Origin: Pyrinomonadaceae bacterium
Lineage (GTDB): Bacteria; Acidobacteriota; Blastocatellia; Pyrinomonadales; Pyrinomonadaceae
Length of the DNA: 64,000 nt
Direction of reading: 5' to 3'
Assembly: GCA_030841085.1 (NCBI GenBank)
Contig: JAVEDP010000034.1
Coordinates: 1 to 64,000 of the forward strand
Part shown: positions 1 to 64,000 of the stretch, piece by piece
Layout: every line of letters begins with the position of its first letter
Position numbering within the stretch: position 1 is the stretch's first letter
Position numbers and translations under genes: made by a program
The notes under the pieces: model-generated
Seen by the model: only the letters and a program-made list of their open reading frames with translations
Databases searched by the model: none
What the model was told of the DNA's origin: nothing

Positions 1-126
1 ACCTCTGGCTACCTTCTGCTCGCCGCTCCGCGGCCCATTGGTTTCACCTCTGGCTACCTTCTGCTCGCCGCTCCGCGGCCCATTGGTTTCACCTCTGGCT
101 ACCTTCTGCTCGCCGCTCCGCGGCAC
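1..126. repeat. 45-bp tandem repeat, about 2.8 copies
   Basis: The unit starting acctctggctaccttctgct repeats at positions 1, 46 and 91, and the third copy diverges near position 125. The period is exactly 45 bp, a multiple of three. The minus strand is open through all copies and would read a 15-residue repeat PRSGEQKVARGETNG, but there is no start codon or ribosome site, so coding is doubtful. The array may extend beyond the left edge. The remaining 127-370 holds only a 12-bp palindrome gacttgcaagtc at 228-239. Confidence 0.9.
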
Positions 127-370
127 ACTGCTCGCGGCACAATTGCCCGTTTCAAGTCATCCTGCCTTTCGTTCTTAGCAGGAGTTCACGCTCAACTCAA
201 ATCATGTTAGTGTTCGGCAATTTTGAAGACTTGCAAGTCATCTTGTAACTCCACTCTTCCGCCCGCCCTCCGCAGTCCAAATAAATCCTCACTTGCGAAA
301 TTCCCGACGCGCTCATATTCTTCAACCTTCCATTCGGACTTGGTCGTCACCCGTTAGCGAGGTCTCCCTG

Positions 371-1645
371 ATGCAGATTTTTCAAGACTTCGGCGCGCTA
401 ATCGAAAGCCGCTGGCGCAAAGAAAACTACAACGAGCTGATTTTCCCCGAGCTGGCGGCGGCCGCCTTGACTGAATCCAACTTGCCCGCGCAGGTCGATC
501 CCTGGGAAATCATTCGCTGGGTGCAAGGCGCCGACAGCCTGCCCGATCAGAAAGACGCCGAGGGCCGTTTCGGCGACCCGCCTATCACGCTCTATGCCGG
601 CCCCCGTTTTTATGTCGACGTTTATTTTTGGCTGGACGGCACTACCTCGATTCACCAGCACGCGTTCACGGGCGCATTCCAGGTTTTGCTCGGCTCAAGC
701 ATTCACAGTCGCTACAGTTTCAACGAAAAGAAACTCATCAACGAACACTTTTGCACCGGCGAGATCAAGTTGGAAGAAGTGCAGTTGTTACAACTCAACG
801 ACGTGCGCCTGATCAAGCCCGGGCGAAACTTCATTCATTCGCTTTTTCACCTGGACCGGCCGTCCGCAACTATTACTGTCCGCACCGAACACACGCCGTC
901 GTCGGCCTTGCAGTGGGATTATCGCAAGCCCTATTTTGCGAGCAATCCGTTCTATCGCAATCAAGTGATGGCCAAGAAGCTGCAAACCATTGGCCTGCTT
1001 CTGGGAATGAAACACAAAGATGCCGACACCATGATCGGGGATTTGATTTGTGCTTCGGATTTTCAGACTGCTTACTTCGCTCTCGAAGCTTTCTTTCACA
1101 GCACGAAAAATAATCAAATGGATTCGCTGTTTGGTTTATCGACCGGCAACGATCGCGTTCAGCAGATTTTGGCGCGGGCAAGAGATGCCCATGGCGAACT
1201 AGTCGATTTGGTGGTTCCGGTTTTTGAAGAGCAAATCAGGCAACAGGACATCATTCAGCGCCGGTCCACGATCACCAGTGACGAGCATCGTTTCTTTCTG
1301 GCTTTGCTTTTGAACGTGCCCGACCGCGAAAAGATTTTAGAGCTGGTTCAGCAGCGCTTCCCGGAAACTGATCCGGTGGAAAAGATTCTCGATTGGGTGG
1401 AAGAGCTGTCGCAGACGCGCGTGCTCGGCTCGAAAGAGGGGAACGCGCTGGGCCTCGAAGGCTTTGGCGACGATCACATTTTTGTTTTGGAGTATCTGCT
1501 GCGGGGTAAGTCGCTGGGGGAAATTCGGCAGCTTATCCAGAGCGATGAATTTCAGCGCTTCGCCGCGCTGGGTGACCAGCTGGAGACCATTGCCGGCGCG
1601 CTGCAAAACTCGCCGCTCTTCAAAACCATGCTGTGCTGGGCGTAA
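371..1645 (+). CDS. Hypothetical protein with a cupin-like segment
   Basis: This is a 424-residue soluble protein with no signal peptide or membrane segment. I chose the ATG at 371 rather than an in-frame TTG at 293 because the extra 26 residues look like translated untranslated region. A segment around residues 80-180 resembles a cupin barrel: a beta-rich stretch with the histidine pair SIHQHAF (about H95 and H97), and about 70 residues later GRNFIHSLFH followed by a hydrophobic beta strand. These histidines could bind a metal. The C-terminal half (about 200-424) is predicted helical and unlike anything I recognise. The gene converges on the PqqD-fusion genes that follow, so there is no operon link. 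The cupin assignment rests only on pattern. Confidence 0.6.
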   Translation: MQIFQDFGALIESRWRKENYNELIFPELAAAALTESNLPAQVDPWEIIRWVQGADSLPDQKDAEGRFGDPPITLYAGPRFYVDVYFWLDGTTSIHQHAFTGAFQVLLGSSIHSRYSFNEKKLINEHFCTGEIKLEEVQLLQLNDVRLIKPGRNFIHSLFHLDRPSATITVRTEHTPSSALQWDYRKPYFASNPFYRNQVMAKKLQTIGLLLGMKHKDADTMIGDLICASDFQTAYFALEAFFHSTKNNQMDSLFGLSTGNDRVQQILARARDAHGELVDLVVPVFEEQIRQQDIIQRRSTITSDEHRFFLALLLNVPDREKILELVQQRFPETDPVEKILDWVEELSQTRVLGSKEGNALGLEGFGDDHIFVLEYLLRGKSLGEIRQLIQSDEFQRFAALGDQLETIAGALQNSPLFKTMLCWA

Positions 1646-1673
1646 TTCCTCCCAAGCTCGCCGACTCTTGATC

Positions 1674-2174
1674 TTAGGCGCCGCAAACTTTGCTGCCGGG
1701 GCTACCGTTGCAATTGCGACAGCCCACAGGATTTGAAGTACAGCCGCCGTTACCTGTGCAACTCTGTCCGCAGGAAGCCTGTGCCTGTGCCGTTGGCGAG
1801 GTAATCGAAACGATTACCGGCAGCGCAATCGCGGCCACGCCTAGGGTGCGTACCAATTGACGTCGGGTCATTCCAGCGAAAGACGCAGGAGCGCTCGGAA
1901 CCTCGGCAAGCAGCTTGAATTGTTTGAGCTGATCCAAAGCCAGCCAAACCGCGCCCTCATCGACCGCAGCGCCGGAGTCGTTGGCTAAAGCAGCCGTAAT
2001 GTCATTGAGTGACTTTTCGCCATCGCAATTTTTCCAGACGTCGGCGGCAGTCTTGTTGAGGCAGTGGGCTTGATCAGTTTTCAGATCATAAACCAACATT
2101 TCGCCGTCAACTTCTTTAACAATCAGTTGTTCAGTGCGAGCAAGTGGGAGTTGTTCTGGGCGGTTCTGTTCCAT
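1674..2174 (-). CDS. PqqD-domain protein with internal twin-arginine-like segment and Cys-rich tail (copy 1)
   Basis: This 166-residue protein has three parts. Residues about 12-92 resemble the PqqD family (the RiPP recognition fold), with the family pattern KEVDGEMLVYD, then HCLNKTAADVWKNCDG and an amphipathic helix VWLALDQL. Residues 102-131 look like a displaced twin-arginine signal: TRRQLVR, a hydrophobic stretch (about 111-125), then a small-residue AQAQA site. The last 33 residues are Gly/Asn/Ser-rich with six cysteines. PqqD domains normally bind the leader of a modified peptide. Here the domain is fused to a putative exported, disulfide-rich segment, so the protein may be its own substrate. 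It is the last of three paralogues on this strand, 86 bp after copy 2. Start: ATG with GAGG about 11 nt upstream. No radical-SAM or other maturase gene is in view. Confidence 0.75.
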   Translation of the reverse strand: MEQNRPEQLPLARTEQLIVKEVDGEMLVYDLKTDQAHCLNKTAADVWKNCDGEKSLNDITAALANDSGAAVDEGAVWLALDQLKQFKLLAEVPSAPASFAGMTRRQLVRTLGVAAIALPVIVSITSPTAQAQASCGQSCTGNGGCTSNPVGCRNCNGSPGSKVCGA

Positions 2175-2260
2175 CTTCGGTTAACCTCTTTTCGATTGGT
2201 GAAGCAATCTTGTACCTTATTCAATATTTTGAGTTATGTGTGCCTTCGACCAAATGGCTA

Positions 2261-2779
2261 TCAAATGCAGAGACCGGTCACCGGACTACATTGACTACCA
2301 GGATGGTTTACGCACTGGCTCGGATTCGTGCATGCACAACCGATTGGACGGCAATTGGATGTGCTACATGCGCATTGCGACGCAGTCTGCGCAGGAGTAG
2401 GAGCTGCGATGGACAGGATTAACGGCAGGGCCAACGCGCCTAGCCCTACCCGTCGCACCAGCTCGCGGCGGTTCATGCCGGCTAGCTGGAACGCGCGCTC
2501 GTCATTGGTTTCCAGCAGCTCAAACTTCTGCAATTGATCCAGCGCCAGCAATACCACTGCGTCGGCAACCGGCGCATTGCCAGGCGTGCTCATCAGTCCA
2601 GCAATCTCAGATATCGAGCGCTTGCCATCGCAATATTTCCAGATCTGAGCTGCAGTCTGATTCAGACAGTGCGCTCGGTCGTTAGCGAGATCGTAAACCA
2701 AAGTCTCACCATCGACTTCTTTGACGATCAATTTTTCTTTGCGGGCTCTGGGCAGTAAGCTAATAGAATCTTTCTTCAA
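2261..2779 (-). CDS. PqqD-domain protein with internal twin-arginine-like segment and Cys-rich tail (copy 2)
   Basis: This 172-residue paralogue of the neighbouring genes has the same layout. The PqqD-like domain spans about 12-92 (KEVDGETLVYD, HCLNQTAAQIWKYCDG). A twin-arginine-like motif NRRELVRR at about 103-110 precedes a leucine/alanine-rich hydrophobic stretch, then a 41-residue tail with eight cysteines. Translation probably starts at a TTG, because AGGAG lies 8 nt upstream and no ATG fits better. The N-terminal domain and RR segment are well conserved between copies, while the tails differ completely except for their cysteine richness. That is the pattern expected of a constant carrier with a diversifying product. 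Whether the tail is exported, cross-linked or modified cannot be told from sequence. Confidence 0.72.
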   Translation of the reverse strand: MKKDSISLLPRARKEKLIVKEVDGETLVYDLANDRAHCLNQTAAQIWKYCDGKRSISEIAGLMSTPGNAPVADAVVLLALDQLQKFELLETNDERAFQLAGMNRRELVRRVGLGALALPLILSIAAPTPAQTASQCACSTSNCRPIGCACTNPSQCVNHPGSQCSPVTGLCI

Positions 2780-3092
2780 GGGGCGTACTCCTGATTAAGT
2801 CGATGATTACGTAAACTATTGCACTGCGGGAGTGCGGGAGAACACTTCAAACAAAGGAACTTAGGGCGTTGAAACTATCACGGCGGGCAGCAAAGATCAA
2901 TAGTTGGTTCAATTCCCGCGAACGGCGAATGGTCTAATTCAGGAGTGCCGGGGTTCGATACCGCTTGGGAAACTTCGCCGCTAATCGCTTGCGCAAAATA
3001 AAAACCGCTTTCAAGCCTGCGCTTCTAAAGCAGAATGCACACCAAAGGTCAGTTTGCGCGGCGCTGCTCCATTGCAATTGTTGGTTGAGTGA

Positions 3093-3133
3093 CACAAACA
3101 AAAGCCCGCGCAAGTACGAGAGACTTGCGCGGG
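3093..3133 (-). terminator. Intrinsic terminator after the third PqqD-fusion gene
   Basis: On the minus strand, an 11-bp perfect stem (cccgcgcaagt pairing with acttgcgcggg, at 3123-3133 and 3105-3115 of the plus strand) with a 7-nt loop is followed by cttttgtttgtg. The stem begins 54 nt past the stop of copy 3. It suggests copy 3 is transcribed as its own unit, and copies 2 and 1 further along need their own promoter or read-through. I see nothing else supportable in the 2780-3187 gap. Confidence 0.75.
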
Positions 3134-3187
3134 TAATTGGCGACCTGGAAAAAAGTCCGCTGGCGAGGGCCGGACGCGCTTACGTTA

Positions 3188-3745
3188 TCACTGGCATACG
3201 GGCCCACCGACACTCGGGAATGGGGCGCATTGCTTGCCGCTAGGGCTCGGACTACAGCCTGGATCGCCCGGCGCACAGGTGCAAGAAGTAGGAATGTTCG
3301 CGCAACAATTTGACCCGCACTGATTCGGATTGTTGCAGCAAATGCCGAGGCCAAATAGAGATGTTTGAGCGTGAGCGTCAGGCGCGATAATCGAAACGAT
3401 CGCCGGCAAGGCCACTGCGGCGATGCCTAGCCGCGCGACCATTTGGCGACGCGTCATGCCGGCAAGAAAGCCGGGCTTGGCCGGAGCTTCTGCCAACAGC
3501 TTAAACTTTTCCAACTGGTCCAATGCGAGCCAAACGACTTCGTCTTTTACGTCGGTGTTCGATTCAGCGCTGAGAGTTTCGCTGATTTCGCTGACACTCT
3601 TGCGGCCATCGCAATTTTTCCATACGCGTGCGGCGGTGTCATTTAGGCAATGAGCTTTGTCGGTTGTCAGATCGTAGACGAGAGTTTCGCCGTCTACTTC
3701 TTTGACAATTAGTGATTCCGTCCTGGCAACGGGTGATACTTTCAT
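3188..3745 (-). CDS. PqqD-domain protein with internal twin-arginine-like segment and Cys-rich tail (copy 3)
   Basis: At 185 residues this is the longest of the three paralogues. The PqqD-like domain lies at about 7-85 (KEVDGETLVYD, HCLNDTAARVWKNCDG). The RR motif is at about 98-104 (TRRQMVA), followed by hydrophobic IAAVALPAIVSII and an AHAQ cleavage-like site. The tail is about 57 residues with ten cysteines, including two adjacent pairs, and is proline/glycine-rich. Tail cysteine counts across copies 1-3 are 6, 8 and 10, all even, which fits disulfide pairing. The start is clear: GGAGG lies 4 nt before the ATG. A TTGACA hexamer sits upstream on the same strand (plus-strand 3865-3870), but its -10 partner is poor. 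An intrinsic terminator follows. Confidence 0.75.
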   Translation of the reverse strand: MKVSPVARTESLIVKEVDGETLVYDLTTDKAHCLNDTAARVWKNCDGRKSVSEISETLSAESNTDVKDEVVWLALDQLEKFKLLAEAPAKPGFLAGMTRRQMVARLGIAAVALPAIVSIIAPDAHAQTSLFGLGICCNNPNQCGSNCCANIPTSCTCAPGDPGCSPSPSGKQCAPFPSVGGPVCQ

Positions 3746-3995
3746 GGGGCCTCCGGGAATTTGTTAAGTAGAAAAGAAAAGCCTACTCGGGGCACGAGGT
3801 TGGCTGGAGTCTTACCTTTGGAATAGGTTGTTGTGGCAGGAAGATTAACCATCAACCCAAAACCTGTCAACGAAAATATTGAGCAATTGTACCTACTTGG
3901 ATCAGCAGTCAAGTTTAACGAAGATCAACGATTCTCTTTGACCGCAAAAAGACTGGCTGATATTTTCAATCCGCAAATTCAGTTTCAGAATCCTC

Positions 3996-4862
3996 GTGAA
4001 AAGAAAAGGTCCAATTAAAGCAAATCTCCAAAGTAGTGCCATCGCGGCTTTGGCTCACGAAGGCCCGAAACCAACGCTAAGCGCGCCGGCAATACCACCG
4101 CTGAAGTGGGCAGGTGGAAAGCGCTGGCTGGTGCCCCATTTAGGGCCACTTTGGAAATCGCATTCTACGAGGCGGTACGTCGAACCTTTCTGCGGAGGAT
4201 TGGCGGCGGCGCTTGCTTTAGAGCCTCGGCAGGCAGCTCTCAACGATCTCAATCCGCACTTAATAAATTTTTATGTTCAGGTGCAGCGTGATCTGAAGAT
4301 TCGGATTGAGATGCGCAACGACGAGCAGCTTTTCTATCGCCATCGCGCACGCTTTAACGAACTGGTGGGCAAAGGGAAATCACAAAGCAGCGAAGCCGCG
4401 CAGCTCTTCTACTTTTTGAATCGCACCTGCTTTAACGGCCTCTGCCGTTTTAATCGCAGCGGCGACTTCAACGTTCCGTTCGGCCGTCACAAGACAATCA
4501 ACTACGCAAAAACTTTTTCTGGTCTGCGTGCGGCCATTCGCGATTGGACTTTTCTCAGCACCGATGCCGTAGTGTTGCAAATAGAGCCCGACGATTTTGT
4601 TTATGCAGATCCGCCTTACGACGTCGAGTTCACGACTTACAGCGCCGGCGGTTTTAGTTGGACGGATCAAGTTCGGATTGCAGAATGGCTGGCCGGACAT
4701 CGTGGCCCAGTGGTACTTTCAAATCAGGCGACGAACAGAATTGTTAAGCTCTATCGCAAGCTGGGTTTCGCGCTGCGCTTTCTTGATGGGCCAAGACGAA
4801 TCAGTTGTAATGGCGATCGCTCCACTGCCAGAGAAGTGCTGGCCACCAGGAATATCGCTTGA
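3996..4862 (+). CDS. dam: DNA adenine N6-methyltransferase, D12 (Dam) class
   Basis: Dam-class enzymes transfer a methyl group from S-adenosylmethionine to adenine N6 in short DNA sites such as GATC. This 288-residue protein starts at GTG. It has the family motif I, PPLKWAGGKRWLVPHL (about 35-49), the cofactor region EPFCGGLAAALAL, the conserved LNRTCFNGLCRFNRSG segment, and the catalytic DPPY near residue 205. The last 25 residues, with DRSTAREVLATR, match the usual end of D12 methylases. No cognate restriction gene is adjacent, so it is probably an orphan (regulatory, repair or phage-derived) methylase. The target site cannot be told from sequence alone. The gap upstream (3746-3995) holds no convincing gene. 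Confidence 0.9.
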   Translation: MKRKGPIKANLQSSAIAALAHEGPKPTLSAPAIPPLKWAGGKRWLVPHLGPLWKSHSTRRYVEPFCGGLAAALALEPRQAALNDLNPHLINFYVQVQRDLKIRIEMRNDEQLFYRHRARFNELVGKGKSQSSEAAQLFYFLNRTCFNGLCRFNRSGDFNVPFGRHKTINYAKTFSGLRAAIRDWTFLSTDAVVLQIEPDDFVYADPPYDVEFTTYSAGGFSWTDQVRIAEWLAGHRGPVVLSNQATNRIVKLYRKLGFALRFLDGPRRISCNGDRSTAREVLATRNIA

Positions 4863-4941
4863 ATGGTTTCCAGGAAAGCGTGGTGGCATGCCCCTTCCTG
4901 ACCATGAGGTTGTGTAACCGCGCACATCCTTAAAAATCAAA

Positions 4942-5724
4942 ATGATTTCAGATTCCATCATTCTCGAGCGGCGCGAGTCTTTCGCGATTGTTACTCTTAG
5001 CCGGCCGGAAAAACTCAATCCGCTAGCGCGGCACACAATCGCGGCGTTGAGTGCGGCGTTCAAAACTTTTGAGAACGAGGCCGAACTACGCGCTGTGATT
5101 CTTACGGGCGCAGGCGATCGCGCATTTTCAGCCGGCACGGATTTGAGTGAGCTGATTCACGTACCTGCGGAAGAGGCCAGGGCCGTTGCCGATCTTGGCC
5201 AGCAGTTATGTAATCAGATCGAGCAGAGTCCGGTGCCGGTGATAGCGGCAATTAACGGCCTTGCCGCAGGCGGCGGCTGCGAGTTGGCGCTCGCTTGTCA
5301 TCTACGCGTGGCGACACCAAACGCGCGATTCAGTTTGCCTGAAACAAAACTCGGAATCATTCCCGGTTACGGCGGCACGCAACGCATGACGCGCGAGTTG
5401 GGCCGCGCGCGCACGCTGGAGTTGATCCTGACGGCGGGATCAATCAGCGCCGAAGACGCACTGCGATTCGGCTTGGTCAATCGCGTGGTAGCCGCTTCCG
5501 AACTTTTATCGACTGCGGAAGAATTGGCGCGAGAGATTGCGCAGCTCGCGCCGCTCGCAATTCGCGCCTGTCTGGAAGCGGTGGTTGGCGGAACAGAGCT
5601 GCCATTAGCAGAGGGCTTGGCGCTGGAAGCCAAACTATTCGCGAGCTTGTTTGCGACCGAAGACATGCGCGAAGGGACACGCGCGTTTCTGGAGAAACGC
5701 AAACCAAACTTTAAAGGAAAGTGA
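4942..5724 (+). CDS. Enoyl-CoA hydratase/isomerase family protein
   Basis: This 260-residue crotonase-fold protein has family-standard length. Crotonases hydrate 2-trans-enoyl-CoA or shift double bonds in fatty-acid and amino-acid breakdown. Visible features: the first oxyanion-hole segment GDRAFSAGTDLSEL, the signature INGLAAGGGCELALACHLR, and the second segment FSLPETKLGIIPGYGGTQR. The two acidic residues used by true hydratases (Glu in GGGCELA and Glu in LPETKLG) are both present, so hydratase activity is plausible. Its start ATG lies 79 bp after dam. There is no other beta-oxidation gene nearby, so the exact substrate is unknown. Confidence 0.9.
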   Translation: MISDSIILERRESFAIVTLSRPEKLNPLARHTIAALSAAFKTFENEAELRAVILTGAGDRAFSAGTDLSELIHVPAEEARAVADLGQQLCNQIEQSPVPVIAAINGLAAGGGCELALACHLRVATPNARFSLPETKLGIIPGYGGTQRMTRELGRARTLELILTAGSISAEDALRFGLVNRVVAASELLSTAEELAREIAQLAPLAIRACLEAVVGGTELPLAEGLALEAKLFASLFATEDMREGTRAFLEKRKPNFKGK

Positions 5725-5793
5725 TCCGGAGATTTGAGCGAGAACAAGGATCCGGGCAAGGAGCCCTGGCAATTGCATTTGCGTGGCAAATCG

Positions 5794-6027
5794 TTAGTTG
5801 TCTACACGCTCAAGTAGACCAACAAGTGGATTTCCAGATGCGGACGGAACTTCGGAAAGACGGGTGAGCTCTTTGTTGTATTTGGAAAGAATTTGCCACA
5901 CGCGCTCTTCTGGCAGGCCCGTTTGACGCGCAATTCCACCCACAGTTCGCCACGTTTGTTGTGGTCCATCCAAAGCCATAAAGACTTTGATTTCACTGGG
6001 ATCTTTAATAAGTTCTTTCCAGGTCAT
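5794..6027 (-). CDS. Small putative winged-helix protein
   Basis: This is a 77-residue soluble protein. The middle (about 25-60, TVGGIARQTGLPEERVWQIL) has the spacing of a helix-turn-helix or winged-helix domain, so DNA binding is possible, but I do not recognise the family. It overlaps the preceding membrane-protein gene by 4 bp, with start and stop shared in an ATGA arrangement, which indicates a co-translated pair. It converges with the crotonase gene across 69 bp. Function is unknown. The regulatory-protein idea is an inference from the fold pattern and from the coupling to a membrane partner. Confidence 0.6.
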   Translation of the reverse strand: MTWKELIKDPSEIKVFMALDGPQQTWRTVGGIARQTGLPEERVWQILSKYNKELTRLSEVPSASGNPLVGLLERVDN

Positions 6028-6389
6028 GGGTTAATATGATCTCTTTCATCAACCTTCAATGATTCCGCTTTCACCCGTTCAAAGATAATATCTTCAATCT
6101 GGTCACGCAAGGCGGATGGCTCGATTTGTGGTATAGAGTGTTCCTCTTTTCCATAAAGTAAGTTCTTGGGCTTCCACGCTGTTAGGATCGTTACGATAAG
6201 CACTACGGCAGCAAACACGGCTATCATACAAAGAAAGCCAAGCCACTTATATTCTTGTTCGAACTTTGCCGCAGTTAGCACAACGCCAAGCGTGGATTCA
6301 ATAATCAAGAGTGCCAAAACGTAAAAGCCCAAGGGGGTTTGAATTTGCTGAAGGGTTTTGGCGGCAGACCTCCTACCCGTTCTTGCCAT
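6024..6389 (-). CDS. Small membrane protein, two predicted transmembrane helices
   Basis: This is a 121-residue protein with a basic N-terminus (ARTGRRSAAKTL), two hydrophobic helices (about 22-41 and 50-70), and a charged cytoplasmic-looking tail of about 45 residues rich in Glu/Asp. By the positive-inside rule both ends should be cytoplasmic. It is the first gene of a two-gene operon with the winged-helix-like gene, overlapping it by 4 bp. I do not recognise the family. Its upstream region is shared with divergent ribH. Confidence 0.65.
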   Translation of the reverse strand: MARTGRRSAAKTLQQIQTPLGFYVLALLIIESTLGVVLTAAKFEQEYKWLGFLCMIAVFAAVVLIVTILTAWKPKNLLYGKEEHSIPQIEPSALRDQIEDIIFERVKAESLKVDERDHINP

Positions 6390-6499
6390 GACAGCATTTC
6401 ACTCTTGAGATATCGCTGAGTCAAGGAAGTATCTCAATCACCATGGATCGCGCGGTAGCAAAAAGACTTGCATTGCAGAAATGGTCAAAGATCACTAGC

Positions 6500-6528
6500 T
6501 TGCCGCGCGAAAATCCATAACCTATACT
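6500..6528 (+). promoter_or_regulatory. Candidate sigma-70 promoter for ribH
   Basis: TTGCCG at 6500-6505 and TATACT at 6523-6528 are separated by 17 nt, 42 nt before the ribH start. Four of six and five of six bases match the -35 and -10 consensus. No FMN riboswitch core was recognised in the 180-bp gap. The promoter is inferred from spacing and consensus only. Confidence 0.5.
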
Positions 6529-6570
6529 CGAAATGACTTTTGATTCTCTTCAAATTGGAGCGGTTCATTC

Positions 6571-7050
6571 TTGCATCCTGTAGTTCACGAGGGACAGCTC
6601 AACGGTAAGGGATTTCGGTTTGCGATTGTAGCCAGTCGCTGGAATGACTTCATAAGTTCGCGTTTGGTTGACGGCGCGCTCGATGCATTTGAAGGTTTGG
6701 GAGTTGCGGAGCAGGACATTGAAATCTACAAAGTTCCCGGCGCTTTCGAGATTCCACTGCTGGCCCAGACGCTGGCTGCTTCCGGAAAGTTTGCGGCGGT
6801 GGTGTGTGCCGGTACAATTATTCGCGGGCAGACTCCGCACTTTGAATACATCTCCGGCGAGGTGGCGCGCGGCATCGGGCAGGCTGCTTTGCAAACCGGC
6901 GTTCCGGTAGTTTTTGGAGTTATAACCGCCGACAACAAGGACCAAGCGATCGGTCGCGCGGGCGTCAAGCAGGGTAACAAGGGTTTTGAAGCCGCCACGA
7001 CGGCGGTGGAATTAGCAAATCTGTACAAGACCGTGAAGAGTAAAAAGTGA
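6571..7050 (+). CDS. ribH: 6,7-dimethyl-8-ribityllumazine synthase
   Basis: RibH condenses 5-amino-6-ribitylamino-uracil with 3,4-dihydroxy-2-butanone 4-phosphate, the penultimate step of riboflavin synthesis, usually in a 60-subunit shell. The 159-residue length is typical. Conserved blocks visible: FAIVASRWNDFIS near the N-terminus, VPGAFEIPL, the phosphate-binding CAGTIIRGQTPHFEYI with the catalytic histidine, and GVPVVFGVITADNKDQAIGRAG. Translation starts at TTG. GGAG sits 10 nt upstream and no ATG is available before the conserved region. nusB follows after 65 bp, the common ribH-nusB pairing, so the two are probably co-transcribed. Confidence 0.95.
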   Translation: MHPVVHEGQLNGKGFRFAIVASRWNDFISSRLVDGALDAFEGLGVAEQDIEIYKVPGAFEIPLLAQTLAASGKFAAVVCAGTIIRGQTPHFEYISGEVARGIGQAALQTGVPVVFGVITADNKDQAIGRAGVKQGNKGFEAATTAVELANLYKTVKSKK

Positions 7051-7115
7051 AGAGTGAAAGCTAACTGCTGCTCTTAACTCATCATTCATTACTCATCACT
7101 ATTTACTGGTGTTTT

Positions 7116-7628
7116 ATGGGCTCGCGACGTAAGGCGCGTGAATGCGCCTTGCAAATGCTCTTTGCGGCTGACATTGCCGAAGCCATCCCCGCTGACGTGC
7201 TGCGCACTTACTGGGCGGAGTTGGGCGAAGCCGACACGGAAGACGCGACGCGTGATTTTGCGACTCGCCTTGCGGCTGGCACGCTTGCGAATCTGGACAC
7301 GCTCGATGAGCGCATCCGATCCCGTGCGGAACACTGGCGCATTCCGCGTATGGCGATCGTCGATCGCAATATTTTGCGTCTCGCGGTTTATGAATTTCTC
7401 TACGAGCCGACGCCGCGCACCGTCGCAATCAATGAAGCACTCGAAATTGCCCGCCGTTTTTCCACTTACGAAGCTACCCAGTTCATCAACGGCATCCTCG
7501 ACGCAATAAAGCGCGACCTGGACGAGCAACAACCTCAGCAACATATCGACACGACCGAGATTGAATCCGAGTCTGAAGCGGAAACAGAATCCGAAGAACC
7601 GCCGGACGAGCATTCAGCTTCTGCCTGA
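7116..7628 (+). CDS. nusB: Transcription antitermination factor NusB
   Basis: NusB binds boxA RNA with ribosomal protein S10 and supports antitermination on rRNA operons. The N-terminal block GSRRKARECALQMLFAADI and the C-terminal block RNILRLAVYEFLYEP, then AINEALEIARRFSTYEATQF and INGILDAI, are classic family signatures. The 170 residues exceed the usual 130-150 because of an acidic disordered tail (about 140-170) rich in Glu and Ser. It follows ribH in the usual order. Confidence 0.95.
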   Translation: MGSRRKARECALQMLFAADIAEAIPADVLRTYWAELGEADTEDATRDFATRLAAGTLANLDTLDERIRSRAEHWRIPRMAIVDRNILRLAVYEFLYEPTPRTVAINEALEIARRFSTYEATQFINGILDAIKRDLDEQQPQQHIDTTEIESESEAETESEEPPDEHSASA

Positions 7629-7730
7629 CGATTCGCTACTACGCCATGCGGCTGCCGGCGCCGCGACCCGGCCTGTTTCTCGCTCGCGTCTTCCATTTAC
7701 CATTTACGATTCACCCTTTACTATCTCTTT

Positions 7731-9719
7731 GTGGACCAACACCGCAGCGAATTCTTAATAGAGATTGAGGACTTGATTGAAAAGGTTTTTGCCGACCTTG
7801 ATCAGCTTCGTGAAAATTCTGCCAACCAAAACAGTCCTGGGCAATCAATCGATCAACTTTTCCGGCACGTTCATAGCATTAAGGGTTTATCTGCCGCGAT
7901 CGGCCTGGACACTGTCAGCCACATAGCCCACGAGTTGGAAACTCTGCTCGACGCCGTAAGACTCGGTCGGGTCGCGATTGACGAACAGGTGTTGCAAATA
8001 TCTGAAAACGCCGTGGATGCGCTGGCCGAAAGTTTAGGCCTCGCGGCGAGCGGCATAGTCGAGCCGTCGCGCCGCGCGCTGTTCGATCAACTTCAAACTA
8101 CTGCTAAGCGCGGACCATCGAGTGCCGATACAGAAGCGCTCCTGGAAAGCATTCCTTCCGAAATTTGGCAATCCTTGAGCGAAGCCGAAAAGCAGCGACT
8201 GACGAGCATTGCTCGGGAGGGCAAGCCGCTTTTTGTGGTGGTTGCGACCTTTGAAATTACCAGTTTTGACGAAGAGTTTTTCCGCTTAAGAGAATCACTC
8301 GCGCAACTCGGAGAAGTGATTGCGACCTCGCCAACCGTCGACCCGCAGCATTCAGATCGAGTCAACTTCCGCATCCTTTACGCGAGCCCAGCAAGTTCTG
8401 CTGAACTACAAAACTGCATTGCGGGATACGCCGGAGAGATCACGACGCTTGAGCGCGGCCAAGTTTCCGAGACGGTCACCCGGCATCAGCAACCAATCAC
8501 GCCGTCGGCCAATACGGTTTCCGCTTCAGCGCTCGCGAATTTCGTACGCACCGACCTCGCAAAACTTGATCATCTCATTTCCTCGACCCACGAACTGTTT
8601 CGCGCCACCTCAAACGCTTTAGGAATAGCTGCCGGGCAAAAACAGCGTGGCAAAAAAGCGCGCGAGCAACTGCAATCGCTGGATGAAACTATCCGTAGGT
8701 CGTTCATGGAGCTTGAGAATGAACTGATCAACCTGCGCATGGTTTCGCTCGGTCCTACTTTGCAGCGGGCAATGCGCTCGGGCCAAACTGCGGCGCGCGC
8801 GACTGGAAAAGAAATCAACTTTGAAGTCGCCGGAAAGGATTTGCGGGTAGACAAGGTGCTTGCTGATGCCTTGGCGGAGCCGCTCATTCATTTGATCCGA
8901 AATGCGGTGGACCATGGAATCGAGTCGGCGGAAGAGCGTCTACAGTTCGGCAAGGAAGGGCCCGGGAAGATTCGCATCGATGCAATCAGCGAAGGCGCTC
9001 AGTCGCGCGTTCGCGTTAGCGACGATGGCCGTGGTATCGATCCCATTTTGATTTCAGCGGCGGCTGCGCGCCTGGGAATCTTAAGCGAACCTTCGGAACT
9101 TGATTTCGAGCGGAGCGTGCGACTTATCTTTCGGGCCGGCTTCTCAACGCTTGCGTCGGCGACCGAGACGTCGGGACGCGGCGTCGGTCTCGATGTCGTA
9201 GAAACGGCCGTCGAGCAAGTCGGCGGTGAGTTAAGAGTGTCCAGCAATCCGGGGGCGGGCACGACTTTTGAAATCCGCCTTCCGGTGACGTTTGGATTGC
9301 TGTCGGCGACGGTGCTGGTAGCAAACGGCAATCGTTACTGCATTCCGGCAAACCAGATCATCGACATCAGTGATTCAGTTCGCGAAAAGAAGCGCGCAAA
9401 GAAAGCGCAAACGCATCGCGACGACGAACCGAGCAATTTAAGTGATTTGTTGGGCCAGTCTCCCGAACCGAAGCGGTTGCGAAAGAGTGCCCAGCAAGTT
9501 ACTTGTCAGCTTTCCGCATCGCAGCAGCAAGCGAACGGGGACTCAGGAAAAAACCTGCGCCTTATCGTTGATGAAGTTGAACGTACTGAGGAAATTCTAG
9601 TGCGAAGTCTCGGCCGGCACAGTGGGCGCTGGTACGGCGTGGCCGGCGCTACTGAATTAAGGGATGGAACAGTTGCCTTGGTGCTAGACCTTGCACGGTT
9701 GCTTACTGGCGTGCAGTAA
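7731..9719 (+). CDS. cheA: CheA-type chemotaxis/signalling histidine kinase
   Basis: This is a 662-residue cytoplasmic kinase. In order: a histidine phosphotransfer domain (about 1-110) with phospho-acceptor H48 in HSIKGLSAAIG; a linker of about 170 residues; a dimerisation helix pair (about 270-340); a GHKL ATPase domain with HLIRNAVDHGIES (N box), DDGRGID (G1) and GRGVGLDVVE (G2); and a CheW-like domain (about 520-660) interrupted by a Lys/Glu-rich insertion. This is the layout of CheA. Translation starts at GTG. No receiver, CheW or methyl-accepting protein gene is nearby, so it may serve an alternative cellular function pathway rather than flagella. The link to upstream nusB is positional only. 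Confidence 0.9.
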   Translation: MDQHRSEFLIEIEDLIEKVFADLDQLRENSANQNSPGQSIDQLFRHVHSIKGLSAAIGLDTVSHIAHELETLLDAVRLGRVAIDEQVLQISENAVDALAESLGLAASGIVEPSRRALFDQLQTTAKRGPSSADTEALLESIPSEIWQSLSEAEKQRLTSIAREGKPLFVVVATFEITSFDEEFFRLRESLAQLGEVIATSPTVDPQHSDRVNFRILYASPASSAELQNCIAGYAGEITTLERGQVSETVTRHQQPITPSANTVSASALANFVRTDLAKLDHLISSTHELFRATSNALGIAAGQKQRGKKAREQLQSLDETIRRSFMELENELINLRMVSLGPTLQRAMRSGQTAARATGKEINFEVAGKDLRVDKVLADALAEPLIHLIRNAVDHGIESAEERLQFGKEGPGKIRIDAISEGAQSRVRVSDDGRGIDPILISAAAARLGILSEPSELDFERSVRLIFRAGFSTLASATETSGRGVGLDVVETAVEQVGGELRVSSNPGAGTTFEIRLPVTFGLLSATVLVANGNRYCIPANQIIDISDSVREKKRAKKAQTHRDDEPSNLSDLLGQSPEPKRLRKSAQQVTCQLSASQQQANGDSGKNLRLIVDEVERTEEILVRSLGRHSGRWYGVAGATELRDGTVALVLDLARLLTGVQ

Positions 9720-9752
9720 GATTACTGATGGATTATGCAGCAGTGTTGAAGC

Positions 9753-10061
9753 TTACGCTTGTCGTCGCAATGCAGTCTTTTTCGGATGGGATTGCTTGGC
9801 AGACTTACGCACTAGTTTCGTTTCATGCCGCAAACGTTCTTCGACCCACCTTTTCACCATCGTCTTATATTCTGGTTCGCCTTCATTCTCTGCTACCGTC
9901 TTTAACGTCTCAACCAGGGGGCTCGGCAGATGGATCGCGTCCGGCCTATGTGCTTTGGCCTCAGTCATGAGTTTGTCAAATACTTCAGGCTTGGTGCGGT
10001 GGTATTTTAGCTCCGCTGTTTCTTGCTCTCGCTTCGAGAGTTTTGCAAATTCCTTTTTCAT
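9753..10061 (-). CDS. Putative BrnA-like ribbon-helix-helix antitoxin
   Basis: With the ATG at 10061 this is a 102-residue basic protein whose start overlaps the stop of the upstream BrnT-like gene as ATGA. An alternative start at 10094 would overlap by 37 bp. The segment IHLPSPLVETLKTVAENEGE then a helix ending RWVEERL fits the ribbon-helix-helix DNA-binding fold seen in BrnA antitoxins, which neutralise BrnT and repress the operon. The last 20 residues are Lys/Arg-rich. Gene order (toxin first, antitoxin second) is the brnTA order. Assignment is from motif and context. Confidence 0.65.
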   Translation of the reverse strand: MKKEFAKLSKREQETAELKYHRTKPEVFDKLMTEAKAHRPDAIHLPSPLVETLKTVAENEGEPEYKTMVKRWVEERLRHETKLVRKSAKQSHPKKTALRRQA

Positions 10062-10345
10062 CTCTTTTTCTTCTTTCCTGATTTGAGCTCCCACCCGGTA
10101 AAGATTCGGGCCAGCCCATGGCCTTTGTCTTGAAAAACTAGTCGCAAAGTGCGGCCCCGGTCAGTCTTTCCGTCCATCACATATACATCATCAAACCGGC
10201 TCTCATCTCGGGCAAAGAAATAATCCCGGAAAAAACACTCTTCGGCTTCCTCGGGTTCGATCAGATGATCTCGCAAATGTTGGACATTACCGTTCTTCTT
10301 GTTTTCGGAATCCCATTCAAACCTAAGCCAACGGGTTTTCGACAT
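10058..10345 (-). CDS. BrnT-like toxin (ribonuclease family)
   Basis: This 95-residue protein begins close to the family pattern (RFEWDSENKKNGNVQHL), compared with the BrnT signature FEWDxxKxxxNxxKHG. It continues with an EPEEAEECF helix and ends with a beta strand LARIFTGWEL. BrnT proteins are RelE-fold ribonucleases that block translation. The spacing of the Asn/His region departs from classic BrnT, so this may be a side branch of the family. Start: the ATG at 10345 has AGGAG 6 nt upstream. That ribosome site overlaps the stop codon of the truncated toxin upstream, tying this pair to the preceding pair. Confidence 0.6.
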   Translation of the reverse strand: MSKTRWLRFEWDSENKKNGNVQHLRDHLIEPEEAEECFFRDYFFARDESRFDDVYVMDGKTDRGRTLRLVFQDKGHGLARIFTGWELKSGKKKKR

Positions 10346-10354
10346 CAACTGCTC

Positions 10355-10486
10355 CTAACGGTGAGCTTCGTAAGAGAAGTATAACCCTGTCCCTTCCACA
10401 CCCAATTCATTTTCGGCTCTCTTATCCGAAACCGCCCGTTCGTTGTACTGCTCGAAAGCCATTTGATGAAACGCAACGACTCTCAT
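10355..10486 (-). pseudogene. Truncated YoeB-like toxin remnant
   Basis: This is a 43-codon reading frame on the minus strand. Its first 23 residues, MRVVAFHQMAFEQYNERAVS then DKR, resemble the N-terminus of YoeB/Txe mRNA interferases. The catalytic Glu, Arg, His and Tyr of the C-terminal half are absent and the frame stops at a TAG at about half the usual 85 residues. The ATG overlaps the stop of the upstream YefM-like gene as ATGA, the standard coupling of yefM-yoeB. The ancestral pair therefore appears to have lost its toxin while keeping the junction. The YoeB identity is judged from a short segment only. Confidence 0.5.
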
Positions 10487-10740
10487 TGAAACTGTTCTTG
10501 ATCCGGTACAACGATATTGCGATCGTGCTTAATGTCGGCAATCGCCTCTAGCAAGCGACTGCGATTTGCGGCCGAACTCAATAGGTAAGCCGTTTCATCG
10601 CGTTCATAGACGACGATTTCGATTTCTTTATGCTTGAACGTGGTCTTCAAGCCTTCGAGAAAATCTTCATTCAAGTCATCGGCGTTCAGTTGATAAACTG
10701 TTTGCATTAGTTCTTCAACCGTGGTTTTGTCCATGCGCAT
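10483..10740 (-). CDS. Putative YefM/Phd-like antitoxin
   Basis: This is an 85-residue acidic protein. The C-terminal part, ETAYLLSSAANRSRLLEAIA, closely matches the neutralising segment of YefM/Phd antitoxins that wraps the YoeB toxin. The N-terminal part is unlike the usual Phd DNA-binding domain and is not recognised. A second in-frame ATG is 6 nt downstream, and no strong ribosome site decides between the two. It heads an operon running antitoxin, broken YoeB-like toxin, BrnT-like toxin, BrnA-like antitoxin, all closely coupled. With its own toxin broken, it may persist as a regulator or as a relic. Confidence 0.6.
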   Translation of the reverse strand: MRMDKTTVEELMQTVYQLNADDLNEDFLEGLKTTFKHKEIEIVVYERDETAYLLSSAANRSRLLEAIADIKHDRNIVVPDQEQFQ

Positions 10741-10790
10741 TATAACTCAATTCGCCGAGCGCATCGTCACGGAGACAAGTCATCCGGCCT

Positions 10791-12572
10791 TCACGCCCAA
10801 TCCATTTTCGGATGCATCGTGTGCCACTTTGTCGCCTTCTCAAACGCCAGCGCCACGCGCAACGGCGCGCCTTCGTCGTAAAGTCCACCGGTAAACATAA
10901 TTGACTGCGGCAAACCTTTGGGAAAACCGCAGGGCACGCAAACCGCTGGATGACCGGTCAGGTTTGTGATTAGCAAACTCACGCTGCCCGGCGCGGGCGA
11001 AACGAAAACGTCCCAATGCGACATCAGCTCATCCATTTGTTGCATCAGCAGCCGGCGCGCGCGTTGTGCCCGGATGTATTCGACGGCTGGAATGAAACGC
11101 GAGCTGCGAAACGTGTTGGGCCAATCAGAAGGGTCTTGTCCGGAAAGCTGATTGATGGCGCCGCTGCGCGTGATGTCGTCAAACGCCGTCGCCGCTTCCG
11201 CGACCAGAATGATCCGCAACGCGCCCACGGGAAATTTAGGTAACTCGATCGGTTGTAGATTCGCGCCGGCAGCTTTCAAAGCGTCAAGTGACTGTTGATA
11301 GATAGTCTTTCGTTCAGCGTCAGTTTGCTGATCAAATTCTGTTTTCAGATAACCAATACGCATGTCTTTGATCGGTCTGTCCGGTTGCCACTTGAATGGC
11401 ACATCACCGACAGTCAAATCGCGACCGTCTGGTCCATACGCCGCGTCGAGGGCTGCGGCACAATCTTCAACGCTGCGACAAATCGGTCCAACCTTGTCCA
11501 TGGTCCAACTAAGACCCATCGCGCCGTAGCGGCTGATGCGCCCGTAAGTCGGCCGCAGCCCAACCACGCCGCAGCGCGAAGACGGCGAAATGATCGATCC
11601 TAAAGTTTCCGTGCCGACGGAAAAACCGACGAGACCAGCGGCGGTTGCAGCGGCCGGGCCGGCCGACGAACCACTGGAACCAATTTTTTCTTCATCAACC
11701 TGCCATGGATTTCTGGTCATGCCGGCAAACCAGCGACCGCCCTGGGCCAGCGCTCCCATCGACAGTTTCGCGACCAGCACCGCGCCCGCATCGTGCAGAC
11801 GTGCGACTACGGTCGCGTCGTAGTCAATGACTTGATCGCGATAGGGTTCGGCGCCCCAGGTAGTTTTGATCCCTTTGGTGGCAAAAAGATCTTTCGCGCC
11901 CCAGGGAATGCCGTGCAACGGCCCGCGATATTTCCCGGCCTTAATTTCGCGTTCGGCTTCGGTTGCCTGCGCGAGCGCAAGTTCTTCTGTCAGCGTGACT
12001 ACGCAATTGAGTTTTGGGCCATACGTTTTTAGACGGGCCAGATACATCTTCGTCAACTCAACCGGCGAAACTTTGCGCGCGCGAATCAACGCAGCAAGTT
12101 GCGGCAGCGAAGCAAACGCTAGTTCTTCAATTCGGTCGAATGCCGGAACGTCAACGTGACTGAATTTAAATTTGCTCGTTTTTGAGTTGAACTTTTTGCC
12201 GGGCAGCGCCGGATGAAACAAAGTTGCTGGCTCGGTATCGAGTGGAATATCAATTTTGCGCAACGCTTCGTAACGATCGAGGTTGGCGCTGGCGTTTTGC
12301 AGTGCCATCGCTTCTTGCGCGTCGGTCAATTCGAGGCCGATCAGCTTCTCGGCCTGCTGCAACATCTCTTTCGTCACGCGCAACGGTGTCGGCGACGGTG
12401 ACGGTGAAGGCAGCGGCGAGGGTGAAGGCGTTTGGGCCGATGAACTGACTGCAAGCTGAGGCGCAACTATCGCGCTCACGCCTACGACCGGACCGATTTT
12501 TAAAAAGGACCGGCGGTCGAGTTCATACGACCGCTTGTTTGACGTGGTGGTGGTTTTTGATTTTTTCGACAT
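10791..12572 (-). CDS. Exported amidase (amidase-signature family)
   Basis: This is a 593-residue amidase with an N-terminal twin-arginine signal (LDRRSFLKIGPVVG, hydrophobic run, SSSAQ), followed by a Ser/Pro linker, so it is probably folded before export to the periplasm. The amidase signature is intact: Lys in GIPWGAKDLFATKG, the GSSGSSAGPAAATAAG loop, and GTETLGSIISPSSRCGVVGL with the nucleophile serine, giving the Ser-cisSer-Lys triad. Enzymes of this fold hydrolyse amides; the substrate is not predictable here. It is not the GatA subunit, because of the export signal and the absence of gatB/gatC. Confidence 0.9.
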   Translation of the reverse strand: MSKKSKTTTTSNKRSYELDRRSFLKIGPVVGVSAIVAPQLAVSSSAQTPSPSPLPSPSPSPTPLRVTKEMLQQAEKLIGLELTDAQEAMALQNASANLDRYEALRKIDIPLDTEPATLFHPALPGKKFNSKTSKFKFSHVDVPAFDRIEELAFASLPQLAALIRARKVSPVELTKMYLARLKTYGPKLNCVVTLTEELALAQATEAEREIKAGKYRGPLHGIPWGAKDLFATKGIKTTWGAEPYRDQVIDYDATVVARLHDAGAVLVAKLSMGALAQGGRWFAGMTRNPWQVDEEKIGSSGSSAGPAAATAAGLVGFSVGTETLGSIISPSSRCGVVGLRPTYGRISRYGAMGLSWTMDKVGPICRSVEDCAAALDAAYGPDGRDLTVGDVPFKWQPDRPIKDMRIGYLKTEFDQQTDAERKTIYQQSLDALKAAGANLQPIELPKFPVGALRIILVAEAATAFDDITRSGAINQLSGQDPSDWPNTFRSSRFIPAVEYIRAQRARRLLMQQMDELMSHWDVFVSPAPGSVSLLITNLTGHPAVCVPCGFPKGLPQSIMFTGGLYDEGAPLRVALAFEKATKWHTMHPKMDWA

Positions 12573-12620
12573 GAGAGTTGGGTTAAGTCGGAAAATGGGA
12601 CCGCTAAAACTGGGACACTA

Positions 12621-12734
12621 AATACTGGGACCGCGGGCGTCTCGCCCGCATGCTGCGTCACCAGGCATGGTTGTGTGGTCGAGTTGTTCGCGCTGCGCGC
12701 TCATTGCGGGCGGGACGCCCGCGGTCCAAGTATT
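12621..12734. repeat. Long inverted repeat between amidase and phosphatase genes
   Basis: The left arm, 12621-12652, contains gggaccgcgggcgt and gcccgcatg. The right arm, 12701-12734, contains gcgggcgggacgcccgcggt and is its reverse complement with few mismatches. Each arm is itself nearly palindromic (gcgggcg-tctcgcccgc). Related wording recurs at 18627-18650. Confidence 0.85.
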
Positions 12735-13426
12735 CAGGGCGTCATCCCCTGGCCGCTCGCAGGCATCGGACTTCCGTATTTCATCTTTAGCAACTTTGCC
12801 TTACCCACTCGGTAAATCGTAACGACGTAAAGATTGTCAAATTCCGTTTCCGGAATGATCGGAAGTTGTGGACCACCGAGCGCCGCAATGATTTCCGGCA
12901 CCGTGTTGTTGTGCCCGGCAATAAACACCACGTCGCCGTTGTGGTTTGCGCGAATCTGCTTCACCAAGTCAGCCGTGTTTTTGGCATCGACCGTAGTGGC
13001 GGGCACGCCAAGCTTTTCCGCCAACGGTTTCACGCTTTGTTGCGTGCGTTTATATTGCGTCGCGTAGATCGCCTTGATGCCGGCGTCGCCAAACATACGC
13101 GCCAACTCCTGCGCTCGCGCTTGTCCGGCGGAACTCAAATCCGGATCGGGATTTGACGGTTCAATATTTTTCTCCGCATGGCGAACCAGAATGATGGTTG
13201 TCATTGGTCTTTCAAAAGTTGAAAAGTATGCAAACAGCACCACCGCACCCAGCACAGCAAACAGCATAATGAAGACGAGTGCCGTGCGAAGACGTGGTCG
13301 TGGTTCGGAGGTATCTTCAGCCAGAGTTAGCCTGCTTTCGTTTCGCAAAGGTTGGTGGAACGGTCGCTTAAGATAACATTCGCACGCCTCGATTCGAAAT
13401 TTTTTGCGCGCCTCGGGTGGTGCCAA
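12734..13426 (-). CDS. Membrane-anchored histidine phosphatase family protein
   Basis: The branch-1 histidine phosphatase (phosphoglycerate-mutase-like) domain is clear: the catalytic RHG-type motif appears as LVRHAEKN, a second block LSSAGQARAQELARMF, then YATQYKRTQQSVKPLA, and the second catalytic histidine in VVFIAGHNNTVPEII. It is preceded by one hydrophobic helix (VFIMLFAVLGAVVLFAYF), so the enzyme should sit outside or at the membrane. The start is uncertain. The coordinates use a TTG giving 230 residues; a start nearer the helix is possible. The substrate is unknown. The gene is divergent from kgd with about 46 bp between them. Confidence 0.8.
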   Translation of the reverse strand: MAPPEARKKFRIEACECYLKRPFHQPLRNESRLTLAEDTSEPRPRLRTALVFIMLFAVLGAVVLFAYFSTFERPMTTIILVRHAEKNIEPSNPDPDLSSAGQARAQELARMFGDAGIKAIYATQYKRTQQSVKPLAEKLGVPATTVDAKNTADLVKQIRANHNGDVVFIAGHNNTVPEIIAALGGPQLPIIPETEFDNLYVVTIYRVGKAKLLKMKYGSPMPASGQGMTP

Positions 13427-13472
13427 CCGGCCGCAAACGCCAGATGCAAAGCGCTGGCGAAGATGTTAGTCT

Positions 13473-16400
13473 ATGACCAAAAGCACACACCGCCAGCCGG
13501 TCCGCCCTGTCGCAGTTTTGTCCTTAGCAGAGGTGAAAGAATTGGCTCAGACGAGTACGGATTTATCAGAAATTATTGCCGAAAATTTTGGCGCTAACGC
13601 GACTTATGTCGAGGGTCTGCTCGGCCGTTTCCGCAGCAATCCGGAACTGGTTGACGAGTCCTGGCGCGCCTACTTTACCGAGTTATTGGGCGATGGCACC
13701 GGCAACGAAGCCGCGACTGCGATCGACCCGGCAAGCGCCACGCGCTCAACTGACAACGGCGCCGGCGAGACTGCGACGCGCCCAGCTCCAGCGCGAGTGG
13801 CGGAAGCGACTGCACCGGCGAAAGCAGCAGCCGCGCCGGCAAGCAAGCCTGCCGTTACAGCTACGACCGAACTAGTTGAAGCGATCCCAATTCGCGGTGC
13901 AGCGCTGAAAATTGTCGAGAACATGGATGCCAGTCTGGCTGTGCCGACGGCAACTTCACAACGCCGCATTCCGGTAAAGCTTCTCGACGAAAATCGCCGC
14001 ATCATCAATCAGTACCTTCAGGAAAACGATCGCGGCAAAGTTTCCTACACGCATTTGATCGCCTGGGCATTACTGCGCGCGCTCGACGAGTTTCCGCAAC
14101 TCAACGATGGTTTTGAAACTGTCGGCGGCGCAGCGGCACGCGTTCATCGCGCGCAAATCAATCTTGGCGTCGCTATCGATCTAACTAAAAAGGACGGTAC
14201 GCGCACGCTGCTCGTTCCAAATATTAAAAACGCCGGCAAGCTGCGGTTTCCTGAGTTTGTCGCAGCTTATGACGATGTCGTGAAGCGAGCGCGCGAAGGC
14301 AGGCTTCAGGTTGCCGACTTTCAGGGAACGACAATTTCGCTTACCAATCCGGGAACCATTGGCACGGTTGCGTCAACGCCGCGTTTGATGGTGGGCCAAT
14401 CGCTGATCATCGCCACGGGCGCGATTGAATACCCGGCTGAGTACCAGGCGATGGCGCCCGAAGCGTTGTCGCAACTCGGCATTTCCAAAGCAATCACTAT
14501 CAGCAGCACCTATGATCACCGCATCGTCCAGGGCGCGGAGTCCGGAGCGTTTCTCGCGCGCGTCCACCAGCTAATACTCGGCGAACAGAAATTCTATGAC
14601 GAGATTTTTGCGGCGCTTGGCATCGCGCATGTGCCTTTCCGCTGGAGTGTCGACCGCAATCCGCTGCTGCTGCCCGGTGATCAAACGCGCGAACAAACGA
14701 TCAAGGAAGCGCGCGTGATGGAACTGATCAACTCGTACCGGGTGCGTGGTCATCTAATTGCCGATATCGATCCGCTGCATGCGATGCCGGTGCTTTATCA
14801 TCCGGAACTCGATATTCAAACTTATGACTTGACGATTTGGGACCTCGACCGCGAGTTCATTACCGGCGGACTGGCGGGAACCGAAAGCGCAACCCTGCGC
14901 GACATCCTCGGAATTCTGCAACGGGCGTACTGCGGCAAAGTCGGCATTGAATACCGGCACATTCAAAGCAAAGAAGAAAAAGTTTGGCTGCGCGAACAAA
15001 TTCGTCGCGAGCTGGTGCAGCCGGAACCAATCCCGGTCGAAATCAAGAAGCAGTTGCTTTGGAAACTGATTTCAGCCGAACAGTTTGAACGTTTTCTGGG
15101 CACCAAATATCTCGGTCAAAAACGCTTTTCGCTTGAAGGAAGCGAAACGATCATCCCACTGCTCGATCAGTTGATTCTGGGCGCGGCAGCTCGCGGCGTT
15201 GAAGACATCACATTGGGCATGGCCCATCGCGGACGTCTTAATGTGTTGGCAAATGTGATCGGAAACTTCTGTGAACGCATCTTCGCCTCATTCGAAGGCT
15301 CGGTGCATCCGTCGTTTCCTGCCGACGAAGGCGACGTGAAATATCACCAGGGCGCAACAGGCGAACGCGAGACTCCGGACGGTAAGAAAGTTAAGTTGAC
15401 GCTGTCACCCAATCCCAGTCACCTCGAGGCTGTCGACCCGGTAGTTGAAGGAATGGTGCGGGCCAAACAAGATGAACTGCGTGGGCGCTTCGGAACGCCG
15501 CGCGAAGAAGCAATCGATCGCGCGCTGCCCGTGCTGTTGCATGGTGACGCAGCGTTTGCAGGCCAGGGCGTGGTGATGGAAACCTTGAATCTCGCGAGTC
15601 TCAAGGGCTATCGCACTGGCGGCACGATTCACATCATCATCAACAATCAGATCGGTTTCACGACTTCTCCTGAAGCCGGCCGTTCCACGATTTATTCAAC
15701 TGACGTTGCGCGCATGACGCAGTTGCCGATATTTCACATCAACAGCGACGATCCGGAAGCCGTTTACCGCGCGTTGCGCATCTCGCTCGATTATCGTCAG
15801 GAGTTTAATAAAGACGTCGTGCTCGACGTCGTCGGTTTCCGCAAACTGGGCCATAACGAAACGGACGAACCGAGTTACACCCAGCCGCTGATGTACCAGC
15901 GCGTTAAGGCGCACCCCGGCGTTCGCACAATTTATTCGCGCCGCTTGATTAAGGAAGGCGTCATCACTGAAGTTGAATTGGACGCCCTAATAGCGGAACG
16001 CATCGGCCGCTACGAAGAAGCACTCGCGCGCGCCAAGGAAGTTGTTGCTAAGCAGGTTCGCACTGCGACCGTCATCGTTATCGAGGACCGCGACGGTTCG
16101 GAAATTGTTGAAACGGCAGTGAGCGCGGATGTCATCAAGACTATCGGCGAGAAGATTGCCGTTGTGCCGCAGGACTTCCATGTTAATCCAAAAATGGTGG
16201 GCCAACTCGCGCGGCGCGCCAAAATGGGTTCGGGTGAATTGCCGATTGATTGGGCGTTCGCCGAAGCGGTTGCGTTTGGTTCCATTGTTATTGACGGCAC
16301 GCGCGTGCGCTTGAGTGGCCAGGATTCGGGGCGCGGCACATTCAGTCAACGCCACGCTGTGTTGTACGACACGCAGACTGGTAACTCGTGGGCGCCGCTA

Positions 16401-17285
16401 GAGGAATTGCGTTCGGAGTCCGCACCGGAAGCGCGTTTTGAAGTTTTTGATAGTTCACTTTCTGAAGAAGGCGTGCTTGGTTTTGAGTACGGCTATTCCG
16501 TGATCTCGCGCGAAGCGCTGGTGCTGTGGGAAGCGCAGTTTGGCGATTTTGGCAACGGCGCGCAAACAATTATCGATCAATACATCGCCGCTTCCGAAGA
16601 TAAATGGAAACAGACGTCACGATTAACGATGCTGTTGCCGCACGGTTATGAAGGACAGGGGCCGGAACATTCCAGTGCGCGGCTCGAACGTTATCTTCAA
16701 CTCTGCGCCGAAAATAATTTGCAGGTTGTTTATCCGACTACGCCCGCGCAATATTTTCATGTGCTGCGCCGGCAAGTTAAGCCGGGAATGGAGCAGCCGC
16801 TGATCGTCATCACGCCCAAGAGTTTGCTGCGTCTGCCCGCGGCTGCGTCAGCAATCGCGGACTTAACCAGCGGCGGATTCCAACCGGTGATTGACGATAA
16901 AGAAATAACCGACGCCGGTACGGTCAAGCGCGTGGTGCTGTGCAGCGGCAAGGTCTATTACGATCTGATCGAGGCGCGGAAGAAAACTGAAGCTACCGGC
17001 GTTGCCATAGTTCGCGTCGAACAGTTTTATCCGTTCCCGCTCGTGCGGTTGAGTGAAGTGTTAGCGCGTTATCCGCAAGCGAAACAACTTGTCTGGGCGC
17101 AGGAAGAACCAAAGAACATGGGCGGCTGGACGTTTGTCGAGCCGCGCCTTGAGAAGCTTGTGGCTGTATGCGAGCGTCCGATCTATGTTGGCCGCGCGGC
17201 TTCGGCAAGTCCGGCTACCGGTTCGTATCACATTCACCAGGCCGAGCAGGCGAAGCTGGTGGGGGAAGCGCTAACTGCTGGCTAG
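13473..17285 (+). CDS. kgd: Multifunctional 2-oxoglutarate dehydrogenase/decarboxylase (E2-E1 fusion)
   Basis: This is a 1,270-residue fusion like mycobacterial Kgd and corynebacterial OdhA. The N-terminus (about 10-70, ending SWRAYFTELLG) is the E1 helper segment. It is followed by an Ala/Pro-rich linker, a 2-oxo-acid acyltransferase core (about 130-370, with DHRIVQGAESGAF), and a complete thiamine-diphosphate E1 (about 400-1270, GDAAFAGQGVVMETLNLAS then IIINNQ). There is no lipoyl domain, as in other Kgd proteins, so it must use a lipoyl carrier and lipoamide dehydrogenase encoded elsewhere. It feeds 2-oxoglutarate into the TCA cycle. The enzyme is best known from Actinobacteria. Confidence 0.93.
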   Translation: MTKSTHRQPVRPVAVLSLAEVKELAQTSTDLSEIIAENFGANATYVEGLLGRFRSNPELVDESWRAYFTELLGDGTGNEAATAIDPASATRSTDNGAGETATRPAPARVAEATAPAKAAAAPASKPAVTATTELVEAIPIRGAALKIVENMDASLAVPTATSQRRIPVKLLDENRRIINQYLQENDRGKVSYTHLIAWALLRALDEFPQLNDGFETVGGAAARVHRAQINLGVAIDLTKKDGTRTLLVPNIKNAGKLRFPEFVAAYDDVVKRAREGRLQVADFQGTTISLTNPGTIGTVASTPRLMVGQSLIIATGAIEYPAEYQAMAPEALSQLGISKAITISSTYDHRIVQGAESGAFLARVHQLILGEQKFYDEIFAALGIAHVPFRWSVDRNPLLLPGDQTREQTIKEARVMELINSYRVRGHLIADIDPLHAMPVLYHPELDIQTYDLTIWDLDREFITGGLAGTESATLRDILGILQRAYCGKVGIEYRHIQSKEEKVWLREQIRRELVQPEPIPVEIKKQLLWKLISAEQFERFLGTKYLGQKRFSLEGSETIIPLLDQLILGAAARGVEDITLGMAHRGRLNVLANVIGNFCERIFASFEGSVHPSFPADEGDVKYHQGATGERETPDGKKVKLTLSPNPSHLEAVDPVVEGMVRAKQDELRGRFGTPREEAIDRALPVLLHGDAAFAGQGVVMETLNLASLKGYRTGGTIHIIINNQIGFTTSPEAGRSTIYSTDVARMTQLPIFHINSDDPEAVYRALRISLDYRQEFNKDVVLDVVGFRKLGHNETDEPSYTQPLMYQRVKAHPGVRTIYSRRLIKEGVITEVELDALIAERIGRYEEALARAKEVVAKQVRTATVIVIEDRDGSEIVETAVSADVIKTIGEKIAVVPQDFHVNPKMVGQLARRAKMGSGELPIDWAFAEAVAFGSIVIDGTRVRLSGQDSGRGTFSQRHAVLYDTQTGNSWAPLEELRSESAPEARFEVFDSSLSEEGVLGFEYGYSVISREALVLWEAQFGDFGNGAQTIIDQYIAASEDKWKQTSRLTMLLPHGYEGQGPEHSSARLERYLQLCAENNLQVVYPTTPAQYFHVLRRQVKPGMEQPLIVITPKSLLRLPAAASAIADLTSGGFQPVIDDKEITDAGTVKRVVLCSGKVYYDLIEARKKTEATGVAIVRVEQFYPFPLVRLSEVLARYPQAKQLVWAQEEPKNMGGWTFVEPRLEKLVAVCERPIYVGRAASASPATGSYHIHQAEQAKLVGEALTAG

Positions 17286-17347
17286 GTATCTTTTTTGCGA
17301 ATCAGCAACAAGCATCAACGACAAAGTGCCGAAAGAGCAAAGTAGTT

Positions 17348-17531
17348 TTCGCTCCAGAGGAGCGACATGTTTATAGCTGCGAGCGCGCGATTGAATGCCT
17401 CGCTCCGTGGGAGCGAAACCCGGTGGCGCAATCATTGCCGAAACAGGCAATAGCGATTGCGCTCCTACAGAGCTGCAGAGTAGAGAAAGATTCACGAGGC
17501 TATAAACATCTCGCCCCGCCGGGGCGAAGCG
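17348..17531. repeat. About 185-bp element with inverted ends (copy A)
   Basis: It begins gctccagaggagcgacatgt-ttatagc and ends gctataaacatctcgccccg then a G-rich arm. The ends are inverted copies of each other, and gctccgtgggagcg and gcaatcattgcc hairpins lie inside. A second copy with the same ends is at 21716-21900. It fills the gap between kgd and the TolB-like gene. No transposase reading frame is present. Confidence 0.8.
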
Positions 17532-17561
17532 GCAAAAATTTCACAACTAACAATTAAACTA

Positions 17562-18623
17562 GTGAAAACATTTCTTGGTTTACTAACTCCGGCACTTCTC
17601 TTCTGTCTTCTTGGTTCGGACTCGGCAATTTCCGATTCAAAGCCAGCCCAGGCCTCCTTAGAACTGCCCGCCGAGAAACATCTCGCGAACATCAAGCAGC
17701 TAACCTTCGGCGGCGAGAACGCGGAAGCTTATTTTTCTGCGGACGGAAAACAGCTTATCTTTCAATCAACGCGCGATGGCCGCGAGTGCGATCAGATTTA
17801 CACGATGAACCTGGACGGCTCGAACATACGTCTGGTTTCTACCGGCAACGGCCGCACGACGTGCTCCTACTTTTATCCAAATGGCCGGAAGATACTTTAC
17901 TCGTCGACGCATCTTGGCGCGAAAGAATGTCCGCCGCGGCCAGATTTCTCGAAAGGCTACGTATGGGCCATCTACCCATCGTTTGATATTTTCACCGCGC
18001 GGCCTGATGGTTCCGACCTGAAACAATTGACTAACGCGCCGGGCTACGACGCTGAGACGACGATTTCAAAACAGGGCAAGCTGGTTTTCACATCGATGCG
18101 CGACGGTGATCTCGATATCTACACGATGGATGGAAACGGAAAGCGCGTGCGGCGTTTGACGACTGAGCTCGGCTATGACGGTGGTCCATTTTGGTCTTAT
18201 GACGGCAAGCAGATTGTCTATCGCGCCTATCATCCGCAAACCGAAAAAGATAAGTCAGATTACATTGGTCTGCTCAAACAGAATTTGATTCGGCCAACGA
18301 CGTTGGAAATTTGGATTATGAATGCGGATGGATCCAACAAGCGCCAGGTGACGCACAACGGCAAAGCGAACTTCGCCCCTTATTTCTTTCCCGACGGCAA
18401 GCGGATCATCTTTGCTTCGAACATGGACGATCCAAAGGGACGCAACTTCGATCTCTACAAGATTAATGTTGATGGGTCGGGTTTGGAACGCATCACTTTT
18501 AACGACACGTTTGACGGGTTTCCAATGTTCTCGCCTGATGGAAAGAAGTTGGTGTTTGCCTCTAATCGCAATGCGAAAACGCGCGGCGACACCAACATCT
18601 TCATTGCGGATTGGGTTGAGTAA
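17562..18623 (+). CDS. Secreted TolB-like beta-propeller (PD40 repeat) protein
   Basis: This is a 353-residue protein with an N-terminal signal peptide (about 1-25) and at least six WD40-like PD40 repeats. The repeats have the form DGSNIRLVS, DGSDLKQLT, NGKRVRRLT, DGSNKRQVT and DGSGLERIT, each followed by a [FSP]DG[KR] turn such as FSPDGKKLVFASNR. Such propellers resemble the C-terminal domain of TolB and usually act as periplasmic or outer-surface binding scaffolds. It lacks the TolB N-terminal domain, so it is not TolB itself. Translation starts at GTG. No specific partner can be named. Confidence 0.85.
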   Translation: MKTFLGLLTPALLFCLLGSDSAISDSKPAQASLELPAEKHLANIKQLTFGGENAEAYFSADGKQLIFQSTRDGRECDQIYTMNLDGSNIRLVSTGNGRTTCSYFYPNGRKILYSSTHLGAKECPPRPDFSKGYVWAIYPSFDIFTARPDGSDLKQLTNAPGYDAETTISKQGKLVFTSMRDGDLDIYTMDGNGKRVRRLTTELGYDGGPFWSYDGKQIVYRAYHPQTEKDKSDYIGLLKQNLIRPTTLEIWIMNADGSNKRQVTHNGKANFAPYFFPDGKRIIFASNMDDPKGRNFDLYKINVDGSGLERITFNDTFDGFPMFSPDGKKLVFASNRNAKTRGDTNIFIADWVE

Positions 18624-18626
18624 AGA

Positions 18627-18795
18627 CTGGGACCGCGGGCGTCCCGCCCGCAACGGCGAGGCATAGCCTCGACGAGGTTTCATGAAGGCTACCGGAAAGG
18701 CAAAGCCTTTCCGCACGGAAGGCGGCAAAGCCGCAAGACCGCGGTCTAACAAGAGCGCATATAGCAAGAGCGCATCTAGCAAGAGCGCAGTCTAA
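18627..18795. repeat. Composite palindromic repeat block
   Basis: Successive short perfect hairpins occur: gcgggcgtcccgcccgc, gaggcatagcctc, ggaaaggcaaagcctttcc, gcggcaaagccgc and accgcggt. They are followed by three direct copies of a 15-bp unit ending caagagcgca (18750-18793). The palindromes recur in other gaps, notably 62196-62365. Confidence 0.85.
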
Positions 18796-18804
18796 GGGGT
18801 CAAC

Positions 18805-20835
18805 ATGCATCGCAAGTTTTTCAATTTAGCCCTAATCATTTCGCTGGCTGTTGGTACCGCATTCGCCCAACAGCTAACGACTCTGGAAAACGTTCCCAGC
18901 GTCGAGCGGCTGCGCGCGCATATCAACTACCTCGCTTCCGACAAACTGGAAGGGCGTCGCACGGGAAGCGAAGGCGCGAATCTCGCAGGCGCATATATTG
19001 CCAAAGAATTTTCGCGCTACGGTTTGCAACGCAGCATCGGCTACGACACACAAGGCATGTCGGTCCTGGAAGCTGATTCGCCAAATCGTTACTTGCAAAA
19101 GTTTCCTTATGTAGCCGGAGTCGAGTTAGGTAGCGGAAACGCCCTCCGAATGATTGCTGCTCAACCCAGCGAACAATCGGCTGCGCCGGAGGCACCTGAT
19201 TTTCATGTGGTTGAGGATTGGATGCCGCTCGGGTTTTCATCAAACACCCGCCTTGAGTCGACCCCGATGGCCTTTGTCCAGTTCGGAATCTCTGCCCCAG
19301 AGTTGAACTATGACGACTATAAAGACCGCCCAGTAAAGGGCTACGTCGTCATAGCCTTGCAAGGAACACCCGACGGGGACAATCCGCACGGACAATTTGG
19401 GCGGTATGAAGACATTCGCTGGAAAGCAATCGCTGCTCGCAATGCCGGCGCAAAGGCACTGCTCATAATTGCAAAAGAAGAACAGTTCAAAGATGAGGGA
19501 CTTACCAGGCTGCGTTATGACAATACTGGCGGCGATGCCGGTTTGCCGGTCGCTGTCATTTCAAGACAAGTCACTCGCAAGATACTGCTGGCCGGCGGCC
19601 AATACATTGATTTAACAGACATTGAAAAGTTTCTACGAGTTTCCATCGCGAAGTATGGACAGGCTGGGGGACTTATCAATGCTACTAAGTCGCCGGGTCC
19701 TATTCTTCTTACCTGGCCGGTCATTAGCTTATCCGTCAATGTGGTGCACCGCGAAGTAGAAGCTGCCAATGTCGTCGGCATCATCAACGGCGCCGATCCC
19801 ATTTTGAAAAACGAATTCATCGTCATCGGCGCGCACTACGATCATCTCGGCCGCGGCGGCGAAGGAAGTCTGGCACCCCGCGAAGGCGACATCCATCACG
19901 GCGCGGATGACAACGCTTCCGGCACTGCAGGTTTGCTTGAACTCGCTCGCATTTTCAGCTCTTCATCGTCGCCACGCCCGCGACGAACGCTGGTGTTCAT
20001 AGCCTTCAGCGGCGAAGAAGAAGGTCTGCTTGGTTCAAACTATTACGTGAACCACCCGCTCAGGCCGCTCGAAAAAACCGTGGCCATGATCAATATGGAC
20101 ATGATCGGGCGCATGAAGAACAACAAGCTAATTGTCGGCGGCGTGGGCACGGCCCAAGGCTGGCGAGATGTGATAGCGATCGCGAATCTTCAAAGTAAGC
20201 CAATAACAATTGCCGAGTTAGCGAATCCAACTCGGGTTCCTGGAAAAGTGACGTTAGAGACCGGACCCAATGGACAATTGTTGTCCGCAATAGTCCACGC
20301 ACAAGGCTTCGATCTGACACTTAGCGAAGACGGCTATGGTCCAAGCGATCACTCCTCGTTCTATGCGAAAAAAGTTCCGGTGCTGTTCCTGTGGACCGGT
20401 ACGCACGAGGACTATCACAAACCATCCGACACTGCCGACAAGATTAACTACGAAGACGAATCACACATAATTAGTTTCGTTGCTCGAATTATTCGCAGCA
20501 TTGATGCCGGCGACGCGCGGCCTGTGTACACGGTTGCGAAGAGCGAATCGCAGGGACGCACGATGGGCTTTCGCGTTTATCTCGGCACGATTCCGAACTA
20601 TGCCGACTCAGGCGATGGTTTGTTGCTGGATGGTGTGCGCGACGATTCGCCGGCAGCGAAAGCAGGTATTAAAGCCGGCGACCGAATCGTTAAGTTAGCA
20701 GGACGCGAGGTGCACAACGTCTACGATTACACTTATGCGTTGGGAGAAATGAAAGCCGGGCAGGAATATGAAGTGGAATTGCTGCGCGGCACCGAGCGAA
20801 TGAAGTTGACGATTACGCCGGCAGCAAGGAAATAG
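18805..20835 (+). CDS. Secreted M28-family metallopeptidase with PA and PDZ domains
   Basis: This 676-residue exported peptidase has a signal peptide at about 1-22. A protease-associated insert (about 130-300) precedes the M28 di-zinc catalytic domain. Ligand motifs are intact: GAHYDHLGRGG (His), HHGADDNASGTAG (bridging Asp), FSGEEEGLLGS (catalytic and ligand Glu), NMDMIGR (Asp) and the late SDHSSFY histidine. A PDZ domain (about 590-676, SPAAKAGIKAGDRIVKLAG) closes the protein. M28 members act as aminopeptidases on exported peptides. The ribosome site AAGGGG lies just before the ATG. Confidence 0.93.
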   Translation: MHRKFFNLALIISLAVGTAFAQQLTTLENVPSVERLRAHINYLASDKLEGRRTGSEGANLAGAYIAKEFSRYGLQRSIGYDTQGMSVLEADSPNRYLQKFPYVAGVELGSGNALRMIAAQPSEQSAAPEAPDFHVVEDWMPLGFSSNTRLESTPMAFVQFGISAPELNYDDYKDRPVKGYVVIALQGTPDGDNPHGQFGRYEDIRWKAIAARNAGAKALLIIAKEEQFKDEGLTRLRYDNTGGDAGLPVAVISRQVTRKILLAGGQYIDLTDIEKFLRVSIAKYGQAGGLINATKSPGPILLTWPVISLSVNVVHREVEAANVVGIINGADPILKNEFIVIGAHYDHLGRGGEGSLAPREGDIHHGADDNASGTAGLLELARIFSSSSSPRPRRTLVFIAFSGEEEGLLGSNYYVNHPLRPLEKTVAMINMDMIGRMKNNKLIVGGVGTAQGWRDVIAIANLQSKPITIAELANPTRVPGKVTLETGPNGQLLSAIVHAQGFDLTLSEDGYGPSDHSSFYAKKVPVLFLWTGTHEDYHKPSDTADKINYEDESHIISFVARIIRSIDAGDARPVYTVAKSESQGRTMGFRVYLGTIPNYADSGDGLLLDGVRDDSPAAKAGIKAGDRIVKLAGREVHNVYDYTYALGEMKAGQEYEVELLRGTERMKLTITPAARK

Positions 20836-20936
20836 TACTGAGTGCTGAGTGCCGAGTGCTGAGTGCCGAGCTAAATAAAGAAGCTGCATGAAACTGCCGC
20901 AACCTCAGTACTCAGCGCTCAGCACTCAGCACTCAG
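20836..20936. repeat. Inverted repeat built of 'agtgctgagtgccg' units
   Basis: The left arm (20836-20870) repeats tgctgagtgccgag. The right arm (20904-20936) reads ctcagcgctcagcactcag, the reverse complement. The element can fold into one long hairpin between two convergent genes and may terminate both transcripts, although a T-run is lacking. Confidence 0.85.
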
Positions 20937-20940
20937 ATTT

Positions 20941-21333
20941 TTACCAGCGCGGCTCGCGATCGCCGCCACCGCCGCCGTAGCCACCGCCGCCGCCGCGATC
21001 TCCGCCGCCACCACCGTAGCCACCCCGACCGCCGCCGCCGCCATAACCACCACGACCGCCACCGCCGCCGCCGCCGCCGCGATCAGCGCGCGGCTTGGCT
21101 TCGTTGACCGTCAAATTGCGACCGCCAAAGTCCTTGCCATTAAATTGCTCGATGGCTGCAGCCGCCTCTTCAGCCGTCGCCATTTCCACGAAAGCGAAAC
21201 CGCGTGAACGGCCCGTGTCGCGGTCTTCGATTACGGAAGCCGATTCGACTGTGCCTGCTGCCGCGAAAGCATCGCGGAGCTCCTCGCTCGTTGTGCGGAA
21301 CGAGAGGTTTCCCACATAAAGTTTGGTACCCAT
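20941..21333 (-). CDS. RRM-domain RNA-binding protein with glycine-rich tail
   Basis: This is a 130-residue protein. An RNA recognition motif (about 1-82) has intact RNP2 (KLYVGNL) and RNP1 (RGFAFVEM) with the aromatic residues that stack on RNA. A low-complexity Gly/Arg/Tyr tail (about 84-130) follows, made of GGYGGGGG-type repeats. This matches the cold-inducible Rbp-type proteins of cyanobacteria and other bacteria, which act as RNA chaperones. Arg-Gly-Tyr tails often drive phase separation, an inference here. Confidence 0.93.
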
Positions 21334-21715
21334 TTTGATCTATCCTTTTGGTTGAGTGAAGCGCGGGTAAAAATCAGATCGCGGACTCAAGCGGGAGTTA
21401 CTTGACGTGGGCGAACGCGACGCACCCCGGTGCTCTAAACTGCGAGAGCGGCTTCCAACAAGTTGACAATTATCTCACTCTCTCCTCAGCCGAACGCGGG
21501 TCGCATCACGAACACGGACAGGCGCGATCACCACTGACGCGCGAGAGCAGGAACTAGCGGGCCAAGTATGCCTTAGGCGCGGATTGGAGTTCAAGCCTTG
21601 GGGCTGGTCAGTCGTCAGTCGTAGGTTGTCAGTTGCAAAGCGGTTGTCGCTGCCTAGTCTAACGAGCAACTGAGGGACTCGTGGTTCAAGTTTGAAGTGC
21701 AGCAGTGGAATTGGC

Positions 21716-21900
21716 TTTTGCTCCAGCGGAGCGAGATGTTTATAGCTACGAACGCACCCCAAGCGGATCTCGCTCCGGTAGGAGCGAAACCCAGGCAGCA
21801 AAGCCTAGCCGGGTCGGGCAAGCGGTTTCGCTCCTTCGGAGCTAAGAACCAAAGAAAAGGATCACCGGCTATAAACATCTCGCCCCACTGGGGCGAAGTG
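21716..21900. repeat. About 185-bp element with inverted ends (copy B)
   Basis: This is a second copy of the element at 17348-17531. Its termini contain a perfect 15-bp inverted repeat (cgagatgtttatagc and gctataaacatctcg), flanked by gctccagcggagc and cgccccactggggcg hairpins. The interior differs from copy A except for further gctcc-ggagc hairpins. The rest of the 21334-22042 gap shows no gene. It has AT-richer simple sequence and one agttgtcagt-type repeat, and nothing else I can support. Confidence 0.8.
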
Positions 21901-22042
21901 ACAAACGATGTTCTGGCGTACGTCAAGTTCAATTCTCGACTGACCACTGACAACTGACCGTCCGTCAATTGCCTGCTCTGAGCTCGATCGAATATAGTGC
22001 TTCGCACTCAATATTTATTTTTGCGAAAGGCCTGTTTTGGAA

Positions 22043-23497
22043 ATGTCCAAATCTGTTCCCATAACTGTCGCGCACGGCGACGGCATCGGTCCCGAGATCA
22101 TGTCGGCCACGCTGCATATCCTGAAAGCAGCCGGCGCCAACCTCGAGATTGAAACCATCGATATCGGCGAAAAAGTTTATTTGGCAGGCAACAGTTCCGG
22201 CATCGAACCGAGCGCCTGGGATTCTCTGCGCCGCACTAAGGTTTTTCTTAAGGCCCCGATCACGACACCGCAGGGCGGCGGTTACAAAAGTCTGAACGTC
22301 ACGGTGCGCAAGACGTTGGGCCTTTACGCGAATGTGCGACCGTGCGTTTCCTATCATCCGTTTGTGGAAACAAAACATCCGAACATGGATGTAGTGATCG
22401 TCCGTGAAAACGAAGAAGACCTTTACGCCGGGATCGAGCACCGCCAGACCCAGCAGGTTTATCAATGCCTGAAACTAATCTCGCGGCCGGGTTCCGAAAA
22501 AATTGTGCGCTATGCATTCGAGTACGCGCGGCGAAACAATCGCAAGAAAGTCACCTGCTTCACCAAAGACAACATCATGAAGTTCACCGACGGCTTGTTT
22601 CACAAAGTCTTCGATGAAATCGCCGCCGAGTATTCCGACATCGAGAACGAACATTGGATCGTGGACATTGGCGCCGCCAAGCTCGCCGACACGCCCGAGG
22701 CTTTTGATGTGTTGGTGATGCCGAATTTGTATGGCGACGTGCTGTCGGACGTGGCGGCACAGATTGCGGGTTCTGTTGGACTGGCTGGTTCGGCAAACAT
22801 CGGCGAGCATGTTTCGATGTTTGAAGCGATTCATGGATCGGCGCCTCGGCGCGCCGGCCAGAATTTAGCAAACCCATCAGGTTTACTCTTAGGCGCTGTG
22901 ATGATGCTGGTTCACATCGGCGAAACAGAAGTAGCCGAGCGCGTTCACAACGCCTGGCTGCGAACCATCGAGGATGGAGTTCATACCTACGACATTTACG
23001 AAGAGGGCCACAGCAAGCAGAAGGTCGGCACCAAAGAGTTCGCCGAGGCAGTAGCTGCGCGCGTAGGCCGAAAGCCGGAAACGCTGAAAGCGGCAAGCTA
23101 CAAAGCTATTGCTGAGACGAGCGATAAACCGCGCGGCGGCCGGGAGCGGCAAGCCGAGAAAAAAGATCTGGTCGGCGTCGATGTGTTTCTCGATTGGACC
23201 ACAGGCACGGCAAACGATCTTGGCGCCTCGTTAACGAAACTCAATGACGACGGCGTCAAGCTCGAGATGATGAGCAATCGCGGCGTGAAGGTTTGGCCGG
23301 GCGGTCATGCCGAAACGTTTTGTTCCGACCATTGGCGCTGCCGCTTTCTGGCGGCGACGGAGGGCGCCCAGGTTTCGCATCCGCAGATCATCTCTTTACT
23401 CAAGCGCGTTGCGGACGCGGGATTCGATTTCATCAAGACGGAGAACCTCTATACCTTCGACGGGGAAAAGGGCTACTCACTCGATCAGGGGGCGTGA
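22043..23497 (+). CDS. icd: Isocitrate dehydrogenase, Thermus-type
   Basis: The protein has 484 residues from the ATG at 22043; an in-frame TTG at 22037 is also possible. It oxidatively decarboxylates isocitrate to 2-oxoglutarate, so its product feeds Kgd. The beta-decarboxylating dehydrogenase core is clear: VAHGDGIGPEIM, the substrate loop SLNVTVRKTLGLYANVRP, DVVIVRENEEDLYAG, the metal-binding NLYGDVLSDVAAQIAGSVG and the cofactor region EAIHGSAP. An extra C-terminal domain (about 345-484), after a charged linker, matches the larger Thermus-type enzymes of about 490 residues. Cofactor preference is not certain from sequence. Confidence 0.9.
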   Translation: MSKSVPITVAHGDGIGPEIMSATLHILKAAGANLEIETIDIGEKVYLAGNSSGIEPSAWDSLRRTKVFLKAPITTPQGGGYKSLNVTVRKTLGLYANVRPCVSYHPFVETKHPNMDVVIVRENEEDLYAGIEHRQTQQVYQCLKLISRPGSEKIVRYAFEYARRNNRKKVTCFTKDNIMKFTDGLFHKVFDEIAAEYSDIENEHWIVDIGAAKLADTPEAFDVLVMPNLYGDVLSDVAAQIAGSVGLAGSANIGEHVSMFEAIHGSAPRRAGQNLANPSGLLLGAVMMLVHIGETEVAERVHNAWLRTIEDGVHTYDIYEEGHSKQKVGTKEFAEAVAARVGRKPETLKAASYKAIAETSDKPRGGRERQAEKKDLVGVDVFLDWTTGTANDLGASLTKLNDDGVKLEMMSNRGVKVWPGGHAETFCSDHWRCRFLAATEGAQVSHPQIISLLKRVADAGFDFIKTENLYTFDGEKGYSLDQGA

Positions 23498-23571
23498 ATT
23501 TCGAATTGCGGATTGCGGATTTCGGATTGCGAATTTGCTAAGCGACGAACAATTAAAGAAACGGAGAGGTT

Positions 23572-23748
23572 ATGCAAAACTCAGCCAAACAACCTGGCAG
23601 CAGTGACGAGGAAGGCCCAACCGAAAAACTGCGCGACGAGGAAAAGTCCGAAACCGGAGAGATTGTGCCGGGAGCCGAGGGAGTGCCGGGTGCGCAGAAG
23701 CCGGATAACGAAGACATCAAAGACGAGAAGGGATTGAATACGGAATAG
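23572..23748 (+). CDS. Small acidic, probably disordered protein
   Basis: This is a 58-codon frame with a good ribosome site (GGAGAGG 3 nt before the ATG), ending 2 nt before purE. The product is about one third Asp/Glu, has no aromatic residue, no cysteine and no hydrophobic core, and carries repeated Glu-Lys and Gly-Pro turns (EGPTEKLRDEEKSETGE). It is therefore likely unfolded in isolation. The tight spacing suggests co-translation with purE. I know of no family for it. It could be a genuine small protein or a chance frame, but the ribosome site and spacing favour the former. Confidence 0.5.
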   Translation: MQNSAKQPGSSDEEGPTEKLRDEEKSETGEIVPGAEGVPGAQKPDNEDIKDEKGLNTE

Positions 23749-23750
23749 TC

Positions 23751-24254
23751 ATGACTGTGGACACACCAACAACCCACCCGCTCGTTGCCGTAATCATGGG
23801 CAGCAAATCCGATTGGGAAACGATGAGCCATGCAGACTCGACTCTCACCGAGTTTGGCGTCGCTCATGAATGTCACGTGATGTCGGCCCATCGCACGCCG
23901 CAACTCGCAACTGAGTTTGCCGCCGGCGCTGCTGACCGCGGAGTGCAAATCATCATTGCGGCCGCCGGCGGTGCGGCCCATCTCGCCGGCGTGATTGCCG
24001 CGCATACAACTCTTCCAGTGCTCGGCGTGCCAATGAAGAGCGATGCGCTTAACGGCATGGACTCGTTGCTTTCAACCGTGCAAATGCCCGCCGGTATCCC
24101 GGTCGCCACGCTGGCCATTGGAAAGCCGGGCGCCATCAATGCCGCTTTGTTTGCGGTTGCCATCCTGGCGATTGCCAATCCCGACCTCGCTAAAAAGTTA
24201 AATGAGTTTCGTGCAAATCAGGCACAGAAGATTCGCAGCACCACTCTTCCTTAA
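23751..24254 (+). CDS. purE: N5-carboxyaminoimidazole ribonucleotide mutase
   Basis: PurE moves the carboxyl group of N5-CAIR to give CAIR in de novo purine synthesis. At 167 residues it has class I PurE length and motifs: VAVIMGSKSDWETM, the catalytic histidine segment VMSAHRTPQ, AAAGGAAHLAGVIAAHT, LGVPM, and QMPAGIPVATLAIG. The partner purK is not in the window. Two nt separate it from the small acidic gene upstream. Confidence 0.95.
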   Translation: MTVDTPTTHPLVAVIMGSKSDWETMSHADSTLTEFGVAHECHVMSAHRTPQLATEFAAGAADRGVQIIIAAAGGAAHLAGVIAAHTTLPVLGVPMKSDALNGMDSLLSTVQMPAGIPVATLAIGKPGAINAALFAVAILAIANPDLAKKLNEFRANQAQKIRSTTLP

Positions 24255-24403
24255 TGCGTTCTTTCCGAAGTTATTCTTGAATAATCTTAGACGTTAGAGC
24301 AGAATGCCTGCACTGAAGAGCTGCGCCGCTGACGAAGCACGCCCCCATTGACTTCGTTCTGTTTTTCACGTTCTTGCCTGTCTCGCTGGATAAATCCTGA
24401 AAC

Positions 24404-27400
24404 ATGATTGGCGAAACCATCTCTCATTACCGGATCATCGAGAAGCTCGGCGAGGGCGGCATGGGAGTCGTGTATCTCGCTGAGGACACAACGCTCGGGC
24501 GGCGCGTCGCGATAAAGTTTCTCTCGTCGACCGCCAAAGAATATCGCGCCAGGTTCCTCCGCGAAGCGCGTGCTGTCTCGGCCCTGAACCACCCAAACAT
24601 CGCCGCTGTTTTTGATTACGGTGAAACTGATGACGGCCAGCCTTACATCGTGATGGAGTTGATCAAGGGTGAGCCGCTGAGCGACAAGCTGCTTGCCGGA
24701 TCGCTGCCTCTGCCTGAAGCCGTGCGCATTGTTTCGTTGATTGCTGAAGGCCTCGGCGAAGCGCATCACATGGGCATAGTTCACCGCGATGTTAAGCCAT
24801 CGAATGTCGTGATTACTGAACGCGGTCAGGTAAAAGTGCTGGACTTTGGCCTGGTGAAACAACTCGCCGAGCAGCACAGCCTCGGCGGCGATCCCAACCT
24901 GCCGACGCTGCCGTTCACGCGAACGCGCAGCGACGTGATCGTCGGCACGCCGATGTATCTGTCGCCCGAACAGGCCACCGGGAAAAAAGTCGATGCGCGC
25001 AGCGATCTGTTTGCTCTCGGCGTGGTGCTTTATGAATGCATCAGCGGCCGCGCGGCTTTCGGCGGCTCAAGCGTCTTCGATATCGGCGCCCAGGTTATTC
25101 ACGCTACTCCGCCGCTGCCTTCGACAATCAACAATCGCATTCCACGCGAACTCAACCGCATCACGATGAAGGCGATTGAGAAGAAAGCCGACGATCGCTA
25201 TCAATCGGCGGATGAGTTAATCGAAGATCTGAAAAAAGTTTTGCCCACGCTGCAAACAGACGGTTACCGGCAGGTGCGCGCGACAGACTCGCTATTACAA
25301 CCGCGCACTTACTCAGCGAGTGCTCTCACGACGATAGCTGAAACATTGCGCCGGCCCGGGCCATCTCGCGGTACCTTGATCCTCGCCATCCTGGCCGTAG
25401 TTGCAGCTGGCTTCCTGCTCGTTCGCTTGCTAACACCGACACTGCATAAACCGACCGCGGAAGCAGTCGCCTGGTATGAAAAGGGAACTGATGCGCTTCG
25501 TAACGGCGCTTTCTTGCAGGCCACCAAAGCCCTGGACCAGGCAGTCGCATATGATCCGAAGTTCGCGTTGGGCCATGCGCGTTTGGCGGAAGCGTGGAAT
25601 GAGATCGATTATGACGATAAGGCAAAAGACGAGATGTTGAGAGCCCAGTCGCTAGTGCCCAATCGCTCGCAACTCCCCAGAACGGAGGCACTTTACCTTG
25701 AAGGAATCAACGCCACGCTTACGCGAGACTACGAGGGTGGCATAAAAGCCTACTCAGAACTGGTGGGCCTCAATCCCAATGATGCGGGCGCCTATCTGGA
25801 CCTCGGTCGCGCTTACGAAAAGAACGACCAAATCATAGAAGCAATCAAGAACTACGTTGAAGCTGCCACCCGCGCGCCGCAGCAAGCTACCGCATTTTTG
25901 CGCGTTGGAATTCTTTATGCCCGGCAGGGCAATCAGGCGGCGGCCGCCGCAGCCTTTGATAAAGCGGAAACGACCTATCAGGCGGATGGCAATTTTGAAG
26001 GCCAGGCCGAGGTTTCGTTTCAGCGCGGGTTTCTGTTTGATAAGTTAAGCAAGTTTGCGGAAGCACGCGAGCATCTGGGGCGCGCATTGGAACTCGCGCG
26101 CACCACCAAAAACGACTATCAATATGTAAAGAGTCTGCTGAAGATGGCCGATATAAAAGAGGAGGAGGGCAACATTGACGGCGCGCGCAAAGACATCAAC
26201 GAAGCGGTGGAACGCGCGCAAGCGAAAGGCATTGCCAACCTCACTGAACAGGGAATTCTTGATCTCGGCAACAACTATTTAATTGCCAGCGAGTATGCAG
26301 AAGCGGAAAAATATTTCAAACAATCACTCGACCTGGCTCAAAAACAAAAGGACCCGCGCAACACGGCTCGCGCATTACTGACGCTGGCCAGTCTTGCGGA
26401 ACGACTCAACGATCCCGATGCAGCTTTAGGTTACCTCAATCAAGCGATTCCCTTTTATCAAAGAGGGGGATACCGTAAAGAGACGGTGCAGGCGTTTGCG
26501 CTTTTGGCGCGCGGGAAAGTTCATAAAGGTGAGTACGCTGAGGCACTGGACGGATATCAGCAAGCCCTTAAGGTTGCGCAGGAGTTAGGCGATGCGAGCC
26601 TGACGTTGACTGCGCATGATGACATTGGTCGTTTGTTTATACGACAGGGCCGCTATCCTGAAGCCATTGAACATCTGGATGAAAGTTTCAAAATTGCGAA
26701 GTCGGTGGGTAATCCAAAAAATGTCGCCTTGAGCACCACGGACCTTGCCAACGCCTTATGGAGAGTGGGACGTTACGATAATGCGCAGACAGCTTTACAT
26801 GAAGCCGTGGACTTCGTTGCGAAACCGGCTGCGCCGCCCAATATCTCCTCATCCTATTATCTTGTGCTGGCGCGCATAGCCCTTAGCCAGAACCACTGGC
26901 CGGATGCTCAGGCCAACGCTCAAAAAGCTCAGGGCCTGGCGGGCACGGTAATCCACGGGACCGCAGCCGAAGCGTCGCTTACTCTTTGCTTAACGCAGGC
27001 GCTCTCGGGAGGCGCAAAAAAAGGCCAATCAAAATGTGAACAAGCCGTCGCGACCGCGCGCCAGGCAAACGACCCTGCCGTCCTTGCCGAATCTTTACTC
27101 GCGCTCGCGACAGCCATGGGCCAGGCCGGCGATGCAGCCGGCGCAACGAGTAATGCCCTGGAAGCACAACAGATTTTTGCGCGTGCGGGCCGGCGCGATT
27201 GCGAATGGCTGGCCTGGTTAGTCGCAGCGCGTGCCAGCAAGGCGAACGGCGAGGCCGAGAAGGCCCGCGATTACGCTTCGCGAGCGCAACAAGTTTTTGC
27301 CAGCCTGCAACAACAATGGGGAAACGACTACTACAATACCTACCTAAACAGACCTGACGTCCAGTTATCTCGCAAGCAGCTCGACGAGATAGTGTCAGGA

Positions 27401-27409
27401 AAAACCTAA
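24404..27409 (+). CDS. Membrane Ser/Thr protein kinase with extracytoplasmic TPR repeats
   Basis: This is a 1,001-residue protein. The PknB-type kinase domain (about 9-280) is intact: glycine loop GEGGMGVVYLAE, Lys38 in RRVAIKFL, catalytic HRDVKPSNVV, DFG in VLDFGLV, and an activation loop ending GTPMYLSPEQATG. A single membrane helix (about 322-343, LILAILAVVAAGFLLV) follows. The remaining 650 residues form about 12-15 tetratricopeptide repeats outside the membrane, with typical A-x-x-x-Y/F-x-x-A patterns. The layout suggests a receptor that senses a protein ligand through the TPRs and phosphorylates cytoplasmic targets. Two small paralogous genes follow at once and could encode ligand, substrate or co-factor; that is inference. 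Confidence 0.92.
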   Translation: MIGETISHYRIIEKLGEGGMGVVYLAEDTTLGRRVAIKFLSSTAKEYRARFLREARAVSALNHPNIAAVFDYGETDDGQPYIVMELIKGEPLSDKLLAGSLPLPEAVRIVSLIAEGLGEAHHMGIVHRDVKPSNVVITERGQVKVLDFGLVKQLAEQHSLGGDPNLPTLPFTRTRSDVIVGTPMYLSPEQATGKKVDARSDLFALGVVLYECISGRAAFGGSSVFDIGAQVIHATPPLPSTINNRIPRELNRITMKAIEKKADDRYQSADELIEDLKKVLPTLQTDGYRQVRATDSLLQPRTYSASALTTIAETLRRPGPSRGTLILAILAVVAAGFLLVRLLTPTLHKPTAEAVAWYEKGTDALRNGAFLQATKALDQAVAYDPKFALGHARLAEAWNEIDYDDKAKDEMLRAQSLVPNRSQLPRTEALYLEGINATLTRDYEGGIKAYSELVGLNPNDAGAYLDLGRAYEKNDQIIEAIKNYVEAATRAPQQATAFLRVGILYARQGNQAAAAAAFDKAETTYQADGNFEGQAEVSFQRGFLFDKLSKFAEAREHLGRALELARTTKNDYQYVKSLLKMADIKEEEGNIDGARKDINEAVERAQAKGIANLTEQGILDLGNNYLIASEYAEAEKYFKQSLDLAQKQKDPRNTARALLTLASLAERLNDPDAALGYLNQAIPFYQRGGYRKETVQAFALLARGKVHKGEYAEALDGYQQALKVAQELGDASLTLTAHDDIGRLFIRQGRYPEAIEHLDESFKIAKSVGNPKNVALSTTDLANALWRVGRYDNAQTALHEAVDFVAKPAAPPNISSSYYLVLARIALSQNHWPDAQANAQKAQGLAGTVIHGTAAEASLTLCLTQALSGGAKKGQSKCEQAVATARQANDPAVLAESLLALATAMGQAGDAAGATSNALEAQQIFARAGRRDCEWLAWLVAARASKANGEAEKARDYASRAQQVFASLQQQWGNDYYNTYLNRPDVQLSRKQLDEIVSGKT

Positions 27410-27439
27410 TCCCAACCCAAGCGAAAAAGGAGAACTCAC

Positions 27440-27649
27440 ATGGCCAACGGCGCCGACATCATCATCAAGGCCGACTCTGTCGATATTGATTACGACGAAA
27501 CGTTTTACCCACGCGATTTGAACGATCACAAAAAGCACAAGAATCAAAATAAGAAAGTGACGCGAGTGCTTATCACTGGAGACATAACGTTTGATAGCGG
27601 GGAGCATCCCAACGGTTTGCACTGCGAGATTACGGCTTTCTGCAAATAG
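27440..27649 (+). CDS. Small protein, MANGADIII family (copy 1)
   Basis: This 69-residue protein begins MANGADIIIKADSVDIDYDE, followed by a Lys/His/Asn-rich loop (about 28-40) and a short beta-rich end (TRVLITGDITF). There is no signal peptide or membrane segment. The ribosome site AAGGAG is 8 nt before the ATG. It lies 30 bp after the TPR-kinase gene and has a clear paralogue 153 bp downstream. The common core is ADIII-K-x-x-SVDI-x-YD. I do not recognise the family. The conserved start, good ribosome sites and duplication argue that both genes are real. Confidence 0.65.
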   Translation: MANGADIIIKADSVDIDYDETFYPRDLNDHKKHKNQNKKVTRVLITGDITFDSGEHPNGLHCEITAFCK

Positions 27650-27802
27650 AAATATCGGCAGTGCTTTTGAACATTAGGAGGCCGTCGGATATCGGCGTAG
27701 TCTGTCCGTGCTGGTTCAGGCCGCAAGCAAGGAACCAAACGCAGTCGCCGCCAGACGGTCTTGCCCAGCAACACTCAACTCACATCCTAAGGAGACACTC
27801 AA

Positions 27803-28051
27803 ATGGCAAACGGTGCCGACATCATCATCAAAGGCAGTTCGGTGGATATTGAGTACGACGACGAAAAGTATCCTAAGGAACCTGGCAAACCCCACAATCA
27901 CAAAGCCAGTGGCCACACCATAACCAAGGTAACGGTTGAGGATGAAAACAACACTGTGCAGTATGACAGCAGTATTCATTCGGCAGACCCGTCGCTCTGG
28001 ACAATCCATATCTACTGCACCGAACCGACCAGGCCCGCCACTAAGAACTGA
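27803..28051 (+). CDS. Small protein, MANGADIII family (copy 2)
   Basis: This is an 82-residue paralogue of the previous gene: it starts MANGADIIIKGSSVDIEYDD, has a Pro/His/Lys loop (about 24-37), then alternating beta strands (TITKVTVEDE, NTVQYDSS, SLWTIHIYCTE). The ribosome site AAGGAG is 8 nt upstream. Conservation is strong over the first 20 residues and weaker afterward, but both copies end in a beta strand with a late cysteine (EITAFCK, HIYCTE). A small all-beta fold is plausible. The function is unknown. Linkage to the upstream kinase is the only contextual clue. Confidence 0.65.
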   Translation: MANGADIIIKGSSVDIEYDDEKYPKEPGKPHNHKASGHTITKVTVEDENNTVQYDSSIHSADPSLWTIHIYCTEPTRPATKN

Positions 28052-28173
28052 CTTGGCCGGAGCAGTAAGTTGAATTGGTCCGCCACACCTGGCGCGCCAA
28101 GTCTTTATCTGGAATGAGGGAAGTCGCCGTCTGGTTCTGCAGCGGCGACGTGGCATTGTTGTGCAAGTAAGAC

Positions 28174-28449
28174 TTAGGGTCGTCCTCTGCTTATGAGCGC
28201 AATTATGGCCACGAACAAGGCAGAGCCGATGATGGACCAGATGATCGGAAAACTGGTCGTGCCGATTTGTACGGAAAACAGCTCCGGCAAACCAAGGCTG
28301 CGCGCGAGCCACATTCCCAGCAACGCGCCGATAAACCCCAGCGCGATTGAAACCAAACAACCGCCGCGCGAAAACCCGGTTATCGCCTGGCCCAGCGCGC
28401 CGCAAAGTCCGGCGATGATTAGCAACACGATCAGATCGATTAGAGTCAT
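28174..28449 (-). CDS. GlsB/YeaQ/YmgE-family (transglycosylase-associated) membrane protein
   Basis: This 91-residue protein has three hydrophobic helices and the glycine-rich pattern of the family: LCGALGQAITGFSRGG near residue 15-30, then SIALGFIGALLGMWLA, and a last helix WSIIGSALFVAIIALI. The family is widespread, often stress-induced, and of unclear function despite its name. It lies 26 bp after the amidohydrolase gene on the same strand, so it is probably co-transcribed with it. Confidence 0.88.
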   Translation of the reverse strand: MTLIDLIVLLIIAGLCGALGQAITGFSRGGCLVSIALGFIGALLGMWLARSLGLPELFSVQIGTTSFPIIWSIIGSALFVAIIALISRGRP

Positions 28450-28475
28450 TGAACTCTCCTTTTACAGCTCATGCT

Positions 28476-29792
28476 TTAATGCCCAATATCGTTACGAAAG
28501 ATCTGGCCGCCCTTCATTACGAAACGGACGCGTTCAAGTTCAGTAATGTCGCGCAAAGGATCACCCCAGACAGCAATGATGTCGGCAAATTGTCCCGGCT
28601 CAACTGCGCCAAAGTCGGCCGAATGCTCCAGCAGATCGGCGGAGTTAATAGTCGCCGACTGAATCGCCTGCATTGGCGTCATTCCGTAGCGCACCATATA
28701 GGCAAACTCGTTCGCTTGATTTTCAGTCCAGGCATAACCGCCCGCATCCGTGCCGTAGGCGATCTTCACTCCTTTGCGAAGCGCGACGCCGAAAGCTTTT
28801 GCTTCGAGATCGCGCATCGAAAGCCAAATGGGTGCGCCCGCGGCTGCCCGTCCTTCGGCGACATAAACGCCGACGTAGATTGTCGGGCACCAGTAAGTTC
28901 CCTGGCGCACCATTCGATCCATCAGGCCTTCGTCAAGTCCATATCCATGTTCAATCGAATCCACACCCGCCGTTAGCGAAGCGTCGATTCCGTCCCACCC
29001 CATCGCGTGCGCGGCAACTCGACGTCCCAGGCGATGCGCTTCATCAACCATGGCCTTCATCTCTTCGGCAGTGAAGTTGACCCATGAATGAAGCGCGCCG
29101 TCCTTTATGTAGTAACGGCGGTCTGCGTAAAACTTTATCCAGTCGGCGCCATACTTGACCTGCTCGCGAACCGCGCGGCGAATGTTGTCCGCGCCGTCAA
29201 CAATCTGCACCCCTTCCGGCATTTTCAATTCCCACGAGTAGCCGAGCAACGGATACATCCCCGTCGCCGAGAAAGCGCGCGTGGATACGAACATTCTGGG
29301 ACCAGGAATGACGCCGCGGTTGATGGCTGTCTTAACGTCAACGTCGGCATACATCGCACCCTCGGTTTCTAAATCGCGCATTACCGTGAAACCATTCATC
29401 AAGCCGGTGCGGGCGGCGACGGTCGCGCGAATGGTGCGATACGGAATGGATTCCTTCAGAAGTTGTTCATCGTAATCGGCGGCAGTGATGTCGCCTTGCA
29501 AGAGGATGTGGGTGTGGCAGTCGGCCAGGCCCGGCAAAACGGTGGAGCGGGAAAGATCTATCATCCGTACATTTGCCGGCGCGGATTTTTGAACCTCGGC
29601 GAATGGGCCGACCGCCTTAATCCGTTCGCCAGCCACCAGTATCCCTTGATTTTCAAGGACGCGTCCCGCGCGCGCATCAATCAGGCGCCCAGCCTTGATG
29701 AGAACGATTGTTTCAGGCGTTCGCACCTGCGCAATGGCGATTTTTGAAACGACGGAGAAAATAAGGACCAGCGTGATCAGCAGTTTTTTCAT
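28476..29792 (-). CDS. Exported amidohydrolase (imidazolonepropionase-like)
   Basis: This is a 438-residue protein with a signal peptide (about 1-22). It has the metal-dependent amidohydrolase fold: an N-terminal beta sandwich, the metal motif GLADCHTHILLQ (HxH), a probable carboxylated Lys region (ADWIKFYADRRY), metal His in RRVAAHAMG, a further His in SIEHGYGLD, and the catalytic Asp in YGTDAGGY. A C-terminal sandwich segment, AVEPGQFADIIAVWGDP, is typical of cytosine-deaminase and imidazolonepropionase relatives, many of them secreted dipeptidases or prolidases. The substrate is unknown. Confidence 0.9.
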   Translation of the reverse strand: MKKLLITLVLIFSVVSKIAIAQVRTPETIVLIKAGRLIDARAGRVLENQGILVAGERIKAVGPFAEVQKSAPANVRMIDLSRSTVLPGLADCHTHILLQGDITAADYDEQLLKESIPYRTIRATVAARTGLMNGFTVMRDLETEGAMYADVDVKTAINRGVIPGPRMFVSTRAFSATGMYPLLGYSWELKMPEGVQIVDGADNIRRAVREQVKYGADWIKFYADRRYYIKDGALHSWVNFTAEEMKAMVDEAHRLGRRVAAHAMGWDGIDASLTAGVDSIEHGYGLDEGLMDRMVRQGTYWCPTIYVGVYVAEGRAAAGAPIWLSMRDLEAKAFGVALRKGVKIAYGTDAGGYAWTENQANEFAYMVRYGMTPMQAIQSATINSADLLEHSADFGAVEPGQFADIIAVWGDPLRDITELERVRFVMKGGQIFRNDIGH

Positions 29793-29829
29793 GATTGTGT
29801 TCCGTTAGGACATGCAAATTAGGAAAGCG

Positions 29830-29900
29830 GCAATGCGTGTGTGGCATAGACTTCAGTCTGTGTCTTCGTTAGCAGCCACAGACTGAAGTCTGTTTCACTC
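29830..29900. repeat. Palindromic repeat with 'acttcagtctgt' word
   Basis: The arms tagacttcagtctgtg and cacagactgaagtctg form an inverted pair, each arm containing cagacttcagtctg. The same word is found at 51532-51592. Confidence 0.85.
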
Positions 29901-29914
29901 AAAAGAACTACCCT

Positions 29915-31486
29915 TCAAAATCCTTTCTTCTTCAGCCACTCTCGCACAACTTCCGCCTGGCCGCGTTTGTTCGCATCCACTTCGTAATTCAGCTGCCGCA
30001 TTTCTTCAGTCGAAATAGCGTGCGCTAGTTTAGCCAGCACCTCGCGCAATTGGGCAACGCGCGCGAGCGCATCCTGACGAAAAAGATAAACTGCTTCGTA
30101 AGGCGGAAAGTAATGCCGGTCGTCTTCGAGCTGAAACAAATCGAGCGCGGCAATTCTTCCTTCAGTCGAATTACCGGCAATCAGATCGATCTGCCCGGAT
30201 GAAAGCGCAATGTAGGTCAACGAAAGGTCCATCTCGCGCGGCTGCTCGGCAAACTTCAATCCATAAGCTTTCGAAAAACCAGGATAGCCGTCCGCACGCG
30301 ACATGAAGTCCTGCCCGAAGCCTGCGCGCCAATTACGTGCGTACGGCGCGGCCTCAGAAATGGTTTTCAATTTGAGCCGTCTCGCCTCGGCGCCACGAAT
30401 CAGAATCGCAAAAGTGTTTTCAAATCCGAGCGGTTCGCTGACCGCGACACCGAATTTTTGCGCGTACTCAGTTTTGACTTGTTCGTAAACGGCGCGCGGA
30501 TCGGTGATCGGCTGATGATGAAGAATCGCGGTGTACGAAGTGCCGGTATATTCCGGATAAAGATCGAGGCGTCCTGCCAGCATCGCGTCGTGCGGAAGGT
30601 TTCCGCCAAGTTCATACTTGCGTTCAACTGTCACGCCGCGTGCTTCTAACATCTGCGCCACGATTTCGGCGAGGATCGTAGATTCAGTGAAATCTTTTGA
30701 GCCGACAACGACGCGAGCGGCTTGCGGCTGAGAACTGCTCGAGCGCGGTTCGCGCGAACCGATATAGATTCCAGTCATCACGGCAGCGAGGATCGCAGCC
30801 GTTGCGGCGATCATAAACTTCTTCCTGGCCGAGCTTGTGCCGGCTCTTCGCTTGTGGGCGACTGAGAAATAGCGCTCGAGCAGACCCAACCCAAAGTCTG
30901 CAATCAAAGCCATCAGCGCCGCCGGCACGGCGCCGGCGAGCAGCAGATGATTGTCGTATTGTCGCAACCCGCGAAAGATATAGACACCCAGGCCCCCGGC
31001 GCCGACCGCGGCGGCAATGGTCGCCACGCCAATCGCGATCACGAGCGCCACACGAACGCCCGTGATGATCACCGGCATTGCTAACGGCAGTTCTACTTGC
31101 CAAAGAATCTGGCGGCTGGTCATGCCCATCGCGACGGCAGCTTCACGCACGTTTGGATCGACGCCGACTATACCCGTGACCGTGTTGCGAATTATTGGCA
31201 ACAGCGCGTAAACGACCAGCGCCACGATTGCGGTGCGCGCGCCGATGCCGCCAATGAACGGCAGCGGAATCAGAAAACCAAATAGGGCCAGACTGGGAAT
31301 CGTTTGCATAATGTTGGCGATGCCCAGCACTGGTCCACGCAACGATTTTTTGCGCGTCAGCAAAATCCCTGTGGGAATGCCAATCGCGACCGCGACGAAG
31401 GTCGAGATCACGACCAGCGACAAATGTTGCCGCAGAAGCGTTGCTAGTTCCGGCCAGTTTTGTTTTAGAAAACTGAGGAAACTCAC
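29915..31486 (-). CDS. Osmoprotectant ABC transporter permease fused to substrate-binding domain
   Basis: This is a 523-residue fusion. Residues about 1-215 are a permease of the OpuC/ProW type, with about five membrane helices and the ATPase-contact loop EAAVAMGMTSRQILWQVELP. One more helix (about 225-243) anchors a periplasmic binding domain of the glycine-betaine/choline OpuAC type (about 260-523), which begins VVVGSKDFTESTILAEIVAQ. The ligand is probably a quaternary amine, although aromatic cage residues cannot be placed without alignment. The gene overlaps the ATPase gene by 4 bp (ATGA), giving a two-gene transporter operon. Confidence 0.9.
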   Translation of the reverse strand: MSFLSFLKQNWPELATLLRQHLSLVVISTFVAVAIGIPTGILLTRKKSLRGPVLGIANIMQTIPSLALFGFLIPLPFIGGIGARTAIVALVVYALLPIIRNTVTGIVGVDPNVREAAVAMGMTSRQILWQVELPLAMPVIITGVRVALVIAIGVATIAAAVGAGGLGVYIFRGLRQYDNHLLLAGAVPAALMALIADFGLGLLERYFSVAHKRRAGTSSARKKFMIAATAAILAAVMTGIYIGSREPRSSSSQPQAARVVVGSKDFTESTILAEIVAQMLEARGVTVERKYELGGNLPHDAMLAGRLDLYPEYTGTSYTAILHHQPITDPRAVYEQVKTEYAQKFGVAVSEPLGFENTFAILIRGAEARRLKLKTISEAAPYARNWRAGFGQDFMSRADGYPGFSKAYGLKFAEQPREMDLSLTYIALSSGQIDLIAGNSTEGRIAALDLFQLEDDRHYFPPYEAVYLFRQDALARVAQLREVLAKLAHAISTEEMRQLNYEVDANKRGQAEVVREWLKKKGF

Positions 31487-32265
31487 GTCCCCTTCTCCTG
31501 AACGAGACCGGCGGAAACTTGCAGAGTTGCCAGGTATGCCAGCGCTCGTTCGTTATTAGATTTCAGAAAATTCTCAGGCGTTTCCAGCAGCAGCAACTTT
31601 CCAGCGTGCATTAAGCCGATGCGCGAACCAAGCATCAAAGCCTCGCGCACGTCGTGTGTCACAAACACCGCGGTCTTATTCAGAGTTTTGCTGAGCATCG
31701 CGAACTCGCGCTGCAGACTCGCGCGAGTCAATGGATCGAGCGCGCCAAAAGGCTCGTCAAGCAAAAGCAAAGGGGGATCAGCCGCAAGCGCGCGAGCGAC
31801 GCCGATGCGCTGACGTTGTCCGCCGGATAATTCTGCCGGGTAACGATCGGCGAAATCACGCGGTTCGAGTCCAACCACTGACAACAGTTCGTCGACGCGA
31901 GTTTTGATGCGCGCTTGCTCCCAGCCTTCAAGCGCGGGGACGAGCGCGACATTTTTGGCGATGCTGAAATGGGGAAAGAGACCGCCTTCCTGAATCACGT
32001 AGCCGGTGCGGCGGCGCAAACGGATCGGATCCCAGACGGTAGTGGGTTTTCCTTCTACCAAAACCTCGCCTGCGTCAGGCAGCAACAGCCGGTTGATTAG
32101 TTTTAGTGTGGTTGTTTTCCCGCAGCCGGATTCACCAAGCAGCACCAGCGTTTCGCCGGACGCGACCGAGAAAGTGAGATGAGAAATGATCGGCGCGGCC
32201 GCAGAGGGATGAGAAAAACTAACGTCGCGAAACTCAACCAGGGGCTTGTCGGAAGCTTCAGACAT
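31483..32265 (-). CDS. Osmoprotectant ABC transporter ATP-binding protein
   Basis: This is a 260-residue ATPase with intact Walker A (LLGESGCGKTTTLKLINR), Q-loop (YVIQEGGLFPHFSI), signature (LSGGQRQRIGVARALAA), Walker B (PPLLLLDEPFGALDPLTR) and switch histidine (FVTHDVREAL). It belongs to the quaternary-amine-type (OpuCA/ProV) branch but lacks their C-terminal CBS pair, so osmotic sensing by CBS domains is absent. It overlaps the permease-binding fusion gene. Confidence 0.92.
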   Translation of the reverse strand: MSEASDKPLVEFRDVSFSHPSAAAPIISHLTFSVASGETLVLLGESGCGKTTTLKLINRLLLPDAGEVLVEGKPTTVWDPIRLRRRTGYVIQEGGLFPHFSIAKNVALVPALEGWEQARIKTRVDELLSVVGLEPRDFADRYPAELSGGQRQRIGVARALAADPPLLLLDEPFGALDPLTRASLQREFAMLSKTLNKTAVFVTHDVREALMLGSRIGLMHAGKLLLLETPENFLKSNNERALAYLATLQVSAGLVQEKGT

Positions 32266-32279
32266 TTTTTCGGAGAACA

Positions 32280-32386
32280 GGGATCAAAGACAGGATTTAC
32301 AGGATGAACAGGATTACGGGAACCACATTAAGAGTGTCCTTATTTCTGATCTTGTCAATCATGTAAATCCTGTCCAAACACATATT
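32280..32386. repeat. Inverted 'acaggatttacagga' intergenic repeat
   Basis: The left arm, around 32292-32316, reads acaggatttacaggatgaac. The right arm ends atcatgtaaatcctgtcc near 32386. Together they form an imperfect hairpin between two genes of the same direction. The wording is common in intergenic repeats of several phyla. Confidence 0.75.
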
Positions 32387-33388
32387 TCAAACCGCCAATA
32401 GTAGATTGCTACTGAACTGTTGCTTCTGATCCTGCCAGGTTTGAGCGCGAGTGAAACCGGTTTGTGCCGCTAGTTTGCCAATGTCCTCGAGATCGTATTT
32501 GTAAGAGTTCTCGGTATGAATTTGTTCGCCCTCGCCAAACTGCACCTGCAGGTCGAGCTTGCGAATGCTTACGGTTTGTTCGCAACAACTTTCAATATAG
32601 ATCTCAACTCGTCCCGCCTCTTCGTTGTAAACCGCGCGATGCGCAAAGGCGCGCAGATCAAAGTTGCCGCCTAGCTCGCGGTTGATGCGCGCCAGTACAT
32701 TTAGATTGAAAGCGGCAGTCACACCCAGCGCGTCATTGTAAGCGGCTTCCAGGACGGCCTTGTCCTTTTTTAAGTCCGCGCCCAACAGAAGCGCGTCGCC
32801 TTCGTTCAGTACCAGCCGCAACGCGCGCAAAAACTTTAAAGCTTCATCGACATCGAAGTTGCTAATGTTCGAGCCGAGAAATAACGCCAGCGTGTGTGTT
32901 CGCTGTTCGTTAGCCAACTCGGCCAGCGCCGCAAAATAATCGGCCGCATAGGCTTCGATGTTCAGACGCGGATAGGATTGCAGCAGGATGCGCGAACTGT
33001 TTTCCAGAGCCGTAGCCGAAATATCCACCGGCATGAAGAGCAACTCAGCTTGTTTTCTCAGCAGCGCCTCGATTAGCAAACGTGTCTTCGATGCGCTGCC
33101 GCTGCCCATTTCGATCAAAGTCGTTGGGCCGGCAACCGTGGACACTATTTCGTCGGCGTAACGCTGAAGTATCTCGTTCTCAGCGCGCGTCAGGTAATAC
33201 TCGGGCAGCAGACAGATCGCTTCGAAAAGTTGGGAACCAAGTTCGTCGTAAAAATACTTGGGCAGAAACCGCTTGGGTTGAGTTGTAAGTCCGCGTCGCA
33301 CGTCTTCCGCGAGACCGGCTAGCGGATCGCGCTTGACGAGGTTGTGGATGAACAACTTCTCTTCCTGCACTTGAGGTGTTTGTGCCAT
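32387..33388 (-). CDS. egtD: L-histidine N-alpha-methyltransferase (ergothioneine pathway)
   Basis: EgtD makes hercynine from histidine and three S-adenosylmethionine, the first step to the thiol antioxidant ergothioneine. The 333-residue form from the ATG at 33388 matches EgtD length; an upstream ATG at 33466 would add 26 residues. Diagnostic blocks: GLTTQPKRFLPKYFYDELGS then QLFEAICLLPEYYLTRAENE, the cofactor motif LIEMGSGSASKTRLLIEALL, FLGSNISNFD, and the late histidine-binding EIYIESC region. The partner egtB is not in the window; the final sulfur steps must be encoded elsewhere, if present. Confidence 0.9.
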   Translation of the reverse strand: MAQTPQVQEEKLFIHNLVKRDPLAGLAEDVRRGLTTQPKRFLPKYFYDELGSQLFEAICLLPEYYLTRAENEILQRYADEIVSTVAGPTTLIEMGSGSASKTRLLIEALLRKQAELLFMPVDISATALENSSRILLQSYPRLNIEAYAADYFAALAELANEQRTHTLALFLGSNISNFDVDEALKFLRALRLVLNEGDALLLGADLKKDKAVLEAAYNDALGVTAAFNLNVLARINRELGGNFDLRAFAHRAVYNEEAGRVEIYIESCCEQTVSIRKLDLQVQFGEGEQIHTENSYKYDLEDIGKLAAQTGFTRAQTWQDQKQQFSSNLLLAV

Positions 33389-33543
33389 CGACTCGCCGGT
33401 TTCCTCGACGCTGCGGTTAGATCCGTTCAATAACCTCGGTGGTGGGCAAGCATGATAGCCGATCATTCGCGATTATCAATAACTTAGGCCGCGCCGAGGT
33501 CGCTTGACCGGTGGCTTGTTGCTCCGGCAAGATCCGTAGCGTT

Positions 33544-35328
33544 ATGCACCAGCTTGATTCCCCCGCGCCAATTCCTGTTCGTACCCGCTGTCACAAGAGA
33601 AACTTTATCGGCGGACTCGCGCTAATGCTTGTCTGCATCGCGACGCCGGCTGGCGCGCAAACCTATCATCATGAAGTGGAAACTGGAGATAGAACGTCGG
33701 TTTCAGTGAAGAGTCGCAATGGTCGCATCAGCGTAATAGCCACCGACGAACAGTTGAAGAAAGTCTCCATCGAAGCTAGTTCAGCCGGCGCCTTGGTCGA
33801 TCAAACCGACGTCGTGACGGTTGCTAAGGGCGGCGACGTAAACATAACGGTGCGGGATCGCCGCGAGAAAGATCGCATCGATCTCGTCGTGCGGGTGCCG
33901 GCGCGCACTAAAGTAAAAATCGAAAGTGAAGCCGGCGCCGTTGATGTGGTGGGCAATCTGGAGTCAGCCGAAGTCAGTACCAACACCGGCACCATTCACG
34001 CCGACGTCCCGCTCGACGCAGTCAAATTCAATTTTCTTTGGACTGCCAGTCGACCGAGATTTCTAAGTGATGTCGAACTGCCTAAGATCAAGGAAAAGGC
34101 TGCGGGTGTTTTTGCAATTTCCGGAAAGCTTCCCGACAAAAAATCTGCCAAAGACAAAGAGCCTGACAAAGATAAAGACTCTGACAAAGAAAAGAAGTCT
34201 GAGAAGGACGAGCGCATCCATCTCGAATTTCTAACACAGCGCGGGGTGATTCTACTTAACGTGGATCCGGCGATGGTCCCTCCCGATTTGCGCGAGCGTC
34301 CGCTGACGGAAGCTGCGCGCGCAATTGTTCGTAGTGGCGACACTCAACTGACCGACGCGATTCGCAAAGTGTCGCCGAAGATGTTTGGCGATTACGCCAA
34401 CACGCTGCCGCCGCCCGAGAAACAACCCGAACTCGTCAAACGTTCGGCGCCGGGCCAGTTTGTCAGCGCCGTATCGCCGCAACTGCTCCGTTTCAACGCC
34501 AGCGTCACCGATCGCAACGGCCGCGCGATCGGCGGCATGAAAGTGCCTGACTTTACTGTCTACGAAAACGGCGTCGAGCGCGAAGTCAAACAGGTAACGC
34601 CCACCAACGAGCCGTTTAATCTAATTCTCCTGCTCGACGTTTCGGGCAGCGTTGAAGAACGAATCGACTTTATTCGCAAAGCTGCGCGCGACTTTTTGCA
34701 CACGGCCAGCCCACAGGACCGCATTGCCATCATCAGTTTTCGCGACGACATACAGGTGATTTCGGACTTCACTACCGATCGCAGCCTGCTCTCGAGAAAA
34801 CTCGAGGACATTGATGCCGGCGGCGCAACGGCGCTCTATGATGCGCTGGGCTATGTGTTGGCGGATCCGGTTAAAAGACTACGCGGTGAACGGACGGCCA
34901 TCGTGGTTCTTTCCGATGGCGACGACAACAGATCGTTTGTGCCGTTCCCTGCAATTCTCGAAGCACTGGTTGAGTCAGGCGCACTGGTCTATCCGTTATA
35001 CATTCCTTCCGGCTTGATTCCAGAAGGCAGCGTGCCGAAACCGGAAGTGACAATCGATCCGCTGCGCACTCGCTATCTGACATTGACGACACGCGCTGAA
35101 GAAGAAGGTCAAAAACTCGCGCTGGCATCTGGTGGAGTTTACTATCCGGTGCATCGCCTCGAAGATTTGCAGCGCGCCTACGATGATGTCGTGGTCCAAC
35201 TGCGCACCGCTTATACGATCACTTACGCGTCCAACGTGCGAACGTCGGGCAACCCGCGCGTGCGTGTGCGCGCCAACCGCGACGGCGCCTCGGTGCGCTT
35301 GAGTCCGGTGGTTGCGGCGACGCCTTAG
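33544..35328 (+). CDS. Secreted VWFA-related acidobacterial protein
   Basis: With the ATG at 33544 the protein has 594 residues; a GTG at 33511 is also in frame. A signal peptide (about 20-40) is followed by an adhesin-like beta domain (about 45-150), a Lys/Asp/Glu-rich low-complexity stretch (KDKEPDKDKDSDKEKK, about 203-218), and a von Willebrand factor A domain (about 320-590). The MIDAS residues are visible: LDVSGSVEER, the Thr in GGATALYDAL, and Asp in VLSDGDDNRS. This is the domain family named for acidobacteria and supports the taxonomic call. It likely binds a partner protein through a divalent metal at the cell surface. Confidence 0.88.
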   Translation: MHQLDSPAPIPVRTRCHKRNFIGGLALMLVCIATPAGAQTYHHEVETGDRTSVSVKSRNGRISVIATDEQLKKVSIEASSAGALVDQTDVVTVAKGGDVNITVRDRREKDRIDLVVRVPARTKVKIESEAGAVDVVGNLESAEVSTNTGTIHADVPLDAVKFNFLWTASRPRFLSDVELPKIKEKAAGVFAISGKLPDKKSAKDKEPDKDKDSDKEKKSEKDERIHLEFLTQRGVILLNVDPAMVPPDLRERPLTEAARAIVRSGDTQLTDAIRKVSPKMFGDYANTLPPPEKQPELVKRSAPGQFVSAVSPQLLRFNASVTDRNGRAIGGMKVPDFTVYENGVEREVKQVTPTNEPFNLILLLDVSGSVEERIDFIRKAARDFLHTASPQDRIAIISFRDDIQVISDFTTDRSLLSRKLEDIDAGGATALYDALGYVLADPVKRLRGERTAIVVLSDGDDNRSFVPFPAILEALVESGALVYPLYIPSGLIPEGSVPKPEVTIDPLRTRYLTLTTRAEEEGQKLALASGGVYYPVHRLEDLQRAYDDVVVQLRTAYTITYASNVRTSGNPRVRVRANRDGASVRLSPVVAATP

Positions 35329-35370
35329 GATGACTGTTACCGCAGTACCCGAAGGTCGTTAACTTTGGGG

Positions 35371-35376
35371 TATAAT
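35371..35376 (+). promoter_or_regulatory. Consensus -10 box before the VapBC-like pair
   Basis: A perfect TATAAT lies 12 nt before the antitoxin ATG at 35389, which would give a very short or absent leader. No good -35 hexamer is at the right spacing. Confidence 0.35.
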
Positions 35377-35388
35377 CTGCGCAAACCT

Positions 35389-35613
35389 ATGAGTATCGAG
35401 AAATCCGTCATGGAAAAGTTGGAGTCGCTGACACCGGAGCAGCAAGCCAAGCTGCGTGAATTTCTCGATTCACTGGAACCGGGCAACGGACCGAAAGCTC
35501 CGCGCCGCAGCCTGCGAGGATTGTTCGCTGACTTGGGTCTAACAATTTCCGAGGAAGATATTGACGAAGCTCGTCGCGAAATGTGGGGAAACTTCCCCCG
35601 AGATATCTCCTAA
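35389..35613 (+). CDS. Putative antitoxin of a VapBC-like pair
   Basis: This is a 74-residue protein. The N-terminal helix KSVMEKLESLTPEQQAKLREFLDSL resembles small VapB-type antitoxins of the DUF2281 kind. The middle has a Pro/Arg turn (KAPRRSLRGLF), and the C-terminal acidic helix (SEEDIDEARREMW) is the usual toxin-binding tail. Its stop codon overlaps the start of the PIN-domain toxin (TAATG), so both are translated together. No classical AbrB or RHH DNA-binding motif is evident. Confidence 0.7.
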   Translation: MSIEKSVMEKLESLTPEQQAKLREFLDSLEPGNGPKAPRRSLRGLFADLGLTISEEDIDEARREMWGNFPRDIS

Positions 35614-36014
35614 TGGGTGCCGTCGTATTGGATACGCACGCCGCGATTTGGTACCTCTTGGACCAGCAATCGCTCTCACCAGATGCAAATTACGTGATTG
35701 AAGAGGCAGTCAACGCCGGGGATCCCCTCTATCTTTCGGCTGTTTCGCTTGTCGAAGTAATATATTTGGTTGAGAAGAATAGATTGTCTTCGAGGGCGCA
35801 TGAGCGAATGATCGAGGCTCTCCATTTATCAAATGCAGCGCTTGTCGGCGTTCCTGTTACGATTGATATCTGCGAAACTCTTGTGCAGATTCGCCGCAGT
35901 GATGTTCCGGATATGCCGGATCGGATTATTGCAGCAACCGCACTAAATTTGGATCTGCCCTTGATAACCCGGGATCGAAAAATTCGCGCTTCTCAAGTCC
36001 GTAGCATCTGGTAA
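35613..36014 (+). CDS. PIN-domain toxin, VapC-like ribonuclease
   Basis: This is a 133-residue PIN-domain protein. The four acidic metal ligands are visible: Asp in VVLDTHAAIW, Glu in AVSLVEVIYL, and Asp in DMPDRIIAATAL and ITRDRKI. PIN toxins cut tRNA or rRNA when freed from the antitoxin. I chose the ATG that overlaps the antitoxin stop; a GTG at 35583 would add ten residues. xseA starts 16 bp downstream on the same strand, but the two are probably unrelated in function. Confidence 0.88.
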   Translation: MGAVVLDTHAAIWYLLDQQSLSPDANYVIEEAVNAGDPLYLSAVSLVEVIYLVEKNRLSSRAHERMIEALHLSNAALVGVPVTIDICETLVQIRRSDVPDMPDRIIAATALNLDLPLITRDRKIRASQVRSIW

Positions 36015-36030
36015 CTAAATCAGCAAGCGC

Positions 36031-37434
36031 ATGTCCCAACCACTCTTCAATTCCCTTTTCGACGAAGTCGAGCGGCGGCCGCTGTCTGTAAGCGAACTGA
36101 CCGAGTCAGTCCGCAAAGCGATCGAAGCACGCTTTGCTTCAGTCTGGGTTGAAGGCGAAATCTCAAATTTCAAAGCACATTCATCCGGCCACTGGTATTT
36201 CACAATTAAGGATGAAGGCGCTCAACTGCGTGCAAAATGTTTTCGTTCAGCCAACAGTCGCATACGTTTTCGCCCCACCGATGGGCTGCATGTGCGCGCG
36301 CGCGGGCGCCTGTCGGTTTATGAAGCGCGCGGTGACTATGAAATGATCGTTGAGGCGCTCGATCCCGTCGGCGCCGGCGCGTTGCAAATCGCCTTTGAAC
36401 AAATGCGCGATCGACTCCAGGCAGAAGGCTTGTTTGCAAATGAGTTGAAACGCCCGCTGCCGATTTTTCCCGGACGAGTCGGAGTGGTCACTTCGCCGAC
36501 GGGCGCCGCTATTCGAGACATACTCAATGTTATCTCGCGGCGCACGCGGACTGTTCACGTGCTCTTTTCGCCGGCGCGCGTGCAGGGCGAAGGCGCCGGC
36601 CGCGACATTGCGCGGGCCATCAAACTAATTAACGAACATCACGCAAATGCTCAACGTGAAGGACGACATCACGATCTGGTGGACGTGCTGATCGTCGGCC
36701 GTGGTGGCGGCTCGACTGAAGATCTGTGGGCGTTCAATGAAGAAGAAGTTGCGCGCGCGATTCGAGCTTCGGTGATTCCGGTTATTTCAGCAGTGGGTCA
36801 TGAAACGGATTTCACCATTGCTGACTTTGTCGCAGATCGCCGGGCGCCGACACCCTCAGCCGCTGCTGAGCTGGTCGCGGCGCGCGAGGACCAGATGTGC
36901 TCGGCGATCGAGCAGTTGGGGCAAACTCTGACACGGCTTATTCGTTATCGCATTGTGAATGCGCGGGCACTTGTCCAGGAACAGGCCCTTTCGCAGGCGT
37001 TTGCTGAAGTGCGCGGCCGACTGCGCGACGCTGCGACCGCAACCAGCTCCGCGCGGCATCGGCTTCAAATTTTGGTGAGTGAAGTATTGCGCGATGCGCA
37101 CCTGCGCGCCGATTCTCTAAATCGCGTTCTTGAGCCGGCGCAGCTTCGCGCGCTTCTGAGGGAAGCGCAAGTCCGCTTTGATTCAGCGTATACTGGTTGC
37201 ACCACGGCAATTGAAAATCAGATTGCAGGAGCCGAAAAGCGTTTCGCGCTGGCGACCGCGTCGCTTGAGGCGCTGTCACCGCTGGCTGTATTGCAGCGCG
37301 GCTATGCAATCGCACAGCGTGAAGATGGAACTCTGTTGCGCGACGCGAAGTCGGTGTCGATTGGTGAATCAGTGCAGGTGCGACTGGCGAAAGGGAGAAT
37401 AAAGGCAAGCGTAGATCAAGTCGAAGAAGCGTAA
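36031..37434 (+). CDS. xseA: Exodeoxyribonuclease VII large subunit
   Basis: XseA with XseB forms ExoVII, which degrades single-stranded DNA from both ends into short oligonucleotides. The 467-residue length is typical. The OB-fold (about 10-105) includes VWVEGEISNFKAHSSGHWYF. The catalytic domain begins FPGRVGVVTSPTGAAIRDIL and carries DVLIVGRGGGSTEDLWAFN and SAVGHETDFTIADFVADRRAPTPSAAAEL, the family hallmarks. Helical coiled-coil segments follow, and LSPLAVLQRGYAI closes the fold. xseB follows after 289 bp. Confidence 0.95.
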   Translation: MSQPLFNSLFDEVERRPLSVSELTESVRKAIEARFASVWVEGEISNFKAHSSGHWYFTIKDEGAQLRAKCFRSANSRIRFRPTDGLHVRARGRLSVYEARGDYEMIVEALDPVGAGALQIAFEQMRDRLQAEGLFANELKRPLPIFPGRVGVVTSPTGAAIRDILNVISRRTRTVHVLFSPARVQGEGAGRDIARAIKLINEHHANAQREGRHHDLVDVLIVGRGGGSTEDLWAFNEEEVARAIRASVIPVISAVGHETDFTIADFVADRRAPTPSAAAELVAAREDQMCSAIEQLGQTLTRLIRYRIVNARALVQEQALSQAFAEVRGRLRDAATATSSARHRLQILVSEVLRDAHLRADSLNRVLEPAQLRALLREAQVRFDSAYTGCTTAIENQIAGAEKRFALATASLEALSPLAVLQRGYAIAQREDGTLLRDAKSVSIGESVQVRLAKGRIKASVDQVEEA

Positions 37435-37544
37435 ACCTCTTCGACGCGTAGCGTCGGCGCGAATTGCCAACGGATTCCATCGTCGCCAGCCACCTGCGGT
37501 ACAGACTATGCGGAACACAAAAATGCACTTAGGTTAATTTGCAG

Positions 37545-37675
37545 TTGGGAAGGGTGGCTTGCCCCCGCTCGAGCGCTAACGGCGCGACGATTAGTTGGAA
37601 ATGTCCCAAGTTGAAGTTGTTGTAACCACTCGCGCCGGCGGCGCTCGGGCGGGGGCAAGCCACCCTTCCTGACCT
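37545..37675. repeat. Inverted repeat between xseA and xseB
   Basis: The left arm gggaagggtggcttgccccc begins near 37547 and the right arm ends gggggcaagccacccttcct at about 37671. A second pair (gctcgagcgc with gcgctcgggc) lies just inside. The element sits within what should be an operon and could affect read-through. Confidence 0.9.
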
Positions 37676-37723
37676 GCAATTTAGCGAAGTCGCACCGACG
37701 CTTCGCATCAAACACCTGATCAA

Positions 37724-38002
37724 ATGAAAAACGAACAACCAAAAAGTTTTGAAGCATCGCTCGAGGGTCTGGAAGAAATCGTCCAGCAACTCGAGGGCGG
37801 TGATTTGCCGCTTGAGAAAAGCCTGGAGCTTTTCGAGCAGGGTATCAAACTCTCGCGCCAATGCCAGGAACGTCTCAGCCAGGCCGAGCGGCGCATTGAA
37901 GTTCTATTGCGCGACAATCAGGGTCGCCCAGTGGTCAGCGCCTTCGAAGACTCGAAAGTGAACACCGGAACAGACAGCAGCAACGATGAAGACGTCTTTT
38001 GA
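37724..38002 (+). CDS. xseB: Exodeoxyribonuclease VII small subunit
   Basis: This is a 92-residue XseB. Family pattern: [36 protein letters not shown], then a helix ending [15 protein letters not shown]. These helices form the arms that bind the XseA coiled coil. The last 25 residues are acidic and unconserved. Its end overlaps ispA by 17 bp, the common xseB-ispA arrangement. Confidence 0.95.
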
Positions 38003-38909
38003 AATGCAGGGTTCTGCACGCGTCGTTCCCTTGCCTGATTTCCTGGCCCGGGCACGAACGCTGGTTGACACTCAACTCGATCTTCTTCTGCCCGCCGAAT
38101 CGGTTTCTCCAACTAACATTCATGCCGCAATTCGTTGGAGCGTTTTCGCGGGCGGCAAACGTTTTCGCCCGGCTCTGTTGCTCGCTATCGGTGAAACTTT
38201 TGGCGCGCCACGCGATTCGCTTATGGCCACGGCTTGCGCGCTGGAAATGATCCATACGTATTCGCTGGTCCATGACGACTTGCCCTCAATGGATGATGAC
38301 GATTTGCGACGCGGGCGCCCGACTTGCCATGTGCGCTTTGGCGAGCCCTCTGCGATTCTCGCCGGCGATGCGCTGCTGACATTGGCATTCAAAACAATTG
38401 CGGAAGACGAAAAACTTACTGCAACAAAACGGGTTGGACTGATTTCTGAAATTGCGCGAGCCGCAGGCACTCCCGATGGGATGGTCGCTGGTCAGGCTTA
38501 CGATCTGGAAGCAGAAGCACGGAACGTTGCGGCGGAAGAGCTGGAAAAAATTCACCGCTTGAAGACCGGCGCCTTGATTACTGCCGCGGGACGCTGCGGC
38601 GCGATCATTGCCGACGCGTCGGCTGCCGCGCTCGCAGCCGTTACGGACTATGCCGGCCAACTTGGGTTGTTGTTTCAAATTACAGACGATCTGCTCGATG
38701 TGACTGCAACTGCCGAGGCCATCGGCAAGACACCGGGCAAAGATGCGCGCTCGCGAAAAGCAACTTATCCGGCGTTGCATGGAATCGAAGCCACTCGCAA
38801 GTACTTGGCGAGTACGCATGCGGCGGCTTGTGAACCACTTAGTCGGATTGATCGGCCAACTGATTTGCTACGAGCAATCGCCGATTTCATTCTCGAGCGC
38901 GAGGCGTAA
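37986..38909 (+). CDS. ispA: Polyprenyl (farnesyl/geranylgeranyl) diphosphate synthase
   Basis: This 307-residue trans-prenyltransferase condenses isopentenyl diphosphate with allylic diphosphates to make precursors of quinones, hopanoids and the cell-wall lipid carrier. Motifs: [20 protein letters not shown], the first Asp-rich motif [20 protein letters not shown] with the extra acidic insertion typical of bacterial type II enzymes, GDALLTLAF, and the second motif [13 protein letters not shown]. Product length (C15 or C20) cannot be fixed without modelling the residues before the first motif. The gene order xseA-xseB-ispA is conserved in many bacteria. Confidence 0.93.
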
Positions 38910-38916
38910 GGGATCG

Positions 38917-39123
38917 CAGTCCGCGTTAGGACGGTCGATAATAGCCCAGCGATTTATCGCTGGGAACAGCGGGAACATGAAGGTCAGTCCGTGAAGCGGA
39001 CGATTGAAAAGAGTGAACGCGGGCCCTTTCAATCAATCGTCCGCTTCACGGACTACGCCACTTCGCTTCTTATCCCAGCAGTGAACTGCTGGGCTATTGG
39101 CAACCGTCCGCTAACGCGGACTG
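38917..39123. repeat. Concentric nested inverted repeats
   Basis: At least three inverted pairs share one centre. The outer pair is cagtccgcgttaggacggt and accgtccgctaacgcggact. The middle pair is aatagcccagc and gctgggctatt. The inner pair is agtccgtgaagcggacgatt and aatcgtccgcttcacggact. Arms are themselves short hairpins (cccagcgatttatcgctggg, cccagcagtgaactgctggg). The whole could form one long hairpin of roughly 90-nt arms between ispA and the DUF1684 gene. Confidence 0.9.
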
Positions 39124-39161
39124 ATAGAGAGTTTGGTTTGCGTCGCTGCTAAAACAAATTT

Positions 39162-40082
39162 ATGACTAACAAACTTACCTTCGTCTTGATCTTCGCAATT
39201 GCTTTCTCGGTTGCCTGCAACCGATCCAAACCAGCTTCATTCGACGCGACCGCTTACAAAACAGAGATCGAGAAGTGGCAGAGCGACCGCGCAACCAACC
39301 TGAAAAAGGAAGACAGCTGGTTGACGCTGGTTGGTCTTTACTGGCTGAAGGAAGGCGAGAACAAGTTTGGTGGCAACCCTGCAAACGCAGTCGCGCTGCC
39401 AAAAGACAAGGCGCCTGACGTTGCTGGTTCGTTTTGGCTGGACAAAGGCCACGTCCGGCTCGCTGCTCCAGCCGCCGCGAATATTACGGCGGACGGCAAG
39501 GCGGTCACAGAACTCGATCTCAAGGACGACAACGATGACAGTGGACCAACAATTCTGAAGATGGGTACGCTCATTATCAATACCGTCAAACGTGGCGATC
39601 GCATCGGTGTGCGGGTGAAAGACTCGCAGGCGGCGGCGCGTTTGCAGTTTAAGGGTCTCGAGTATTTTCCAGTCGATCCCAACTGGCGCATTGAAGCGCG
39701 CTTTGAACCTTATCAACCCGCAAAGATGGTTCCGATAACGAATGTGCTGGGCATGACTGACAATGAAACAGCGCCGGGCGCCCTGGCATTTGAGGTAGAC
39801 GGGAAAACTTACCGGATCGATCCGATTCTGGAAAAAGGCGAGACTGACTACTTCATCATGATTGCGGACGAGACGACGGACCGTGAAACTTACGGCGCCG
39901 GCCGTTACCTTTATGTGGCACCGCCGGACGCATCGGGAAAAGTCGTAATCGACTTTAACAAGGCTTACAACCCGCCGTGCGCCTTTACTGCTTACGCAAC
40001 CTGCCCGTTGCCGCCAAGGCAGAACCATCTGCCGCTGCGCATCGAAGCCGGCGAAAAGAAGTACGCCAGCGCCACACATTGA
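39162..40082 (+). CDS. DUF1684 lipoprotein
   Basis: This is a 306-residue protein with a lipoprotein signal (hydrophobic run then FSVAC, Cys about 19). The rest matches DUF1684: an N-terminal KTEIEKWQSDRATNLKKEDS, then SWLTLVGLYWLKEGENKFG, a beta-rich middle (FPVDPNWRIEARFEPY), and the end block VIDFNKAYNPPCAFTAYATC followed by LPLRIEAGEKKY. The family is common in soil bacteria and has no firmly assigned activity. It ends 4 bp before the convergent broken toxin gene. Confidence 0.88.
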   Translation: MTNKLTFVLIFAIAFSVACNRSKPASFDATAYKTEIEKWQSDRATNLKKEDSWLTLVGLYWLKEGENKFGGNPANAVALPKDKAPDVAGSFWLDKGHVRLAAPAAANITADGKAVTELDLKDDNDDSGPTILKMGTLIINTVKRGDRIGVRVKDSQAAARLQFKGLEYFPVDPNWRIEARFEPYQPAKMVPITNVLGMTDNETAPGALAFEVDGKTYRIDPILEKGETDYFIMIADETTDRETYGAGRYLYVAPPDASGKVVIDFNKAYNPPCAFTAYATCPLPPRQNHLPLRIEAGEKKYASATH

Positions 40083-40086
40083 GACA

Positions 40087-40420
40087 TCAATAGATTTCCC
40101 AGCATGTAGCTGTACTGTCCTGGCCGAATGAAGCAATTGCTTCGGCGTGTTCGCGCAGGCGTTTTTCAATAAACTCTGTAGGCTGATTGCCGCAACGCAA
40201 CCAAATCACCTTTGGGGGTGGCCCATAGAGCGTTCGCCATGTCTGCAAAGTCGACGTCCTGCGAAACTATTGTGAAGTCATTTGCCCTTGCGTATTGCCA
40301 AATACGCTGGTCGTTGGATTCGGCCATCCCAACCAGGCGCACTTGGCTTGATTCCGGAAAGACATCCGATAACAGCTGGCAGAGTTTGAAACTTAGATTC
40401 TGATCGAACAAGAGCTTCAT
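40087..40420 (-). pseudogene. DUF5615 PIN-like toxin, interrupted by one frameshift
   Basis: The reading frame from ATG 40420 encodes MKLLFDQNLSFKLCQLLSDV and on to QDVDFADM, the usual first 60 residues of DUF5615 PIN-like toxins, then leaves the family pattern and stops after 84 codons. From 40230 the +1 frame gives LYGPPPKVIWLRCGNQPT and continues to a stop at 40087-40089, the typical family C-terminus. Joined, the two parts make 110 residues, the normal family length, and the total of 334 bp is one base over a multiple of three. A single inserted base near 40231 explains everything. It may be a true inactivating mutation, a recoding site or a sequencing error. Confidence 0.85.
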
Positions 40421-40641
40421 GTGGTGGCGGTCACAAGGCGGCGCTCACGATCCGCCGCATAAGCAAGGCAAGCGCGAATGTCATTATCAGTGAGTTCAGG
40501 ATAGTCACTGAGAATTTGCTCGGGCGTCATGCCGGCGGCAAGCCACCCCAGCACGTCCGCGACCGCGATACGCATGCCTCGCACGCAGGGGCGTCCTCCA
40601 CGCTTACCGGGTTCAATTGTAATAACATCCTGGTACTTCAT
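40417..40641 (-). CDS. DUF433 antitoxin
   Basis: This is a 74-residue DUF433 protein with a HTH-like fold: ITIEPGKRGGRPCVRGMRIA, VADVLGWLAAGMTPEQIL, and YPELTDNDIRACLAYAADRE. This is the standard partner of DUF5615 PIN-like toxins. The start of the toxin overlaps its stop by 4 bp. It is intact while its toxin is frameshifted. Confidence 0.92.
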   Translation of the reverse strand: MKYQDVITIEPGKRGGRPCVRGMRIAVADVLGWLAAGMTPEQILSDYPELTDNDIRACLAYAADRERRLVTATT

Positions 40642-40737
40642 ATTTCGTTACTTTAGCATAGTACCGACTCTAATTACGGCTCTGCCGTCTGATGCGCGGT
40701 GGCGATTACGCGCGAAACATAATACCTTCAGCGGCGG

Positions 40738-41184
40738 TCACGGGATCAGGCCACGTTCCTTGCCAAGCTGCACTGCCTGGGTCCTTCGTTTCGCGCCGAG
40801 CTTGTCAAACAGCCGGCTGGAATGCGTCTTCACCGTGTTCTCGCTGACAAAAAGTTTTTCAGCAATCTCGCGGTTGCTCATGCCGCTCGCGATCAATTCG
40901 AGGATTTCCAGTTCGCGCCGGGTAATAGTCAGCTCGCGCCGGCTTTTTTCATTCAGCGAAAAAGGCGCGGCGGTGGACAGGGCCACTTCTTTGAAGACAA
41001 CCACTTCCTTTGGCTTGGTGAGTTTCAGACCCAACCAGATTCCTAATGCCGCAAAGACCAGCGCAATCAAGCCACCGTAAATCTCGATGGAATGTTCCAC
41101 CACCAGAAAGCGATACTCCACCAACTTGAGCAAAGCGATTAGCAATCCACCCAGCAGACCGTAGATGAGAATGTGTTTTTTCAC
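40738..41184 (-). CDS. Membrane-anchored LuxR-type transcription regulator
   Basis: I chose the GTG at 41184, giving 148 residues, because the longer frame reads into the palindromic repeat upstream. Two membrane helices (about 4-22 and 31-52) are followed by a linker and a C-terminal LuxR/GerE helix-turn-helix: RRELEILELIASGMSNREIA, EKLFVSENTVKTHSSRLFDK, LGAKRRTQAV. There is no receiver or ligand domain. A membrane-tethered LuxR domain implies regulation from the membrane, perhaps by proteolysis or phosphorylation. The nearby phosphatase-kinase pair runs the same way, but a link is only suggested by position. Confidence 0.85.
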   Translation of the reverse strand: MKKHILIYGLLGGLLIALLKLVEYRFLVVEHSIEIYGGLIALVFAALGIWLGLKLTKPKEVVVFKEVALSTAAPFSLNEKSRRELTITRRELEILELIASGMSNREIAEKLFVSENTVKTHSSRLFDKLGAKRRTQAVQLGKERGLIP

Positions 41185-41215
41185 GAAATAGTGTTTAGGG
41201 AATCCAGCAACAAAG

Positions 41216-41385
41216 CCACGGCTATGCCGTCTGATGTGCGGTGGTGGCTCGGCCCCACCGATAAATGCGTCTCTTGATTCAGGGCTGCGCCCAAACCGCT
41301 GGGCGTAGCCCAATCAAACTCAAGCCCCTTCGGAAGGTCAAAGACCTTCCGCACATCAGACGGCAGAGCCGCGTCGAAGCTAACG
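41216..41385. repeat. Nested palindromic repeat
   Basis: The outer pair is cggctatgccgtctgatgtg and cacatcagacggcagagccg. Inside are aaccgctgggcgtagccc and the hairpin ggaaggtcaaagaccttcc. A single copy of the outer word (cggctctgccgtctgatgcg) is at 40678-40698. Confidence 0.85.
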
Positions 41386-41428
41386 GCTCTTGCTGAACAG
41401 CTGTAGTTCGTGACTCTCTACTTCGCCG

Positions 41429-42229
41429 TCAACTGCCGCCGTTGATCCCCGCTTTCTTCTGCATCGCTTTCAAGCTTTCGGGAATGAAGGATGTTATGTG
41501 GTGAGTTTCTTCCCGGCCGTCGGCAAACGTCTGGTACAAAGCGAAGTCGGGCAGCGACAGGCAAGTCAGCGGCGATTGCAGGTTGTAACCAGTGTCGATG
41601 CCGATCGCGCTGTGGGAAATGTAAATGCCATGGCGACCTAATCGTCCGCGCAACGGCAACAGCGGCGTGGGAGTATGGCCAAAGATGCAGGGCTTGCCGC
41701 GATAGTTTTTATAAAAATCGAGATCGCGCATCCATAACAAAGCTTGCGACTCGGTATCTTTGGGGTGCTTGCCACGTTGTAACCCGGCATGAACGTAGAT
41801 GGCGAAATCGTCTTCGTGGAAATAGGGCAGCGCGTGGAAAAACTCCAGATGCTCGGCGGGCACATTGGTCTCGACGGTGCGGCGCGCGTCATCCAAGTCC
41901 TGCTCCGTCGTTATCCGCAGCACCTTGCCGGCATACTGCTCAAACGTTCGTTCGCCTCCGGTCACCGGAGTTATCCATAGATTCGCGCTGCCTTCGATAA
42001 AGTCGAGCAGCATCTGTTCGTGATTGCCGCGCAGGCAAAAGACGCGTTCGGGATTTGCGCGTTGCAGTTTCATTGCCAGCTCAACGCAACCGGGAGCGTC
42101 CGGCCCGCGATCGATCAGGTCGCCTAAAAACACGAGCGTGTCCGTGGCTTCGTCACGGGGCAACATGTCGAGCAGGTTATGAAGTTGGGCACAGCGGCCG
42201 TGGACGTCGCCAACAACGAAGGTTTTCAT
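41429..42229 (-). CDS. PPP-family Ser/Thr (calcineurin-like) protein phosphatase
   Basis: This 266-residue phosphatase has intact PPP signature motifs: GDVHG (residues 7-11), FLGDLIDRGPDA, and LRGNHEQMLLDF, with metal-binding His in VHAG and FGHTP. It is of the bacterial lambda-phosphatase type. Its start overlaps the stop of the Ser/Thr kinase gene by 4 bp (ATGA), so kinase and phosphatase are made together. They probably act on shared substrates, or the phosphatase resets the kinase itself, an inference from context. Confidence 0.93.
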   Translation of the reverse strand: MKTFVVGDVHGRCAQLHNLLDMLPRDEATDTLVFLGDLIDRGPDAPGCVELAMKLQRANPERVFCLRGNHEQMLLDFIEGSANLWITPVTGGERTFEQYAGKVLRITTEQDLDDARRTVETNVPAEHLEFFHALPYFHEDDFAIYVHAGLQRGKHPKDTESQALLWMRDLDFYKNYRGKPCIFGHTPTPLLPLRGRLGRHGIYISHSAIGIDTGYNLQSPLTCLSLPDFALYQTFADGREETHHITSFIPESLKAMQKKAGINGGS

Positions 42230-44700
42230 GCAGTGTGTGCCTCGTGCTTTTGCAACGACGCTTTGACCCCTTGCATTAATTTTTGAAAGCGCGGGTCAGC
42301 GTGAAGATCGGACCAGTTTGGATCAGATTCGAACCAGCGATAATTTTCGTTGCCAAGCTTGATTGCTTTCTCTAACCACTCGAGCGCCAGCACCTGGCGG
42401 CCCTGCAATAGATACGCCGACGCCAGCCAATAAGAGATGTCGTGATCGGAGGCGGCAGAAATCTTCACTCGCTCAGTAAGTTGTTGGTTGGCCAGCTCGT
42501 GCTTGCCCTGCGCGCTGAAACAGATTGCCAGCATCGGACGAATGCCATCCATCCGGGGATTACGCTCCAGCACCTGCTCGATGATGCGCGCGGCATCGTC
42601 GATCTGGCCGCGATAGTAAAGCACGCGGCCACGAAAAGTTTGAATCATCGGATGGTCGGGCTCGGATTCAGCGCCGCGATCGAGCTCAGCCAGTGCTTCG
42701 TCAAAGCGTCGCTGATACATAAAGATGCGCGCGCGATTGTAACTGGTCACCACCACCTCGGCAGGGTTGAGCCTGACCATGCGATCAAAACTACGCAAGG
42801 CGCGTTCATAGTCACTATCCAGACGCGCGACCACGCCGCGGGCAAAGTGTACGCCGACGTCGTTGGAATATTCGTCGCGCAAGAGTTCAACTTCCGTTCG
42901 CGCCTTCGGCTTTTCGCCGCGGCTCAGATAGATAAAGATCATCTGCATGCGCGCTTCAAGTAATTTGGGATCGAGGGCCAGCGCCTTATTGAAAGCGGCT
43001 TGTGCCTTGTCATGATCGTTTGCTTCGCCCAGGCCTTTAAGTACTCGGTTGACATAGCAACTTCCTAAAGCCGAGTGGGCCAGCGCAAAATTTGGATCCA
43101 GCTCAATAGCCCGTTCGAAATGGTTCAGGGCCGAATCCAGATCGGCGCGGCTGATGGTGTGATAGATGAACTGGCCCATGCAGTGGCGGCCACGCAGATA
43201 TTCTTCCGAAGCGGCCGCATCGGTAGTCGAGCCTTTCGCCAGCTCTACTTTCTCGTCCGGACTCAGCTCGATTCGTAACCCGTCCACAATGTGCCGCACG
43301 ATTGTGTCCTGCACAGCAATGATGTCGCTGGCATCGGCATCGATGCGATCGCTCCACAGGATTTCGCTGGTCCGCACGTCAAGCAATTGCACAGTCACGC
43401 GCAGGTGATCGCCGGCGCGCAGAAAGCTCGCGGTTAGAATCGCGTCGACGCTCAACTCTCGCCCCACGTCGCCCGGATCAAATTGCTTGCCCTGGTATTT
43501 CGCAATCACGGATGACGGCCGCACCACCAACGAACGGACGCGCGCTAGTTCCGTGATTACGGCATCCGCGAGCGAAAACTCATAGAACGCTGTTTCCGGG
43601 TCGTTGCCTAAATTCTTGAATGGCATGATCGCGACGCTGGTTCGTTCGCGATCGCTAAAGGTTGTCGGCGTTTCATGAGCGTCACGCGGTTGCGACACAG
43701 TGGCACGGCGGCCAGACGAGCCGGAGGACGTATCACTACCGGCGACATTCTTCTTGAACCAGCGCAACACCCGGCCCATCGGACTTTCGTTATGTAAGTG
43801 ACGGGGCGCAACCGGCAAATTGCTTTCGTCGATGACGGTCCCGCTAGTCAAGGCAATGTCGCGCACGACTGCTCGCAGATCGTCGCGAAACTGTGAAATC
43901 TGCTGATAACGATCACGCGGATTTTTCTTGAGCGCTCGATCCAGAATCTGCTGCAATCGCGGCGGCACCGGATCGGGTCTGGCCGCGCTCAGCGGTATGG
44001 GCTCGTCATGGACCACGGCGTGACGAACGTCGACTGCGGTCTTGCCGCGAAACGGCCAGGTGCCAGTCAACATTTCGTAAAGCAGTACGCCCATCGAAAA
44101 AATGTCGGCGCGCGAATCGACGCGACCACCCGTCGCCTGTTCCGGCGCTGCATAAGTCGCCGTACCATAAGGCACGCCTACTTCAGTCAACTCAGTGTGA
44201 TGTATTCCCGACGTGCGCGCTGCTTCGTCGTCGAGTAACTTGGCCAGTCCAAAATCCAACACCTTTACCTGGCCCTTGTTGGTCACCATGACGTTCCCGG
44301 CTTTGACGTCGCGATGAATGATGCCCTGTGCATGCGCCGCAGCGAGCGCATCGGCAGTTTGAATGGCGATCGAAAGCGCGCTCTCGAGTTTCAATGGCTT
44401 ACCGTTAACTAACTGTCGCACGTTACGGCCTTCGACGTATTGCATGGCGATGAAATGCACGCCGTCGATTTCATTGAGGTCAAAAATGGTGCAAATGTTT
44501 GGATGATCGAGCGCCGACGCCAGCCGCGCCTCGCGCTCGAATCGTTTTAGGTTTGCTACTTTGGCGGTGAGTTCCTGCGGCAGGACTTTGATGACCACAG
44601 CGCGACCGAGTTTGGAGTCGATCGCTTTATAGACCGTCCCCTGCCCGCCCGCGCCGATTTTTTCAAGAATCTTGTAGTTCCCTAGAGTTGTGCCGACCAT
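42226..44700 (-). CDS. Ser/Thr protein kinase with FlgO/TolB-like domain and TPR repeats
   Basis: I took the ATG at 44700 (824 residues) because MVGTTLGNYKILEKIGAGGQ is the normal start of this kinase group, and the longer frame crosses an inverted repeat. The kinase domain (about 9-270) is complete: GAGGQGTVYKA, Lys38 in VVIKVL, HRDVKAGNVM, DFG in VLDFGLAKLL, and GTATYAAPEQATGG. After a linker, residues about 380-510 resemble the FlgO/TolB-like nucleotide-cyclase-associated domain (TSVAIMPFKNLGNDPETAFY). The rest is TPR repeats. There is no clear membrane helix, so it is probably cytoplasmic. The phosphatase gene overlaps its stop. Confidence 0.92.
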   Translation of the reverse strand: MVGTTLGNYKILEKIGAGGQGTVYKAIDSKLGRAVVIKVLPQELTAKVANLKRFEREARLASALDHPNICTIFDLNEIDGVHFIAMQYVEGRNVRQLVNGKPLKLESALSIAIQTADALAAAHAQGIIHRDVKAGNVMVTNKGQVKVLDFGLAKLLDDEAARTSGIHHTELTEVGVPYGTATYAAPEQATGGRVDSRADIFSMGVLLYEMLTGTWPFRGKTAVDVRHAVVHDEPIPLSAARPDPVPPRLQQILDRALKKNPRDRYQQISQFRDDLRAVVRDIALTSGTVIDESNLPVAPRHLHNESPMGRVLRWFKKNVAGSDTSSGSSGRRATVSQPRDAHETPTTFSDRERTSVAIMPFKNLGNDPETAFYEFSLADAVITELARVRSLVVRPSSVIAKYQGKQFDPGDVGRELSVDAILTASFLRAGDHLRVTVQLLDVRTSEILWSDRIDADASDIIAVQDTIVRHIVDGLRIELSPDEKVELAKGSTTDAAASEEYLRGRHCMGQFIYHTISRADLDSALNHFERAIELDPNFALAHSALGSCYVNRVLKGLGEANDHDKAQAAFNKALALDPKLLEARMQMIFIYLSRGEKPKARTEVELLRDEYSNDVGVHFARGVVARLDSDYERALRSFDRMVRLNPAEVVVTSYNRARIFMYQRRFDEALAELDRGAESEPDHPMIQTFRGRVLYYRGQIDDAARIIEQVLERNPRMDGIRPMLAICFSAQGKHELANQQLTERVKISAASDHDISYWLASAYLLQGRQVLALEWLEKAIKLGNENYRWFESDPNWSDLHADPRFQKLMQGVKASLQKHEAHTA

Positions 44701-44799
44701 GCTTTTTTTGAGTTTCCTATTTAACTCCCGATAGTGGTCGGTCGGCAACCACAAAGGACGGAAATGAGCCGGGGATCGAGTCATCATTCGTCCAAACGA

Positions 44800-44852
44800 A
44801 GAAAGCGGACGACTGAATCCAGTGCCGTTCAGTCGTCCGCTTCGCAAACTAC
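44800..44852. repeat. Inverted repeat before the kinase gene
   Basis: The arms agcggacgactgaa (near 44807-44820) and ttcagtcgtccgctt (near 44828-44842) flank a short loop. The wording cgaagcggacga resembles the inner pair of the 38917-39123 element. Confidence 0.85.
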
Positions 44853-44914
44853 TCAGTCGAATGGTTGCTAATCTTTAAAACGATTCGCTGGAATATCGGC
44901 TTGGCCGTCGCGTG

Positions 44915-45346
44915 CTAGACGACCGGCGTAACCTGGCTGGCCGCCAGCCGCCAGTATCCTGCCTGCCATACCCAGAACTGGATAAAGCGCGAATTCTGCG
45001 TTGCGCCACTTGCATTCTTGGTTGTAACCAATCCAGTTGAGATTCCCGAATTTCCATATGTCCGCACAGTGATTTCAGTCGCGGTCACAACTGTTGGACC
45101 GGTTCCTTCCTTTAGCATTGTGACGCGCTCAGCGGCGTTGACCATCTTGCCGTCGGGTCCAGTGAAAGTGTAGTCGGCGGTGTAGTAGGGCTTTATCTTG
45201 TCGGCATTATTTGCTTTCACCAATTCAAAAAAAGCGTTTACCGTCTTCTCCAAGCCGGCTTTGTTGCCCATTGTTTTCTGGGCAGAGCAAACTGCGGGGA
45301 TTGAAAGCGCGACAAAAAATAAAGCAGCCATCGTTATTCTTTTCAT
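44915..45346 (-). CDS. Exported NTF2-like (DUF4440/SnoaL-type) protein
   Basis: This is a 143-residue protein with a signal peptide (about 1-22, ending CSAQ). The body has the NTF2-like cone fold pattern: a helix LEKTVNAFFELVKANNADKI, Tyr/Asp-rich strand KPYYTADYTFTGPDG, then alternating strands including GYWRLAASQVTPVV. Such proteins bind small molecules or act as simple isomerases. No catalytic residues are clear. The 45347-45554 gap after it has no recognisable feature. Confidence 0.75.
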   Translation of the reverse strand: MKRITMAALFFVALSIPAVCSAQKTMGNKAGLEKTVNAFFELVKANNADKIKPYYTADYTFTGPDGKMVNAAERVTMLKEGTGPTVVTATEITVRTYGNSGISTGLVTTKNASGATQNSRFIQFWVWQAGYWRLAASQVTPVV

Positions 45347-45554
45347 GGGTTTTCTCCTGGGGAATTTTTGTTAAGCCGGTGGTACCGCGAGCTTCGCACA
45401 CAATCCGGCGGTTTTGACGAAAACAGCTTCGACGATTTGGAGTGGATTCGGAAACGACCCTGGGACTTTGGCGCGAACATTATCACACAGCCCCAAGAAT
45501 GACCAACACCGAAATATCGGTACATGAACCAGGCTTCATTCTGGGCACGATTCG

Positions 45555-47003
45555 CTAATACTTGGCCACGCCTGGGTCGACTTCATCGGACCAGGCAGTA
45601 ATCCCGCCCTTGAGATTTACCAACTTTCCCTGAAAGCCAGCCTGCTTCAAAGCCTCGATAGCTTTGGCGCTGCGCACGCCGCCCTTGCAATGCACGACTG
45701 TTTCGCGCGCAGCATCGATCTCGTTCATGCGATTGACTACCTGCGCCAGCGGAATCAGCTTCGTATTTGGAATGCGCGCAATTTCATATTCGCCCGGCTC
45801 GCGCACGTCGATGATTTGCAAATCGTCGGCCCGATCGAGACGCTGCTTGAGTTCGGTTGCAGTGATCTCCTCGAGCTTTGGCGCCTCAACTTGCTGCGAC
45901 GGAGCCAGCCCGCAGAATTGCTCGTAGTCAATCAGTTCCTTGATCGTCGGATTCTCACCGCATACCGGGCAGTTGGGATCTTTGCGTAACTTGAACTCGC
46001 GAAACTTCATATGCCAGGCGTCAAACAGCAACAAGCGATTCACGAGAGTGTCTTCGGCGCCGAGAATGATCTTGATCGTTTCGTTTGCCTGAATTGCGCC
46101 GACGATTCCCGGCAGCACACCGAGCACGCCGCCTTCCGCACATGAAGGAACCAGACCAGGCGGCGGCGGTTCAGGATAAAGACAGCGATAGCAGGCGCCA
46201 CGGTCGGCCCAAAACACACTTGCCTGTCCTTCAAAGCGGAAGATCGATCCGTAGACGTTTGGTTTGCCGGTTAGAACACACGCATCGTTAACGAGATAAC
46301 GAGTGGGAAAGTTATCGGTACCATCAACGATGATGTCGTAATTTTTAAAGAGAGCCAGCGCATTGTCGCTGCTGAGTCTGACGTCATGCGTTTCAATTTC
46401 AACGTGCGGATTAATGTCGGCGAGCCGTTCGCGCGCCGAATCAACTTTTCGCCGGCCGACGTCCTTCGTGCCATGAACAATCTGGCGTTGCAAATTGGAA
46501 GAATCAACCACATCGAAATCAACCAGGCCCAGCCGGCCCACACCCGCCGCGGCCAGGTACATTCCCAGCGGCGCGCCTAATCCGCCGGTGCCGATCGCCA
46601 GCACGCTCGCCGCTTTCAAACGTCTCTGCCCTTCGAAACCAACCTCGGGCATGATCAAGTGACGGCTGTAGCGCGCAATCTCTTCATTCGAAAGCGCGGG
46701 CAACTCCTTCACATCCGCCTCAGCAGTTGAACCACCGGCGATTGAAGGAACGATCATCAACGTGTCGCCATCTTTCAATGGCGTATCAGCACCGGATTGA
46801 TGACGGATGTCTTCATCGTTTAGGTAGACGTTCACAAAACTGCGCAATTTATTTTTGTCGTCGTAAAGATGGCGGCGCAGTTCGGCGTATTGCGAACTCA
46901 ACTGATCGAGCGCTTCACCGGCCGTTGCGGCCTGCAACTCGATGCGCGACTTGCCTTCTGCAAAGTTGCGCAAGGCGGTGGGTATGGCAATCGTAACTAA
47001 CAT
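45555..47003 (-). CDS. CysO-MoeZ fusion: ubiquitin-like sulfur carrier + E1-like adenylyltransferase + rhodanese
   Basis: This is a 482-residue three-domain protein. Residues 1-91 are a ubiquitin-fold sulfur carrier close to CysO, with RSFVNVYLNDEDIR, LKDGDTLMIVP and an internal SIAGGS (G90-G91). Residues about 105-345 are an E1-like domain: ATP loop GTGGLGAPLGMYLAAAGVG, YRCLYP and CPVCGENP zinc pairs, and catalytic-type Cys in PSCAEGGVLG. Residues about 380-482 form a rhodanese with active Cys in VVHCKGGVRSA. CysO normally ends in Gly-Gly, which the E1 adenylates and loads with sulfur. Here the Gly-Gly is internal, so a protease must release it, or internal initiation must free the E1. A GTG at 46712-46710 with GAGG just upstream would start the E1 alone. 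It follows the JAMM protease gene by 1 nt. Confidence 0.9.
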   Translation of the reverse strand: MLVTIAIPTALRNFAEGKSRIELQAATAGEALDQLSSQYAELRRHLYDDKNKLRSFVNVYLNDEDIRHQSGADTPLKDGDTLMIVPSIAGGSTAEADVKELPALSNEEIARYSRHLIMPEVGFEGQRRLKAASVLAIGTGGLGAPLGMYLAAAGVGRLGLVDFDVVDSSNLQRQIVHGTKDVGRRKVDSARERLADINPHVEIETHDVRLSSDNALALFKNYDIIVDGTDNFPTRYLVNDACVLTGKPNVYGSIFRFEGQASVFWADRGACYRCLYPEPPPPGLVPSCAEGGVLGVLPGIVGAIQANETIKIILGAEDTLVNRLLLFDAWHMKFREFKLRKDPNCPVCGENPTIKELIDYEQFCGLAPSQQVEAPKLEEITATELKQRLDRADDLQIIDVREPGEYEIARIPNTKLIPLAQVVNRMNEIDAARETVVHCKGGVRSAKAIEALKQAGFQGKLVNLKGGITAWSDEVDPGVAKY

Positions 47004-47004
47004 C

Positions 47005-47433
47005 TCAATTTCCTTTCAGAATATCTTCCTCTGCAAAGCGGGTTCGATCTGTTTGCATCTCCCAGGAACGCAAATCTTCCGCCTGGCCCGATTTAATGGC
47101 GACGACTATGTATGAATAGACGGGCCATGCGTGCTCGAGGTCGTAAGCCGACGGCACGGCCGGATGGTCCGGATGCGAATGATAGAACCCGACTACCTCA
47201 AGGCCCTTTGCCGCAGCGTGTTGTTCACCGCGCAACAATTCTTCCGGGCGAATTAAGAAGCGGTTGCGCTTGGCCGCTTCCTCACGAGCATTCGAGATCG
47301 GAAAAATTTCTGCGCAAACTTTCTTGCCCTCGTTTTCGAAGCGGCCTAACAAGAGTCCGCAACACTCGTACGGGTAATCGCGTTCGCCATGTGCCGCGAT
47401 CTCGGCGTGTTGTTCAGTTGTCAATTGCAACAT
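47005..47433 (-). CDS. Mec-like JAMM metallopeptidase
   Basis: This is a 142-residue JAMM/MPN peptidase. The zinc motif is intact: HSHPDHPAVPSAYD (His-x-His then Asp), with an earlier catalytic Glu in YPYECCGLLLG. In mycobacteria Mec releases cysteine from the CysO-cysteine adduct, and in related systems a JAMM protease trims residues after the Gly-Gly of a sulfur carrier. Either role fits here, and trimming would be needed for the downstream fused carrier. The gene is coupled to the fusion gene: TGA stop, 1 nt, ATG. cysM lies 278 nt upstream with palindromic repeats between. Confidence 0.92.
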   Translation of the reverse strand: MLQLTTEQHAEIAAHGERDYPYECCGLLLGRFENEGKKVCAEIFPISNAREEAAKRNRFLIRPEELLRGEQHAAAKGLEVVGFYHSHPDHPAVPSAYDLEHAWPVYSYIVVAIKSGQAEDLRSWEMQTDRTRFAEEDILKGN

Positions 47434-47486
47434 CAGTTTGGACGACCGACCTCTCGTAATCAGGCTCTCAATATTGAAACTGGGAC

Positions 47487-47682
47487 CTACTGCGGCTCTG
47501 CCGCCTTCCTTGCGGTAAGCCTATGGCTTACCGGAGCCTGCCTTTTGTTCTCGAGGCTGCGCCTCCGCTCCCAACTTCTGACAGATAATCGCAAAAGGTG
47601 GAGGCATAGCCTGGAGAAGAGTGCAGTTCCCCGGTAAGCCATAGGCTTACCGCACGGAAGGCGGCAGAGCCGCAAGCAGTCA
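47487..47682. repeat. Concentric nested inverted repeat inside the cys operon
   Basis: The outer pair is tgcggctctgccgccttcc and ggaaggcggcagagccgca. The middle pair is ggtaagcctatggcttacc and ggtaagccataggcttacc. The inner pair is ggctgcgcctcc and ggaggcatagcc. It sits between cysM and the JAMM gene, and could act as a terminator, processing site or mRNA stabiliser. Confidence 0.88.
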
Positions 47683-47711
47683 GCTTGGAACCACCTTTGA
47701 ATATGAATCCT

Positions 47712-48635
47712 TCACTCAACATACTTCTCGCCACCATCGCATAGAATGGTTACCACGACTGCGTCTTCACTCAACGTCCGCGCCAATCGCAAAGCTGCAA
47801 ACACGTTCGCGCCTGAACTTGGACCAACAAACAATCCTTCTTCTTTGGCCAGGCGTTGCGTCATTACTAGGGCATCGTCCGTTGCGACTTCGACGTTCTC
47901 GTCGGCCAGCGCCGGATCGTAAATTCCGGGAACCATGGCCGTCTGCAAATGCTTAAGTCCTTCGAGACCATGCAATGGCGAATCCGGCTGCATCGCGATC
48001 GCTTGAACCTGCAGGTTGAATAACTTCAAGCGGCGCACAACTCCAACAAACGTTCCAGTCGTGCCCAGTCCGGCGACGAAATGTGTGACGCGCCCTTCCG
48101 TTTGTTCCCAAATCTCCGGCGCCGTCGTGTCATAGTGCGCGCGCCAGTTCGCATCGTTGTTGTATTGATCCGGATAGAAATATTTTTCCGGCTCGTTACG
48201 AAACATTTCACGCGCCACTAACTGTGCGCCGTCAGTCGATTGCAGCGGATCAGTTTCGATGATTTGCACGCCAAAGCTGCGGAGGATCTGCTTGCGCTGA
48301 CGACTGGCATTCTTCGGCAAACACAACGCCACCGGATAGCCGCGCGCCGCCCCGATCATCGCGTAGGCAATGCCGGTGTTGCCGCTGGTCGCATCGAGAA
48401 TGGTCATGCCCGGCAGCAACGATCCGGAACGCTCGCCCGCCAGAATCATTTGCAGTGCGGGACGATCCTTCACCGAGCCCCCCGGATTCAGATGTTCAGC
48501 CTTCGCAAACACCGAAACGCCATCCGGCAATCCGTCCGTAATACGCCGCAGTTGGATCAGCGGCGTGCCGCCGATGCTGGTTTCGATTGAAGTCTTTGCT
48601 TCCAGTTGCGGTTGTTCTGAAATGCCGGCGCTCAT
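47712..48635 (-). CDS. cysM: CysM-type cysteine synthase
   Basis: This is a 307-residue fold-type II PLP enzyme starting at ATG 48635 (AGGA is close upstream). A longer TTG start at 48671 lies in the terminator U-run and is unlikely. Family motifs: PLP Lys in PGGSVKDRPALQ, TSGNTGIAYAMI, the phosphate-binding GLGTTGTFVGV, and PSSGANVFAAL. Length and motifs match mycobacterial CysM, which makes cysteine from O-phosphoserine with the thiocarboxylated CysO protein as sulfur donor. The JAMM and CysO-E1 genes downstream support that role rather than the sulfide-using CysK role. Confidence 0.9.
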   Translation of the reverse strand: MSAGISEQPQLEAKTSIETSIGGTPLIQLRRITDGLPDGVSVFAKAEHLNPGGSVKDRPALQMILAGERSGSLLPGMTILDATSGNTGIAYAMIGAARGYPVALCLPKNASRQRKQILRSFGVQIIETDPLQSTDGAQLVAREMFRNEPEKYFYPDQYNNDANWRAHYDTTAPEIWEQTEGRVTHFVAGLGTTGTFVGVVRRLKLFNLQVQAIAMQPDSPLHGLEGLKHLQTAMVPGIYDPALADENVEVATDDALVMTQRLAKEEGLFVGPSSGANVFAALRLARTLSEDAVVVTILCDGGEKYVE

Positions 48636-48669
48636 ATTCCTGTACCTGGATCCGAAAATTATCTCCACC

Positions 48670-48711
48670 AAAAGTTAACCGGCCGCGAATTTCTTTTCGA
48701 TTCGCGACCGG
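48670..48711 (-). terminator. Intrinsic terminator between leader peptide and cysM (attenuator)
   Basis: On the minus strand ccggtcgcgaat (48711-48700), a 9-nt loop, and attcgcggccgg (48690-48679) form a 12-bp stem with one G-U pair, followed by ttaactttt. It stands 25 nt after the leader stop and 44 nt before the cysM start. An alternative pairing exists: its 5' arm (48703-48712) is perfectly complementary over 10 nt to 48775-48784 inside the leader gene. Forming that hairpin would prevent the terminator. Confidence 0.85.
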
Positions 48712-48736
48712 CCTTTAAAAACTTTTGCTGGGTTGT

Positions 48737-48841
48737 TTATGAAGTCAACTGTACTTCAGGCCCGCAAATGCTCTGCCGGTCGCGTCCCCAACAACAGGCG
48801 CAACATACGCAGCAACAGAAACAGAAGCAGGATTTATTCAT
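48737..48841 (-). CDS. Polycysteine leader peptide for cysM (34 residues)
   Basis: The frame reads MNKSCFCFCCCVCCACCWGR then 14 more residues, with ten cysteines in 34 residues, nine of them within codons 5-17. The start ATG at 48841 lies about 14 nt after the likely transcription start, so the leader is nearly leaderless with no strong ribosome site. Its stop at 48737 precedes an intrinsic terminator. Codons 20-23 (48784-48775, ggcgcgaccggc region) pair with the terminator 5' arm. A ribosome slowed at the cysteine run when cysteinyl-tRNA is scarce would leave that segment free to form an antiterminator, turning on cysM. Polycysteine leaders of this type have been described in mycobacteria; none is known to me in acidobacteria. 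Confidence 0.75.
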   Translation of the reverse strand: MNKSCFCFCCCVCCACCWGRDRQSICGPEVQLTS

Positions 48842-48860
48842 TTGGTCAGCTTTCAAAACG

Positions 48861-48889
48861 ACTATAGAAATTCACCAATACTCTGTCAA
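48861..48889 (-). promoter_or_regulatory. Near-consensus sigma-70 promoter of the cys operon
   Basis: On the minus strand TTGACA (plus-strand 48884-48889) and TATAGT (48861-48866) are exactly 17 nt apart. The -35 is perfect and the -10 matches five of six. The predicted start near 48855 places the leader ATG about 14 nt downstream. This strong basal promoter fits control by attenuation rather than by initiation. Confidence 0.8.
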
Positions 48890-48896
48890 GCCAGCG

Positions 48897-48985
48897 TCGG
48901 CCGGTAAAGCAAACTCTTAGTTTGCGGTGACTGGTCAGCGCTCAACTTGAATGCTGGGAACCGCCGCAAACTGACGATTTGCTTT
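48897..48985. repeat. Inverted repeat with 'gcaaactcttagtttgc' word
   Basis: The arms ggtaaagcaaactcttagtt and the complementary gcaaactgacgatttgctttac flank a centre, and each arm has an internal gcaaact-agtttgc hairpin. A related word (gcaaactcgtagtttacc) is at 60056-60074. The repeat separates the cys promoter from the end of the S9 peptidase gene. Confidence 0.8.
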
Positions 48986-48989
48986 ACAT

Positions 48990-51131
48990 TTAGTTTGCCA
49001 ATCCCATCTGCCAAAGCATGAACGAATAATCAAACGCAATTTCCCGCAGGTAATCGTAGCGACCTGACGATCCGCCGTGGCCCGCACCCATATTCGCTTT
49101 CAACAGCAGCGGGTTGTTGTTGGTCCGCAGCGCGCGGATTTTTGCAACCAGCTTTGCGCCTTCCCAATATGGAACCTGACTGTCGTTAAGTGAAACTTTG
49201 ACGAGCATCGCCGGATAGGCCTTGGCGCCGACATTGTCATAAGGCGAATACTGCTTCATGTAATCGAATGCCGGCTTCTCGTTCGGGTTACCCCATTCAA
49301 TGTACTCGCTGGTGGTCAGCGGCAAGGTTGCGTCGAGCATTGTGTTGAGCACGTCGACGAAAGGCACCTGGGCCACGACTGCCTTGAACAAATCCGGGCG
49401 CATGTTGGTGACTGCGCCAACCAGCAAACCGCCGGCGCTGCCTCCCTGAATCACCAGCCGATCGCTGGACGTGTATTTATTCTTAACCAGGTAGTCACCC
49501 GCAGCGATAAAGTCGGTGAACGTATTCATCTTCTTCATCATGCGGCCGGCGTCGCGCCACTCTTCGCCGAGTTCGCCGCCGCCCCGAATGTGCGCGATAA
49601 CATAAATCACGCCGCGGTCGAGCAAACTCAAACGGTTGGAACTAAACGTTGGCGCGATCGAAATGCCATACGACCCGTAGCCATACAACAACAACGGCGC
49701 CGAGCCATCGATCTTTGTGCCCTTGCGATAGACCATTGAGAGCGGAATGCGCGTGCCGTCAGCCGCGGTCGCAAACAAACGCTCCGATTGATAATTCTGT
49801 TTGTTGAAACCGCCCGGCACCTCGGTCTCTTTCAAGAGCGTCGCCTTGCGCGTGTTCATGTCGTAGTCAAACACCGAAGACGGCGTCACCAGCGACTGGT
49901 AGTTGTAACGAACCACATGAGTATTGAATTCCCGGTTCTGCGCGAGCGATGCTGCGTAGACGGGTTCGGGAAACTCGATGCGATGCGTCTTGTTGGTCTT
50001 GAAATCCAGGACTTCCAATCGCTGCAAACCGCTTTCCCATTCGGACAAAACCAGCTGATCGGCAAACGGATCGACGCCTTCAATCTTCACCGCCGGGCGA
50101 TGCGCGATGAACTCTTTCCAATTCTGCTGACCCGGATTTGAGTCGGGTGCAGTTACCACGCGAAAGTTTTTCGCGCCTTTGTTGGTGCGAATGTAAAAGA
50201 GGTTCCCGCGATGATCGATGTCGTATTCGTGATCGACCTCGCGTGGGCTGATGATTCTAAGTTCGGCATCGGGCGCGTTTGCCGGCAGATAGCGATACTC
50301 GGTCGACGTCTTGCTTTCCGAGCCGACAAAGATGATTGCTCTGTCGCGCGTGCGCCCGGCGGCGATGTCGAATATTTCGTCCTTCTCTTCAAAAATCAAA
50401 TCCGTCTTGCCGCTGCCGAGCACGTGACGGAAAAACTTGTCCGAACGTTTGGTGACTGCGTCTTCAGTCGTAAAAAAGATAGTCTTGTTATCGGTGGCCC
50501 AGACGACGTTGCCGACGCGCTCAAACGATTCGGGCAGCAACTGGCCGCTGCGCAAATCTTTGATCTGAAGTTTGTACTGGCGATAACCGGTCGTGTCGGT
50601 GGTGTAGGCGAGCAGGTTGCCATCGTCGCTGGGAACAAATGCGCCGACACTGAAAAACTTCAGACCCTTGGCGAGTTCGTTCTGATCAAAGACCAACTCG
50701 TCCTTCGCATTAAGGCTGCCCTTCTTCCGGTAATTGATCGGATACTGTTTACCCTTCTCGGTATGCGAGTAGTAAAAGTAATCGCCCTGCCGATAGGGCA
50801 CGGTGTCGTCAGTTTCTTTGATGTGCCCAACCATTTCGTTGTACAGCTTTTCCTGCAGCGCCGTCGTCGGCTTCATCATTTCAGCGGCATATGTATTTTC
50901 GGCTTCGAGGTGGGCGATAACGGTGGGGTTCGTTTTTTCCCGCAGCCAAAAATAATCGTCGTTTAAAGTGTCACCGTAAATCGTCGTCGTCTTTGTTTTC
51001 TTTTCGGTCATAGGCGGCTGCGGCGCGGACGCTTCTCCATTTGATTGCGCAAAGCTGAAACTGCTAAGCGGGAAAATAGTTATCAACAGGACCAGGAACT
51101 GGATGGCTATGGTGTTGCGTAATCTCATCAT
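48990..51131 (-). CDS. Exported prolyl oligopeptidase family (S9A) peptidase
   Basis: This is a 713-residue serine peptidase with a signal peptide (about 1-29). Residues about 70-430 form a beta propeller that gates substrate size. The C-terminal alpha/beta hydrolase has the nucleophile Ser in VIQGGSAGGLLVGAV, Asp in NDSQVPYWEG, and His in MGAGHGGSSGRY. The motif set is that of the oligopeptidase B/prolyl oligopeptidase branch, which cuts short peptides after basic residues or proline. An acidic pocket for basic substrates cannot be judged here. Confidence 0.93.
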   Translation of the reverse strand: MMRLRNTIAIQFLVLLITIFPLSSFSFAQSNGEASAPQPPMTEKKTKTTTIYGDTLNDDYFWLREKTNPTVIAHLEAENTYAAEMMKPTTALQEKLYNEMVGHIKETDDTVPYRQGDYFYYSHTEKGKQYPINYRKKGSLNAKDELVFDQNELAKGLKFFSVGAFVPSDDGNLLAYTTDTTGYRQYKLQIKDLRSGQLLPESFERVGNVVWATDNKTIFFTTEDAVTKRSDKFFRHVLGSGKTDLIFEEKDEIFDIAAGRTRDRAIIFVGSESKTSTEYRYLPANAPDAELRIISPREVDHEYDIDHRGNLFYIRTNKGAKNFRVVTAPDSNPGQQNWKEFIAHRPAVKIEGVDPFADQLVLSEWESGLQRLEVLDFKTNKTHRIEFPEPVYAASLAQNREFNTHVVRYNYQSLVTPSSVFDYDMNTRKATLLKETEVPGGFNKQNYQSERLFATAADGTRIPLSMVYRKGTKIDGSAPLLLYGYGSYGISIAPTFSSNRLSLLDRGVIYVIAHIRGGGELGEEWRDAGRMMKKMNTFTDFIAAGDYLVKNKYTSSDRLVIQGGSAGGLLVGAVTNMRPDLFKAVVAQVPFVDVLNTMLDATLPLTTSEYIEWGNPNEKPAFDYMKQYSPYDNVGAKAYPAMLVKVSLNDSQVPYWEGAKLVAKIRALRTNNNPLLLKANMGAGHGGSSGRYDYLREIAFDYSFMLWQMGLAN

Positions 51132-51251
51132 TGTTTAGTCTCTCTATATGCAGGCGGCGAGTTTCGCGGGAACCCAACAAGTGGTCCGGCAGGAGCCCGT
51201 TGCGATAAGAATTTGTTTGTCTGAGGCGCACGGCCGTCAGTCGTGGACCGT

Positions 51252-51473
51252 TCAACCACGCGGTGGGTCACCCCAGCCCGACCCTTTGTATTTGCCGTCT
51301 TCAACGATGCAGGGGACCGTCGGATCGCCGCCTGAGTAGCTCAGCATTTCTTTGCGGCGAGCGCGATCGTTCTGTGCGTCGTAGTCGGTAAAAGGAATGG
51401 AATTCTCGTTGTAATAAACCCGCGCCTGCTCGCAATAGGGGCAGCCGGGTTTCGTGTAGATAACAATTGCCAA
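51252..51473 (-). CDS. Glutaredoxin
   Basis: This 73-residue protein starts at TTG 51473, since GGAGG lies 9 nt upstream; longer frames cross the palindromic repeat. It has the thioredoxin-fold pattern AIVIYTKPGCPYCEQARVYY with active site CPYC, cis-Pro in DPTVPCIVEDG, and a GSGWGDP end resembling glutaredoxin GG turns. It reduces protein or glutathione-type disulfides. It lies upstream of the S9 peptidase gene on the same strand, 120 bp away. Confidence 0.88.
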   Translation of the reverse strand: MAIVIYTKPGCPYCEQARVYYNENSIPFTDYDAQNDRARRKEMLSYSGGDPTVPCIVEDGKYKGSGWGDPPRG

Positions 51474-51531
51474 GTTTGATTTCCTCCGAGACCATAGTTT
51501 ACCAAGGCAACTGTTGAGATGAGAAATGGAC

Positions 51532-51592
51532 ATAAGTAGCACAGACTTCAGTCGGTGCTTCTTGACAACCACAGACTGAAGTCCGTGTCACA
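51532..51592. repeat. Palindromic repeat with 'acttcagtc' word
   Basis: The arms gcacagacttcagtcggtgc and cacagactgaagtccgtgtc are inverted copies. The element is related to the one at 29830-29900. A further short hairpin (aacctgaaggtt) is at 51641-51652. Confidence 0.8.
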
Positions 51593-51727
51593 CCGTGCAG
51601 TTAGCGTACCAGGCTCTAGCTTGAGCTATTGCGACGCAGCAACCTGAAGGTTGTACTCTGAACTTCTGAGTTAGCTGCTAAGATCGATGTGTTATTTTGC
51701 AGGAGGAATCGCTATACTGCGCGAGAG

Positions 51728-52069
51728 ATGAGCGAGCAGACTTGCGAAACTTCACCGACTACGCCCGCCGAAAGCGATCTGCTTGATCCCTACGAAAGAC
51801 TGGTGACGATTGAAGTGTTGGGCCAACGCATTGAAGTGCCTGAGAAAAACCGCCTGCTGCGATGCTTCCAATATCTTTCGCTCGAGACAATTTCCTACGG
51901 CGATTTTTGCTGGAACGGCGACTGCACTAACTGCCAGGTTTGGTATCACACCAAAGATCAACCGAACGAGAATGGAAAGCCAGCTCTCTCCTGCCGGATT
52001 GACGTGATCGAAGACATGGTGATTACGGCGATGAGCCCGTTTATCAAAATCCGCGGGATAACAAAGTAA
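51728..52069 (+). CDS. Putative 2Fe-2S ferredoxin-like protein
   Basis: With the ATG at 51728 this is a 113-residue protein. A beta-grasp-like N-terminal half (RLVTIEVLGQRIEVPEKNRL) precedes a cysteine cluster: GDFCWNGDCTNCQVWYH and later ALSCRIDV. The C-x(4)-C-x(2)-C ... C spacing is that of plant-type 2Fe-2S ferredoxins. The N-terminal tail (about 1-25) is acidic. The redox partner is unknown; glutaredoxin is divergent to it, sharing a 254-bp intergenic stretch with a repeat. Confidence 0.8.
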   Translation: MSEQTCETSPTTPAESDLLDPYERLVTIEVLGQRIEVPEKNRLLRCFQYLSLETISYGDFCWNGDCTNCQVWYHTKDQPNENGKPALSCRIDVIEDMVITAMSPFIKIRGITK

Positions 52070-52391
52070 GAGACAGATTTCTGTCTGTCTCAAAGTGGTA
52101 AGAAGAAAGCTTCCACTCAAAGATAATCCTTCATCGTTCCAAATTTTGTACAGGCGAACGCTCGCGTTATAACGGTCCTATTGGGAGAGTTCCTCTCTGC
52201 CCAACTGTCGCCGCGCTATTGCAACAAAGATGCAAGGCAATCTTAAATTGACGTTTGGTCGGTGCTGCGTTAAAACCCAGACTCCTCCGCCCCTGGTTTC
52301 CACGACGCCCACCTCCAGGCTCGCGTCGCCAACATAATCGCAAGCGGGAGCCCCTCAATTCTTTCGGCCGCAATTCCAGGAGCCGGTCCTC
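52070..52391. other. Intergenic region before the RHS gene
   Basis: It starts with the palindrome gagacagatttctgtctgtctc (52070-52091), which could act as a bidirectional terminator. After that I see no gene or clear promoter. AGGAG at 52378-52382 is the ribosome site of the RHS gene. Confidence 0.6.
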
Positions 52392-55300
52392 ATGTTTCAG
52401 ACCAGGCAGTTCGCTTCAACGCGAGGTGTGAGCTTTCTTTGGAAAACTATTGCTTATGCTTTAATTCTTTTATTGAGCGCGTCAGCCACGGTGGGCCAAC
52501 TTGCCACGGCGACACCAAGTGGCGTCCCCGTTCAAACGCCGCCGTTAAGGGGGCCAAGTCATGATCCTGGCGCGCTTTTGCCGCCGCCTCATCCACCTAA
52601 TGGCGTGCCCGCCGCGACGCTGCCCAATATCGCGGCGGCGCGAAACCTGGCGGTTCAACCGTTGCCGATACCGACTCCGTTTACGCCAATTTTTGAGATG
52701 CGCTGTGATTACGATTGCGGAGGCGACGACCCCCCGCCCGCGGGCGGCAGCGATCCTGACTTCTCAACGGCGCGCGTGCGTTCACAAAATGAAACCGGAC
52801 AAGCGGGAGTCGATCTCGGCTCGCGGAATTTTAACTGGAGTTTGCCGTTGGTGAGTTTGAGTGGCCGCGCAGGCCTCGATCTTAATCTTTCGCTTTACTA
52901 CAACTCGTTGGTCTGGACGCACGAAGGTTCTTCCATTCGCTACAATTCTGATCGTGCGTTTCCCGGACCTGGCCCAGGCTTCAGTCTTGGTCTGCCAAAA
53001 CTACAACAGCGTTACCTGAATCAAGACTTCGGCGTTTATGCCTACATGCTGGTTTCGCCTTCCGGAGGGCACGTCGAACTAAGACAAGTGGGTGCATCGA
53101 ACACCTACGAAGCGGCCGACAGCTCTTACACGCAATTAATAGACAACGGCGCCAGCAAATTGCTGCGAACGAAGGACGGCTCGCAGTACAGCTTCGTGCC
53201 CTCGGTTGATGGAGAGTTTCGCTGCACTGAGATGAAAGATCGAAACGGCAACTACATCTCGGCTTCTTACAACAGTAACAGCGACATTTCCACTGTGACA
53301 GATACCCTGGGAAGAGTGGTGACCTTCAACTATGACTCTGCAAATTATCTCTTGTCGATTGCTCAGACCTGGACAGTCAACGGGCAAGCGCAAACGCATT
53401 TGTGGGCCACCTTTGGTTACGGCACGCTTCTCGTCCAGACGAATTTTCCCGGCCTCTTCGTACAGGGTCCGAATAATGCCAACATTCCAGTACTCGCTTC
53501 GGTAACCCTGGCAGACAACTCCAGTTACAATTTTGATTACACGTCCTGGGGCCAGGTTTATCAAATCAGGCAGAACGCCGCTGATGGACACATGCGTTCG
53601 CGTCAAACCTACAATCTGCCGCAGGACGCAACCACGGCGCAGTCTGAATGTCCGCGTTTTACCGAGCGGCGCGACTGGGCGGAATACTGGATGGAGGTGG
53701 TAACTCAATACAGCGTCGATCCAAATGTAGGCTGGACTCAGGAAACGCAACCTGACGGCACCGTTTACAAAGAATATTTTGCGACTGCCGGTTGGCAAAA
53801 TGGGTTGACTGTGCGAACGGAGATCTATGCCGCCGGCGACCCCAGTCCCAGGAAATGGACTACGATTGATTGGACGCAGGACGATATTAATGTGCCTTAT
53901 CAGTTGAATCCACGGCCCACCGAAACAAACATTTACGATTCTTCCGGGAACCGCCGTCGCACCACCATCGAGTACAACTCCGGCTTCGGTCTGCCGACTC
54001 ATGTGCGCGAGTTTGCGGCTGACGGGCAAACGCTCCTGCGCATGACGGCGATGGCCTACAAAATGGATGCTGATTATATTGATCGGCGCATTATCGGCTT
54101 ACCGTACGAACGCCTGGTCTATGACGGGCCGTCGGGCAATCCCGTCGCTCGCATGATCTTTCATTACGACTGGGGTGATCCCTATTTTGTCGCCGAGGCG
54201 CCCGCAACCAACTACGCTGATATGGGCTACGTCACCGGCCGTGGCAATCTAGTTGCCGTGCGCCGCTACAACTGCGCGACCCCCGCCAGCGCTTATGATG
54301 AGAACCAGGCGGTATGGTTTCAATTGAACCACTACAACATGGCCGGATCGAGAGTTTGGATTGAAGACGCAAGTTGGCACCGCACTTACCTCAGTTACGG
54401 CGATTCGTTTTCAGATGCCGGCAATAGCCGCAACACGCTCGCGTTTGTGACTCAGGTGACGGACCACGACGGCAATCCCTCCGCTCTGCAGTACAACTAT
54501 GACTTTGGCGCCGTCACGCGCACCCAAGATGCGAAGGGTGCGGTGGCAATGTTGACTTATGACGCTATTGGCCGCCCGGCTCGAGTCACCAACGCAATCA
54601 ACGGAGCGTACACTCGCTGGGTTTATCCCAATGAGCAGACGTACGTCGAATCGTTCAGCACCATTCAACAGGGCGCCGGTGAGGCTTATGCGCTCAAAGT
54701 ATTGGATGGTCTCGAACGCGTTTATATGACGGCGACATCTATGCCTGATCTTGCGCAGCATTACAGTGCGCAGGCATTTCGCTACAACGCCATGGGACTG
54801 ATGGAATATCAATCGAACCCTACGGAAGTTACCGGCACCCCCGCCAACTCCTGGGCTCCATCGGGTGACGATGCGACGGTAGGTTGGCAATGGACACAGC
54901 AAAGTTACGACTACAAAGGCCGTCCAACTGTCACGACGAATCCCGACGGCACCTATACGGAAGCAGTCTATGGCGGCTGTGGCTGCGCCGGCGGAGACGT
55001 GGCGACCTTGAAGGATGAGAGTGGACGTCGCCGTCGCATCAGCAATGACGTGCTGGGACGGCAAACCAAAGTGGAAGAATTGAATTGGGACCAGACTGTC
55101 TATTCGACATCGACCTTTGCCTACAACGCGCGGGATCAAATCACAAACATCACGCAGCAAAACGATCGCATGCGCTCGTTTGATTACGACGGGCACGGCC
55201 GCCTATGGCATCGCACCACGCCTGAGCAGGGCACAACAACCTATTCTTACTACGACGACGATACGGTGCAGACCGTCACCGACGCGCGCGGCGCGACGCA

Positions 55301-57266
55301 AACTTTCAGCTACAACGGCCGCCATCTGCCGACGAATATTAACTATGGCGCACCCGCCGGAGTTGAGCCCACGCCAAACATCGCGTTTGGTTATGACCAG
55401 GCGGGTAATCGCATTTGGATGACGGATGGATTGGGCCGCGTGGATTATTCGTATAACACGCTGTCGCAGATGACTTCGGAGACACGGCAGATAAACGGCC
55501 TCGGCAGCTATCCGCTGAATTACGAATACAATCTGGGAGGCGAGTTAACGCGCATCACCAATCTCTGGAATATGCAGGTCGGTTACAACTACGATGCAAG
55601 CGGGCGGCTCACCGGTGTTACGGGCGTAAACTATGCGGGGGTGTCAAGCTTTATCAACAGCATCAGTTATCGCGCTTTTGGCGGCGTTAAAACGGCGAGC
55701 TACGGAGACGGCCGCACTCTCTCAACCGCTTATGACGAACGTCTGCGGTTGACGAAATGGGACGTCGCGAATGTGCTCGGCTATAGCTACACTTACAACA
55801 ACACCTACTTTCACGAGCTGACGAGCAAAGTGAGTTATGCGCAGAATATTTACGATGGAACATTGGACCGTTCTTATGAATATGATCAGTTTGGGCGCTT
55901 GACCGTATCGCATTCCGGCGCCGAAGCGCGCGCGGCAGCCTTTACCGGTCAATGGGGCACGCAGGATGGACCATACTCGCAAGGCTACGGTTACGACGTT
56001 TGGGGAAACATCACCAGCCGCGCCGGCTGGGGCGGTTGGAACGCTTCCTACACGGCCGCCTTTAACAACAAGAACCAGATGATCACAAATCCCGGGCTGG
56101 GCACGGCGATGCAGTATGACGCCGCCGGCAATATGACCAACGACGGCTGGCAAACATTTACCTACGATGCGACAGGCGCGCAGGTGCAGGCGCCCAGCTA
56201 TGGTGTTTGGCAGGGACATGACGGCGATGGACTGCGAGTGCAGAAACAGGAAAATGGCTCGACCACTTATTACCTGCGCTCCAGTGTGCTGGGCGGACAA
56301 GTGGCGCTGGAGCTGGACGCATCAGGCCAATGGATTCGTGGCTATGTGTATCAAGGGGAACAGTTGCTTGCGGTGCAGGAGTACAGCACCGTTTACTGGG
56401 TGCATCAGGATCCGCTGGTGAAAAGTCAACGGCTGACAACTGCCAACGGCAGCATTGCTGCGGTAGTTGAATTGGACCCGTGGGGCGCAGACACGAATCG
56501 CAACTCAAATGAATCACTGCAACGGCATCGCTTCACCACCTACGAGCGAGATTGGACTGGGGACGAATCGTTGTTCCGGAGGTATCACGGCTGGTGGAGT
56601 CGCTTTGCCCATCCCGATCCTTCAGACGCGAGTTATTCGCTCTCCGATCCGCAGTCATTTAATCGCTATGCTTACACTCAGAACGACCCGGTGAACTTCG
56701 TTGATCCAACAGGACTAATCGATGTCATCAGGACTTACACGTGGGCGCGTAACGACTTCCCCTGGGATTTCTTCTTCCGCTCCTTCTTTGGTAACGGTCA
56801 AAGGCCGCACCCGATTGCACGCGAGCCTCGCGAACGACGCGAGCGACCGGAACCGCAGAAACCCAATACGCCCGCCAAAACAAATCCTCAGCAAAAAGAC
56901 TTCGACGACTGCGCTACGAAAGCTAATAGACGATACCGGTCGGAATACTTGAGGACTAGCACGAAAGCAATGGCGGGTGGTGCCGGAGTGGCTGCAGGAT
57001 GGTTCGTCGGTGGCCTTGCTTTTAAGGGGGCAATGCATGCCGCCGGAGACGTGGCGTTGCCAGCGTTTGCAAGGATATTGACGACTGGGATCGAGTTGGG
57101 GGATTCGGGCGTAATCGTAACAATCTCGTCTTATGTAAGTGGAAAAGCGGCTCTTGATGCTATTAGAGAAGGTGAGCGGAATTCAAACAGAAGGACAAGC
57201 GAAATCGAGGACTGCAAGAAAAGCTTTCCTAATGCCAATCACTCATTCTCTACTCTGAATTTCTAG
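52392..57266 (+). CDS. Secreted RHS/YD-repeat protein with variable C-terminal tip
   Basis: This is a 1,624-residue protein. A signal peptide (about 20-40) and Pro-rich segment precede an RHS shell of many YD repeats, with units such as YDAIGRPARVTN, YDASGRLTGV and YDQFGRLTVS. The conserved core end SFNRYAYTQNDPVNFVDPTG lies near residue 1,420-1,440. Beyond it, about 185 residues are specific to this gene: a Pro/Arg-rich stretch, then hydrophobic glycine-rich helices (KAMAGGAGVAAGWFVGGLAF). RHS shells enclose a toxin or enzyme domain, and the tip is the variable payload; here it looks membrane-active, an inference. A membrane protein gene begins 25 bp later and is a candidate immunity partner. 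Confidence 0.9.
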   Translation: MFQTRQFASTRGVSFLWKTIAYALILLLSASATVGQLATATPSGVPVQTPPLRGPSHDPGALLPPPHPPNGVPAATLPNIAAARNLAVQPLPIPTPFTPIFEMRCDYDCGGDDPPPAGGSDPDFSTARVRSQNETGQAGVDLGSRNFNWSLPLVSLSGRAGLDLNLSLYYNSLVWTHEGSSIRYNSDRAFPGPGPGFSLGLPKLQQRYLNQDFGVYAYMLVSPSGGHVELRQVGASNTYEAADSSYTQLIDNGASKLLRTKDGSQYSFVPSVDGEFRCTEMKDRNGNYISASYNSNSDISTVTDTLGRVVTFNYDSANYLLSIAQTWTVNGQAQTHLWATFGYGTLLVQTNFPGLFVQGPNNANIPVLASVTLADNSSYNFDYTSWGQVYQIRQNAADGHMRSRQTYNLPQDATTAQSECPRFTERRDWAEYWMEVVTQYSVDPNVGWTQETQPDGTVYKEYFATAGWQNGLTVRTEIYAAGDPSPRKWTTIDWTQDDINVPYQLNPRPTETNIYDSSGNRRRTTIEYNSGFGLPTHVREFAADGQTLLRMTAMAYKMDADYIDRRIIGLPYERLVYDGPSGNPVARMIFHYDWGDPYFVAEAPATNYADMGYVTGRGNLVAVRRYNCATPASAYDENQAVWFQLNHYNMAGSRVWIEDASWHRTYLSYGDSFSDAGNSRNTLAFVTQVTDHDGNPSALQYNYDFGAVTRTQDAKGAVAMLTYDAIGRPARVTNAINGAYTRWVYPNEQTYVESFSTIQQGAGEAYALKVLDGLERVYMTATSMPDLAQHYSAQAFRYNAMGLMEYQSNPTEVTGTPANSWAPSGDDATVGWQWTQQSYDYKGRPTVTTNPDGTYTEAVYGGCGCAGGDVATLKDESGRRRRISNDVLGRQTKVEELNWDQTVYSTSTFAYNARDQITNITQQNDRMRSFDYDGHGRLWHRTTPEQGTTTYSYYDDDTVQTVTDARGATQTFSYNGRHLPTNINYGAPAGVEPTPNIAFGYDQAGNRIWMTDGLGRVDYSYNTLSQMTSETRQINGLGSYPLNYEYNLGGELTRITNLWNMQVGYNYDASGRLTGVTGVNYAGVSSFINSISYRAFGGVKTASYGDGRTLSTAYDERLRLTKWDVANVLGYSYTYNNTYFHELTSKVSYAQNIYDGTLDRSYEYDQFGRLTVSHSGAEARAAAFTGQWGTQDGPYSQGYGYDVWGNITSRAGWGGWNASYTAAFNNKNQMITNPGLGTAMQYDAAGNMTNDGWQTFTYDATGAQVQAPSYGVWQGHDGDGLRVQKQENGSTTYYLRSSVLGGQVALELDASGQWIRGYVYQGEQLLAVQEYSTVYWVHQDPLVKSQRLTTANGSIAAVVELDPWGADTNRNSNESLQRHRFTTYERDWTGDESLFRRYHGWWSRFAHPDPSDASYSLSDPQSFNRYAYTQNDPVNFVDPTGLIDVIRTYTWARNDFPWDFFFRSFFGNGQRPHPIAREPRERRERPEPQKPNTPAKTNPQQKDFDDCATKANRRYRSEYLRTSTKAMAGGAGVAAGWFVGGLAFKGAMHAAGDVALPAFARILTTGIELGDSGVIVTISSYVSGKAALDAIREGERNSNRRTSEIEDCKKSFPNANHSFSTLNF

Positions 57267-57290
57267 ACTGCTGGCTAGAGGTAGGACGTA

Positions 57291-57569
57291 ATGTTTTTTC
57301 TGGCTACCCTTGTGTTGGTCTTGATGACTCTGCTCGGCTTGATTGGGATATTTGTGACGTTGAAGTATCCCCGGCCGGGTCATGAATCATTTGCTCGAAA
57401 GCTGGAACAAAGAATGTTTCAGCGCGCTTTCTTTTCAGTTGCTATTTGTTTGGGTGGACTTGTGGCACTACTTACAAGAGCATTTGATCCGCAAGATATT
57501 TTGATTATTGCAGTCGCGAGCCTGATCTTGAAAGAGTACATGATAATCAAGGTTTTGCCTGTGCGCTAA
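57291..57569 (+). CDS. Small membrane protein, candidate RHS immunity protein
   Basis: This is a 92-residue protein with an N-terminal helix (FLATLVLVLMTLLGLIGIFV), a basic middle loop, and two further hydrophobic segments (about 47-62 and 70-82). It starts 25 bp after the RHS stop, with a GGAC ribosome-like site. Position directly after an RHS tip with membrane-like helices suggests it neutralises that tip at the membrane. No homologue is recognised, so the role is inferred from position only. Confidence 0.6.
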   Translation: MFFLATLVLVLMTLLGLIGIFVTLKYPRPGHESFARKLEQRMFQRAFFSVAICLGGLVALLTRAFDPQDILIIAVASLILKEYMIIKVLPVR

Positions 57570-57619
57570 TCGTTTCGATAGTCTTGTAATGAGAATTTCT
57601 TAGCGCGGCAATCCATTGG

Positions 57620-58159
57620 TTGCTTCCGCAGAAACCTGCACAGAAAACACCGGAGCAGCAAAGGTGCGATGACAGGCTTGCACGAATCTTCGGGGACGAC
57701 AATGCTGTTGCGGCTGGTAGTGGCTTTGAACCGGCGAACATGCCAGGTCAGGAAAATCAGTTTCGCGGCGGTCCGAACGGACATTTGAACAATGCCATGC
57801 ACCTCTACGGTAGCGAAGACGGATACGGTGAAGGCCCGGTTTTCATTCCCGCAGGAGGAAGGTATATCGGCAAGAATCCCTACTCGACCGAAGACAGCTA
57901 CATGTTCTATTACAGCCAGCTTGGCAACGCGCGAAACGTCACTCTTTTCACTGCGCACGTTGACAACTTTAGTGCACCGAGGGGGACAACCACAGGGCGC
58001 ACCCGCATCGGAGACATTGGCGGCGAAGGAGGACGAAGCCCTTTCAATCCGAACAGTCCGTTTAATCAAGGTCCGTACATCCATGCTCACTTAGCGATAC
58101 ATCAAGGGCGTGGATACACGGGCAAGCGACTTTCGTTCTTCAATACTTTCTGCAAGTGA
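57620..58159 (+). pseudogene. Displaced RHS tip with M23-like end
   Basis: This is a 179-codon frame without a credible start (TTG, no ribosome site). The first 80 residues (QKPAQKTPEQQRCDDRLARI, GGPNGHLNNAMHLYGSEDG) are shared with a broken copy at 59205-59434. The last 70 residues (TLFTAHVDNFSAP, TRIGDIGGEGG, PYIHAHLAIHQGRG) resemble the second half of M23/LytM peptidases, with the second-motif H-x-H. The first M23 motif (HxxxD) is not convincing. It is best read as an RHS payload displaced from its shell, which can be restored by recombination. The following gene starts at its stop. Confidence 0.6.
57626..57857. repeat. About 232-bp direct repeat, RHS tip copy 1
   Basis: It begins ccgcagaaacctgcacagaa and ends cattcccgcaggag, and is nearly identical to 59205-59434. 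Copy 2 lacks 2 bp (ggtagtgg--ttgaacc), which shifts its frame. Confidence 0.92.
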
Positions 58160-58172
58160 GGAGATTGCTGGA

Positions 58173-58643
58173 ATGAGACTCTTGCTAATTCTCGCGTTAT
58201 GCGTAGCTTCGGCAGCCGGAACTGTTGCCCAAAATCAATCAGGTTCCGATCCTTTGACGCGCCAGCCCCCGGACAACTGTGAGGGCAACTCGGCACGGCT
58301 TGATGTCGTTCGTAACAAGTCCATAGCGGCGGGCAAAAACAAAATCACCATCGCGATAGCCAGGCTTGGTAACGGCGAGCAGACACAGGAACTCAACCGC
58401 CGCCGGCTTTACACAGTTCGGACGTATCTCACCGCAATGGGACTGCCTTCGCAAAGGTTGATTACAGCAGAAGGAGAGCGGGTACAAGACTACGGCAGAA
58501 TCGAAGTGTACATCGGCGGCGAACTGGTGGAAGTTGTACCAGTCGAGCGATGCAAAGACTTGCGGGTTGGAATGTGTGAGAACGACATTGAAGATAGACG
58601 TTACCAATTGCCACGACGAAGCACGGGTAGCCAGTGCCGCTGA
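58173..58643 (+). CDS. Exported protein with OmpA-like segment, candidate immunity protein
   Basis: This is a 156-residue protein from the ATG at 58173, with GAGGAG 9 nt upstream overlapping the stop of the displaced tip. A signal peptide (about 1-20, LILALCVASAAGTVAQ) is present. The middle (KITIAIARLGNGEQTQELN, RRRLYTVRTYLTAMGL, RIEVYIGGE) matches the order of the OmpA-like peptidoglycan-binding fold. An exported peptidoglycan-binding protein would be a reasonable shield against a peptidase-like tip. That role is inference from position. Six cysteines suggest periplasmic disulfides. Confidence 0.55.
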   Translation: MRLLLILALCVASAAGTVAQNQSGSDPLTRQPPDNCEGNSARLDVVRNKSIAAGKNKITIAIARLGNGEQTQELNRRRLYTVRTYLTAMGLPSQRLITAEGERVQDYGRIEVYIGGELVEVVPVERCKDLRVGMCENDIEDRRYQLPRRSTGSQCR

Positions 58644-58790
58644 CTGGAGCTGCCACTACGATTACTCGGGCCGGGTTTTCTCTGGCTACAACCGCAGAAA
58701 CCCGCGGTACAAAACATCCCTCTCGAAGACCTGCGAAAAGGAGTGGGGACTTCATTCGGGCTTGGTGCGGGCGCAGGTTAGGGGATGTCA

Positions 58791-59168
58791 ATGAGCAGAC
58801 ACACACCCCTACTGCTGCTTTTACCGCTTGCCTTTACGCTTGGCGGCTGTGGATTTCTACTCCGATCTGGTTGTGACAACACAGTCAAATCTGAAAAGCG
58901 GTCTCCCGACGGCAAGTACGTGGCCACTTTGTTTGAACGTAATTGCGGAGCAACAACCGACTTTAGCACTATCGTGAATCTTCGCGAGAGTTCAGAGAAG
59001 CTCAAGGGTGATGACTTAGGTATTTTAGTTGTCAAAGGGCAGCACCAAATTGATCTTACTTGGGATGGAAACTCAAGCCTACGACTGCAATGCAATGACT
59101 GTCGGTCGGATGATATCTTCAAACAAGAAAGGAAGTGGAAAGACGTTGAAATCAGCCTTGGGCGTTGA
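58791..59168 (+). CDS. Small lipoprotein, possible second immunity protein
   Basis: This is a 125-residue lipoprotein: hydrophobic run then LGGC lipobox (Cys about 20). The body begins KSEKRSPDGKYVATLFERNC and contains GATTDFSTIVNLRES, a pattern seen in small bacterial proteins with a YSPDGKYVA-type start. The cysteine pairs (about 28, 52, 102, 105) suggest disulfides. I took the ATG at 58791 because the AGGGG site fits; an ATG 6 nt earlier abuts it. It lies between two RHS tip fragments. Confidence 0.65.
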   Translation: MSRHTPLLLLLPLAFTLGGCGFLLRSGCDNTVKSEKRSPDGKYVATLFERNCGATTDFSTIVNLRESSEKLKGDDLGILVVKGQHQIDLTWDGNSSLRLQCNDCRSDDIFKQERKWKDVEISLGR

Positions 59169-59204
59169 TATGCATACAACTACGACTGTGTCGCCTGGAT
59201 TGAT

Positions 59205-59640
59205 CCGCAGAAACCTGCACATAAAACGCCGGAGCAGCAAAGGTGCGATGACAAGCTTGCACGAATCTTCGGGGACGACAATGCTGTTGCGGCTGGTAGT
59301 GGTTGAACCGGCGAACATGCCAGGTAAGAAAAATCAGTTTCGCGGCGGTCCGAACGGACATTTGAACAATGCCATGCACCTCTACGGTAGCGAAGACGGA
59401 TACGGTGAAGGCCCGGTTTTCATTCCCGCAGGAGTGGCTGGTGGAGTCCTTTGCCCATCCGACCCTGCGGACGGCAGTTACAACTTCTCAGATCCGCAAT
59501 CCTTCAACCGCTATGCATACATTCAAAACGATCCTGGCGAACCTAGGGGATTCCATGGTCAAAAGTTTCTTGGGCGTCACGGTAGAAATCTGTTCTCTTC
59601 TACTCTTGCCACTTCACGTCGCTTCATAGATGTGCGCTGA
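59205..59640 (+). pseudogene. Broken RHS tip plus RHS core-end fragment
   Basis: The first 230 bp repeat 57626-57857 with a 2-bp deletion that shifts the frame. Immediately after ccgcaggag the sequence switches to an RHS core end (reading DPQSFNRYAYIQNDP after a SYNFSDPQ stretch), matching 56589-56695, but without the VDPTG end. The join therefore runs tip then core, the reverse of gene order. This marks a recombination junction. No intact gene can be made from it. Confidence 0.75.
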
Positions 59641-59641
59641 A

Positions 59642-59986
59642 CTAATACTTCGGGACGCTCGGATCGACTTCATTGGACCACGCGATAATGCCGCCTTTCA
59701 GGTTCAGCAAATTGCCCGTAAAGCCTGATTGCTTCAACGCCTGGATCGCCCGAGCACTGCGCCCACCCATTTTGCAATGGACCACGGTTTCGCGCGCCGG
59801 ATCAATTTCAGACATTCGATTAATCACCTGGGCCAACGGAATGTGAATAGAGTTGGGAATGGCGCCGATAGCTACTTCGTCCGCTTCGCGCACGTCGACA
59901 ATTTGAATGTCGTCGCCATTGTCGAGACGCTGTTTAAGTTCCGTGGCACTGATTTCCGGCATTTGCTGAGTGGTTGCCTGATTCAT
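59642..59986 (-). CDS. Single-domain rhodanese
   Basis: This is a 114-residue rhodanese with the ATG at 59986 (GGAGG 4 nt upstream). The active-site loop VVHCKMGGRSA has the catalytic Cys. It is a close paralogue of the C-terminal domain of the CysO-E1 fusion: both share ISATELKQRLD-type starts, LIPLAQV, a GNLLNLKGGIIAWS-type end and a final EVDPSVPKY. It probably moves sulfane sulfur and may supply the same carrier. It ends 2 bp from the broken RHS fragment. Confidence 0.92.
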   Translation of the reverse strand: MNQATTQQMPEISATELKQRLDNGDDIQIVDVREADEVAIGAIPNSIHIPLAQVINRMSEIDPARETVVHCKMGGRSARAIQALKQSGFTGNLLNLKGGIIAWSNEVDPSVPKY

Positions 59987-60181
59987 AATCCTCCATCGTT
60001 CAAGAGCGTTTGTTGTAACGATCGCCAAAGTTGTAAACCAAAATGGAGACGTAGCGCAAACTCGTAGTTTACCGGGCACCGCTTTTCCACGCGCTGAAGC
60101 CGATCATCGCTGTCAGTTCTTCCCTGCTCCGAAGATCAGTTAGACTGCTGGCTTAACCGTCAGACGTGTCAGGAGCATCTC

Positions 60182-61195
60182 ATGCGATTTGAGTTCTACC
60201 ATTCGGGTATGGATAACATTCCCAAACTTGCCGTGGATGGCACGGTCGGGAATAGCATTCACTTCTCGCATTGGCAGGGAAACCAAACGCCGGCCGAAGT
60301 GAAGGCCGATACTTCAACCGAGATCACATTGAACCTGGTTGCCTCGCCAAACAGAGATGCGCTGACTCGAGGGATCGAACTCGTAACCAACAATCATTTT
60401 GATACCGACGGTGTCTTGTCGGTATGGACCATGCTTAATGGCGACCGTGCGTTGGAATTGCGCGACAAACTGATTCCCACCGCTGAGGCCGGTGATTTTT
60501 CTGAATTCACCAACGAAAACGCCGTTCGCGCCAGCATCGCCATTCAAGGTTCGGACCAACCGATCACCGCCGACGATTCCGGTTCGCCATTGGCCAATCA
60601 ACTCGCAGGCAGTCCGGTTGATGACGATGCGCGCGCTTATGAGTTAGTGCTGCCGCAAGTTGAACGCGTGCTGACTCGAATAGATGAATATGAAAACTTA
60701 TGGCGCGGACCGTGGCAACAAATCGAAAAGTCGATCGAAAGTTTCGAACGAGCCGCAAGCACTGTTCAGGAATTCAGCGACATTAAACTATCGCTCATTA
60801 CAATTGCGCGCGATGTGTTCGGTCCATCGGGATTCGATCCAGCGCGCTACGCCGCGCCGTTTACTGCGATCTCTCGTTATGCCAAGGGCCAACTGTTTCT
60901 GATTGCGATTCCTTATCAAAACGGTTGGGCGTACCGCATCGACTATCCCTATTATTCCTGGGCCGAAACAATAGTGAGACCGCGTATCCAGCGCCGCAAC
61001 TTTGCATCGCTCGTGTCGAGATTGAACGAGCGAGAGTCCAGTCGCGCGGGACGATGGGACCTGGACACGAGTGAGTTATCGTCGGCAGTGAAGTTTATCG
61101 GAGGCGACGGAAAACTTGCCGCGTCGGTGTTCCAGCCGGATCAAGTCGCCGACGCCATTCGCCGAGAGCCGGCAGGGAGCGCAGCGGCCGGGTAA
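60182..61195 (+). CDS. DUF6687-like protein
   Basis: This is a 337-residue soluble protein. A characteristic ELVTNNHFDTDGVLSVWTML near residue 62-80 and a late GQLFLIAIPYQNGWAYRIDY region match the DUF6687 pattern. The NNHFDTDG segment resembles the DHH-type motif of phosphoesterases, so metal binding is plausible, but no activity is established. It is the first of a same-strand run of conserved accessory genes. GGAG lies 11 nt before the ATG. Confidence 0.7.
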   Translation: MRFEFYHSGMDNIPKLAVDGTVGNSIHFSHWQGNQTPAEVKADTSTEITLNLVASPNRDALTRGIELVTNNHFDTDGVLSVWTMLNGDRALELRDKLIPTAEAGDFSEFTNENAVRASIAIQGSDQPITADDSGSPLANQLAGSPVDDDARAYELVLPQVERVLTRIDEYENLWRGPWQQIEKSIESFERAASTVQEFSDIKLSLITIARDVFGPSGFDPARYAAPFTAISRYAKGQLFLIAIPYQNGWAYRIDYPYYSWAETIVRPRIQRRNFASLVSRLNERESSRAGRWDLDTSELSSAVKFIGGDGKLAASVFQPDQVADAIRREPAGSAAAG

Positions 61196-61251
61196 TCGCG
61201 ATCGTGGGATTGAGCTTGCGCTGCTGAATTACAACCACCAATTCAGATTCA

Positions 61252-62169
61252 ATGCATGATGTTTTGATTATCGGCGCCGGACCTGCTGGTTTGGCAGCGG
61301 CACTCTGGTGCGACGAGCTGGGGCTGGACACGCTCGTGCTCGAGCAGGCGCAGACTGTCGGCGGCCAACTTCTTTCAATCTACAATCCAATCGAAAACTA
61401 TCCGGGCGTTAGCGTGAAAAGCGGGCGCGAGTTTCTCGATCTCTTGTCGGCAAACCTGGAGACCGCTGATTTTGACTTATGGACCAACACGACAATCGAA
61501 TCAGTTGACCTGAAGGCGAAACGCGTTGTGCTCCAAAGCGGTGAACAGCTACAGTCAATAAGCATCATCATCGCCACCGGTGTTCGACGCCGGCGACTGG
61601 GAATTCCCGGTGAAACCGAATTTGCGGGACGAGGCATTCTTGAATCAGCATCGCGTGATCGCGAGATACTGGCGGGCAAGGACATTTGCATTGTTGGCGG
61701 CGGCGATGCTGCGGCCGAGAACGCGCTGTTGCTGGCGGACGTTTGCCCCACAGTTACGGTGGTCCATCGCGGCAGGACGTTGAAGGCCCGTAGAGAGTTT
61801 ACCGAGCAGATGGTGGGCCATCACAGCATAACGATTTTTCCCGAGTCGCTTGTGACAAGAATCCTGGGCAAGACACAAGCGGAAGCGGTTGAGATACTGC
61901 GAAAGGATGCGTTGAAACCGTTTCAGATGGCCGTGCAGGGCGTGCTGGTGCGGATTGGCGTTGAGCCCAACACGGAATTGATTAGCGATCAGATTGATTT
62001 GAATGACCACGGGTATGTCGTGGTTAACGGCGAACAAGAAACTAATGTGGCGAACGTTTTCGCGATTGGCGACGTGGCGAATCCGCTGGCGCCAACGATC
62101 AGCGGTGCAACCGGCGCAGGCGCGACCGCCGCAAAAGTGATCGCTTCAAGATTGAATAAACGCAACTGA
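61252..62169 (+). CDS. Thioredoxin-reductase-like FAD oxidoreductase lacking the CxxC
   Basis: This is a 305-residue flavoprotein. FAD motif IIGAGPAGLAAALWCDELGL, NADPH motif ICIVGGGDAAAENALLL, and the FAD-closing VFAIGDVANPLAPTISGATG are intact. At the place of the thioredoxin reductase CATC the sequence reads SASRDRE, so there is no redox disulfide. It is therefore not a classical TrxB. Similar proteins act as ferredoxin-NADP reductases or reduce other partners. The ferredoxin-like gene at 51728 is a possible but unsupported partner. Confidence 0.85.
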   Translation: MHDVLIIGAGPAGLAAALWCDELGLDTLVLEQAQTVGGQLLSIYNPIENYPGVSVKSGREFLDLLSANLETADFDLWTNTTIESVDLKAKRVVLQSGEQLQSISIIIATGVRRRRLGIPGETEFAGRGILESASRDREILAGKDICIVGGGDAAAENALLLADVCPTVTVVHRGRTLKARREFTEQMVGHHSITIFPESLVTRILGKTQAEAVEILRKDALKPFQMAVQGVLVRIGVEPNTELISDQIDLNDHGYVVVNGEQETNVANVFAIGDVANPLAPTISGATGAGATAAKVIASRLNKRN

Positions 62170-62195
62170 GGAACCGTCACAAGAAACCGCTCGCA

Positions 62196-62365
62196 GCTCT
62201 GCTGCCTTCTGTGCGGAAAGGCTATGCCTTTCCGAAATTGTTTTAAAGATTTGGAGGCTATGCCTCGACGGGCTAAACGGAGGCGCAGCCTCAAGTTTTT
62301 TTTGGGTCTTCCGGAAAGGCGAAGCCTTTCCGCACGGAACGCGGCAAAGCCGCAAAAGCGCCTTC
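62196..62365. repeat. Composite nested palindromic repeat
   Basis: The outer pair is tgtgcggaaaggctatgcct and ggaaaggcgaagcctttccg. The inner pair is ggaggctatgcctcgacg and cggaggcgcagcctcaag. It ends cgcggcaaagccgc. The wording is shared with 18627-18795. Confidence 0.85.
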
Positions 62366-62821
62366 ATGATTATGGCAAGCATTGAAACAGCCACGCCCGA
62401 GCACGCGCCTTACACCGATTCGCACATCGCTGCTTATCCAATCGAATACATCGCCGGAATCGATTTGTACAATGCCGGCGAGTTTCACGCAGCGCATGAT
62501 GCCTGGGAAGAACGCTGGATGGGTGAAGTCGGCCCGCAGGAAAAACTTTTCCTGCAGGCGATGATTCAATCGGCCGTTGCCTTTCATCATTTGGAAATTG
62601 GCCGGCCCGGCGCGGCGCGTCAGATGTACACGCGGGCTAAAGAAAAGTTCTCGTTACTGGGATGCGATGTTTTCATGTCGCTCGATCTGGTTGACTATCA
62701 GGCGCAACTCGATGTTGCGCTCTCATGGTTGTTGACCGTTCCGGATCCACGCGAGTTGACCCAGCCTGAGATCAAACCGCCGCGCATTTCTTTACAATCC
62801 GAAATTTCCAAATTCGATTAG
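62366..62821 (+). CDS. DUF309 protein
   Basis: This is a 151-residue protein. Its core GIDLYNAGEFHAAHDAWEER, LQAMIQSAVAFHHLEIGR and GAARQMYTRAKEKFSLLG is the DUF309 helical bundle with the conserved AHDAWEERW motif. Function is unknown. The start at 62366 lies just beyond the palindromic repeat, with an alternative ATG two codons later. The next gene starts 9 bp downstream. Confidence 0.88.
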   Translation: MIMASIETATPEHAPYTDSHIAAYPIEYIAGIDLYNAGEFHAAHDAWEERWMGEVGPQEKLFLQAMIQSAVAFHHLEIGRPGAARQMYTRAKEKFSLLGCDVFMSLDLVDYQAQLDVALSWLLTVPDPRELTQPEIKPPRISLQSEISKFD

Positions 62822-62829
62822 TCACGCTT

Positions 62830-63360
62830 ATGAACAACCTTAGATTGTTTTCGCTCGGCTTATGGTTAGGCGCCGCAGTTTTGTTTAGCGCCGTGGTGGC
62901 GCCCACGTCGTTTCGCGTATTGCGTGGGTTCAATTTGCCAAACGCGGGCGAGATCGCCGGCACGATTGTCAGTCACACTCTTTCAGTTGTTAACCTCAGC
63001 GGCTTTGTTCTCAGTCTAATTCTGATGGTCGTCGCTTTTGGTCTCAGGCGAAATTATTCGCGCGGCCGCTTAACCGTGCAGCTTGTTTTGCTCGCCATTA
63101 TGGCCGTCGCAACCGCCGCCGGGGAATGGATAATTGCGGCGCGGATGCGCGCTTTGCGGGCGGCCATGATTATGCCAATCGATCAAGTTTCCCTGAGCGA
63201 TCCAAAACGAGTGGCATTTGCCGCACTGCACGGCTATTCTGTCGCAGCCCTTGGTGTTGCTATCGTTGCTGCCTTGCTTGTTTGCTTTGTCGTAAGAAAT
63301 CGCAGTCGCACGCTGCATGAATGGGAGAGAAGTGGCCGTGGAAATTATCGAACGCGTTGA
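62830..63360 (+). CDS. DUF4149 membrane protein
   Basis: This 176-residue protein has four hydrophobic segments, starting LRLFSLGLWLGAAVLFSAVV and APTSFRVL, the DUF4149 (TMEM205-like) pattern, and ending with a helix AALGVAIVAALLVCFVV and a basic tail. The family has no clear function. It overlaps the next gene by 29 bp, suggesting a transcription unit with DUF309 and that gene. Confidence 0.85.
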   Translation: MNNLRLFSLGLWLGAAVLFSAVVAPTSFRVLRGFNLPNAGEIAGTIVSHTLSVVNLSGFVLSLILMVVAFGLRRNYSRGRLTVQLVLLAIMAVATAAGEWIIAARMRALRAAMIMPIDQVSLSDPKRVAFAALHGYSVAALGVAIVAALLVCFVVRNRSRTLHEWERSGRGNYRTR

Positions 63361-64000
63361 TGACTGGCAAGAGCGCTTTGCCCGCTGGCAAAACGATCGC
63401 GGCGTCCACGCAACCAATGGAGACATCGGCGACGAGTATCCGTTTGTTAAAAACGAGCACGCGCCCTTTTCGCCGGCGCGGCGCGCTTTGCCGATGCTGA
63501 ATCTCGCGTTGATTTCGTCGGCCGGCGCTTACATCGAGGGCACTAATCCATTCGACACCCGCGCGAGTGCGGGCGATTTTACTTTTCGCGAAATTCCCTC
63601 GCAGATCGATGCAGAAGATTTGCGTTTCGCCGCGCGCGGTTACGATCCAACGGCGGTGATGGTCGACAGCAATTCCCTTCTACCGCTGGCTCGTCTTTTC
63701 GAATTTGAGAGCAACGGCATCATCGGCCAGTTGAACTCGGTGTTCTGGAGTTTCAGCGGCTTCGTTCCCGATGCCCCTCGGTTAGTTGACGAGATGGCGC
63801 CGAAAATTCTCGAACGCATCAAGCGTTACGAAGTGCAGGCAGCGTTACTGATTCCTGCTTCGCGACTTTGCCACCAGTCGGTGTCGTTAATTGCGCGCGC
63901 GGTCGAGTTGTTGGGAATTCCCACGATGACGCTCGCGGTTGATAAAGAGGTGGTCGAGAATGTACGGCCGCCGCGAGCGGCACTCTATGCGGGGAAACTT
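63332..64000 (+). CDS. Glycine/sarcosine/betaine reductase B-like protein (cut by the window end)
   Basis: The frame is open to the last base, so 223 codons are visible, starting at GTG 63332 (GGAGAG upstream; another GTG at 63338). The pattern LALISSAGAYIEGTNPFDTR, GDFTFREIP, DLRFAARGYD and VNGIIGQLNSVFWSF-type segments match the glycine reductase protein B family. The family redox motif (Sec or Cys, two residues, Cys, then HQ) appears here as SRLCHQSV: the first position is serine. The protein is probably not a true reductase. The C-terminus is missing. Confidence 0.75.
   Translation, partial: MAVEIIERVDDWQERFARWQNDRGVHATNGDIGDEYPFVKNEHAPFSPARRALPMLNLALISSAGAYIEGTNPFDTRASAGDFTFREIPSQIDAEDLRFAARGYDPTAVMVDSNSLLPLARLFEFESNGIIGQLNSVFWSFSGFVPDAPRLVDEMAPKILERIKRYEVQAALLIPASRLCHQSVSLIARAVELLGIPTMTLAVDKEVVENVRPPRAALYAGKL

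Follow-up and report, generated by a model that had tools for sequence, protein, structure and literature searches.

In the window, the 64,000-nucleotide stretch of contig JAVEDP010000034.1 analyzed here (Pyrinomonadaceae bacterium, GCA_030841085.1), one gene encodes a CysO-like sulfur carrier, a MoeZ-type E1 and a rhodanese domain as a single chain. From its composition, its operon, its conservation and its co-occurrence with a JAMM peptidase gene, we infer that this chain is quite probably a precursor from which CysO is released by a cut after Gly91, with the neighboring JAMM as the likeliest protease, and that it feeds a CysO cysteine route of the Mycobacterium type. This is a reading of sequences and predicted structure. 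Papers cited by PMC number are represented by excerpts, to which the statements about them refer.

Architecture of the fusion and its neighborhood

The ThiS, ThiF and rhodanese matches in the fusion all exceed their Pfam cut-offs and lie in one uninterrupted frame (Table 1), bearing out an earlier note on this DNA that had read the 482-residue chain as CysO, a MoeZ-like E1 and a rhodanese. Residues 1–91 match the PDB carriers 4n6e_B, a ThiS/MoaD family protein, and 3dwg_C, which we take to be a CysO chain. For the E1-rhodanese part, the nearest models are MoeB/MoeZ and the nearest structures Uba4 and MoeB. Across 33 fusions compared, the G138–G143 region, C288 and C271/C274/C345/C348 of the E1 are invariant, as are C439, R444 and S445 of the rhodanese; we presume functional roles for these E1 residues and a persulfide role for Cys439.

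Table 1 Features of the fusion gene and its upstream neighbors, in window positions.
Feature	Positions	Strand	Basis
Whole CysO-E1-rhodanese fusion gene	45555..47003	minus	Single stop-free ORF, 482 aa
CysO-like sulfur carrier domain, residues 1–91, ending A89-G90-G91	46731..47003	minus	Pfam ThiS, 7–91
Linker, residues 92–102 (11 aa); proposed cut Gly91/Ser92 at 46731/46730	46698..46730	minus	Variable among fusions, low pLDDT
MoeZ/MoeB-type E1 adenylyltransferase domain, residues 103–350	45954..46697	minus	ThiF 277 bits, 112–347
Rhodanese domain, residues 381–473, candidate persulfide Cys439	45585..45863	minus	PF00581 63.1 bits
In-frame GTG (Val98) with GAGG upstream; possible, unconserved internal E1 start	46710..46712	minus	Sequence
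Mec-type JAMM metallopeptidase gene, 142 aa, E23, H85, H87, D98	47005..47433	minus	PF14464 (Prok-JAB) 93.4 bits
Cysteine synthase (CysM/CysK family) gene	47712..48671	minus	PALP 239.5 bits

As had been described, a single nucleotide separates the JAMM stop codon from the fusion ATG. The JAMM gene is intact: its motif, E23 plus H85-S-H87-x7-S95-x2-D98, is kept in full, and we take these residues to be catalytic. The protein matches the structures 2kcq and JAMM1 and falls in the Mec-type clade of a tree built from 173 JAMMs of the loci and 15 distal JAMMs. Further upstream lies a cysteine synthase gene. The earlier note mentions neither this gene nor the additional JAMM and E1 and the free CysO paralogue that the genome encodes at other loci. 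The synthase starts with TTG as listed, with an in-frame ATG 12 codons further on. Its best NCBIfam model is cysM, at a score under the model's cut-off, and in a comparison that does not discriminate for substrate, E. coli CysM comes out ahead of its mycobacterial counterpart.

The neighborhood therefore holds a complete cysteine synthase–JAMM–carrier–E1-rhodanese set. Of what a CysO cysteine pathway calls for, it contains a MoeZ-type E1 with a rhodanese domain and intact key residues, a Mec-type JAMM with E, HxH and D, and a cysteine synthase gene in the same cluster as the carrier. The carrier has the ThiS/MoaD fold and the Gly-Gly, but the Gly-Gly is internal in the primary product and would become terminal only after the proposed cut.

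The fusion recurs in the phylum and beyond

Among 396 sampled genomes of the phylum, 333 have a match and at least 89, the window's included, carry an uninterrupted CysO-E1 frame, a count drawn from matches listed to about E = 5e-145, so that weaker fusions may be missed. CysO-to-E1 matches were listed in 90 genomes, of which G237 was subtracted for a stop between CysO and E1; one of the remaining 89 (G242) is interrupted by a contig end. In 60 listed phylum genomes the match starts at about residue 79–103 and covers an E1-rhodanese without the carrier. The loci taken for annotation were 80 of the 89 with CysO-to-E1 matches beyond the window's (the other nine, of one genus, were left out) and 40 of the 60 with E1-rhodanese only. 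With G237 (locus L095) counted as split, this gave a fusion set of 80, made up of 79 fetched loci and the window, and 41 other loci.

A JAMM gene is present in 72 of the 80 fusion loci, accompanied by a cysteine synthase gene in 63. Among the 41 other loci, a JAMM occurs in 30 and a free CysO in 26, and 22 loci have all three genes. The gene order cysteine synthase–JAMM–cysO–moeZ is common to fused and split loci, which indicates that the fusion unites two adjacent genes.

A scan of named genomes found the fusion in 55 of the best 80 of 587 confirmed stretches; this is no frequency, and the set overlaps the phylum set in part. By title, 33 of the 55 loci belong to Acidobacteriota. The other labels are Gemmatimonadetes, Chloroflexi, Armatimonadota-type, Ignavibacteria, Omnitrophica, Elusimicrobia, KSB1, Caldithrix, Bacteroidetes, archaea and plain 'bacterium'; nearly all of these loci are metagenome bins, so single labels may err. 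Recurrence across both sets rules out chance or an assembly artefact as the origin of the fusion.

An invariant Gly-Gly is followed by a drifting linker

The carrier domain ends at an internal Gly90-Gly91, as previously proposed, with Ser92 next in the chain. Each of the 135 fusion frames from the phylum and named-genome sets (9 of them repeats, leaving 126 distinct CysO domains) has Ala-Gly-Gly at this point. Among 134 alignable copies of fused CysO, with a median pairwise identity of 53%, only P86, A89, G90 and G91 of the 91 columns are invariant. The linker ranges from 2 to 38 residues, and column entropy, 0 at G91, reaches 2.1 bits at P1' and 2.9–3.6 bits at P2'–P10' across 123 distinct stretches. 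The P1' residue is Ser in 52 frames and Ala in another 50 (102/135); at the other linker positions Ser accounts for 98 and Ala for 370 of 1645 residues (468 together). A conserved internal Gly-Gly before a linker free to vary is what a JAMM-processed carrier fusion of the MoaD-MoaE kind would show. We know of no chemistry or job for a Gly-Gly tail inside an intact chain, and its invariance therefore argues for exposure by cleavage.

An AlphaFold model built with 33 fusions has a mean pLDDT of 87.9 and falls below 50 at residues 90–98, from Gly90 into the linker, between well-predicted flanking domains. The junction is predicted to be open to a protease, in a model that contains the fusion alone and is silent on binding to the JAMM.

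The linker also contains the GTG at 46712–46710, with GAGG upstream, that the earlier note had offered as an alternative start for the E1. Internal initiation there would give E1-rhodanese alone, with a separate part for the full-length product. The codon and the GAGG exist, but only 9 of the 80 phylum fusions have both a start codon and an SD-like stretch in the linker, and such initiation is unable to give CysO a free C terminus. We reject it as the main explanation, for which it has a very slim chance; the GTG is at most a local extra and could coexist with cleavage.

A different objection is that the fusion stays intact, its CysO being a docking or regulatory ubiquitin-like domain while a free CysO is the working carrier. 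This reading, which we hold to be very unlikely, needs a separate carrier, and the source genome does encode one candidate, a 93-aa free CysO paralogue; extra free CysOs that stop exactly at GG also occur within fusion loci L055 and L068. It leaves a Gly-Gly that has no known job in the intact chain among the four invariant columns of CysO. The earlier note had named a free carrier serving the pathway from elsewhere as the finding that would speak against cleavage. The paralogue exists, but it ends in GG-Leu and is likewise blocked at its end, and no free CysO was found in two of nine fusion genomes examined for carriers; in G389 and G299, a ThiS-family search gave ThiS, a MoaD-type carrier and the fusion, and no free CysO.

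The source assembly (4.69 Mb, 43 contigs) contains four ThiS-family carriers, namely a MoaD-MoaE fusion, ThiS, the window fusion and the CysO paralogue, together with two E1 enzymes and two JAMMs. None of the four ends at Gly-Gly: the MoaD-MoaE and window fusions continue into MoaE and the E1, ThiS has a single Val more, and the paralogue a single Leu. The paralogue is accordingly no ready-made carrier either.

A Mec-type JAMM accompanies the fusion

The HxHx7SxxD motif is present in all 72 JAMMs of the phylum fusion loci. Of the eight fusion genomes without a JAMM at the locus, seven have one of 76–100 bits elsewhere in the assembly, each beside a cysteine synthase match, bringing the Mec-type JAMM to 79 of the 80 fusion-bearing phylum genomes. 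A JAMM wherever the fusion is found is a further mark of a JAMM-processed carrier fusion. In the remaining genome, G140, no JAMM above cut-off was found in the assembly, and the contig breaks off 631 nt upstream of the fusion gene.

The search for homologous fusions keeping a JAMM nearby, which had been suggested as a check, gave a similar answer in the named-genome set, where 49 of 55 fusion loci have one. Of the other six, two lie on the contigs of G140 and G367, genomes already in the phylum set; three have a JAMM elsewhere in the genome, as judged by score (59.6, 77.7 and 94.1 bits); and for locus L250 no JAMM at all was found in the genome, the contig beginning inside CysO. The exceptions to the pairing, G140 and L250, are thus both at contig ends. 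Locus L249, where the E1 has no rhodanese domain, has a nearby JAMM of a second clade. Contig ends also account in part for the absence of JAMM from loci (L054, L066, L098).

As controls, we took 60 phylum genomes in handle order that had no E1-rhodanese match or one below the range of the listing, a choice made by match and not by architecture. A JAMM of at least 65 bits was found in 5 of the 60; the number over the family cut-off is 23 when weak matches, which we take to be RadC-like, are counted.

The comparison agrees with what the earlier note had argued, that the fusion would need cleavage after Gly91 and that the adjacent JAMM is the first candidate for the cut: the junction is constant and predicted to be disordered, the linker drifts, separate CysOs are tailed (see below), and the Mec-type JAMM tracks the fusion. 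The JAMM could also serve cysteine release only, as Mec does in Mycobacterium, where CysO is made with GG at its end. Cleavage after Gly91 would then fall to another protease, either the second JAMM of the source genome, which could be the processing enzyme, or a housekeeping enzyme. There is precedent in MoaX, for which the excerpted text leaves the cutting protease unidentified (PMC4326299), and the second JAMM clade (97 support) includes the source genome's other JAMM and members from seven further genomes of the tree. That clade was encountered in 7 of 19 genomes searched assembly-wide, among the returned loci placed on the tree, and in the phylum fusion genomes it supplies 0 of 72 adjacent and 0 of 7 distal JAMMs, whereas the Mec-type clade is there in all but one of the 80. 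We regard cutting by another protease as unlikely, and favor the adjacent JAMM.

Proposed maturation and pathway

In the scheme that we favor, the gene product would be a precursor chain. The JAMM from the preceding gene would cut it between Gly91 and Ser92, yielding a free CysO that ends in Gly-Gly and an E1-rhodanese that keeps a few extra residues at its N terminus. Sulfur would then flow through CysO-thiocarboxylate and CysO-Cys, as in Mycobacterium. A single protease can make both the cut after Gly91 and the cut of CysO-Cys, because each is the same kind of reaction, hydrolysis of the amide bond that follows Gly-Gly. Sulfur transfer, activation and carrier had been described as sitting in one molecule; this probably holds for the precursor, and probably only there. 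By analogy with MoeZR, the freed E1-rhodanese may charge other carriers too.

A survey of archaea from 2024 labeled the same architecture MoaD-MoeBR (PMC11237513, excerpt), which would make the carrier a MoaD for molybdopterin. MoeZR serves MoaD and CysO both (PMC3227635), and once freed, the E1 could well act on MoaD in trans. As the identity of the fused carrier, MoaD is nevertheless highly improbable. The context of cysteine synthase and JAMM together, found in most phylum fusion loci (see above) and in 46 of the 55 named-genome ones, points to cysteine; the loci with archaeal titles (L215, L230, L236, L240, L246) have a JAMM in 5 of 5 and a cysteine synthase in 3 of 5. The source genome encodes a separate MoaD-MoaE fusion, and the carrier domain of the window fusion matches the CysO structure.

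Comparison with known systems

The CysO of Mycobacterium is a separate protein ending at GG. The CysO-Mec-CysM-MoeZ system shares with the window the four activities, the carrier fold, the GG end and the JAMM and cysteine synthase genes beside the carrier. It differs in that MoeZ is encoded elsewhere and CysO is separate, while here the carrier and E1-rhodanese form one chain that would have to be cut first. Sulfuration of CysO by MoeZR has been described in Mycobacterium (PMC3227635).

In the thioquinolobactin system (QbsE/QbsD) and in HcyS/HcyD, a JAMM strips residues past the GG of a sulfur carrier before activation. What is removed there is a short tail; here it would be an entire E1-rhodanese.

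Processing of larger fusions has been described for MoaD-MoaE. The Deinococcus JAMM DR0402 cuts the MoaD-MoaE fusion DR2607, and a DR0402 mutant accumulates the precursor cPMP, from which its authors conclude that activation of MoaD-MoaE depends on DR0402 (PMC8832034). In MoaX the cut falls between Gly82 and Ser83 and is required (PMC4326299). These fusions resemble the present one in having an internal Gly-Gly carrier freed by proteolysis, with a P1' Ser in MoaX and a JAMM protease in Deinococcus. Their partner, MoaE, uses the sulfur, whereas the partner here activates the carrier.

The operon itself was described as four genes, ThiS/MoaD, E1-rhodanese, JAB and cysteine synthase, with an acidobacterium included (Iyer 2006, PMC1779556, Table 1 row 4c). 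The excerpt describes the E1 fused to rhodanese, but no carrier fusion or tail processing. The Ub-like-ThiF fusions of the Campylobacter kind in the same paper have a Ub-like domain distinct from ThiS, whereas the domain here matches ThiS (51.7 bits against a cut-off of 22.5).

Closest in architecture are the MoaD-MoeB and MoaD-MoeBR fusions of the archaeal survey (PMC11237513, clusters 356.2 and 356.3), for which transfer from Acidobacteria was considered possible; by the paper's account, archaeal MoaD-MoeBR has >55% identity to acidobacterial proteins. The order carrier-MoeB-rhodanese in one chain is the same, a likeness of domain architecture. That fusion is labeled molybdopterin, and the excerpt discusses neither a JAMM/cysteine synthase context nor cleavage for it; the need for cleavage is noted for MoaD-MoaE.

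The operon (2006), the MoaD-MoeBR fusion (2024) and JAMM cutting of MoaD-MoaE are thus already in print. No text treating the fusion as CysO, or tying it to a JAMM, was found in searches of one open-access library, mostly at the level of listings, which is weak evidence of absence.

Precursors of ubiquitin and ribosomal proteins likewise have an N-terminal ubiquitin fusion cut after Gly-Gly (PMC11354881), as we propose here, with another partner and in another pathway. The present fusion would be a bacterial counterpart that joins a ubiquitin-like protein to the very enzyme that activates it. Mec-type JAMM proteases may accordingly have a second role, in carrier maturation, that precedes cysteine release, and a CysO or MoeZ predicted from such genes would be a precursor.

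Separate cysO genes carry tails

Where the locus has a JAMM, 45 of 46 free CysO genes carry 1–25 residues past Gly-Gly, a count that leaves out those in fusion loci L055 and L068; the exception is L265. Among the tails are one-residue ones (V, C, L, R, D, E) as well as local-repeat tails, the repeats judged by eye. Such varied make-up is expected if whatever follows GG is removed. Of the five free CysOs at loci lacking a JAMM, three stop exactly at GG, and the tailed pair are L129 and L254, the contig of the latter starting just upstream. The association of JAMM and tail (Fisher p = 0.0019) carries little weight, given that the JAMM-less class has only 5 loci and the rows are related. Since free CysOs are tailed as well, the E1 in the fusion can be viewed as a very long C-terminal extension, and the fusion is one end of a continuum with the tailed separate cysO genes of the same operon.

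More speculatively, and with a modest chance of being right, the blocked Gly-Gly end would be no accident but a selected maturation gate that keeps carriers inert until a JAMM is active. Some free-CysO tails would mimic the product GG-Cys, so that the cysteine-releasing protease would also set the amount of carrier and tie its supply to cysteine flux. If so, the carriers of this lineage, including all four of the source genome, would be made inert by E1 fusion, MoaE fusion or short tails.

Fused and split forms alternate

A FastTree phylogeny of 159 E1-rhodanese sequences (113 fused and 46 split; L251 was left out because its frame is broken inside the E1) requires at least 20 changes between fused and split states, 11 of them forced by well-supported branches. 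Shuffled labels gave 40 changes on average. An earlier tree of 174 rows, with L251 wrongly entered as split, had given 19 fused/split changes, and 25 for fused against all others, 15 of them forced. The frequent alternation of the two forms amounts to a natural experiment. Near-intermediate between them is L095 (G237), in which CysO is followed by a stop, 21 nt and the E1. Rare further joinings were also seen, namely JAMM-CysO-E1-rhodanese in a single case (L070), JAMM-E1-rhodanese without CysO (L158), and joined cysteine synthase-JAMM frames (L209 and L229).

Gly-Gly ends of the sulfur carriers

All four ThiS-family carriers found in the window genome have residues after Gly-Gly, contributed by E1 in the CysO-E1-rhodanese fusion and by other extensions in the remaining three. 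Among relatives, the ThiS proteins of genomes G075, G086, and G377 continue for 10–23 residues beyond GGG, and GGG forms the C-terminal end of ThiS in G038, G063, G114, G299, and G389. In two relatives, the locus that encodes the fusion (L055 and L068) also contains a separate CysO gene that terminates exactly at Gly-Gly. In the window genome, a frame of sialidase/BNR-repeat appearance, judged from its translation, is found near the free CysO paralogue.

Coordinates of carrier genes, joined frames, and the inverted repeat.
Locus	Positions	Feature	Detail
Window	45555–47003	CysO-E1-rhodanese fusion	Gly-Gly blocked by E1
L001	1465–2235	MoaD-MoaE fusion	Gly-Gly blocked by MoaE
L002	1495–1698	ThiS	Gly-Gly blocked by Val
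L004	1495–1776	Free CysO paralogue	Gly-Gly blocked by Leu
L055	7671–8048	Separate CysO gene	Gly-Gly is exact end
L068	830–1111	Separate CysO gene	Gly-Gly is exact end
L070	4034–5890	JAMM-CysO-E1-rhodanese	618 residues, one frame; single genome
L209	1–1470	Cysteine synthase and JAMM	One shared frame
L229	168–1460	Cysteine synthase and JAMM	One shared frame
L158	4013–5671	JAMM joined straight to E1-rhodanese	
Window	47491–47674	Inverted repeat, 44 nt	Between cysteine synthase and JAMM genes

Cysteine-rich tails of free CysO genes

Cysteine accounts for 33 of the 275 tail residues in 52 free CysO genes, versus 3 of 1780 in the fusion linkers (n = 135). The cysteine-rich tails, for example C, CCR, CICR, and TSCRL, occur for the most part in Acidobacteriota (loci L124, L128, L129, L132, L135, L145–L148, L151, L156, L235, L243–L245, L247, L255, L256, L262, L263, L266, and L267); because these rows share kinship, the independent events are fewer than the rows. 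Such tails could mimic CysO-Cys, or their cysteine codons could act as an attenuator upstream of the E1 gene. A hairpin-like repeat, judged by eye, follows the stop codon in L145–L148 and L247.

Gene joinings and an intergenic repeat

The L070 chain, seen in a single genome, unites protease, carrier, activator, and sulfurtransferase. No CysO was found between JAMM and E1-rhodanese in the L158 frame. Cysteine synthase and JAMM share a frame in L209 and L229, and matches to both likewise fall inside a single open frame in L163 and L166. In the window, the arms of the inverted repeat between these two genes are 98% complementary and spaced by 96 nt; it is a member of a dispersed repeat family, for which the genome shows 104 matches, many sites being scored on both strands.
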